In this document: piece by piece, positions 1 to 64,000 of the stretch
Position numbering within the stretch: position 1 is the stretch's first letter
Layout of the letters: each line of letters begins with the position of its first letter
DNA from: Bugula neritina
Lineage: Eukaryota > Bryozoa > Gymnolaemata > Cheilostomatida > Bugulidae
Assembly: GCA_964035545.1 (NCBI GenBank)
Contig: OZ037769.1
Location: 6,196,429 to 6,260,428, forward strand
DNA: 64,000 bases
Direction of reading: 5' to 3'
The notes under the pieces: generated by a model
The model's database searches: none
The model's input: only the letters and a program-made list of their open reading frames with translations
What the model was told of the DNA's origin: nothing
Made by a program: the position numbers and the translations under genes

Positions 1-46
1 TAATTGGGAAGAACAATTCCAAATGAATATTAGAAAGCCTTCTTAC

Positions 47-1267
47 CAGTTTTGCCGAGAGTTGATAAATTGGAAAGGTTTTCCGAATTGTCTTTTTGTC
101 TCACAATAAGGCTTTTGCTAGAATGTTGAGTATTTTTCGATTGTAAACTGCCAGCTGTTTTGTCTAAACCTAAATCTGCGTGGTCTCCTCTCCCTACAGT
201 GTTCTCAACGTCAGATTTATCAATAACAGAGTCACTCTTAGTATCAGCAAGGCCATCTTTACTAGATGTGTCAATATTATTGGAGGTATTTTCAGACAAC
301 TTAGACTGTTTGCTTTCTGTATCATTTTTCTCACACAACTCTCCTCCGGATAAATTATCGGTATTAGCAATAATTTTATCTTCTGGCTGCTTAACAGTAT
401 CATTTTCACTAGTTCCATTTATAACCGGTTTAATATTGTCACTAACTACATCAGTTTCAGCATCGAGTTTACCATCAATGCTATCTTCTGTCTCCATTTT
501 CTCAACTTCCTGTACAGATTCTGCTGGACTTTCTAACCCACTTTTAGTAGAAGAACCTTCAACTTTCGAATCGTCATCTTCATTGTCAAGGAAAGTATCG
601 TACTCCTTTTCATTGTTAGATTCCAGGAACAAATCTCCAGCCAACGCTGGCTCCACGGCAGACGTGGCATCTTTAGGTTTATCACAGGTGGGTGAAGGAG
701 TAAATTCAGAGCAATTATTGACCCCTGGGAAAGCATTCACATATTAACATGGCAAAAATCAACCCATCAAAATCGGAACACAGAGTGATGCAGAATGGTT
801 GAAAATAGAAACTGCAAGGATGGCCTACCTTCTCCCATTTTTAAGTTTGTATCTTTTTCTTTTTCCAATAATTCAGAATTACACACCAAAGATTTACTCT
901 GCGACTGTTTTTTGACTTCAGAAGTTTCTAAAGCATGAAAACACATGATTTCACTGACACAGCATTACTGAAATATTCGAAACCAGAAACACCTCTCAAG
1001 TGTTATGCATGTAGACATTATATTCATTAATTTTCCTCCTGGCATTTGTGCGGCAAAATATGCAACCATAATTAATTCTACGCCATTTTGAACTTGCATA
1101 AAACTTTGAAACTATTAATGCGTTGAGTAATACTTTTAAATGTGAATAGAATAAAGCTGAACTTTAAAAGACCAATTAGCTGGGTGTTAGCTATAAGATG
1201 GTGTACAATAATGTCAATTACCTTCGGTTGACTCCATAACCATTCTATCTGGTGAAGAAATAGTCAA
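47..1267 (-). CDS. Partial gene: acidic Ser/Asn/Asp-rich protein (3 exons visible, 3' end off the left edge)
   Basis: I do not recognise this protein. Three exons chain in phase on the minus strand: 1267-1222, 927-829 and 724-47, each with a usable acceptor (for example tttcccag before 724) and a GT donor (gtaattg, gtaggcc, gtaagaag after 47). The frame is phase 1 at each junction, which is why the exons are joined. The 226-codon exon is low complexity: rich in Ser, Asp, Glu, Asn and Lys, with runs such as DNEDDDSK and METEDS and no obvious fold, as in disordered regions of nuclear or scaffold proteins. The donor at 47/46 shows that the gene continues to the left of the window. The 5' exon at 1222-1267 is the least certain. 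There is no homology-based name; the function is unknown. Confidence 0.5.
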
Positions 1268-2230
1268 CTGCATAGCTCTTTCAGCAATAATAAATTAAAG
1301 ATAGTTTCTCCGCCATCCTATATAAAAAATTCAACTATATTAGGTTTGGCGGTGAGACTATTGAAAGCTGCTCATAACCAACATGATTACTGCAATGTAA
1401 TGGTTTTTAAGCAAAATGTTTAGAGCATCAAAAATTACTATTATATTTCTCCTCAACTTCTCAGCAAAAAAGTACAAACTCAGAAGCTCCTAGTTTTGAA
1501 TTTTTTGGCTCTTTAAAACTTTTCAATGAAAAAAATGTCCCCTTACTAATTCGTAAAACAACTATTGACATATAGCTATACTTATGGGTATAAAAATAAA
1601 GTTAAAATATTATGATTAGAAACACATTATCTAAGTTGGCGCTTTTAAGTTTGTTCGATTCCAATATCAACACTTTGATACTAAAAGTTTTAAGAAATAA
1701 AACTAAGGAACTCATAAATACAACCTAATGCAATTGTAATTAAACTTTACAGATGGCTGATAAGCTTTACTTAAAAGCTACAGTTATTCTTAACTTTGTG
1801 ATAATACTAAAACTTATACAGTAATATTAGTAGTATCCATATGTTTATTGTTGAATCATAATTTTAATGTTATTATGACCATATATTTCTAATACTAATA
1901 GTAATACTAATAGCAATATCTATCAACAACTTTTATAAATAATAATTATAATACAAAATATCAATTTCCATACTGATATTTAATTTTTTTGCATTAAAAA
2001 TCCCATTGAAATTGATATTCCTACTAATCATTATGCTTATCAGTTATACTTATTAATATGTTATTAATATATGCTATAAATATGGTAATAATATTAGTAT
2101 GAGCATCACTATATTTTAATTTACAACCACGATCAATTTCAATAGATCAGAACCATTGTGATTGTCATTGTGATTTAGATTGGCATATATCAATTAACTG
2201 TAATATTAATAATAATATTTTTATAATATC
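1268..2230. other. A+T-rich stretch, no gene seen
   Basis: Probably upstream intron or 5' flank of the gene at 47-1267. From about 1840 it becomes a degenerate repeat of units such as actaat, agtaat and atcaat, the same type seen in many other blocks of the window. No exon could be supported. Confidence 0.4.
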
Positions 2231-2529
2231 ATAATTATCAATATTTGTATCATGATGATAAAGATAATGATCTTTATTTCGTGATCTTGATTGGGTTAAG
2301 TCCCAAGACCTCTTGGGAGAAAATAGTTGTGGGACCCTCGGATCTATCTAAGCTCAGAAATCTCCCACTATCTTTCCCGTACGGAGGGAGGCCAGTGCGC
2401 AGCAGGAAACCCTGCAGGTACAGGCTGGAATCGCAAGCTATATGTAGCATCGAAGATGTTAATACGAATATTTGTTATGGGTGGAAGATTTCATTAATTG
2501 AAGGGTGTTAATTAGGATTGGTAATAAAT

Positions 2530-3430
2530 CCTCCTTAGCAGTAAGACGGGGCACAACAAGAAAATTCTCTGTGACTGTTTACGCTTAAGGTTTCTAGGCC
2601 TATTTCAAATTTGGCATCTGTTACTGAAACTTCTCTACCCTTTAATTTTTTAATGAACCTTACAGCCCTATTTTGAGTACCATCTAATTTTTTTATCAGA
2701 TTCTTATAGCTCGGGTCCCATACCTCAGCAGTATATTCCATGACAGGTCTACCCAGAGTTTTATATGCGAGGATTTTAACATTTTCTGGTACATTTCCTA
2801 GTGTGCTTGATTAGTCCCAACACTCTGTATGCCTTTGAGAATACATTTTCAATATGCTCATTCCATTTCAAATCTGCTGATAACAATAGTCCAACATATT
2901 TTACTAGTCCAGCTCTAATCAAGGGATCATCTCCTAATTTATCAATAAAGACGTTTTCTACATTTCCTGTGTTTTTACCAAAAGTGATAGCATTACTTTT
3001 CCTTGAGTTAAACTCCGTAATGTTTTCTTTTGCCCCTCTATAAAGTCTAGAAAGATCTCCCTATAATTTATGATGGTCATTTAGATCAGTAATGGGCAGA
3101 TAAACAAGAGTGTCATCAGCAAAAAAAAGCTTGATTGTACTGTGTGCCACGCAGTTTACAATGTCATTAATAAATAGAACGAATAACGTTGGACCCAGCA
3201 CACTCCCTTGTGGAACCCCAGAAGTGACTGATGCTAAATCCTAAGCTACCCCACCAATGACCACTCGTTGTGAGCGATCCAGTTAAGAATGATGATACCC
3301 ATCAAATACAGGAATTTATTTAATTAGCAACATCAATTTATTTACAAGAAGGTGAGGGTCGATCAAATCAAAGGCTTTAGAAAAGTCCAGCACAACTGCA
3401 TTTACTTTTACGAAATGTCCTTTATCTATA
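2530..3430 (-). mobile_element. Degraded LINE (non-LTR retrotransposon) reverse-transcriptase fragment
   Basis: Read on the minus strand from 3430 to 2530, broken frames spell the hallmarks of a non-LTR reverse transcriptase. First comes a block with the motif LDFSKAFD (about 3395-3365), then GVPQGSVLGP (about 3220-3190), then FFADDT (about 3130-3110, the catalytic YADD-type box with F in place of Y), and finally the thumb or C-terminal region with YTAEVWDPSYK (2735-2700). Frameshifts and stops separate these blocks, so it is a dead copy. The C-terminal block resembles those at 15650-16355 and 44430-45640, so these look like one family. The stretch 2285-2530, less A+T-rich than its surroundings, may be its 3' UTR, but that is a guess. 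Confidence 0.8.
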
Positions 3431-5616
3431 TGCCTATGGCTATATCTATTATCTATTACCTATGCAGTATTAGTATATGATCATCACATTAATGATTGAT
3501 CACTAATCACTATCAGCATCAGTGTCACTGTCAGTCATAATGACATTATTATCATATTATTATTAATATTCATTGATAATTATTACAATTAATATTATGA
3601 ATATGATTTGAGTATCACCATCATTATGATTAATATCATTGTTATTATGATTATCATTATAATTATGATCCTCATACTGATACTGATTATCGTTGTTATT
3701 ATCATTATGATTATCATTTTGGGTTTAATTTCAATTTGATTTTTATTATTATATTATAATTATAGCTAGACTGCTACTGCCACAAGTGTCAGGAGTGAGG
3801 ACTAGGAGTCTCAATTTGAGCTTTACTTTCTGCATTTTTACTTCTTAGCATAACTATAACGGTAACGTAGAGCAACTCAAGGTAAAATAAAAAAAATACT
3901 TTAGTATTTTTTAATTTTTAGAGCACTAGTATTTGCACCAACTTCAAACATTATAGACGTGATGACAACTCCAATATAAATATAGTCGTTACTTGGACAT
4001 TCACATTGTCATGCTTGAATTTTAATATTAATATTAATATAAATACAGCTAATAACCTATGTTATATGATAGACGAGTTTTATTACCCTGAAATGATGCG
4101 CTATTTATAATCAATCACAAACGCTATAAAAAACAAACTACTAGAGATATTTTCAAACCTGACTGGTCATGACCATAGGTAATCCCTCACACAGCATTTC
4201 AAAATGTTAGCTAATGTTCATCCGGGTATTTGCTTAGCTCAGTAAGGTCATGTGACTTCTTTTAGACTTATGCAGCCAATAGGAGTTGGACACCAAAATA
4301 GTACCAGTTTATTAAATATAGCTAATGTTCCTAGATTGTGTCAATGGAGCATAACATAAGCATAGACCACATGCTAAGATTATAGCATGGGAACTACAGG
4401 AGATTTTTTGTGGGCTGGGTTACAGCTTATGAGCTGCATCAAGCTATCAAACCATGCCCCAAACTTGAGCCCTTCAAAACTTAGGTGAAATAATATCACA
4501 GAGGTGCAGAATGGCTATTACAAATTATCGCCCCTTAATATTTTACTCAAATAAAAGTATTTTTAAACTCGCTTACTTATTAGAAAACATTAATTTAACG
4601 CTTTTATTTTCTTACGACAACTTCCGACCAAAAAAGAGTTTGTGCTTAAAATATTTGTTAAGATGACATAATGCTGCAAAGATACACATAAGTTGCATAT
4701 TTAAAAAACGTGGCTGTAGCATGATCAACGTGCATGGTTAAAAAACTAAATTTCTACAATGCTATACTCACTAGAATCTAGATGTTACTAGTATAAAGCT
4801 CATCAAATATCATAACAATATACACACCACGCGCAGCAGAATAAAATAAGACTGCTCAAAACTGAATCAGGCCATGATTTTTTATCAATTACAAGAAAAA
4901 AGTGTTCCCTGTACATTGCTGAACAATTTGAAGCAAATGCATGGACAAAATGCTATAAATAATGTTGAGAGCTTATATTGTAAAGCATGTATTTATAAGT
5001 TGCTCCATATATAATGGCCTATGCCTATAAAAACAACTTGAAGCAGTCTATAATATATCTACATACTTTTCACATCTTTTATGAATTTTTTTAATAATGC
5101 TTACTTGGGTTTTTGATAATATAAAATGCTATCATACAATCATAGCTGCACAATCATCTATAATTTGTGTAACATTGTTTATTATTAATCAAACATCATG
5201 GTTATTTTGTGTGCAGATTTGTTTTTCAATATGCTGTTTTAATATCTTTTGAAATTATGTTGTTTTTTAGAAATGGTGGAATTTTGGTGTATATGCAAGT
5301 GTCATCTTAGAAATCACACCGTGCCCGTTTTGCCAACACAGAGAAATATAGAATATAGGCTATGCATATCTGTCAATAACCTGCCCTCTTATATATTATC
5401 ATAATGCAGTACACCGCAAGGGTAAGCAGTGCATTCATAGCTCCTTATTGATTATCCAGCATAATCAGTCATGCGTGAAATGAATGAACAAGAGAGAAAT
5501 GGAGGGGGATAAATCCTACTTTGGCTATAATCATTTAAAATACATGTATCAAGTGAGAGCATTATTATGCATGACCAGTAGAATTGTATGCAATGATATT
5601 CTTGTGATGAATTACA
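3431..5616. repeat. Hexamer-like repeat block (3480-3770), then unassigned A+T-rich DNA
   Basis: From 3480 to about 3770 the sequence is built of units such as atcatt, atgatt, attatc and actgat with constant drift. From 3770 to 5616 I see nothing that can be supported as a gene or element. Confidence 0.5.
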
Positions 5617-5868
5617 TTATTTTGTAGCTAATAAATACTGTTGTACTAGATTGTCATAGCTAACATCCTGTGGCATCTCTGGTGATACCAAGTCTGTCAA
5701 AGTCTCGCACTGACTTTCTGAAAGTCCCATAATCAGTACATGCTTCTTCAAATCAGCATCTGTCTTGTATATAAGAAAATAACTTTCTAGTCTCAGCATA
5801 TAATGTTCTATCTTCCCACTAAACTGTGTTATGGATCCAGTAGCCATTCTAAGCTCTTGAGCTACCAC
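5617..5868 (-). mobile_element. Possible gag fragment of an LTR retrotransposon
   Basis: An 83-codon open stretch on the minus strand opens with an N-terminal block (ATGSITQFSGKIEHYMLRLE) followed by DADLKKHVLIMGLSE and a spacing of aromatic and Leu residues typical of the capsid-like gag segment of invertebrate Ty3/gypsy-type elements: residues that run from a conserved W/Y-x-x-R-L-E helix to an L-x-x-L helix. No protease, reverse transcriptase or LTR was found around it, so it is an isolated remnant. It could also be a domesticated gag exon, since it is free of stops over its length. Assignment rests on pattern recognition alone. Confidence 0.4.
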
Positions 5869-6875
5869 TATTGTATTATCCTCATAGCCAATTTTATTTG
5901 TAAATCTACATCTTATATATGTATGCAGAACATGACATCATACAGTTGTCAATCATTATCTAATCCATGTAGTAATAACAAACAACCCTATTGTATGCAG
6001 TAAACATCCAAAACACCACAAATACCATTGCTAAAAAAAGAATATTGCCTGCATATAACACAAAGCTTGGCATATTGTATTCAAGATAACAAGAGTGTCT
6101 AATAAATACAGCATTCTTATACTTTTTCATGACATCAACTGTCTGATATGTACTACAGCTGGTGATAAAGTGTTTGAATGTTGCCTAAAGCCTTTCCATA
6201 GAATGTGGTATTAAAAATTAATTTCTTTTTTTTTTTTGTTGATCCTAGTGGTGCAGCAAGCTATGGTTTATTTATATTTTATTCCCAATTATTTTTCAAG
6301 CTGATATAATAATGTACTAACTTATAAGCTTTAGCTAGCCTTATTTTTGACTGTAAGTCTGCATAGTTTTCTGGTATAAACTACATACATGATCTGTGTG
6401 TGCTGAAAAATTCTACAAACATAATTGTCCTTATTATTGCTTGTCTAACTTGCCTTAATGTTTGATGATGAACTAATTTGTGAGGTAGTTTGTGGCTTTT
6501 GTATAGGTTGAAGTTTGCTACCTGTAAGATGATAATATTTTCTGCTTCATCCTTTTTACGACACCTTGTAAATACTTTAAATGATCTTTTATTTTAAATA
6601 ATTCAACAGATTCGAACTTTTTTTCCAATTTTATTCATGCCTACTTAGTGTAGCCAGTATTCACACTGAATTTCGCAACATGTGTTCATGTCTGTGATAT
6701 GTAATAAATCAATTAATCAATCTGCTAGTGCAAACATGCGGATTGTGTAAAGTATAACTTCAGCTCTTTGCCTCCCTTCACATGGCATATTTTTTGTTTC
6801 CTTATTTTATTCATCCTAGCTCGATCTTGTTGTTCTTGTGTCTTGATGCGTGACTTCTTTTGCTAGGGTTTAAAA

Positions 6876-7174
6876 CAAGGGTGTCCAACCTTTTCAGATT
6901 GAGGGCCGTACTGAAAGAAAATATTCTAGTGGCGAGGGCCACACTGTAAACTATGGCTTGCTGCTGGGTGCCACAGCATCAGTTTTTTCAAGTGACTTTA
7001 TTTCAAATTCTCTTGACTCATTAGTCATTACACAATGACGTCCCAATAGTTACTGCAGGCTGCATTTTTTGCATGTGTATAAATAAGACATTTAAAAGGC
7101 GGTTTTTCACTCTAATTCATAGTGAAAAACAGTTTTAGTTTTATGCCTTTAAGGGCCACATAAATGTAGCTCTG
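6876..7174. mobile_element. hAT-type non-autonomous element, 299 bp, with 8-bp target duplication
   Basis: The element starts caagggtgtccaacc and ends gtagctctg, and is bounded by a perfect 8-bp duplication gtttaaaa (6868-6875 and 7175-7182). An 8-bp target duplication is the hallmark of hAT transposons, and the opening 'GGTGTCCAACC' followed by 'gggcc' boxes is a familiar hAT end. The termini read CAAGGGTG and (reverse complement) CAGAGCTA, so the inverted repeats are degenerate. There is no coding capacity. Confidence 0.65.
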
Positions 7175-7747
7175 GTTTAAAACTCTTTTCCTCAAAGACC
7201 TTCTGCCAAGTACAGCCTACTCACATTATCACTAAACTACCATTGCAAGTATATACTACTTTCTCATCTAGCCCAGGTAGCTGCTATGTGCTATTATTAT
7301 ATTATAATTTCATAACATTTTAGTTTTTTAAATATAATAGATACTATGATTAATTTAAATTATACATTTTATCTATAATTGAAATATAGACTTACATAAT
7401 GAGCTGAAAACCATTCTCTATGACGTTAAATAAAATATAAAATTCAAAGAATAATGAACATAAAATCCTAATAATAAGCTACAGTATTTATGTAGCGCTA
7501 TGTTATCAGAATGTGTTGTGTAACTATAATATATTACATCGATATAATATATATATATATCCCCTTCCCAAAATAATCGTAGAAAGTTATGATAATTTAT
7601 AAAATATTTTATAGAAAAGCACTAGAAATATCATAGAATGTATTTCATAGGCTGCACAAAACTAATTGTAATAAACAAGAATAAGTTATAAAAATTATAT
7701 ATACAGAACCTAACTACCTTTTTATCAGTTTTTTAATCTTAAAATTG

Positions 7748-10700
7748 TTACCCTTCTTCCGTCATTAAAATAGAACCAAAAGCTGCATTGATTTCTGTTT
7801 TGCTGACAGAAACTTTCAAGTTTTTATACACTTGTTCAACAGCAGACAGCGTGAATGGCTGCCGTATAAATACGCTGCCGGTACAGATGATCTCCGAGAT
7901 GGAGCTATCAAGCAAACACGCTGCAGAACACATGTCATGTATGTTACGTATCAGACCCACACACAGCTGCTGGTAAACGCTCGGCAGCGACATGTTATGA
8001 CTCAATATATTGGTCACACTAGCACCAGTTTCAGGTGCAGAAGTTGTCCTCTCCTTGAGTAAATGAGGGTTGATGATAACTGGGTTGTTTGTATCTGCAG
8101 ATTCGTGTACAGTCATGGATGATAACTTCGACCAAATAGTATCTTCGCTAACTTCCACATCTAAAAGATAGAATGGAAGATAATGGATGGCAAGAAAACT
8201 TGAGTAAATGTCGGGTGGGAAACTATGAATTGTTATATAAGCAGCTTCCAGTTGGGGGTGACTGAGTGCAATAGTTTGGGATTCTCAGTTTGAAGTTGAG
8301 GGTTCTAAACTCCCAACTCCAGACTCGAGAATCTCAAACTACTGCACTCATTCACCCCCCCAACTTAGAGCTTCTTATAGAACGATTCAGTAACTACACT
8401 AACTACTGACTGTCTTTTAATTTACTTGTAAAACCAGAATTCCATAAAGAAATCCCAAACTTCTTCTCTAGTCATACTTTGTTATAAGCAAACTTATTAG
8501 TCACCTACCCAGCTCTTGAAGCCAAGACTTCAACATGCGAGTGAAAGAAGCTAAAGCATTTCCACCGTTCATGCTAGCCACCACACAAAGCGGTTTTGTA
8601 GCTTTATATGGCCAGCTCTGTATATGAGTTGATTCCATGAAGCTCTTTGAAGATGGAAGGAAAGAAAGCTGGCAGGATGTTCCAATATTTAAAACTAAAA
8701 AAGACGTATAAATAATTTTAAATTTATAAAAATTCAGTTTTTGTGAAATGGAAATTACACATCTGTGAAAAAGACTGTTTGCCAATGAATTATGTTCTGA
8801 TAAAGTACACTGTGAAATTTAGGATGCCATAATACTTGGTTAGGGAGCTAAAAGTATATAATATAATGTAGCATATTATGTAATTTGAAGACTTAATATA
8901 AACATCAACTATTCGTAATATTGAAAAACAAGGTGTATGAAAGTCATGCAAGATCTCTAAGCTGAATTACCACATGTATTATATTATATAGATGCTGCAT
9001 ACATGGAAAGCCCATATTAATTTATTAAAACAAACGATTTTAATGCTATTTAACAGACTGCTCTTCATATTCTGTAATAAAACTCAAAACATGGCTGTGT
9101 AGTGTTTAATGGTACGATTGATAGAATTTAAACTTAGCTGAATGTCAATCAATAAATCAATCAATGAATTAATTAATAAATCCTTGACCTCAACAGTTGG
9201 AAGGAACAATTCTATAAAGAGTTTCATCTCACACCTGCCTGGTGACTGTCAAACTGAGTGGATAAGACAGAGCACTGAGAGTCACCGGCCGCAACATACA
9301 CAGGTATGTCATCAGGTAACCCCAAGACACTGCCAACTGTGCGCCCAACTTCTGTACCCACAGATACTAATTTAGGTAACAAAGATGTCGGAAAACCCGC
9401 TTCTTCTAGTCTAGAAGTAAACATGGAAGACAAGTATACAACTGAGATCCTGCAAGAACGTTTTTAGCAACACCCAGAAGATATGGTGAATTTTATTTAC
9501 AATTATACCTACATGTTTTACCTGTATTTATACCTATAAGGCTTACCTGAATTTTGCATTACAGTAACTATAACTTTAGAATGTCACAATTTATATGTTT
9601 ATATAATTATACCTAGCCTTATAGCTCAGGCAAATCAGTAATTTCAGTACTGCTTAGCCCAGCACACTACATACATGCACATTAGACTATAAATATAAAC
9701 TTGAGATAAGGGAACAGCAGTGGTCTAGAGGTTAGAGCCCGGACAGAAGCCATTGGTAATCTTAGGAAGAGCATCCAGTCATAATTGCTCCTGTGCCCCA
9801 TCTGAATAAGTTCTTAACCCGATTTAACAAAAAACCCTTTACATCAGGGGTTTTCTCACAGGGATGGCGACTATAAACTTACGTGAGCTTTTATATAAAC
9901 TTGAAATGGTACTAGTGGTAAGACAACTCTACAGTATACATAACCACTTACATATCTGTCTGCCAGCTCCAGCTAGAAATATCAAAGTAACCCCAGCTAG
10001 CAGCATTCTGATGACTCATCACAACCTCTGGTAGGTCACACATCATACAGACTATGAAATCAGAGATGGTACCAGCAAAGTCAAACTGTGAAAAATATCC
10101 CGGCCGATTTTTCTGTAACCATAAGATGGAGGCACAACCATAACCTGCCACATAAAATACAAAGTTTCCAACTTAAATCTCTAAAAATAGGCAATTGACT
10201 GTTAAGAGAAAAATTTATTTCGAATTGCCTCAGCTAGAATTTTTAAAGCAACATCTTTATTTTAATGGAACTTGTGTACTTCCTATTATTTCAGTTAGTT
10301 TTCAAAGGCTCTCCTTCAACAATAGGTTTATATAATAATGAATAGCATGCTGTTTGCTATGCCCAATGGTTCTTTGTACCAAATCAACCAAACATCACAA
10401 ATGTAACTGAAGTGCATAGGCATTACATAATTCAAAGAACTAAGAGGAAAATTATAATATTATTCTAGTTTTCAGCACAGTAAACTGATTGCACCTTTAG
10501 AACCACTAGAATGCACAGCATGAAATATGAGACTACCTGCAGATATAGGACCAGCAGATGCAGGTAAACTGCTTAGAAAGTTGGCAGAGCACCTTTGATC
10601 TTGCCATGTTATGAGGTTGGACACTGTACCATTCAACTCATACTCTCCATCTACTGTCCTCAGTATTTCTGTTCCTGCCAGAGAGATGCTCATTGTATAG

Positions 10701-13700
10701 TGTGATATAATATTATATTGAAATGAGAACAAGTTCTTAAATTTTATTGTTTTTATTTTATTAGCTTTAGATACTGAGATGTGAAAAGGTGCAACTGTAC
10801 AAGTAAAATATCACTGATACTGGTAAAGATCTTTATGTAAATTAATTAATCAGCTGTCACGGACAACACAGGTTTATTGCAGTATGGTAGAGTAAATGTA
10901 GAGAAATGTAGTTAATCCCAAGACTAATCAAAGTGATATCTACCAGTAAATACCAGTAAATACTGGAAGTAGCCATTAAGTAACAAATTACATTTTCCCC
11001 CCATCAGCTGCAATCACACACATGCTGTAGCAAAAATATATTTGTGGCTTTTATAAGTAAGTTATCATAAGCTTAGACTATTATAAATGATTCTAAGTGT
11101 AGACAAAATGGAAACAAAGTCATGCTGAATAAAAAAGTTATTATTTTACATATTGCTTATAATATAATTGAGTATTTGTTAAAAATATAATTATAGTAAA
11201 GCCAGCAGAAAGGTAGATGATAATAAGATAATTTTGAATGAAATGGCATAAACCTGAGGTGAAACAACCATAAAAGGTGAAACAAACATAAAAATACACC
11301 CAGAACTTGCATATGCATAGTTTATAAAAATAGTTTGAACAGGTATTCATTTACTTGAATGACTTTAAAATTTCGCCAGCAGCTTCAATAGTTTTGTCAT
11401 CTTTAAAGAAACAAAACCTAATATAGTTTTCAGCCAGATGTTTATGCTCAGGGCCATAGAACGCGCTGCACGGTATGGTGGCTAATTTCTTTTCCTTTGT
11501 TAACCATTTAACAATCTTAAAGTCTTTTGGTTCATCTGAACCGTCTTCAATCTGATCATCAGTGATACCCAGTTTTGTCCAGTCAGCCAACATGAAATAG
11601 CCGCCCTCCGGTATTATAGGTACTAATCCGGCCTCCTTCAACATGGTTGCCATTCTGTTTTTCTTGGGCAGCAACTCCACGTTAGGCAGAGTGTACATGT
11701 AGGACTGCTCCTTGTTCGTTTCTAGTCTATTGATCTCTAACTCAAAACCATCAGCCACGGCTTCCTGCAATGGTGTGCAGCATGTGTAGACACAGTTCTG
11801 GTGCACAGCCATCAGACTCTTGAGAAGATGGGGAGGACCAACAGACCAGCCCAACTTCCAACCTGTAGCGCTAAACATCTTTCCAGCAGAACTAACTGTT
11901 ATTGTTCGATCCCACATTCCAGGTAGAGAGGCAATGCGAATATGCTCCACACCTGGATATGTCATCCATTCATAAACCTCATCGGCTACACACGCCACAT
12001 CATGCTTTATACAAAGATCAGCAATCAGTTCCAGCTCAGGTCTGGTGAAAACCTTGCCTAGTGGGTTATTAGGTGTATTCAATATGATGAGCTTTGTCTT
12101 GCTGGTAAACTTTGAGGAAAGCTCTTCTGGATCCAGTTTCCAATCTGCACTCGAGTTTTCACCAGAGCTAGATGGAGATGGTCGTAATGGTATGAATACC
12201 GGTTTGCCTCCAGCTATCTTGGTCATGGGTTCATAACAGTCAAAGAAAGGTTCAATGATGATCACTTCATCACCAGGGTTCACTAATCCTTGAAAGATAC
12301 AGAATAAACTTTCATAGGCTCCAGCAGACACCATGACTTCAGTCATTGGATCAATATCTCGGCTATGGAGTTTTCCATACAACTTAGCAATGTTACTTAC
12401 TAGCCTTGGGTGTCCAAATCCTCTGGTGTACTGATTCAGCATGAAATTGCCTGATTCTCCAATCTTGGTGAGTGCATTACACACATAGTCAGGCGGAGGG
12501 TAGTTTGGAAAACCTTGGCCCAAGTTAACAGCACCAGTTGTTCTAGCAAGTTCTGTAAATGTTACCCATACACTTTTGTCATTTCCTTGTAATCTATCAG
12601 CCATGGTGAGCTTGCTGGAAGCCATTGTTCTTGTTAACCGCTTACTATATGCCAAATTAATTCTACTTGTCGAACAGATAGCTGTTGATGCTAACGTAGA
12701 TATCCTACTCAATGCAATCATCACTAACCGCAAAGATAGCAAATCACGTGTTCAAGCTCCGGCTCATGTGCCACAGTTTCACCAACAGTGTCAATTAATA
12801 GCACACCGGTATTTATTCTAAAGTTAACTTTATTATCAAACGTGTCCACAGCCTATACTTTTGGTGTAGTTTCGCTACACCTTGTACCATAGGTGCTAGT
12901 AAACAGTTTCTAGTAGTTTTGATGATGGGCGGGGCCTAAAGCACTGCGCTAGCGATAACAACTGTGATTGGATAAAATTAGTCTCACTACAAAATCGAAT
13001 CTACTCAACTGCACAACAAAATCTAAACAAATCTACCAACTGCACATGTTACAAGTCCAACTGCCATCATCAAGTCTAAAATACTATAACGATTAATGCG
13101 TAGCATGCCTGATTAGAGAATGCACAGAGATCTGATAGTCATGTTGCAAGTAAATTGTATGATGGTTATATTCATTAAATTTTATCATAACTATGATTTA
13201 TGTGTAATGATATTAGTATTAGCATATTACTAACACTAAATTACAAAGTTACTATGCAGTATTTGCTGTTAGCAAAACACTTGGTGTAAGAGGTGATTGA
13301 CACTAAGTACTTATATGCCTTGAGTAATACTGGTGTATCATATTAAAATTCACCATAAGTATGAAATATGAACAAACAAATTTTAATATGAATTATTGTA
13401 GCTGGAGGATCCAGTATAAAATTGAATTTTAATAATTTACATAAAATATTTGTCGTAAGCGTCATATATATTAATAATAAACAAGTAAACTGTACATGAT
13501 GTGATCTATTCTAATGACTAATGGCATGCTTGTAGCCATAAAACTAAGTATCAGTAAAAAGTTTCAACTTTTTTAAGCAACTAATGAAACACAGCTGTAG
13601 AATTTAATGTTTCCCTTATGCCAGTAGCATAGATGAGTGGTTTGCATCTAATCAATTACATTGCTGTGACTTGTGAGCATAAATGTTTTCAAATGTTTAA

Positions 13701-14664
13701 CAAATATTGAGATAGAGAGAAGTACAGAAGACTTTTTATAAAATGAAGATGGCAATTCTACAGCAATAGTATAGGTATGAAGATGTTGGAGATGAGTGAT
13801 CGGATAGAAATGAAAATAGTTACTGTCGTTGTATAGACAGACTGCTATGATGACCAGTATATAAACTGTGCAACTAAAAATATGCATATTGCAGATTGTT
13901 GCATGAAATAGTCAAAGTCCCAGTGCTAGAAACATGTTAGTGCAGGTATGCATCACCTCTCACATAAAACTATTAATAAACTGATGAAGCTGACAATAAA
14001 TTTATAATATAATTCAATAGCGAAGTGGTTTAATATCTCTGTACTCATGCTATTTTAGAGGAATACATTTCTACCTCTAAGTTAGATTGAATTTTAGTGA
14101 ACTTTTGTTATTTTCATTCACTCAAGTTTAGCTTTATCACCCTAAACTGTATAATATACATGTATATTGGCAGGTTTTACAGCAAAATCATCAAAATTGT
14201 GTTAAAATTATATATATTATGCAGCTTTATTAATAATACTCCACAAAATATAATAATTTTTTACAGTATGAAAGTTAAAACTGACCTTTGCACCATAAAA
14301 TGACTCCATGCATTTGACCACAGATCGATATTTTTTGAAGACTATCTTTCAGCTGGTTTGAGTAATTAGCCATGGCTTTGTCTATGCATAAGGCGAGGGC
14401 AGAAATGATAGACTGTGGGCATTGTTCACTTCCTGCGCCAAAATTTTCTGATGTGAAACTATCTTCAGAACTTTTAGGTTGTTGGTATTTTTGTTCAGCA
14501 TTAAAATCTATAAATATGGAGTTTTTCAAAGTCTCATCTCTCTGTGCACCTGCACTGTTACTGCTTCCATCACATTGATTCAAATTTTTTATACCAGCGA
14601 CTACTAGCTTAGTAGAAGTTGTTCCAATGTCAACTCCAAGTGATGCGTTTTTAATACCAATCAT
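7748..14664 (-). CDS. SHPK: Sedoheptulokinase (carbohydrate kinase-like), six exons
   Basis: Phosphorylates sedoheptulose to sedoheptulose 7-phosphate, feeding the pentose phosphate pathway; cytosolic FGGY-type kinase of the ASKHA fold. Exons (minus strand): 14664-14286, 10674-10495, 10144-9952, 9410-9235, 8694-8509, 8160-7748; all junctions are GT-AG and in phase, total 1527 nt, 508 aa (human about 478). Seen: phosphate-binding loop GVDIGTTSTK at residues 10-19, ISICGQMHGV in exon 1, LITWQDQRC in exon 2, SHQNAASWGYF in exon 3, AAGDSQCSVLS in exon 4, VLNIGTSCQ and ASMNGGNALASF in exon 5. The extra length is a Ser/Asn-rich insertion in exon 1 (about residues 25-80). An acceptor-like ttttag lies about 35 nt upstream of the ATG, so a 5' UTR intron is possible. 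Its 3.6-kb first intron contains an intronless aminotransferase gene. Confidence 0.92.
8233..8380. mobile_element. Foldback (hairpin) element in SHPK intron 5
   Basis: A 148-bp imperfect palindrome: the left arm (from tataagcagcttcc to about 8305) is matched by the reverse complement of the right arm (ending cttcttata), including gagtgca-tagtttg and the run of G's or C's. It looks like a short MITE. The segment at about 46330-46385 (gcactggtttgagaatctct) resembles one arm, which suggests a dispersed family. Confidence 0.5.
9708..9892 (+). mobile_element. tRNA-derived SINE, copy 1
   Basis: A 185-bp copy beginning with the A-box-like tggtctagaggtta and carrying the family core (ttaggaagagcatccagtc, then tgctcctgtgccccatctga, then caggggttttctcacaggga). 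It is flanked by a near-perfect 15-bp duplication atataaacttgaRat (9693-9707 and 9893-9907), which supports retroposition. Most of the tRNA half, including the B box, is missing compared with the copy at 62661. It lies in SHPK intron 3. Confidence 0.75.
10873..10878 (-). terminator. Possible poly(A) signal for the nested aminotransferase gene
   Basis: AATAAA on the minus strand, about 470 nt downstream of the aminotransferase stop and inside SHPK intron 1. Use is inferred only. Confidence 0.25.
11351..12742 (-). CDS. KYAT3: Kynurenine aminotransferase / cysteine-S-conjugate beta-lyase (KYAT3-like), intronless
   Basis: PLP enzyme of fold type I, class I/II aminotransferases: converts kynurenine plus a 2-oxo acid to kynurenate, and cleaves cysteine conjugates. 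A single uninterrupted frame of 463 codons. Seen: NLGQGFPNYPPP near residue 73, LNQYTRGFGHP near 102, the NTPNNPLGK motif at 222-230 with PLP-contacting Asn226, DEVYEW at 254-259 (Asp254, Tyr257), and the Schiff-base lysine Lys288 in SSAGKMFSATGWKLGW; RFCFFKDD near the C-terminus holds the carboxylate-binding Arg. The first about 45 residues are basic, Ser/Thr-rich and lack acids, like a mitochondrial presequence; internal Met40 or Met47 could give a cytosolic form. It resembles KYAT3 more than KYAT1 by eye. The gene is intronless and lies inside SHPK intron 1, same strand, suggesting a retrocopy that stayed functional. Confidence 0.93.
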   Translation of the reverse strand: MLSLRLVMIALSRISTLASTAICSTSRINLAYSKRLTRTMASSKLTMADRLQGNDKSVWVTFTELARTTGAVNLGQGFPNYPPPDYVCNALTKIGESGNFMLNQYTRGFGHPRLVSNIAKLYGKLHSRDIDPMTEVMVSAGAYESLFCIFQGLVNPGDEVIIIEPFFDCYEPMTKIAGGKPVFIPLRPSPSSSGENSSADWKLDPEELSSKFTSKTKLIILNTPNNPLGKVFTRPELELIADLCIKHDVACVADEVYEWMTYPGVEHIRIASLPGMWDRTITVSSAGKMFSATGWKLGWSVGPPHLLKSLMAVHQNCVYTCCTPLQEAVADGFELEINRLETNKEQSYMYTLPNVELLPKKNRMATMLKEAGLVPIIPEGGYFMLADWTKLGITDDQIEDGSDEPKDFKIVKWLTKEKKLATIPCSAFYGPEHKHLAENYIRFCFFKDDKTIEAAGEILKSFK

Positions 14665-14674
14665 CTTGATAGTT

Positions 14675-15649
14675 GCACTGTATTCAGCTGCTATCTAAAA
14701 TATAAAAATAATAAACTTTATTGTTTCATAAGCTACACGAAAATAAAAACAAATACTAGAGATTAAAGTCAAAAAACACCAATACTTAAACAATGTTATA
14801 TTTTTTTAAAACAAAAAAATTGATTGTGTGTCACTAGACTTTACAAAAACAATAACACAACTAAAATTTTAAATGTGTTGACCTCCAAAATTTTACAAAG
14901 CCATAAAGAAATTAAAAAATTTCCTAGATCATATTTTAGAGCATTTTTGATCAAATTTGTAGTTGTCGATTTTTTGCAAAACCAATGAGAAGCCTAGAAT
15001 TATTATAGCTTTTGCTAGTTAAATGCATAACATGGTATATATTATACATATTATAGGCATTAGGGTCAATGTATCGAGTATGTGACATTGAAATAACAAA
15101 TGGATAGTAATTATAGTAAGTATTTTGGAATGGTATTTCTGCAGATGTGAATAACATGAATTAGTTTATATATTTTCATTGAGTTGCCAAAATTCAGGAT
15201 AAAAAGCATAATATGTTTTTATGAAACCTTGCACGAGGAAAATATAGTAAATAACTTTGCTACATAACCAATGTAACAGATCTGCATAATGCAAACAAAC
15301 ATTGCTGACGTACTGCTATAGCCTCAAAATTTGAAAAAATCTTTAGCTCAAGACTTTAAAACCATATGAGTATCATTCTGGTACTACATCTAGTTGCCAT
15401 CAAGAATGAACCAAATGCAAAGAGCAACTACACCACAACTCATTAAACTACAACTTTTTGCAGAAATTTTTAGCAAAATACATGTTCAAACAGCAACTTA
15501 ACTTTAATCTGCTTAGCTTTGCTACAAAACATTAACATATGCATATTATAACTATAAAACTATATTTTTGAATTTATGATTACGGTCGTAATAATTATTT
15601 TACTCATTAATCATTGTAATAACGTAATTCTTAACTACTAGTATGCAGA
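14675..15649. other. No gene seen
   Basis: A+T-rich upstream flank of SHPK. No promoter element, RNA gene or repeat could be supported. Confidence 0.4.
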
Positions 15650-16355
15650 AGTGTTCCAGAAGGACATCAACGCTGTCTATGAGTGGTATATATAAAGCAG
15701 AAAAAGCCCTTCAATGAAAAGAAATGCCAGGCAATTAACTTTGGTAAAGCAACCCCTATACCACATTCCAAACTCAGTACCACATGCCTTTTGTGGGCAG
15801 AAACACCAAATACCTTGTGGTAACAATCCAGTCAGACCTAAGATTTTACCAGCACATAGATAAGAAGTGTATCAAATCCCTGAAAGTCCTTAGAGAAATC
15901 AAGCACTTGATGTATGATGGCCCAAAGGAGGCTAAGCTACTGGCTTACACAAGTTTATGCAGATCTACACTTGATTACGCAGATATGGTTTGGGATCCTG
16001 CGACTAGAAGCAAGGGGCGTGATATAAAGCTGGTCCAAAACAGCGCCATACAGTTCAGATGCAATGTAACTAAGGCTAGGAATGAGATAGGACTCTGGTC
16101 GCTGGAAGACAAAGGAAAAAATCATCGACTGTGTTTACTGGCTCAAATTCTTTAGAGTGAGGAGCAGCACCGAACTCTATTCAGAGCCTATGATGAGATT
16201 ATTCAGCTTGTAACTGTAGCTACTTGGACAGCTTCCAGAAGAGAGCTTATCTCGATGTCAGCTAAAAAAGCATGTTTCACACAGACAATTCGTGAGATGC
16301 ACGGAACATATAACAAACAATTACACAGCAAATACTGTAGCAAGTGTTAATCCTG
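15650..16355 (+). mobile_element. LINE reverse-transcriptase C-terminal fragment
   Basis: Broken plus-strand frames encode the end of a non-LTR polymerase: FQKDINAVYEWY (15655-15690), then after a stop an open stretch 15784-16155 with KYLVVTIQSDLRF, KLLAYTSLCRSTLDYADMVW and NEIGLWSLEDK, then after another stop SEEQHRTLFRAYDEI (16156-16200). Stops and frameshifts make it a pseudogene. The ending EEQHRTL...AYDEI matches EEQHPTL...AYEDFL in the fragment at 44430-45640, so both belong to one family. Confidence 0.85.
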
Positions 16356-16679
16356 GCTCAACATAAGTTTTCACTAGATCTAGAAGCTTTCCTATAGACA
16401 TTTCAGTTGCTGCGGAAGTCCTACCTCAACTGAGGTAATAAACTGAGATAATTGAATGCAAACAGAATCAAGAGGCAAGATCAAAAAATGTGTTAGTTCA
16501 AGTTTAACTTGACACATAATGATAAAACCAAAAATCAAAATTAAAGTAAAACAAAGTGAAAATGAAACTCAAACTGTAAGTAAAACAACTTCAAGAGTTA
16601 AAGTTTACCAACTATGAAATTTAAGTTACAAGTTACAATGATTCGTTAACTACTCCTAGTCTTGCTTATACTTATAGAC

Positions 16680-18000
16680 TATAGCCATATTGATATTCGT
16701 ATTGATCATGATGTATACTAATAGTAATAGTAATACAGTATATTATCATCAATATGGTATGACTATGAGTATCAGTATGAGCCTATACAAAAAATTAAAA
16801 AACGGTCATTTTCAAAATGAATATGGAAATCAACTTTATTTTAAAAATAATCGACAGAAAAGCTGAACCATAGTTCTATAATTTAAATTTGCATAATGAT
16901 AATCATTAAAAAAAAGTCTTATACGTTATATGATTACTACTATAAGGTAATAAAGGTGATTGTAGTCGAAGTTTTGTCTATAATATAGGCTGCTGTGTGG
17001 TCAGTGGTCGGTCTTTCATCGTTGAAATGAAAATGTGCTTATGTTTATATTACAAAAACGCCTTGTGAGTGGTCACTTCGAAATTTTCATAGAACAGTGA
17101 TGTGGAAGGCGACGTTTAAAATATCGATATTTAATTTGTTTTAAATGATGGAATGCGACACAAACACTGCTTTAAATTTACGCGCGGTGCTCGCTTATGC
17201 CGTATTCAGAGCTAGATTTGGTTACACAACTACCAGCACCACGCTGTCTACCTTGTACTTATACTTGCATTCTACAACGATTAGATTACTCTCAGTAACA
17301 TCAGTATAATATTCTATAAATTTGAAAGTCGAAGTGCATGCACATAAGATTATAACCAAGTATTTTAGCAACTAATACTATGATCATTAAATTTAATCAT
17401 AATCAAATTGAATATCAATATGATATTGATAATGAATATCAATATCAATATCAATATGAATATGTCATTGTGATTGGAATTGTCGTTCACGTTGTAATTG
17501 ATATTCATATTCATATTCATATTGATAATGATTAATCCTTAGATTTAATGATTATCATTGACATGTGATAGTGATTAATATTAATATTTATATTATCACT
17601 TTATCATCACCATTATCATTATGATTATCACGTCATACTGATTCTCAGATCTTATCTACTCTGCAAAGATGAAATGCATCATCATGATCAATATCATCAT
17701 CATGCATTGCCTTTTCTTGATCTGACACTGATAGTGATACTTGTACAATGTACATAGTCATACTCATACTCATAGTGATACTGATAGTGAGACTGGTACT
17801 TCAAGTTCATAGTTGGTCATACTCACCAATAATTTACGGGCATAATGATATTCATATTGAATTTGATATTGATAAGCCTCATATAATGATTATGATTAAA
17901 TTTAATAATTATCAATACCATTAATCATAATGATTATGATTATCATCATCACTTAATCATTATGATGATGATATTCATCACCATCATTAAGTTTAACTGA
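16680..18000. repeat. Degenerate hexamer-repeat blocks (16680-16790, 17380-18000)
   Basis: Tracts of drifting units (gatatt, aatatc, attatc, atgatt, atcatc, gatact) with runs such as aatatcaatatcaatatg. Both a unit and its reverse complement occur. Between the blocks, 16790-17380, I see nothing assignable. Confidence 0.6.
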
Positions 18001-18239
18001 ATCAGAATATATTGTAAAACTTCTCTTTTTCCTGAGCTAAAATTCCTATTTTTTGTTAAATCAATTATAGAATGTAACTTAAACTATCACTATGTAACTG
18101 TATGTGTAATTAATATAAGGATTTTACTTTTAGAATTTATTAATAATACTTATAATATTAATAATAATATTAGTAAGTTGTAGAAGAGTTCACAACTAGT
18201 ACTACTAGTTGTAGTTAAGCCAAGCTTATGAGTAGTTAT

Positions 18240-18759
18240 CAGGTTTGGGGTAAATCACTAATTATAAATTGTAATTGGTTGTAATTAATTACATTTTTTC
18301 AAGTAATTGAAGGTAGTTTGTAATTAATGTATAAAAATTGTAATTGTAATTAATTATGTAACTAATGTAATTGATTTTTACAATTACTTTATAGTTACAT
18401 AACGATTATCTAGATTTTTAAATCTTATAAAATTCATACTTTTCCTACCATGCATACTGGTTAATAAAAAGTTTAAGTAATTGAGTGTAGTATTGTGTCA
18501 CCTTATTAGTTACTGTTGAGAACAAAGTAGGTTCTCCGCTGTCAAAATTGCCTGGGTAGTTGGACCCCAAAAGTGAAATCATATAACTTCCATTTGTCCT
18601 TTGTGAGAACAAAAGTAATAATAACTGTAATTAATTACATTACCATTTAATTGTAGTTGTAACTAATTACATTAATTTTAACTGTAATTATAATTGTAAT
18701 TGACAAATTTTTATGTAATTGTAATTAATTACATTCATATGTAATTGACCCAAACCCTG
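18240..18759. mobile_element. hAT-type non-autonomous element, 520 bp, with perfect 8-bp target duplication
   Basis: Terminal inverted repeats caggtttggggtaaatcac and (reverse complement of the right end) cagggtttgggtcaattac; inner parts are rich in taattaattac on both sides. Flanked by perfect 8-bp duplications gtagttat at 18232-18239 and 18760-18767. The CAGG-start ends plus 8-bp duplication are diagnostic of the hAT superfamily. No coding capacity, so it depends on a transposase elsewhere. The clean duplication suggests a fairly young insertion. Confidence 0.85.
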
Positions 18760-18767
18760 GTAGTTAT

Positions 18768-19800
18768 ATCATTGGGTTGCCAATCCAATCATTTTGAATA
18801 ATTGTGGCTAATGACTAATGAGGCAATTTTTTCCTGAAATTGAAGCTAAAAGCATTTTGAATCATACAGTTATTAATAAAAAAATAAAGCAATTAGCATT
18901 TTGTTTAAACTTTTTAGTTAAATTTTTAGTTCAATTTAAAATAAATATAATTTTACATTTAATAATAATTGTCACAAAAATGTAAATGTTAATTTAAATA
19001 CTAATCAACCATATGTAAATAATATTAAGTAGATCTAAATTCTAAATCAATAAATTGAGTGTTAAAGTACAGGATAGAAGCTTTATGCAAACCTTAACAT
19101 ATAAGTCACCAAAGTTAGTTGACTTTAAAATTGATCATTTAGTTTTACAGCATAATTATGTTTTAGAATGCTACGCCTGTGTAAGTGAATGTGTATTTTT
19201 ATAAGGAATGAAAGAGTGTAATAATTATATATTTAATAGGTGAAGTAGTTTTTTGATAAAAGATGTGCTTGCAATCGAAAGATCAATCATTGTTTCTTAT
19301 ATTAACATTAGTCTATTACAAATTGATTGGTTGTCAGTAAAAAGTTCAAAACAATAGTAAGATGATTTGAAAATAAACCATTCTATGGGAATTTCCTTGC
19401 TTTAAATATTTAAAAATATCTCTAGGCTCAATTAATAAGCTGTCAATTTACTTGATACGTTGACAATTTATATTTTCTCTTACTTTAATAGAATTGTTAG
19501 TAACCACTGTCTATTTTAATAAAATTATGCTGATTTGTATTATATATCCTTTTATTATAATAGAGCATTTTACTGCATATCTATGCAAATAATTTGTTAT
19601 CTAAAGTGGCATTATAACTGCAGGCTTATTTGAAGGGTATTTCATTTGAGTGTGTTCTTATTTTATCATGATGTTTACAAAGTCTAAGTTGTTAGATGGT
19701 GTTGTGTTTTGCAGTTGTTGACTGTTTTTACTGCAGTCTATGCTCGTAACAATTCATGTTTCTATTTTTAGAGTCCTTATAGTACACAGAATATTTTGCA
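18768..19800. other. A+T-rich flank upstream of LYRM4, no gene seen
   Basis: Presumed 5' flank of LYRM4. No recognisable element; the transcription start cannot be placed. Confidence 0.4.
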
Positions 19801-21185
19801 ATGGTGTCTCGCATCTACGTTCTATCTTTATATCACAAGCTGCTAAGGGAAGGAAGCAAGTTTCACAACTACAACTTTAGGTAAGTGGAAAGTAGTTATG
19901 GAGGTTACATGGTTAAACCTTACTAATATACCAAGTGGAAGTTTCATGGTTAAATCTTACTAATATACTAAACAGTTTATACGTGAAACTTATGGTACAA
20001 GTCCCGGATGATTGATGTAAAAGATTTGAGATTTTTTTCTGCAGTTTCTGCCAAGACCAATTTCATGCTCTTCTTTTAACTACTAATTGCTATATATCTA
20101 TGTTTTGGTTTATTTTCATGTAATGCCTCAGTGCATTAGCTAGTTGTTTCAATTTATGAGGCTATTGGCAGCCTGAAGCAATTATGTTTGCTGTTTATTG
20201 AAGAGAGTACACATTGCGAAGAACTAGAGATGCTTTTAAAGTAAACAAAAGTGAAACTGACCCTACCAAAATGAAAAGTCTTGTAGAAGAAGCAGAGAAA
20301 AATCTGGCCATGCTTCAAAGACAGGTAAATATGTTTGTTATAAACTCTGATTTTAGACCTCTTGTCTTAGTCTACTGTTTGATATGTATTTTGTTTATTG
20401 TAACTGTTGGTACTTTGTGCCATTTGGATTAAGAGAACTTCAGAGTTTTAATAAAATTAATGAATCTATGCATAACACACATATGCACATGCTTACACAC
20501 ATACGCATTCACAGGCAGTATGGAAACTATTTTGTTGCCATCTGTGATTTGAAAATACAAATATTTTATTCTTTTTTTCAACTGTTTACTGTTATAGCTT
20601 TTTATCACCACTTTAAAACTGTTCAACGATTTGTCCACAGTTTATGTGAACCAACAATTACAAAAATGAGTTGATAGATTAAAATGACAAGTTTTTTAAA
20701 ATAGGATTTTTTCTGCAAAGTTTGTGCACTCAGTTGGAAAAGAGGAATGCTTTGTGTGGTAGTTGTTTGTGTGTAGAAACTGATTTCTTAGGCGTTAACT
20801 GGTTTCAAAAAACGTCTGTCTATCTTTCTAGTTTAAATTTAGAAAATTATTAATTTTAAAGTGTTATCAGTTTTTTAACAGCAGAAAAATTTAAAATAAA
20901 CATGAGCAATTTTGATGAAATAAATATCTGTTGTTTCATCAAAAATATCTCCATGTGGACTAATCTTTAGTTTTTCTATTTAATTCATGAGCTAATTTAA
21001 TGTAAGTTATTGTTTAACATTCATTAATTTTGATTTCTACTAATTAATTGTCGAAGATTATAGTTCTATTACTGAGTACTGGACAATAAAATTCTGCTCT
21101 GTTGTAGGTGATGTTAGGAAATGCTTTCTCTCATGAATCCGTTATGAACAGAGAGTTCTCCAAGACTAAAGTGCCTCCTACATGA
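19801..21185 (+). CDS. LYRM4: LYR motif-containing protein 4 (ISD11), three exons
   Basis: Small mitochondrial matrix protein that binds and stabilises the cysteine desulfurase NFS1 (with acyl carrier protein) in Fe-S cluster assembly. Exons 19801-19880, 20204-20324 and 21108-21185 join in phase (donors gtaagt and gtaaat; acceptors ttgaag and gttgtag) to 279 nt, 92 aa; human is 91. Seen: helix 1 with SLYHKLLREGSKFHNYNFR at residues 9-27, then YTLRRTRDAFKVNK, the helix with LVEEAEKNLAMLQRQV, and the end KVPPT, all matching ISD11 in order. The odd point is that the eponymous L-Y-R reads L10-Y11-H12 here. Intron 1 begins with a partial duplication of its own donor region (19882-19977). A poly(A) signal follows at 21570. 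Confidence 0.93.
19882..19977. repeat. Two-copy tandem duplication at the LYRM4 intron 1 donor
   Basis: The segment aagtggaa...catggttaaaccttactaatatac is repeated with small changes right behind the donor gtaagtgg. It is the smallest case of the intron-edge repeats seen across the window. Confidence 0.6.
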
Positions 21186-21569
21186 GTTTTATTTTATCTG
21201 TTGTAAAGAATTATTTAGACTTGGAATTCAAATTATACTCCTTTTAATCTGCTATTTAATCAGCAGTTTTAAGAAGTTGAATCAAGTTTGTGCATTTTAA
21301 CAACGGATTCTATAGCCAAAATTGTATTACGTTCATGTAATGTATTATTTATATAGAATTTACATCTTTCTACCTTGAGAAATAATATAATGTAAGTCTG
21401 AAATAATACAATTGATGTTTTTACTTCTATTCAGGCTATATTCATGTTTTGAAATATTAATACTTGTAACTGAAAACTGTTGTGGAAGTTGTAGATTTGT
21501 AAATCAAAATTACATCGCAAGCTGGAATAATGCTTAACGTGTTGTATGGGTAAAATGTATATTGATATA

Positions 21570-21575
21570 AATAAA
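21570..21575 (+). terminator. Poly(A) signal of LYRM4
   Basis: AATAAA 385 nt downstream of the LYRM4 stop codon, the first canonical hexamer in a plausible position; use is inferred. Confidence 0.5.
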
Positions 21576-21579
21576 TTTC

Positions 21580-22804
21580 ATATTCTACACTCATTTCTTA
21601 TTTTGTATAGTCTTAAAACGTACAAATTGTATTGAAAGTTATACCTGTGTGCAATATGACCGATAGTTGCTATTAAATGAAAGTGCCAAAAATGTTTTCA
21701 TTTGTTTGTTTTTGCTAAACGGTTTTTAGAGAACACAACTTCAACAATGTTGTACCAACAGTTTCAGTAAAAAAGAGAAGCAAAGTTATTCGCTAGCAAA
21801 CTTAACCTTAGATTTTCAAACCCACTATATCTTGTGTATAATACAATGACTTCTTGTGAGCGATAACTGAGTAGTCCGCAGCTTGGTTGGAAACATTAAA
21901 CTTTTTGTTTACGCTCAAAGGTCACTTCTTCAGAAGGCCTGGAAGTAAAAGGAGACGAAGTCAATCGCAGGATTTCATTTTGCAAGTAGTATGTATATGA
22001 ATACTCGTTTGTCAATTATATGTCTATTATTTTATCAATTAGGAATGACCGACTAATCTTTTGTGACCTATAATGATTATTTGAATAGTTTTTCATGTTA
22101 TTCCTAGTCTTACCGATGGCGGTTACCCTGGGCCTGTGGCCTGTCCCTTGTCAGTTGTCACTGTGAGTGTGACTGTGCTATAAAATAACTATAAGAAATT
22201 TTCAAGTAAAAATAGATGATCATGCTACCGTTGTCATAGATGTAGTAATAATAACAGTGAATAAAATACTGTTTTACTATTGGTGTAGTGATAAGCTAAA
22301 ATAAAAATATAAATTAAAATTGTGTTACTGAATTTAATTTAATATGTAGGATTTTATCTGCCTAGATATTACTATTAGTATTACTATTACAGCAATACTA
22401 TTAGTATTAGTGTTGAGTTACTTACTTTTATTCTTATAGTTATAGTAATAGTATAAGTATTACAGTCGAAATTTTGAACTTTAACTTGTATTACTATTAG
22501 TATAAATATAACAAATATATGATTATAATAATATTATATTTAAATATTAGACAAACGTTTTATTTTGATGTTGAATTATATTGTCAAATCCGATGCATCT
22601 GTATATATTATAAATATGATAGCCCCTTTACAGTTTTTTTTTAAAAGACAAAGTATTTTCAACATGAATATTAGCTTATCAATGTGACCATAAAGCCAAG
22701 CTAAGCAAAATATAACATCTCTTCATATGATTAATTTATTAATTCTTCATTTTCATTGCACATTTTAATGTCAAGCTTTTGATGCTTTTCAGTCTTGACT
22801 GAGA
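21580..22804. other. Intergenic DNA between LYRM4 and acyl-CoA oxidase
   Basis: Mostly unassigned. 22370-22530 is another short block of the attact/attagt-type degenerate repeat. No RNA gene or exon supported. Confidence 0.4.
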
Positions 22805-25800
22805 ATGGCAGCGGCATTAACATTGGCAGCGAGGTCTTTGCTGCACAAGAAGGTGCACCAGGTGTGTTCAGTAGTCAGCTCTAAATACAGCAGCGCTATT
22901 GCTGATAATCACAACCCGGCAGCACTGAGAGAGCGATGGGCTAAGCCTCAGTTTGATTTAAAAAAGATGACCGAGGTGCTTGATCACGACAATCTGAGTA
23001 TGAGGCAGGAAATGAGAGAGTTCCTTAGAGATCCGTTATTCACGCCTCGGTTAGTCTAAATATGCTTTTTTCAGTAGGCCTTGTGGTTTTCTGTGAAGAT
23101 CTAGTTTTTCTGGCATGCTACTTTTCATATTTTTTGGTCATAATACTATTAGATCAGAAAAATAATTGAATTAGAAAAGAGAGATGATTCAAGTGCTGTA
23201 AACACTTGTAAATTATTTAATATTTTTTTAAAAAGCTTTCATTTTTTACTGCAATTACTCTGACTCAACTTATAAAAATGCTGACACTCTGATGATGCTG
23301 ACGTTGTAAGTTTATCCATCTCTTGCCGGTCCTTATAAGTTATAACAAACTTCTCTATTTTCCATACTCAGGTACAACATTTCTCTGTCAGATGAACGAG
23401 ATGTTGCATTGGAGCGGCTAAAGAAGATTTGTGATGCTGGTTTCATTTCTGTTCTTAACTTTGAAGATAATCCGGGAAAGATCTTCGCTGCTCACGAGCT
23501 AGCTGCCATAGTTGACTCCGCTATGGCCACCAAGATGACCGTCCAGTTTAACTTGTTTGGTAAATTTTCTAGCGTCTAGTAATTTGCTTTAATTGAGTAA
23601 TTTGTTGATCTGGTACGCTGGAGTATATTTCTTACTAAATATTTCTGTTCCTCCAATACAGTGTATAGATGAGTATTAGTGTATATTTGCTAGTTGAGAA
23701 TGCTAGAAGATGTACAGATGTTAAGGATACTCATAGATATATGAGTATATTCCTCGTGTAGTACAGTCATCCATGTTGTATGAATTGTACTACAGGTTGC
23801 TACATGGTGTATACTTTACTTGTGTGGTACTGTGTTGCTTCTTGTGTATACTGAACTTAGGTGGCACTGTGTTACATGTTGGTACATGGTGTATACTTCA
23901 CTTAGGTGGTACTGTGTTACATGTTGCCTATCGTGTATACTTTACTTAGATGGTGCTGTGTTACATATTACCTATGACGTATACTTAGGTGGTACTGTGT
24001 TACACGTTGCCTATGGTGTATACTTAGGTGGTATTGTGTTATATGTTGCCTATGGTGTATACTTCACTTAGGTGGCACTGTGTTGAAGCTTGGCACACAG
24101 AGACACCACTCAAAGCTACTCAAAGGAATTGACACACTCGAAGATGTCGGATGCTTCGGTCTGACAGAGCTAGGATACGGTATGTTGTAATTCCTTGTAA
24201 CTAGCAATCCTAGCTTATATAGGTTTTAGTCTAGAAAATTCTGATAAAAGTAGTCAGACTTTTAAAAACAAATTGCTACCAAGTTTTCAAATTGTATAAA
24301 TTTTTTTAATTCGAGTGCTACTGTAATAATATTCAGTTTAGTTTTGAACTGCAGTTAAAGTGTTTCAGCTACACCTCACATATAATCCCATATTGCATTT
24401 CTATACTATTTGAACTGTGTGGCTGTAGGTATATTATTAGTGTGTTTCTCACAGCAAATATTGATTCTTCTATATACATCAGCTTGTTTTTTTCTCTTGC
24501 TGACTCATATTCTTTCTCTGTGCAGGTAACAACGCAGTAGAGATGGAGACAACAGCCATATTTGATAAAGACTCAGGAGAGTGGATAGTCAACAGTCCCT
24601 CCATCCTCTCTCAGAAGTACTGGATCACCAACGGGGCAGTCCACGCCAAGCATTGCGTTGTGTTTGCTAGACTCATTGTTGAGGGGAAGGATCACGGAAT
24701 ACATGGCGTCCTTGTCCAGATTCGAGACAATCAGCTCAACACAATGCCTGGTATGCTTTTCATAGTCATATGATACACACTACACTATAGCTACAGATAT
24801 AAGTACTGTATATTGTTTGTTTTTAGAATAAATTGAGAAAAATTATGTAAAAAGATAAGTGAAATGCCACCTACTATTTGTGGTTGCTATCATAATTGTG
24901 GTTGCTGTAATCTATGTTTACTATAGACGTGTCCATTGCATATAGTATGGAGTTGTCCCACTTATATACTGTTTCTTCTTATTGTGTGTTCACTTATACC
25001 TTTGCATTATATTATGTGTTTTATTAAGTAAGAGCTCAATGTTTTTGCAACTACTGCTATCTAATCAGGTGCAACTATTGCTCTATCCAATCAGGTGTAA
25101 CTATTGCTCTATCCAATCAGGTGTAACTATTGCTCTATCCAATCAGGTGTAACTATTGCTATCCAATCAGGTGTAACTATTGCTCTATCCAATCACGTGT
25201 AACTACTGCTATCCAATCACGTGTAACTATTGCTATCCAATCAGGTGTCAGGGTTGAAGACATGGGATACAAGATGCAGCTAAATGGAGTTGACAATGCT
25301 AAACTGGTGTTTGACAATGTGAGAGTGCCACGGGAAAACCTTCTCAACAAGTTCTCCGATGTCGATGAAAATGGAAACTTTTCATCACCAATAAAGGGTG
25401 GCAGAGCAAGGTGTGTATCAGTAGCTGCTACGTAATAATTATACTAATAGTTAGTGCAAGATATGTTCATAGAATATAACCCTAGGAGTACTACAACATT
25501 TTCTAGTGGACATAATATTAGCTCTATGGTTAAAAATCTCTGGGGGTAGTTGGGAGCAGCTACATACTTGCATGCTTTCTGTATTAAGATTTTTCATAGA
25601 GTATGCAACTCCAAACTTTAAGAAATATATTACTAATATGTGAGTAACAGACACTAATATCAAGTGCTACTTGAGAATTGATACTGTAGTTTGCAGGTCA
25701 TCTTGTATCTGTAGGTATACAAGTTGCAGGGTGTTTCTGTGCACCTGAAGGCATCCACTTGCTGTAGTTTTAAAAACTGTACAATTTACTACATTCTAAC

Positions 25801-28800
25801 TATAAGTAATAAAATGACTTTTGTGATTGTTTATGTAAAAGTTCTTATAGCGACTGTCAACTAAACTTGTTATAGCAACTGGCAACTGTAGTTCTTATAT
25901 CAAACTGGTATTACATGGCTAACAGCTCAGTCACTATAATTGCAGGTTTCTGACAGTAGCCGACCAGTTGTTGTCAGGTAGAATATGCATAGCCTCCATG
26001 TCACAAGGTGTAGCTAAGGCATCACTCGCTATTGCCATGAGATACGCTGCCACCCGTCTCACTGTGGGCCCTACTGGCAAGTCAGACTACTGTGAGTATA
26101 CTCTCAGCTCTTGCATTGCTCTTCTAGTTTGAAGTTGTCTGTAGCTGTAACTGTATTCCTGTTATGTTTTCCCTATATTTTCCTGCTCATTGAGTAAACC
26201 AATATGGCTGTGTGCATCTTAAGATATAGAGTAGTAAATAGTTTGAATGAAGGATTTAGTTCAAAATCAATACCACTAAATTAGATAGATTTATTGATAA
26301 AAGTAAATAATATTATGTAACCATTTACAATAATCTTCTAGGTTTTTAATGTGATTATTAATTTCTTTGTTTTCAACTTTATAATCTGCTAGTTGTTACC
26401 TAATGCTGTTAGAAAGGAGCATCATATCCCTGGTTTGTTTCAGCAATCCTGAACTATCAGCTGCAACAGAGGGCTCTGCTCCCACTTCTCGCAAGGACGT
26501 ATGCACTCAATTTTGGTCTAGACTATGTCAAGGTAACTCGAATCAATTAACAATTGGTACACTCTGAAGCATTGTTGGGTGGTGTCTAAAGTTTTAGCAG
26601 TTACAATGGCAGTTTGTTTTGGGATAATTTTAGATCATGATAATTAGACCTGTATTGATGATGACAAAAAGTATGTGATATTTGCGGAACTCAACTATTT
26701 TTTTCAGAAAAAATGGTTATGTGTAAGCAACATTTTATACACATGATGCGTGAAATATGGCAGGACAATAAATACGGCGAGCTCAGCCTATAATAACAAT
26801 TTCCAACTCATGTTATTATTATGCTGTGTGAAATACACGGTAGTTGTCTTCCCACAGGATCGATATTCTAATCAGAAAGAAGATGGCAGTGAACACCAGG
26901 AAATAGTGACCATGTGCTGTGTTATTAAACCTCTTTGTGCCTGGAATGTAGAAAATGTGAGCTCAGTTTCCCGGGAACGGTGTGGAGGTCAAGGATATCT
27001 AGCTGCTAACAGATTTGGTTAGTATCATTTCATAGCCTTTGATCCTATTGTGTTATTTCATAGCCCTAAGTTCTGTTGTATCATTTCATAGCCTTTGGTC
27101 TTGTTGTGTTATTTCATAGCCCTAAGTTCTGTTGTATCATTTCATAGCCTTTGGTCTTGTTGTATTATTTCATAGCCTCGTGTTCTATCGTATTATTTCA
27201 TAGCTTTAAATTATATCAATTAAACATACATGTACAATACTTATATCAATGGAAAATTATTTTTTGCTGTTTATAAAATGTGGTATATACAATGTCTAGA
27301 ATTGACTTCAGAAATATAAAGTGTTGGCCAATGTTTTAATGGCTCTTTCATCTGCCTACTTATAAAAATAACCACTATTTTCTACTGTTCGTCAAAATAA
27401 ACCGAATTTGATTTATCAAATTAATAAGCTGAAAGTCAAACAGGTTGATTAGAGTCATGAATATATTTTGTTCTTTTCAAGATTTATTGTTTGACTTTGC
27501 AGACTTTGCAGCTTTATGAAGCTGTTGACAAACATAAATGATCTGCTCAACATTCAGCTTTTATTTTAGTTTTATGCTGGAAATTTGGCTTTCTTTGACC
27601 CAAGTGGACATAGTAGTGGAAAGCTGCATGTTTTTCTGTAACATACCCATCTTGTGTTTCAAAACATGTTTTATAAAATTACATTATTTAAATGCTTACT
27701 ATATACATAATAGCCATCATATAGTAATATACAAATCTAGGCATAAAAACTTCATGCTGGTTGCAGGTATATTTATTGGTTTATCTCATGCTGGTTGCAG
27801 GTATATTTATTGGTTTATCTCACGCTGCCATGACTGCCGAGGGAGACAACTCTGTTCTGATGCAGAAAGTGGCCAAGGAGAGACTTGCATCATTCAAACC
27901 CAGCGCTATCAAGGAAGTTCAGGCAGACGTTGATAGTACAGAATATTTACACTCGGTTCTTGCAAACAGGTAAAGTATAGCTAAGTTCTAACTAACAGTA
28001 GAGTACCACTCATTTATAAGTAACAGTAGAGTATTACTCATTTATAACTAACAGTAGATTACCACTCATTTATAAGTGACAGTAGAGTATTACTCATTTA
28101 TAAGTGACAGTAGAGTATCACTCATTTATAACTAACAGTAGAGTACTACTCAGTTTCAACAAACCATAGAGAACCGCTCAGTTATACTCACATAAGTTTA
28201 TAGTCGCTATCCCTGTGAGAACTTTTATATAATTTAAATGTACTTGTTTTTGATAACTAAAATATTTAAAAAAGTTTGTAATACAGTTTCTGCTACAATA
28301 ATACCTGTTGGTATCTGTTGCACTTTTAAATAATGTGTATGTTTTTGCATTTTGCTATTGTAAAAAAATGTCTCTTTAAAAACTGGTGATAAATGAGTAA
28401 TCAAATTGATATTGAAAGTTACTAATTGTAATAATGTTAATAAGTAGTGAATATTGGTGAATAGTAGTGCAATAGTTGTCAACTTTTTAAATCTTTAAAG
28501 CAGTTTGTCTTCTTACTAAACATATGACGATGTAGCTATCTCCTTTCACAGAGAGAACATCACGTTTATGACTCTGGGTAAGAAACTGATGAAGGCTGGC
28601 AAGGAGAACCTGTTTGAGACGTGGATGTTACAAGAGAGTGACCTGGTGCAAGCCGCCGCCCACTCTTTCGGTAAATATGATTGGCTGATAGGTTTGCCAT
28701 GCGCTTCTCTGTGCATCATTCAAACTAGCAATTGCTAGTTTACTCTCCTGCTTAATGTATCAATTCTTGTTGGCGATGAAGCACTTTTCTAGCTAATATC

Positions 28801-29694
28801 TGCACCAAGGTGGCTGAACTGAAAGTAGTCAATAAATCAGTAGCATTGTGCAGGCTGTGACATGATAAGTGTGCACGCTAACAATTACCATGTAAGTTTT
28901 TACACTGTTTGTTTCATTAAAGTTCTGAAAATGTAATTGCTTTCACGGTATCGATTTGCGTTAGATATACTAAATTTCGTTTGCAAACTGACATGTTAAG
29001 AACGTTTTAGGTGAGAGATTAGTCAGCGAGAGATTCGCTGCCGTCATAGAATCCGCCGATGAGTCACTTAAACCTACTCTGTCTCAACTTTACCACCTCC
29101 ACTTACTCAGCGTCATAGAAAATAAACTCGGAGAATTCATGCTTTCCGGTAAGTTCTAATTTATCCTGTGTTATGAAAATGTGTTATGTGCTGTTGTGCT
29201 ACACACACGGACACAGGCACGCGAATACACACGCGCGTGCACACACACATATGTTTGCGAACATACACACGTGTGAGCAATTGTACTTTCTTCTGTGACG
29301 ACAAGGGGGATAAACCCTAACACAGACAATGTATAAGATATAGTTACAAGGTTTTAATAAAGGTTTTTTCCAGCATATTTCAACTTTAACTTTTTATATG
29401 CCATCATTTCCATCTTACATATGTTAGTGTATGAGTGTGTGTGCTGTTTCTGGCAGCATTCTACTCGCTATATTTATTTATGTTATGCTTTCTATTTTAG
29501 GGGTTTTGTCACCAGAGGTTGCCCAGAAAGTGTCATCAAGAGCAGCCCAACTCTGTATCGAACTCACCCCACAATCTCTCGCCTTGACTGAAGCATTCGC
29601 AATAAATGATGAGATGCTGTCTGCCCCTATTGCTAGAGACTGGGTCAAGTATAACAAGGGAGACAACCAAGGAGAACTCGACTGTTCATACTGA
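22805..29694 (+). CDS. ACOX: Acyl-CoA oxidase family flavoenzyme, 12 exons
   Basis: Catalyses FAD-dependent oxidation of acyl-CoA to trans-2-enoyl-CoA with H2O2 release, normally in peroxisomal beta-oxidation. Exons: 22805-23049, 23372-23559, 24072-24179, 24526-24750, 25245-25410, 25946-26091, 26444-26532, 26858-27017, 27801-27969, 28552-28670, 29011-29148, 29501-29694; all GT-AG and in phase, 1947 nt, 648 aa. Seen: [13 protein letters not shown] (flavin/acyl region), [35 protein letters not shown] (Cys431-Tyr436), and the catalytic base region AEGDNSV with Glu456, then the C-terminal helical domains. The C-terminus is DCSY, not an SKL-type PTS1; the N-terminus ([14 protein letters not shown]) is basic and acid-free like a mitochondrial presequence and I see no clear PTS2. 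Which ACOX subtype it is cannot be settled by eye. Introns 2, 4, 8 and 9 carry repeats at their edges. Confidence 0.93.
23770..24095. repeat. Minisatellite made of the ACOX exon 3 splice acceptor
   Basis: About seven drifting units of roughly 36-46 bp (core cttaggtggtactgtgttac, then tgcctatggtgtatact) run up to and include the true junction cacttag|GTGGCACTGTGTT at 24071/24072. Each unit therefore carries a copy of the 3' splice site and the first exon bases. Confidence 0.85.
25047..25250. repeat. Minisatellite made of the ACOX exon 5 splice acceptor
   Basis: About eight units of 24-26 bp with the core ctatccaatcaggtgtaac; the last one is the real junction caatcag|GTGTCAGGG at 25244/25245. 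Two units have cac instead of cag and so lack the AG. Confidence 0.85.
27018..27215. repeat. Minisatellite starting at the ACOX intron 8 donor
   Basis: About seven units of 26-30 bp (core tatcatttcatagcc followed by ttggtcttgttg or taagttctgttg) begin within 5 nt of the donor TTTG|gttag. Confidence 0.8.
27754..27821. repeat. 34-bp tandem duplication of the ACOX exon 9 acceptor
   Basis: The 34 bp around tgctggttgcag|gtatatttattgg occur twice in a row, giving acceptors at 27766/27767 and 27800/27801. Only the second keeps the reading frame from exon 8. Confidence 0.9.
27970..28195. repeat. Minisatellite behind the ACOX intron 9 donor
   Basis: About seven units of about 30 bp (taacagtagagtattactcatttataa). 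The unit start taacagtagagta resembles the junction aaacag|gtaaagta, so it may also be donor-derived, less clearly than the others. Confidence 0.7.
29204..29275. repeat. (AC)n-rich tract in ACOX intron 11
   Basis: Imperfect alternating purine-pyrimidine run (acacacacgg ... acacacgcgcgtgcacac), the kind of sequence that can adopt Z-form. No coding role. Confidence 0.7.
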
Positions 29695-29935
29695 CTTTGA
29701 GTAGTGCCAAATCCCAAACAAATATTTCTATAATCTTGTGGGCTTTGAAATCGTTCCAGTAATACTTTTTTCACTACAATGCCATGTAGTGTATTTCTAT
29801 TTTAATTGATTGATCATTACAACATTTTAATTATTTTTTTCAATCTTTCTTTTGTAAATTTAATTACAATATTATATGTTATTGGAAAGTGATTACTCAT
29901 TCTAGATCGTTCTATGTATTTAACTTTAATAACAA

Positions 29936-29941
29936 AATAAA
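29936..29941 (+). terminator. Poly(A) signal of the acyl-CoA oxidase gene
   Basis: AATAAA 242 nt downstream of the stop codon, the only canonical signal in the expected interval. Confidence 0.6.
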
Positions 29942-30946
29942 TTATACTAAAACATTATTGACGTTAAGTTCAATTAGAGGAAAGAAAGCTCTTGTTATAT
30001 ACCTCAATCTGTAGACAGTTACTGTTTTGGATTTGTCCCCTCATCAGCACAGAACAGAGTACCAAAACCCACACATTCTCAATCGAAGAAACTTATGTTT
30101 TTACCCATGCATATTTAAAAGGTGTGTAAACTCAAGCCAGGGAGCTTTTTATAATGATATTATTACTTCTACAAAAAGTTTTACAGTGCATTGCTTTTAT
30201 GTCTATTGTGATTAGAAGGACTGTTGAACAGTCAATATGTTGTTGAGTCTTAGATTGAGTTGAGGCCATTTATTATAAAGGTCCAACTACTGTAGAGATG
30301 GTGTTTAGGTGGCACTGCTAGTAGAGGCTTTATTCAGAGTGTTGCTAATGCTGTTCCATGAGCTTTTTAGCACCACTGTCAAGCATTTCATAAGTTTTTG
30401 TTATTCACTTGTTGTGTAGGCTGTGTGAAGCCATAGCGCATAAGCATATGTTTTTCAATAACTGAATCCCATACTCTGACAACACAGTAAATAGTGTGAG
30501 CATGTGGACACAATAATTCGTAAAAGAAAAATATTAATTTTTTCAAGTTATGAAGTTGTTTATCTCAAACTCTGCAAGTGTTGACTACCATACCTAGTAT
30601 GTATGAAATATTGGTACAATAATAATATTCAGCGCTGCCAAGAAAGCCACCATTATGGTCTCGGCAGCTATTCTGGTACAAAGAGTGAATAGAGTGAAAA
30701 GAATAACTAGTTTCCATATGCAGCATTAGAAAACTATACGTTGGGGAAAAATGCAAATGGAATTACCCAAAAAATTATGCATACATTCATTAGCCAACAA
30801 TGCTCTCAAACAGTTTAAAAAATATGTTGGAAATTTCAATAATTCGCAGACATGGTATTTTCTAGCTACAATGATTTACTTTATTGATTTCGGCCAGAGA
30901 TTATTTAAGCAGAACATAGCGATAGGGGCTTTCCATAGTGAATGCA
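29942..30946. other. Intergenic, no gene seen
   Basis: Between ACOX and the membrane protein gene at 30947. Short open frames here show no family resemblance, no splice context and no codon bias worth reporting. Confidence 0.4.
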
Positions 30947-32827
30947 ATGATATATGGTAGAAGCAAAGCATGTTTCGAAGCTGTAATTGCCATCACCATA
31001 ATACATGCTGCCATCGGTCAAAATTTTAGCCCATATTTTGTTTCTGTAAGTAATGTTTAATGTATTTTGTTTTTATTCAATTTGTTACCAATATAGGCTT
31101 TTATACATTTTAAACTTTGATTTATTTTATTTTATTAAGATGACAAGTTAACAGAAAAAGTCTAAGGATAAATTCACTATTACCACTATAGCATGAACTA
31201 CCCATTTTAATTACATGTGTACTGAAGTATAAATTGCAGTGAATTGCTATAAATACACATGTTTCTCTGCTAAGCATGGATATTCTTAAAACTGTTGCTA
31301 TAACATTCCTCTACTGATAAATCTGCAGCAGCCTTTACATGTTGTGACTATGTTTTAGGGCGGAGTCAAGCCTTGGGTTATAATAGCAGTGGTATGTGCT
31401 GCGCTAGCCCTTGCCTTACTCGCCGGTCTCAGCTGCTTCTGTGTTTATAAAGTGAAAAAGAAACTTGGAAAGGCCGAGGAACAAAAAAAGCAGGACATTC
31501 GTAAGTAGTGCCATACTAAATACCATAATGCACTGCTGAAATGAGCCGAATTAATAAAAGCAATTTTTAATATAGCATTTATATACAGTTAATTTACTTT
31601 TTATATTAATCAAAAACAAGAATTTGTCTACAGTTTATTTATTACCATGTTGTATGAACAAGTTTACAATAATTTCATATATTTAATTCATAGTTATTAA
31701 TCATTGAACAACAAATAAGATTCTTTGTAGAATATGATAAATGTGGGCATATGTTGACACATAAGTTTTTAGATGTGTGTAACAAAACAGGGTTACTAAC
31801 AGTTTCTAAATATGTAGAACTATTTCCAAGTATACCCCATTTATTATCCTGGTATGTTAAATTAAAGCAATAATTCCAATTTAATGTTAGCCAAAATCAT
31901 TGCGTTCGAAAACTAGAAAATATGAACTCAATATAAATTAGTGCCAGCAAAATATTATATCAGTTTATGAAAATTGTAGAAAAAGACATTTTACAAAAGT
32001 ATTGGTCGTCTAGAATGCTGTACAATCAGCAGATACGAATCGGCTCCACAGGGGGAGGGGGAGGCCCATTTCGAAGAAATACAGAAACTTCCAAGGAACA
32101 AAAAAGTAAAGACGGAATGTTTGACTCTGGAAACAGCTTCACATTTCCAATGATAGGACTAGGAGCAGAACAAGGTCAACAACCAAACATGATGCAATGC
32201 ATGCCAATGCAAATTATGATGGGCCACCCAATGTTCTCCCAGTCTAACATTGTGCCAGTTATGATCGCACCAACATCTCTCATACCAGCTTATCCATTTC
32301 CTCCGTCTGAGAAGTCAGAACCTAAGGAAAAAGAACCAGAACCTACCAAGTCAGTAGTAGAGGCCGTTTCACATCATCGATCAGACAGAAAAAAGGAGAG
32401 AATGCAAGCTGAACTTTCCGATGTCACAAATGAACAAGTTATAAGGGTGGAGTCTGCTGGGAGTCTGAATAAAGCGTCAGAGTATATGGCATCTGGTCAG
32501 CAACATTTTTTCCAAGGAACATCCATGACTGTATATAACATAGACCAGTACGATATAAACCCAACAGGAAGTAATAAAGGACCAAATCATTCATCAGATG
32601 ACAAATTGAATAAAGTTAGCGATACTACACCATCTACAACATCGATGAAAACGTACATTCCAACAGCCGAATTAGGTGCAGTCAAGCATCGTACAGGTGG
32701 CCATAGACGACGGAGAAAAAATACAAAATACAAGCCGCCTGACCACCAACACCAGCGAAGGAGTAAAGCTGGGTCGAGAGTTCAACCAGAGGTTGCTGCT
32801 TCGGCACCAAAATCGACGAAGAACTGA
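30947..32827 (+). CDS. Unrecognised single-pass membrane protein with a long disordered tail, three exons
   Basis: I do not recognise this gene. Exons 30947-31045, 31359-31500 and 31980-32827 join in phase (donors ct|gtaagtaa and c|gtaagtag) to 1089 nt, 362 aa. Exon 1 begins with a likely signal peptide ending in IIHAAIG, followed by QNFSPYFVS (an NFS glycosylation site); exon 2 holds one strong membrane segment (WVIIAVVCAALALALLAG, then CFCVYK) and a basic juxtamembrane KVKKK. So only about 15 residues would be outside the cell. The cytoplasmic tail of about 290 residues is low complexity: a Gly run, a Met-rich patch (MMQCMPMQIMMGHPMF), KEKEPEPTK, and a strongly basic C-terminus with HRRRRK. 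For exon 3 a second in-phase acceptor, tccacag at 32051/32052, would give 338 aa. Juxtamembrane style recalls synaptotagmins but there are no C2 domains. Confidence 0.55.
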
Positions 32828-34521
32828 GTTGATCACAGGAAGTAGTTGCAAGTCTACTATGATTGGATAATTCTTACACAAAAAAGTATCTTGACTCATT
32901 CTTTGTTCACAGATAGAAGGGACCACAATATAAAATTCATAGGCATTTTATCGAATTTTGTAAACATTAATTCTTAAATTATATAAAGGAATTCTGCTCT
33001 CCAAAACTTGTGCTTGTATTCTAATTTTTAACAATATAAATGTTTGGTACAAGTTTGATTATATGCAACAGCTATTAGGAGCTGAGTTGTAAATGAGAAC
33101 AGACAAATTATAATACATCACACAATGCGTTCAAATCAACAGGTGTTTCTCTAAGCCACAAAACTGACCAAATTAACTTGGTTTCCTGATTGCAGAACTG
33201 CGCCCTTACTTAATTTTTAAATAACCAGATATATAGATTGTGCTAGAAAATGACTATGTGGGTTTTGAGATCTGTAGATGAAAATATTTGGATTTTGTAG
33301 CAAAGTGGAGTCAATACAAGGAGCTTATAGAATTACAAAACTTTTTCTGTACCATCATTGCAAAAAATAATATGTTATAATAAAAATAATATATAATATA
33401 AGTAATATAATATGTTATACCATTATGACTATAGGCATTAGTAAAATAATTAAATCATAACTGTTGGTAAAATTCTTGCTGACTGAACCGAGAATGACAG
33501 CTGGCTTAGTTAAGTTTGTTGCTGCTAAATGATTGAACTTGCATCTTTTATTGCGTTGGAACATTTTCTGGTTCTAAAGATTAGCCACGACAAATTCACT
33601 GTAGTTATAGGAAATTTTCTCTAATATTGTATATTATTAATATTATATTATCAATAATAAAATAATATATCATTGATATACTATTCAAATGAGGTAAGCT
33701 AAGCGAAAATCTAAATATCAATATGTTTCAGTAAATTCACATATGAAAAGAGATTCCAGTAAAAATGAGGTTCATCAAACTAGGGTCTGATTTATTATGT
33801 AATTATGAGGCACAAAACAATGTCAAATTTATACATAAATAACCTCATCATTTGTAGTAGTATAGCTAGAAGACCACTGAGTTCTTCACAATAGTATATT
33901 GCTTACATGAGTTTCTAAGCGAGGTCAAAAATTCAAATCCATGGAGAAAATAGTCCTGGTCCTGCAAGTTTAGGCTCCAAATGTTAAGTTTAGCCAGTAT
34001 ATTCAACATAAATTAAAAGAAATATAATTAATTTTTAGTTCTTGCAAGACTTCTTCACTTGAAGCTTTGAAAACCAGTAAAATCATTGTGATGAAATAGG
34101 CACATGTGCATCGAATTGTGCGCTGCAAGTGGTTATCATCATTCATTATTTTAGAAAATTTAATTAGCTTGCCAATTCTACTGAAGTCTCTGGTGAATGA
34201 AACTATTTGCAGAAAATAATAATTTATTGCAACTAATTCAGAACAACATGCATAACTGAACTGATAATTAAACAGAGCAGCTTATCATACAACATGTACA
34301 TAACAACCCTTTGGTTTAATTGTCTGAACAGAATATATAGCGAAATATTAATTAAAATTACTAAAGTCTCTGAGATCATGCGTAGCAGGAGCCAAATGAA
34401 ATGTTTAAATCATGTAACAATAAAAAGTTGTGACTTAATATATAACATAATCAATTTCATATTAATGTGTTCTTGCGTCAAAGGTCGAAACACACACAAT
34501 AAATAAAATTAGAGAAATTTT
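32828..34521. other. Convergent intergenic space, no gene seen
   Basis: Holds the 3' ends of the membrane protein gene (+) and CLPTM1L (-). 33340-33680 is extremely A+T-rich with short palindromes. Nothing else supported. Confidence 0.4.
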
Positions 34522-34527
34522 TTTATT
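34522..34527 (-). terminator. Possible poly(A) signal of CLPTM1L
   Basis: AATAAA on the minus strand, about 400 nt past the CLPTM1L stop codon; use inferred. Confidence 0.4.
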
Positions 34528-34925
34528 GACGAGGTTGGATCATAAATTATTTTAAAAGTTGTATTTATCTATCTTATTGAGAGTCTAGTTTGAGCTTAGT
34601 AAGTAGTGAAACCAAAGCTCCCATATTATATTACGAGTTATTACTTAGAATCAATTTTAAAGTCATAGGAAGCAGCCCGTTTTACTCCGAATAGGACTAA
34701 GGCTAATACACTAATACAATAAAATACCACCTGGTTTTCTTAGACTTCCAATTTAAATTTACTGCCAATTTCCTCCATGCAAATTTCAACCTTTAAAATA
34801 ACTGGCTTTGATAAAAATATTTTTGACTATATTTTAAAGTAAAACTATTTAAAACTCTTTGAATACAACTGTTGCAGCGTAAACCTTACATGACTGCTTA
34901 TAAATTACATAACACACTGACTAGT

Positions 34926-37900
34926 CTATTCCGATTTCTGCTTGCTGCCGATTGAAATGCTGTCACCTTCGCCATCAAAACTCTGTCCAAACTCGTTAAC
35001 CCTGGTTTTATCCACTGGATATAACCTACACAAACATCAATCAACTTGCAACCACTAATCAAACATGCTGTTTATAGGTTATGTAACAGATGAAACTCAA
35101 GTTATAAACATTTAAAATTTTCAATTAACTTTAACTTAATGTCCAGTCAACATGTATATATAATATATTAACTAGCTAATAACACAGGTCAACCAGATCA
35201 ACAGAACAATTCTTAAGAGTTATTGGCATAAGCGACTCTAATTTATGTAGAAACCTGGAAGTACTGTACAGGAAATAGTTCCACAGTTACACATAGATAG
35301 TCTATGAAGAGGCTGTTTATGTGTACAGACTGTGTAGAAGCTTTCGGACAGCAAGAAGCAGAGAAAGTGAATACACTCACCACCTCTGGTAGAGATAGAC
35401 AAGGAACAGAGAAAGTGAATACACTCACCATCTCTGGTAGAGGTACACAAGGAACAGAGAAAGTGAATACACTCACCACCTCTGGTAGAGGTAGACAAGG
35501 AACAGAGAAAGTGAATACACTCACCATCTCTGGTAGAGGTAGACAAGGAACAGAGAAAGTGAATACACTCACCATCTCTGGTAGAGATAGACAAGGAACA
35601 GATAGAGTGAGTACACTCACCATCTCTGGTAGAGATAGACAAGGAACAGAGAAAGTGAATACACTCACCATCTCTGGTAGAGATAGACAAGGAACAGAGA
35701 AAGTGAATACACTCACCACCTCTGGTAAAGATAGACAAGGAACAGATAAAGTGAATACACTCACCATCTCTGGTAGAGGTAGACAAGGAACAGAGAAAGT
35801 GAGTACACTCACCATCTCTGGTAGAGATAGACAAGGAACAGAGAAAGTGAATACACTCACCATCTCTGGTAGAGATAGACAAGGAACAGAGAAAGTGAAT
35901 ACACTCACCACCTCTGGTAAAGATAGACAAGGAACAGATAAAGTGAATACACTCACCATCTCTGGTAGAGGTAGACAAGGAACAGATAAAGTGAATACAC
36001 TCACCACCTCTGGTAAAGATAGACAAGGAACAGATAAAGTGAATACACTCACCATCTCTGGTAGAGATAGACAAGGAACAGAGAAAGTGAATACACTCAC
36101 CATCTCTGGTAGAGATAGACAAGAAACAGAGAAAGTGAATACATTCACCATCTCTGGTAGAGGTAGACAAGAAACAGAGAAAGTGAATACATTCACCATC
36201 TCTAGTAGAGGTAGACAAGGAACAGAGAAAGTGAATACACTCACCATTTCTGGTAGAGGTAGACAAGGAACAGAGAAAGTGAATACACTCACCACCTCTG
36301 GTAGAGATAAACAAGGAACAGATAGAGTGAATACACTCACCATCTCTGGTAGAGGTAGACAAGGAACAGAGAAAGTGAATACACTCACCATCTCTGGTAG
36401 AGGTAGACAAGAAACAGAGAAAGTGAATACATTCACCATCTCTAGTAGAGGTAGACAAGAAACAGAGAAAGTGAATACATTCACCATCTCTAGTAGAGGT
36501 AGACAAGGAACAGAGAAAGTGAATACACTCACCACCTCTGGTAGAGGTACACAAGGAACAGAGAAAGTGAATACACTCACCATCTCTGGTAGAGGTAGAC
36601 AAGGAACAGAGAAAGTGAATACACTCACCATCTCTGGTAGAGATAGACAAGAAGCAGAGAGAGTGAATACACTCACCATCTCTGGTACAGGTAGACAAGG
36701 AACAGAGAAAGTGAATACACTTACCACCTCTGGTAGAGGTAGACAAGAAACAGAGAAAGTGAGTACACTCACCACCTCTGGTAGAGGTAGACAAGGAACA
36801 GATAAAGTGAATACACTCACCATCTCTGGTAGAGGTAGACAAGGAACACCAAGTCATCTCGGAAACAAGCAACTCTGTGAGCCGTTGGCATCGTTATTAT
36901 GAAGGCAAACACATCATCTATAAACGTGTTGAATGCCTGCAGTGGTAATAATATATATATATATAATATAGATATCTACAATTGCACATCTTGATGCATT
37001 ATAGAATCTATATCTAGGATTTTTTCTGCTATAAGTAAAAAAGCCAACAATCAGTATGAAATAAATAATGACGGACAGTTTACCAGCCAGTGATAAAAAA
37101 ACATATATTTCATGTAAAATGTGTGTAACAGAATATATCAACTTATTTTTCAAAATCCATATTTTGCCTCGTATATTGCTATCTCATATCCAAACAACGT
37201 AGCATGTACACAAATAATTTGCATTATACACAAATATAAGTAACATTATCTTCTCACGCTGTAACATGAATATCTCACTTAATACATGAATATCTCACCT
37301 CATGCATGAATATGTCTCACCTTATACATGAATATATCTCACCTAATAAACCAACATCTCACCTTATACATGAATATCTCACCTAATACATGAATATCTC
37401 ACCTAATACATAAATATCTCACCTTATACACGGATATCTCACCTTATAGACAAATATCTCACCTTATACAGGAATATCTCACCTTATACATGAATATCTC
37501 ACCTTATACATGAATATCTCACCTTATGCATAAATATCTCACCTTATACACGAATATCTCACCTTATACACGAATATCTCACCTTATACACGAATATCTT
37601 ACTTTATACACGGATATCTCACCTTATACACGGATATCTCACCTTATACATGAATATCTCACCTTATACACAAATACCTCATCTTATACATAAATATCTC
37701 ACCTTGTACATGAATATCTCACCTTGTACATGAAAGCTCTCCACGGAAGGTGAGCGACAGACTTCAGCTTATAGTTGACAAACAGTTGAGGCAGCATGAA
37801 GAGGAACCCGAAGGCATAGACTCCATTGACTAGACTCTGGAGGCACCACGAATACCAGCTGCAGACGATAAACTAATAATAATAGTCTGACAGGAAAACT

Positions 37901-40900
37901 GAGTAAAAAATTTACACAAAATTTCAAGTTGAAATTCGAAACCTCTGTGAATGAAACAGCAACTACTGCAGTTGGTGCAAAGATAGCAATAAAACTAAGG
38001 AGGCAACTCCCTAATTGAACCGAGTGTAATATAAATTGCTGAGGTGGGTTTAATATGTGGAAGCAGTCAGAAAAGTTAATAGCAAGTATTTTACAGCCTG
38101 GTACTTCAGCTCGTTTGGTTATTAAATAAGACTTCATATGTTTGAAATAACGTAATTATGAGGCACATAGAAAGTAAATACATTGATACAAGGAGTTACA
38201 GATGTGCAGAGATCAATTGTGCGCAAATACTCACTATGCTATGCTCAGCCAGTCTAGAAAGTACAAACATTGACTAAACGACAAGACTAAATCATTTTAA
38301 GTTATACTTTAATCAGCTATTCAGTATTAAATGGGTAGGAAAGACAATAAATAGATGGGGGAAATTAGCCATTCAAAAATTGTTAAGTTAAGATTTCTTG
38401 CCTTTTATGTGGAGTGTAGAGAAGGGAGTATATAGCACCACACGCCACTAGTGGATAGAGGGCGTAGCTGAGGTATTTCATAGCAGTAGCATCAAACTGC
38501 TCCGTCTCTTTCTCTTTGTCTGATATACTGCCAAACTGTGGGAGCAAAAAAACGGTGAAAGAATGAGAAAAATTGCACAAAACTTATTGCTGTTAATTTG
38601 ATGGGAGTTTTAACCCTACTATTAGTAACTTTTCCAATACACCTGCTAAAAAAAAAATTTTCTAATAAATATTACAAAAAGGTAATTTTTAACAGCTTTT
38701 TTTATTTCGTATTCATGAGCCGACCAGTATGGATGTGGTATACAGATTCATCTACTCACAAGTTGTTGCAGCTGCAAAAAGTTCAACACGACTTCTAATA
38801 ATCAATAGATTTTAGATATATCATCTCTATATACTAAGTGAAAAAAGATATTCTATATACTAAGGATAGATCTACAGATGGTGCTATTACAGGGCTACAG
38901 TTAAGAATATGCCACGCAGACTGAGGAGTTGCCCTCTCTATCTATTATAACCAACGTTATGCACATATAGAGTATCAAGCATTAGAAGGCTACTAAGTGA
39001 ATAACATATCTGCACCTAACACTGCAACTCTAAACGCAGCTTAAAAAATCACACTCACTGTAACTGGGTTTTTCGACCAACTTAAAGTAATTTTTAAAGC
39101 TTTCTTCAGCTTCCATATTTCTATAAGGGCGGAGATGCCAGTTGGCACGAGCACAAGTAAGCTGGTCTCTGAATCCACCAGGTAGAAGAATATAATGATA
39201 GTGCTGACGCAACGCCACATCACTGAAACATACAAAACACAGTTTCAGAACATGCATTTCCCCAATCAGCATCTAATTTTCATCAAACAATTGATAGTTT
39301 TCATCTACTTATCAGTAAAACATTTATAGGTATATATACCTAAAAAAAGATGAAATGAAAATAACAAGAAAGGCTACAGTAAAAAAGTAATGCCCTTTTA
39401 GTTTTAAATTTTTTATTCTAAAAATCAAGAATACTATGTTGAAGAACAGCATGTCACTTCACAGCTGGTAAGCCCAACCTGCTGGCTATAGTTAGTGACT
39501 CACCAACTCTTGTTGATAGACCGACCATGTTCTCCCTTTTCCTCCAATAGCTGATGTCATTCTTGAAAGCTAACGTGTCAAACAGTATCTACAAATACAC
39601 CATGATGCTACAGCATGGCAAATAACATTTCTCTAAATACACCGTGTTTAATAGATTCCTGGTAAACACTCACGTGCAATGCAGAGATGATGAATGTCAA
39701 CAACAGGAAATAAATGTTTGTGTCAACAAGAATCCCCTTTACTTCGTCAATCTCTTTCTCACCAAACCCTAAAAGTTTTAATTCAATAATAAATCTGAGT
39801 GAAAGAATGTTACAGGACCGAAGTGCAAGACAAGTCCATATAATACTCTTTCAGAAGAAAGGCGTTCATAAAACAAATTATCTATTCGGTTTTAACCACA
39901 AGGAATTATAAGTTAATCACCAAAACGAAAATAAATGACAATTTCTTTAAAATTAAAAATAGTTAAAATGGAGTGTAAGGGTAAACATATAATGAAATAA
40001 TATTAATTAGCCATAGGAAATATTGTTCAGTGGTAGAGTATTAACATATTTGCAACAACTAACACACCATAACCACCCAGCTGCTTGAATGCCAATTCAA
40101 AATTAGTCCACAGTTTCAGTTTACCAGCACTGAGAGGTTGATAGACTATAGTCAACGGCAATTCCACTGCGTTCGGTTTCATCCTCTGCAAAATATAAAC
40201 AAAATATAACATCCTCTATAAAATGGTGCAAAAACCATTATATATAATAAAACTAAATGATGTACGACAACTCCCGGGTGCTTATTACACATTATGAATG
40301 AACACTTGGCAACAGTGTTTGCTTTCAGTGCCACTTGATCAAACTGGCACACAAGAATTGCAAAACTGAATTTTCATCACAGAATTGTTCATCAGCTTAT
40401 TCTTCGATTACACTCAGTGACTACATGCATGAATAGACATCACCCTTGACAGTAAACCATCGCACATTCATTTTGCCTTAGACACCGTTGATATGAAAAT
40501 CAACTTTGAAAAGCAATCATTAAATATTTTACTGAAAAAAGCACCTAAATACTACCTTGCGACTGTAAGATATACTTACCTCTAAATCACTGAGTCTGGA
40601 GCTCAAGTGATCAACCATTACTATGGGGAGATAACTTCTTGTTTCCTGATCAATTCTATTTTTGATATACGGGAATATTTCTGGAGGCAACTCCCGTGTA
40701 TTCAGTGCTATGTCTTCAGACATTACGGACCAAATTACTCTATTTTTCCAATGAAGGACTTTCTCACTATTTGTTTCTTCTACAGAGTTATCCTCTCCCA
40801 TCAGATTGAAAGCCTCCGCCTTTGGGACGGACATTTCAGTGAGTCGGGCCGTAATCTTGGTTATTCTCTTGTTATCAGAAAGAGGCTCGACACCAGATGG

Positions 40901-42356
40901 CGCTAAGATCATGTGTAGATAATAGTCACTCGTTGATACCGAGGTGCGAGATATGTTGAGAGATCTAACAAATAGTAGCCATTAATTATAATACGCATGA
41001 AGTAGTTGATGTATTTAAACATGTGTCATATGTAAAGCAGTACAACTATGTGTATTTACTGAATGTTGTGTAGATTAGTTGAAAACAATACTGAGAATGT
41101 ATCCATCATAACAGATTAAAAACCTGCAAGACTAAAGTAAATAATTTGACCACTCACTTACACAATACACCTACACAGTGCATTTACACAGTACACCTAC
41201 ACAATACACTTACACAATACACTTATACAACACATGTACACAATACATTTATTTACACAATACACCTACACAATACACTTACACAATACACCTACACAAT
41301 AGACTTACACAATAGACTTACACAATACACCTACACAATACACCTACACAGTACACTTACACAGTACACTTACACAATACACCCACACATTACACCTACA
41401 CAATACACCCACACACTACACCTACACAATACATCTACACAGTACACTTACACAGTACACTTACACAGTACACTTACACAATGCACTTACACTTCCTGAG
41501 TTGAAAATATATCAAAGTTTTCTTTCTCATGTAGAAGTTTTCCAAGAGATGAACTTTTAGTTGACCCATAAAATGATACCTAAAATGTCCCAAATATAAA
41601 TAGAATTAACATTTGGGATTTTAGGAAAATACTTTTAACTAAAATATACTTTAACAGAAGCAAGTGCAAATACGATATATATGCTAAAATATAGTCCATA
41701 TGCTTCCCTTTAATTTTCACTTCAAGACAATTGAGTAGCCTATAAACTATATATAATTATATATAGTTATATAATATAATATATAATATTGTAATACATA
41801 ATATATAAAATATAATTATATATAATATATAATTATATAAACTATATAATATAATATAATATATAATATTATAATACATAATATATACTTATATATAATC
41901 CTTTTGAAAGCATATAACAAAAACATATAGTATACACATGTATGACAACAGTATGTAGCATTTCTGCAAACTACTCAATTTATGACTAACAAATGAACGA
42001 CTCACTTTGCCTTCTTTCAACTTTTAAGTAGCAACACGCTTAATTGATGTCACTTTAAATCAGGATTACTAAAAATACTACTAATAAGATATTCTCTTCT
42101 ATTAAACAAAAAAGCTGCATTATCAACTTTTATTACAATAACATTTAAAAAGATAATAAATTACCGAGAGTTTTTCATGATTATATTTCCCACTTCTTTT
42201 CTGTATAAATAACCATGAGGAAATGCATATGGCTGATTGATCAGTAGCCTCAGTGCATTGAGGAACGTGAAACATTGTGTACATTGTCCATATTGTGTGC
42301 CCAATATATGCTACACACAGTCCTATTAGCACAGTGGTTAAAGAAAACCGTGGCAT
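34926..42356 (-). CDS. CLPTM1L: CLPTM1-like membrane protein (CLPTM1L/CRR9), 11 exons
   Basis: Multi-pass ER membrane protein; family members are reported as lipid scramblases of the ER. Exons (minus): 42356-42165, 41579-41491, 40964-40580, 40185-40068, 39768-39674, 39588-39504, 39222-39059, 38535-38402, 37858-37723, 36936-36821, 35025-34926; 1614 nt, 537 aa, against 538 in human, with phase kept throughout. Seen: N-terminal membrane helix in [20 protein letters not shown], a large luminal domain with NIS sites (exons 2-4), [53 protein letters not shown], the hallmark [32 protein letters not shown], and [13 protein letters not shown] near the end. The intron after exon 8 is GC-AG (AAAAG|gcaaga). 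Introns 2, 9 and 10 are filled with tandem copies of their own donor sites, the largest 1.5 kb. A true homologue of CLPTM1L rather than CLPTM1, judged by [13 protein letters not shown]. Confidence 0.95.
35342..36850. repeat. 48-bp minisatellite, about 31 copies, built from the CLPTM1L exon 10 donor junction
   Basis: On the minus strand each unit is 25 nt of exon 10 end (tccttgtctacctctacc + agagatg) followed by 23 nt of intron start (gtgagtgtattcactttctc + tgt). The true junction is the highest-coordinate unit (36821/36820). Because 48 is divisible by 3, three long repetitive open frames of over 500 codons run through it; they are artefacts. Units differ at few positions (for example aga/aaa, gat/ggt, cacc/catc), so the array is young or homogenised. 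Confidence 0.95.
36950..37250. other. Unique part of CLPTM1L intron 9
   Basis: A+T-rich with a short (TA)n run at 36949-36968. Nothing else seen. Confidence 0.4.
37256..37735. repeat. 20-bp minisatellite, about 23 copies, built from the CLPTM1L exon 9 donor junction
   Basis: Minus-strand unit ttcatgtacaag|gtgagata: the last 12 nt of exon 9 plus the first 8 nt of intron 9. The true junction is at 37723/37722. Most units keep a usable AAG|gtgaga donor, with drift such as tataag. Confidence 0.95.
41149..41493. repeat. 13-bp minisatellite, about 26 copies, at the CLPTM1L intron 2 donor
   Basis: Minus-strand unit tactgtgtaagtg; it starts at the true donor GGAAGT|gtaagtg (41491/41490) and repeats the core gtgtaagtg or gtgtaggtg down the intron, so most units carry a consensus-like gtaagt. 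Confidence 0.85.
41735..41905. repeat. (TA)-rich palindromic tract in CLPTM1L intron 1
   Basis: Over 150 bp of almost pure A and T (tataattatatatagttata and variants), self-complementary and likely to extrude as a cruciform or to break sequencing. Confidence 0.7.
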
Positions 42357-43660
42357 AGCAATTGAATCTACAATAACATATCCTGATTAATAACTACATG
42401 CCAGTTCTGACATACAGTACATAGCCAAGTAAACCAATTACATGAAGTTTAACATTCAAGACTGCAAATAAATAACAAAAAACTAATAAACAATTATTTC
42501 TATTGAATTATAATCTTTCTTTCAGGATGCTAAAAAATATGAATGCAAAATATACTACAATAATAATAAAATTTATAGTTTAGTTCAGCCTTTTAAAATG
42601 GGAAAGAAAAATCATAATAGATTACAGCAAGTTTAAATTAATGAGTGAAAAAATTGAATAGATCTGCATGCTCACAGAAAATCAACTACATAGATGCAGT
42701 TGATACACAAGTAAGAGTCTGATCGTAGCAGAAGAAAATATAATTAATAGCACAGCACTGTTCAGAGTAGAAACAATAATTAGTATAATAACTATAGTAT
42801 ATGATGAACTAATGAGATAAAAATTGCATTATTACTAAAAAGTGTTAAAATGGCACTTGAAAGTAAATTTAAACTAAATTTAAAAATTAATTATAGTTTA
42901 ATATAATAATCAAAATATAAATCTCAATAATTACAATATGCAAATAACTATAGTATTTTGCATGATGGTTATTTATTTGCATCTCAAATAATATATGTAT
43001 ACAAGAACACTATGGTAACAATTTTATTGTAAAATTTATAAGTGTTTCTTGTGTTAGTGCTTGCATTTGTAGTTTTCATTCAATTTGCAATTTGTGAATT
43101 AATATTCTCAAAAGATAATTGAAGGCTTACTGAAAAGTTTTGGTTTGTGTTTTGTTTGTTGGCTTCAGCATATAAGAGTGTATAACGTTGCACATAGTCA
43201 TGAAAATTGGGAAATATGTAAACTAAAAAAGACATTGGTCTTGGGACTAATCCTCAAGAGGTCAAGACCCAAGTCATGCGTCGATGTCCTTCAGAACAAA
43301 TTTTTTTGTTTCTTTGTCCGTTCAAAGGTCTATATCTAGTCAGAAACAATTTCTTCAAACTATTAGATTCATCTTATAGGTGTAAGCAGACTGAAATCTA
43401 TTGAAGACTTTTTAAAGTTTATGATTGCTTTTCGCATTGTAGATGCGTTGTCATCACTCTCGCAAAATTGTGAAAATTTACTCAAAGGCAAGGTTATGTT
43501 TAGCAGAAAACATCAAGTCAAAAGTCAAGCTGGTGTCAACTTACTGCTATTGAATATATAAAATTACGTGACTCCAGTCACGAGAATGTAACTTCAATGA
43601 GCTATAGTTGTGCTCCTTTAAATATTTTTGTAGCCGATATGCATAGCCATAGGAGCAATA
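42357..43660. other. Upstream flank of CLPTM1L, no gene seen
   Basis: A+T-rich. No promoter motif, RNA gene or transposon could be supported. Confidence 0.4.
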
Positions 43661-44200
43661 TATCAAATGGTAATCATAATCACATTTATCATGATCACAA
43701 TCATTAGGCCCAATGCTCTGTTAAGATGGTGTAGGACAATACCAATACGAATAGGTCAAAGCCATAGGCAATATAAATAATGAATTAGTTATTAGAATAT
43801 CAATATTTTATTTCTATTGAAATTCAAACTTGAATATCAGTATGAATACTATGTTCAAGCATTATATTTTAGTTTTACAAGGTATATAATGATAATCATT
43901 CTGGTCCATAATTCTCATAGTCACTATCATTATGATTATGATCACCATTACGGTTATGATTATCAATATCATGATCATCATTATTATTATAATTAGCATA
44001 ATCACAACAATAACGGATAATCATAACGGTTACCGTTGGCGTTATCATGTTATGGTCTATGATAGTTATAATGATATAATTATGAATATTCATAATTCAT
44101 TGTGATCATGATTAATATTATAATTTATATTACATCAACATTATACTTGATTTTATAATAATATAATTATCAACGGTAATTTTAAACTTTATAATAATAT
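43660..44200. repeat. Degenerate hexamer-repeat block
   Basis: Units such as atcatg, atgatc, attatc and ggttat with constant drift, as in the other blocks. The open frame rich in Asn, Asp and His on its minus strand is a by-product. Confidence 0.6.
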
Positions 44201-44429
44201 GAATATTTATATATCAAATTGATTGTTTACATTTATTATTTTAAATTTATATAAATATAATTACAAATTTATACCTGTCGATACCTGTCGATGCTATCTC
44301 CACAGTGGACCTCCCTAGAGGGAAGAAGGGGTGTGCCGCATATAGAAAATAAGTTTTCAGTACTTGGGCAATAGTCTAAACAATGTTAAAATTCTTGTGC
44401 AGATTAACTTAACAGGCTAACTAGCCTGT

Positions 44430-45640
44430 CTGTGTGTGATTTACAGTTATGGACTGCTCTGGAAAAGTCATTCAATCATTTTGGGAGAAATCTATAACGA
44501 TATCCATTCTTGTTCGCTCTCACTGATCTGGGAAGTCCTGAATCCTGAGATCGAGTCTGTACAGTGCTTGTGGTCTGCTGATCCAGAAAATCCTCATAGG
44601 CAGCATTCAGAGTTGGATGTTGTTCTTCCTTAGAAAATATTTTCAAGAGAAAGCTGATGCGTCGCTTTTTCTTCCTTAGATCAAGCGGCTCCAAACACAG
44701 CTTTTTCATTTCCTCACCGATATCAGTTCATCCTTTGTTGTTAAAGATAAAACGCACAGCATGTGTTTTTACATTCTCCATTATACTTATATGGTTTTTA
44801 CTGGATGGGTCCCAGGCTGCGCTGGCATATTCTAAGTGTGGGAGACAGAGAGCTTTGTAGGCAACAAGCTTTGCTTTCTTGGGGGCCCAGTAGAGTGCAC
44901 GTTTTATCATACCTAATTGCCGTTTTGCAACAAGAACCTTTTTTAGGATGTGTTGGTCAAATTTACAGTCTGATTGCAGTGTTACACCAAGGTATTTTGT
45001 TGAGTCAACATGATCCAGCACTGATCCAACAAGCTTGTTTTGAGGAGTATTGGTCTTAGGGTTAAAGCTGATTATCTTGCTCTTGTTGAATGACATTCCC
45101 CATTTTTCTGCACAAGTACTAAAGTCCAGGTTTCACTAAAAATTTTTACAGTTTTCCGATGAGGAAATTTCTTAGTAAACAAGTGCATCATCGACACTCA
45201 GGAAGATCATTTATAAAGACAAAGAAAAGTACCGGCCCTAACACTGATCCCTGTGGTACACCTGAGCAAACTGGCTATAGATCCGAGCTGCAGCCTTGTA
45301 ACACAACACCCTGCTTTCTGTCTGTAAGAAAGTTGTGAACTCAACGTAGGAGATAATTGTCAACATCGCAATTTTAGAAAGCTTTTATAACAGAAGGGCA
45401 TGTGGGACCCGATCAAATACCTTGATGAAGTCTAGCACAGCAGCATGAACAGTCTTTTGGTTGTCGATAGCATACAGAATGAGAATGTCATACATAGTTG
45501 CACAGATCGGCGTCTCACAAGAAACCATGCTGCCTGTTGCTAAGCTTTGTGTCAATCTTTTTGAGCAAATTTCTCAGGACAACCACGATGTGTTCCAAAA
45601 TCTTGCAATGGATGCTGGTCAAAGATATTGGACAGTATTT
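44430..45640 (-). mobile_element. Degraded LINE reverse-transcriptase fragment
   Basis: Minus-strand broken frames encode a non-LTR polymerase. 45096-44728 is open and contains KYLGVTLQSDCKFDQHI, KLVAYKALCLPHLEYASAAW and AVRFIFNN; further down, 44709-44476, comes FSKEEQHPTLNAAYEDFL. Upstream pieces (45640-45100) match the palm region only in fragments with stops. Same family as 2530-3430 and 15650-16355 by the shared C-terminal pattern. Confidence 0.85.
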
Positions 45641-45659
45641 ATACTTATAGTTATTGACA

Positions 45660-47830
45660 CTGTCCATAATGATAATCATTATCATTATGATTATTCATTA
45701 TCATATTGATATTCATACTCATATTGTGATATTGATATAATATTAATAAATAAATAATATTAATTATAACTAAAACATTAAATATTAATAACTAGGCCGA
45801 TGGTAGAAGGTTACACCTGACCGGTTAAAAAGCAGTGATACATTTACAACCAAAAATAATAATCATAATGATAATGTCTAAATTATAGTTGATACTAATA
45901 GTAATACTAATAGTTAATACTAAATACTAATACTAATAGTAATAGTAATAGTAATAGTATTATTATTTACAATGGCAATTAGTGATAGTAAAAATCATAG
46001 TCACTGAAATTTACTGAAACATACTGATAGTAGGCCTATGCAACCATTGAACTAGTCATGATAATATTATTATATCATATATGTAGCTTTTTAAATCGGA
46101 ACTTTTTAATGAATTGAATTAAAGCTAGAAGTAGATTTAACGAGTCCAGTATTTTACATAAATTTAAGTTAGAAATGATAATGATTGGGAACAATAAAAC
46201 GTGGCGCTTTTACGCGTTTCTTATAATATACTTATATCCAAAAACATTTACCGATAAAATTTAAGGGGATTTCAGTTTGACTACTTTTTGATAATTTTCG
46301 TTGCGTACCTTAGAGCAGGCTAAGAGCAGCACCAACTTAGTAGTAACTAAGTGCACTGGTTTGAGAATCTCTAGTTTGGAGTCTGGCTAATGATGTGTAG
46401 ACAAATACTGTATTTATTCACCCTCAATTTCGGTGCTGCTTCTACTTGAACTTCTGTCTTGGCGATATTCTTGTGATCCACGTTGTTTGCTAGTCGGATC
46501 AGAGATGATCTATAGTAGTAGTAGTAGTACTCATTCATAGTAGTAGTACTAGTAGTACTACTACTAGAGTAGTAGTAGTGCAAGTACTACTAGTAGTAGT
46601 AGTGCAAGTACTACTAGTAGTAGTACTACTAGTACTAGTGCTGTAGTAGTAGTACTAATAGTAATAGTAAATGATAAATTAAATCATAAATACAGTATAC
46701 ACTATCACTATGACTATGACTATTAGTATTACTATTACTATTACTATTAGTATTAGTATTACTATTACTATTAGTATTACTATTAGTATTAGTATTACTA
46801 TAACTATTAGACTTAGTATTACTATTAGTATTACTATTACTATTAGTATTACTATTACTATTAGTATTACTATTACTATTACTATTAGTATTACTATTAG
46901 TATTAGTATTACTATAACTATTAGACTTAGTATTACTATTAGTATTACTATTACTATTAGTATTACTATTACTATTAGTATTAGTATTACATTTACTAAG
47001 TATTAGTATTAGTATTACTATAATAGATTAATGGACATAGTAATACTGACTGTAACAAAGTTACTTTATCTATTTTTATTTTATGATTAATTTATGTTTA
47101 CTGTGAAATATAGATTATAATATACTATTTAAAATTTTAATGTAAATTTACTATAACTAATAGCAATACTATTGCTGCTGTACAGTGTACTATTACTATT
47201 ACTATTAGTAATACTAATAGTAATACTATTAGTATTATTCAATTAACAATACATTTAGTTTTACTTTTTGATTTACTATTATATTTATAATTTACTATCT
47301 TAGTATTACTATTACTATTAGTATTACATTTACTATTACTATTAGTATTATAATTAGTATTACTGTTAGTAATACTGTATTAGTATTAGTGTTACTAATA
47401 CTAATACTATAAATAATGTTAAAGTTAAACTTAAAGTTAATACCAATGGCAATAATGACTAATATTATTAGTGAGTAATATAATACTAATACTCACTACT
47501 CAGTATGAGTATTAGTGTTGCTATTACTGTTAAAGTATTAGTATTAGATTTAGTCACTATGACTATTAGCATTACTATTACTATTAGTATTAGTATTGTA
47601 ATTAATGTTATACTCTGGTCACACTCACTGTCAGCAACTGAAAGTATTAACTGCAAGTATTAGTATAACTCTTACTCTAATACTATTAGTACTGCTTTTG
47701 TCTATTAATATTACTATCAGTCCAAGTGTTACTATTACATTTACTTTTAGTTTTTATAATTACAGTTACTATTATTACTAATACTATTATTAATAATGCA
47801 GTAGTTAAATTCTTGAACTATGCTAGTATT
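45660..47830. repeat. Long degenerate hexamer-repeat territory upstream of KLHDC4
   Basis: Blocks at 45660-45970, 46500-46670 (tagtag-type, strongly palindromic), 46700-47030 (nearly perfect attact/attagt alternation) and 47150-47780. The last reaches to within about 60 bp of the KLHDC4 start codon, so that gene's proximal promoter lies in or behind repeat DNA. A related foldback arm lies at about 46330-46385. No coding sequence; the Ile/Thr/Ser repeat frame at 46710-47006 is a by-product. Confidence 0.75.
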
Positions 47831-47836
47831 ACAGCC

Positions 47837-61540
<13,704 letters not shown>

Positions 61541-61618
61541 CCTACACTTTCCAGTCTAGTCTGTCTAGGGCCAATGAGGATATGGGCCCATGGGCTGAAA
61601 TATCTAGTCCAGTATTTC

Positions 61619-61624
61619 AATAAA
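61619..61624 (+). terminator. Poly(A) signal of KLHDC4
   Basis: AATAAA 78 nt past the stop codon, well placed. Confidence 0.65.
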
Positions 61625-61749
61625 TTTTAAATTTTGAGGACTAACTTGTGAATTATGTTTTAAAATGGCTTTTTTACTCTGATATGACTAGGGGGGAAAC
61701 ATTTTGCTTTTTTTGTATTGAAATGTTGACAATATTTTATAAAAAATAT

Positions 61750-61755
61750 TTTATT
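61750..61755 (-). terminator. Poly(A) signal of the SKAP-like gene
   Basis: AATAAA on the minus strand, about 180 nt past the stop of the SKAP-like gene. With the signal at 61619 this would leave the two convergent transcripts close to overlapping. Confidence 0.45.
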
Positions 61756-61935
61756 GAAACCGTCACATAAAAAGTGTTATGATACAAAATAAATTTAATA
61801 TACATATTACATGTTATAAAATTAGCATTTAGAAATGATTGCTACAAAGATTTTTCATATCTAAAATATAAATTACTAGCTTTTGATTGTCATTAATGAT
61901 GTTAAATGTAGGCTGCACCATCACCAGCGACTGAA

Positions 61936-63941
61936 TCAACAAGCAGCGTAGGCTGGAATGAGATACGACTTGGGTACAAGGCCTACTTTGCCATCTAGTA
62001 GGGCAGTCCACCAGCCCTCTCCTTCATGCTCTCTATCTATCACATGAATTATTTCACCTGAGCTGAAGCTAAGTTCATGACCTTCACTAGCCTTGCAGTC
62101 CCACTGGCCGTAATACATGTTACTGTAATCATCATTGTATACCGTAATGACCTTGGCCTTTTCTGGCTCCGGTGGAGGTGGAGGGAGTGGGCGAGCTTCT
62201 TTGATGGTTCTCGGTGGAGGAGGTGCCACATCTAGAAATTCCATGACATAATATGTTATTTATTGCATTGACTAAACAAATTATTTAAATAGTTCAATGT
62301 TTGCTGGTACATAATTTTCAGTAATGTTGACTTTTTGACTAAAATAGAACTAACTGTTTGAATGTATTATATCACACTTATCAGGAAGTTTCTAAAAGTG
62401 ATGAAGTTTCAACTTTAATCAGTCTGGAATAATAATATTTATACAAATACTACTGGACGACTGCATTCAGAACATCACATACTGGGTCTGTGAATCTAAT
62501 CTTTACAGACCAGGAATTTCCATCAAGTTATCATTTTGATGTTTTGGAGACAGTTTGAAAATAGGTTAATCATTAATTTATGAAACATGCTATATTTTCA
62601 CTCTGGTTATGCTGGTAATAGCCTACAATTATTTTCAGCCAAACAGTATGCCCAATATTAAGAAGCAGCCGTGGTCTAGGGGTTAGGGCGTTTGCTTAGT
62701 AAACACGAAGTCATAGGTTCGAACCCTGACAAAGGCCATTGGTGATGTTAGGAAGAGCATCCAGTCATAACTGCTCCTGTGTCCCATCTGAATAAGTCCT
62801 TAGCCTGATTTAACCAAAAAAACTTCCCATCAGGGGTTTTCTCACAAGGATGGCGACTATTAACTTGCATGAGTATGCCTAATATTATGAAATCTAATAA
62901 ACACTGTAGTGTTAGGATTATCCAGTGGTCCCTGCGGTGTAATGGTTAGCACGCCTGCTTGCAAGCCGGAGGTCCCGGGTTTGAGTCCCAGTGAGCAAAA
63001 GTTGTATAACCACATTCACCTGATTAAGCTGAAGTGAATACATGTTGGCTAGTAAAGTACACTGATTGTGGTGGAACACTACCTGCTTCATCATATACTT
63101 GTTCTTCCTGCAGCTCTGGAGCAAGCTCATCATAAATTTCTCCTGGCGGAGGAGGGACAGGAAATACCTCTTCTCCAGCATCATCATAAACCTACAGAAC
63201 CTTATCCTCTATAGCAAATATACTACCTCCTCTACACAGTATACACTATCCTCTACAGCAAGTACACTCACTCCTACCCTTAGAGAACATTATCCTCTAC
63301 AGGAAGTAAACTAACCTCTGCAGTGAAAACAATGACTGTTCTTTACACAATGTCCATTGCCTTCTGCATTCTGTTGGCCTACACTACTTTCTACATTATT
63401 ATACTCCACACTTTTTACATTGCTGATCTTTTTACTTATAAAAGAGGAAGCTACATTTACAGATAGTTTTAAGGCCGACGGTACACAGGTTTGCCCACAA
63501 GCTATTGAAACACACAATTTAATTAATATACCAGTCGAGTAGTAAAATGTAGCAGTAAAATTGTTAAAGTTTATAACTTTAATCTCTACAAAATGAAGGA
63601 ATATGTATTTAAAACTTGAAATTACTCATGAATCTACTTTCTGAACGTACAGCTGCAAAGATAATAGAGTACAACTGAATCATAACTGGTTGAATGAGAC
63701 CAGAAAATCTCACTTGATACAATAACATAAATGAAATTTCGTTGAAAGACAATCTAAAGAAGTGTAAAATATCTAATAATTGTAATTATAGGTAATAAAA
63801 TCCATGACTATCAGTACGTGACTTTTATTAAACTTTCCATGAATGTTTTTATGGTGTAGCATTTAGGCGACACAATAATTTACTTACATCCTGTCCAGCC
63901 GACGCATCTGCTTCTCCCTCATCATAAATGTCACCATCGCC
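61936..63941 (-). CDS. SKAP2: SKAP-like SH3 adaptor, 3' part (three exons visible, 5' end off the right edge)
   Basis: Src kinase-associated phosphoprotein family adaptors link Src-family kinases to integrin and actin signalling in the cytosol. Visible exons (minus): 63941-63888, 63191-63083, 62231-61936, joined in phase (donors gtaagtaa and gtagtg), 153 codons including the stop. Seen: acidic Tyr motifs DIYDEGEA, VYDDAGEE, EIYDEL and VYDEA, likely phosphorylation sites; two proline stretches (VAPPPPRT and LPPPPPEPEK); then a C-terminal SH3 domain with YYGQWDCKASEGHELSF, GWW and VGLVPKSYLI, the same order and C-terminal position as in SKAP1/2. The PH domain expected in this family would lie beyond the window. 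A SINE and a tRNA-like sequence occupy the intron between the last two exons. Confidence 0.75.
62661..62872 (+). mobile_element. tRNA-derived SINE, copy 4 (best preserved)
   Basis: 212 bp with A box tggtctaggggtta, B box ggttcgaaccc (62716-62726), core gatgttaggaagagcatccag and 3' end gatggcgactattaacttgc. Flanked by a 15-bp duplication gtatgccYaatatta (62646-62660 and 62873-62887; one mismatch). This establishes it as a retroposed, RNA polymerase III-type SINE. Confidence 0.9.
62929..63000 (+). other. tRNA-like sequence (pseudogene or SINE head)
   Basis: Carries an A box (gtgtaatggttagca), an anticodon-arm-like cctgcttgcaagccgg and a B box (gggtttgagtccc). The acceptor arms do not pair and the anticodon stem has mismatches, so it is unlikely to be a working tRNA. 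The loop is closest to an Ala(TGC) or Cys(GCA) type. Confidence 0.4.
63195..63885. other. Intron of the SKAP-like gene, no further exon supported
   Basis: 63190-63310 has loose repeats of the type cctctacagcaa-gtacact, again next to an exon edge. The rest is unassigned. Confidence 0.4.
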
Positions 63942-64000
63942 CTACACGGTTAACATAAAGTTACAACATCATTATTTATAACTCCATGATTTCTACGCTG

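Follow-up and report, generated by a model that had tools for sequence, protein, structure and literature searches.

In the CLPTM1L gene of the bryozoan Bugula neritina, a unit made up of the final 28 nt of exon 10 and the opening 20 nt of intron 10 is present 31 times in tandem. The array likely arose by repeated duplication inward from the exon edge; splicing likely uses the outermost donor alone, with the other copies leaving with the intron. The probability of this reading is put at roughly 0.7. The array (array 1) lies in a window of 64,000 nucleotides (G000:C5:6196429-6260428), in which further arrays at exon edges have been identified (Table 1).

The CLPTM1L gene was modelled on the minus strand of the window, and its product matches the Pfam family CLPTM1 with an E-value of 1.2e-106. 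The gene name and exon number proposed in an earlier sequence-only reading hold, by gene model and Pfam. The closest protein match is a CLPTM1L of B. neritina itself (P0001), with 97% identity at 74% query coverage; that the identity is only 97% may reflect cryptic lineages. P0001 reads ..YLYQRWLYPVDK.. across the exon 10 junction, free of stops. It probably comes from a draft genome in which genes were predicted with the help of transcript hints, and is then itself a prediction. Intron 8 of the gene has a GC donor (AAAAG/GCAAGA, minus strand, 38402-38391 of the window). Elsewhere in the window, an uninterrupted, intronless open frame of 466 codons is found on the minus strand (12751-11351), which we take to resemble kynurenine aminotransferase, and pieces of reverse-transcriptase-like frames were recognised by eye at 15748-16155, 44728-45132, 48281-49093 and 55988-56644. 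Scans of the window for tRNA genes and Rfam families gave no matches.

Table 1. Modelled features and tandem arrays in the window (a slash marks the exon-intron border)
Feature	Position	Strand	Description	Basis
CLPTM1L gene	42356-34926	minus	11 exons, 537 aa, internal stops absent	gene model
CLPTM1L exon 2	41491..41579	minus		gene model
CLPTM1L exon 9	37723..37858	minus		gene model
CLPTM1L exon 10	36821..36936	minus	116 nt; source of the repeat unit	gene model, Pfam, YLYQRW homologue count
CLPTM1L intron 10	35026..36820	minus	1795 nt; authentic donor GT at 36820-36819	
CLPTM1L exon 11	34926..35025	minus	final coding exon	gene model
Array 1	35352..36848	minus	48 bp x 31; every unit copies the exon 10/intron 10 junction	TRF
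Array 2	37264..37734	minus	20 bp x 23.4; starts over the exon 9/intron 9 junction; 12 exon nt per unit; AAG/GTGAGA	
Array 3	41155..41492	minus	13 bp x 25.7; starts at the exon 2/intron 2 donor; 2 exon nt; GT/GTAAGTG	
ACOX-like acceptor array	23843..24084	plus	CTTAG/GTGGCACTGTGTT; 13 nt past exon start	TRF, Pfam
ACOX-like acceptor array	25049..25248	plus	CCAATCAG/GTGT; 4 nt past exon start	TRF
ACOX-like 28-bp array	27022..27204	plus	begins 4 nt into intron	
ACOX-like two-copy acceptor duplication	27752..27827	plus	TTGCAG/GTATATTT; 34 bp; crosses 27 nt	
Kelch gene array	61092..61375	plus	ends 6 nt short of exon	

The anatomy of array 1 is regular. TRF reports 31.2 copies of 48 bp with 94% matches and a score of 2574, far beyond chance. 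Exon 10 terminates in ..CTCTACCAGAGATG/GTGAGTG, and from there the unit repeats to position 35352, placing donors at 36820-48k (k = 0 to 30), that is 31 including the authentic one. The sequence-only reading had described about 31 copies of this junction, and the 31 donors 48 bp apart bear this out. The unit length it gave was also right, and its split into 25 exon and 23 intron nucleotides is corrected to 28 and 20 by comparing the unit consensus with the exon; its interval 35342..36936 takes in all of exon 10. The donor motif GTRAGT is kept in 27 of the 31 units, and the other four (k = 7, 8, 13 and 14) read GTGAAT. In the exon frame, a stop follows directly after the junction codon TGG in every unit (TGA in 30, TAA in one), as had been noted for the first junction, and 27 of the 31 units encode YLYQRW followed by this stop. 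Since YLYQRW is conserved in 116 of 120 homologues, exon 10 is the source, and thus the ancestral copy, of the unit. This conserved source, together with the unit anatomy, supports the earlier idea that the repeat was born across the border and grew into the intron. Open frames of 551, 536 and 533 codons also cross array 1 (window 35238-36902); they exist because the 48-bp unit has no stops in its other frames, and they are a trap for gene prediction.

The units share a mean pairwise identity of 93.5%. Neighbouring units are never identical, and some distant ones are (unit 5 equals 27; units 20, 24 and 26 are equal), a pattern that points to exchange between units of the array. What would speak for an assembly artefact is the general liability of long tandem arrays to mis-assembly. 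Against it stand the lack of identical neighbours, the many unlike arrays found genome-wide, and the PacBio HiFi assembly itself (tzBugNeri2.1), which has about 132-fold coverage, with 27.37 Gb in 2.82 million HiFi reads of about 10 kb per read (PMC11480708). An artefact is therefore considered exceedingly unlikely.

Array 1 may have been born when short direct repeats flanking the junction gave rise to a tandem duplication. Such repeats are present for array 1 (TGTTCCTTG in the exon, TGCTTCTTG in the distal flank), for array 2 (TTCATG on its flanks) and in the ACOX-like gene (TCATGCTGG in the intron, TCACGCTGC in the exon), and short direct repeats on both sides of a border are as slippage or end-joining duplication would give. 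During growth, the exon, being under selection, may have stayed the template copy for the array. Across the 30 inner copies of array 1, the 28 exon-like nt carry 10 distinct variants, and in a post hoc test seven of these are synonymous in the exon frame (2.7 expected, P 0.005), compared with three and two in the other frames. It is as if most variants arose in coding sequence, which fits the exon as template. In array 2 this bias is absent, with 3 of 12 variant types being synonymous where 1.75 are expected.

Full-length protein would have to come from splicing at the outermost donor of array 1 only, judging from the reading frame, and selection for the use of this donor, which had been proposed before, is plausible. 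A deeper donor would lead to an immediate stop. This stop lies 44 nt before the last junction when donor 2 is used, and 92 nt or more before it from donor 3 on. mRNA decay usually follows a 50-55 nt rule, and by these distances decay is predicted from the third donor on. The inner donors score equal to the authentic one on the matrix used. The outermost donor may instead be picked by exon definition, in which the splice sites nearest to each other across the exon pair. Transfected minigenes under exon definition chose the upstream of two donors exclusively, whereas intron definition favoured the downstream one (PMC9225289). With an exon of 116 nt and an intron of 1795 nt, exon definition predicts that the outermost donor is used; under intron definition inner donors would be preferred, which would count against this view. 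RNA accessibility was also considered as the chooser and rejected, as the outermost donor ranks 12th of 31 in array 1 and 21st of 22 in array 2.

A function for the array itself has also been considered. Spare donors might recruit U1 snRNP, inner donors combined with mRNA decay might tune the amount of full protein, or the array might be removed stepwise by splicing of 43-nt mini-introns that use 3' splice-like sites in the unit. The intactness of most donors agrees with this, as does the 3' splice-like site CTTGTCTACCTCTACCAG/A that the units of array 1 hold, which scores 6.6-9.2 compared with 4.0-10.0 for the ten authentic acceptors of the gene. The units read CAG/AGATG/GTGAGTG, so that 5 nt separate the acceptor-like site from the donor; recursive splice sites, which are used stepwise, have the donor immediately behind the acceptor (AG/GT). 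A functional array is nevertheless judged quite improbable, as the conserved part of the unit is the peptide-coding part, the units of other arrays are unlike in length and sequence, and the donor positions of array 1 are not spared variants (14 of 57, 10.7 expected). The last result gives no sign of selection keeping the inner donors. On the favoured reading, the arrays would be ballast that is tolerated, not a device.

Arrays of this kind are not limited to intron 10. Three of the ten CLPTM1L introns (2, 9 and 10) open with tandem copies of the donor that starts them. Further arrays are found in a modelled gene of 12 exons resembling acyl-CoA oxidase (ACOX-like; Pfam E-values down to 5.6e-31 on 503 aa) and in a partly modelled kelch gene (Pfam 6.3e-25), in which three stops in the joined model cast doubt on the donor of exon 6. 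A GBA2-like gene, modelled about 114 kb away on the same contig (Pfam 3.6e-13 for the joined exons), carries a 44-bp two-copy donor duplication with 38 exon nt (G000:C5:6114892-6114990), which looks like a newborn array. The sequence-only reading had covered array 1, and arrays 2 and 3, the ACOX acceptor arrays, the 3' splice-like site of the unit and the genome-wide scale were not part of it. Elsewhere on the contig, a short putative exon (SSGLDDDWDKDLFGEDLKAVQELAEQISAGK) has a different array on each side (13 bp x 53 and 38 bp x 8; G000:C5:6130391-6131490). In the window, two 16-bp arrays (50285-50370 and 51900-51953) have near-identical units that run in opposite directions, with about 1.6 kb between the arrays.

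Another explanation is chance: in a minisatellite-rich genome, arrays would lie anywhere in introns and some would happen to overlap a border. Over the 260 kb that the analysis covered, TRF repeats indeed account for about 8%. The positions of array ends were compared with exon edges using TRF clusters (score at least 50, period at least 8) in all 38 introns of the four modelled genes (CLPTM1L, ACOX, kelch and GBA2). An end no more than 10 nt from an exon edge, or across it, was found for 13 of 19 intronic arrays, in a choice of genes that was not blind, as ACOX and GBA2 were noticed through their arrays. The expectation is 1.5 under uniform placement in introns (P 1.8e-11) and 4.2 under a seed null in which any intron-touching unit may seed an array (P 6e-6). 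The excess persists for the genes of the window only (8 of 12; 0.83 or 2.3 expected; P 1.4e-7 or 3.7e-4), without CLPTM1L (10 of 15; 3.4 expected; P 1.4e-4) and in ACOX and kelch together (5 of 8; 0.51 or 1.57 expected; P 4e-5 or 0.008). A junction is crossed by nine of the 19 arrays, where 3.05 would be expected (P 8e-4); donors account for five of the crossings and acceptors for four. In a plain 24-mer border test a tandem copy was present at 5 of 39 borders and at 5.7% of random positions, a difference that is not significant (P 0.07) and agrees with chance; in the same test, tandem copies occurred at about 32% of intron-internal positions. Coding-like flanks beside arrays (18 of 142 at an offset of 15 nt versus 59 of 759 at 300-1500 nt) give weak support to placement at exon edges. 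Ab initio exon prediction was tried and set aside as too weak (0.17 bits per codon; a threshold of 17 gave 113 + 178 exons versus 75 + 77 in reversed sequence).

The genome-wide counts also bear on chance. Three AGGTRAGT motifs with gaps of 4-34 nt occur 3494 times (2079 + 1415), versus 90 times (51 + 39) for the reversed motif, while the single motif occurs 21087 times and its reverse 11998 times. A triple is thus opened at 16.6% of AGGTRAGT sites versus 0.75% of reversed sites, a 22-fold difference. None of the CLPTM1L array donors forms such a triple, so the pattern overlooks arrays of that type. Among the first 100 of the 3494 matches listed, 14 distinct triple-donor arrays were found on contig C1, which as a rough figure gives about 490 arrays in the genome, with the listed matches uneven by strand and a few long arrays perhaps accounting for many matches. 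In nine of the 14 (L029, L031, L032, L034, L036, L037, L038, L040 and L041), the upstream flank holds an open frame up to the outermost donor and is read as an exon. The other five have no clear upstream exon, which speaks against the favoured reading: the exon is doubtful for L033, and the flank shows none for L030, L035, L039 and L042. Pfam supports three of the nine exons at E < 1e-3 (caspase 5.8e-9, OATP 6.2e-7, Ig 9.5e-4); L032 has a weak ankyrin match (0.0043), L038 an uninformative one only (0.036), and four have no match. L034 is presumably PUF60-like and L038 transporter-like. The repeat unit includes 10-25 exon nt in five of the nine exon-adjoining arrays. With the edge test and this excess of donor triples against it, chance is regarded as rather unlikely.

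Other motifs gave mixed results. In the 260 kb examined, loose GGTRAG triples numbered 39, while the reversed motif and two scrambled ones gave none. GTRAGT triples showed no excess (26 versus 26 for the reversed form, a form that GTGAGTG itself matches), and acceptor motifs showed none either (TTNCAG 6 of 789 versus 3 of 401). Genome-wide, 93344 TTTCAG acceptor triples were counted versus 267, and this count is uninformative since all but the first seven of those listed lie in one satellite. This large satellite, rich in TTTCAGTATG, is located at G000:C1 ~14.695-14.705 Mb; taken together, sites of this sort account for TTTCAG triples in the tens of thousands.

The kind of structure is already known. 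Minisatellite-like tandem duplications of exon-intron boundaries, termed mirages, have been described in amphioxus in Adh3, the globins BflGb6 and BflGb9 and TnC, with a similar case in PGBD5 (PMC3087553, PMC3902484), and regular splicing was found there by RT-PCR (PMC3087553). This precedent makes the case less singular than the sequence-only reading had implied, although the array it described stands. Mirages resemble the Bugula arrays in that the unit spans the boundary and copies the splice signal, both 5' and 3' boundaries are affected, and several genes of one genome are involved. They differ in copy number (6 and 3 in BflGb6, up to 31 here), in host, and in that Bugula has three arrays in one gene and a measured genome-wide excess; mirage splicing was shown by RT-PCR, and length polymorphism or somatic instability also counts among mirage traits, whereas the Bugula arrays are known here from the sequence of one haplotype. 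Within the open-licence papers searched, the phylum, the copy number of up to 31, the three arrays per gene and the genome-scale excess are new. In this literature, no paper was found on tandem repeats at splice sites of bryozoan introns, nor a genome-wide case of splice-junction arrays.

An introner or transposon-borne array was also considered and rejected, as the same unit would be expected at many sites, while units of 13, 20 and 48 bp occur in one gene and the 14 arrays on C1 differ. Intron gain by tandem duplication has reportedly occurred in potato RdRp. The Rogers model explains such gain by duplication of AG/GT sites (cited in PMC3087553) and, as outlined there, resembles array 1 in that duplication around a junction yields spare splice sites, but the CLPTM1L gene model contains no new intron from duplication. 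Human genes in segmental duplications likewise have internal tandem repeats at exon-intron boundaries, minisatellites in which splice signals are included (PMC2812944); these differ from one recent paralogue to another and can give rise to new introns, whereas those of Bugula sit in single conserved genes.

More broadly, intronic minisatellites in B. neritina may be born mainly at exon edges, and most of all at 5' splice sites, a tentative proposal to which we give slightly less than even odds. About one in six AGGTRAGT sites would open a triple, hundreds of genes would be affected, the exon would act as a master copy that reseeds the array, and exon definition would shield the genome from thousands of spare sites. 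How one of several equal 5' splice sites is chosen has long been asked, usually with two-site minigenes, and here a conserved gene has natural arrays in which between 20 and 31 near-identical donors follow one another. As every inner donor of array 1 stops translation at once, RNA reads could separate exon-centred from intron-centred choice. The anchoring of arrays at exon edges raises the question of why minisatellites begin at splice junctions, and such arrays may provide raw material for intron growth.
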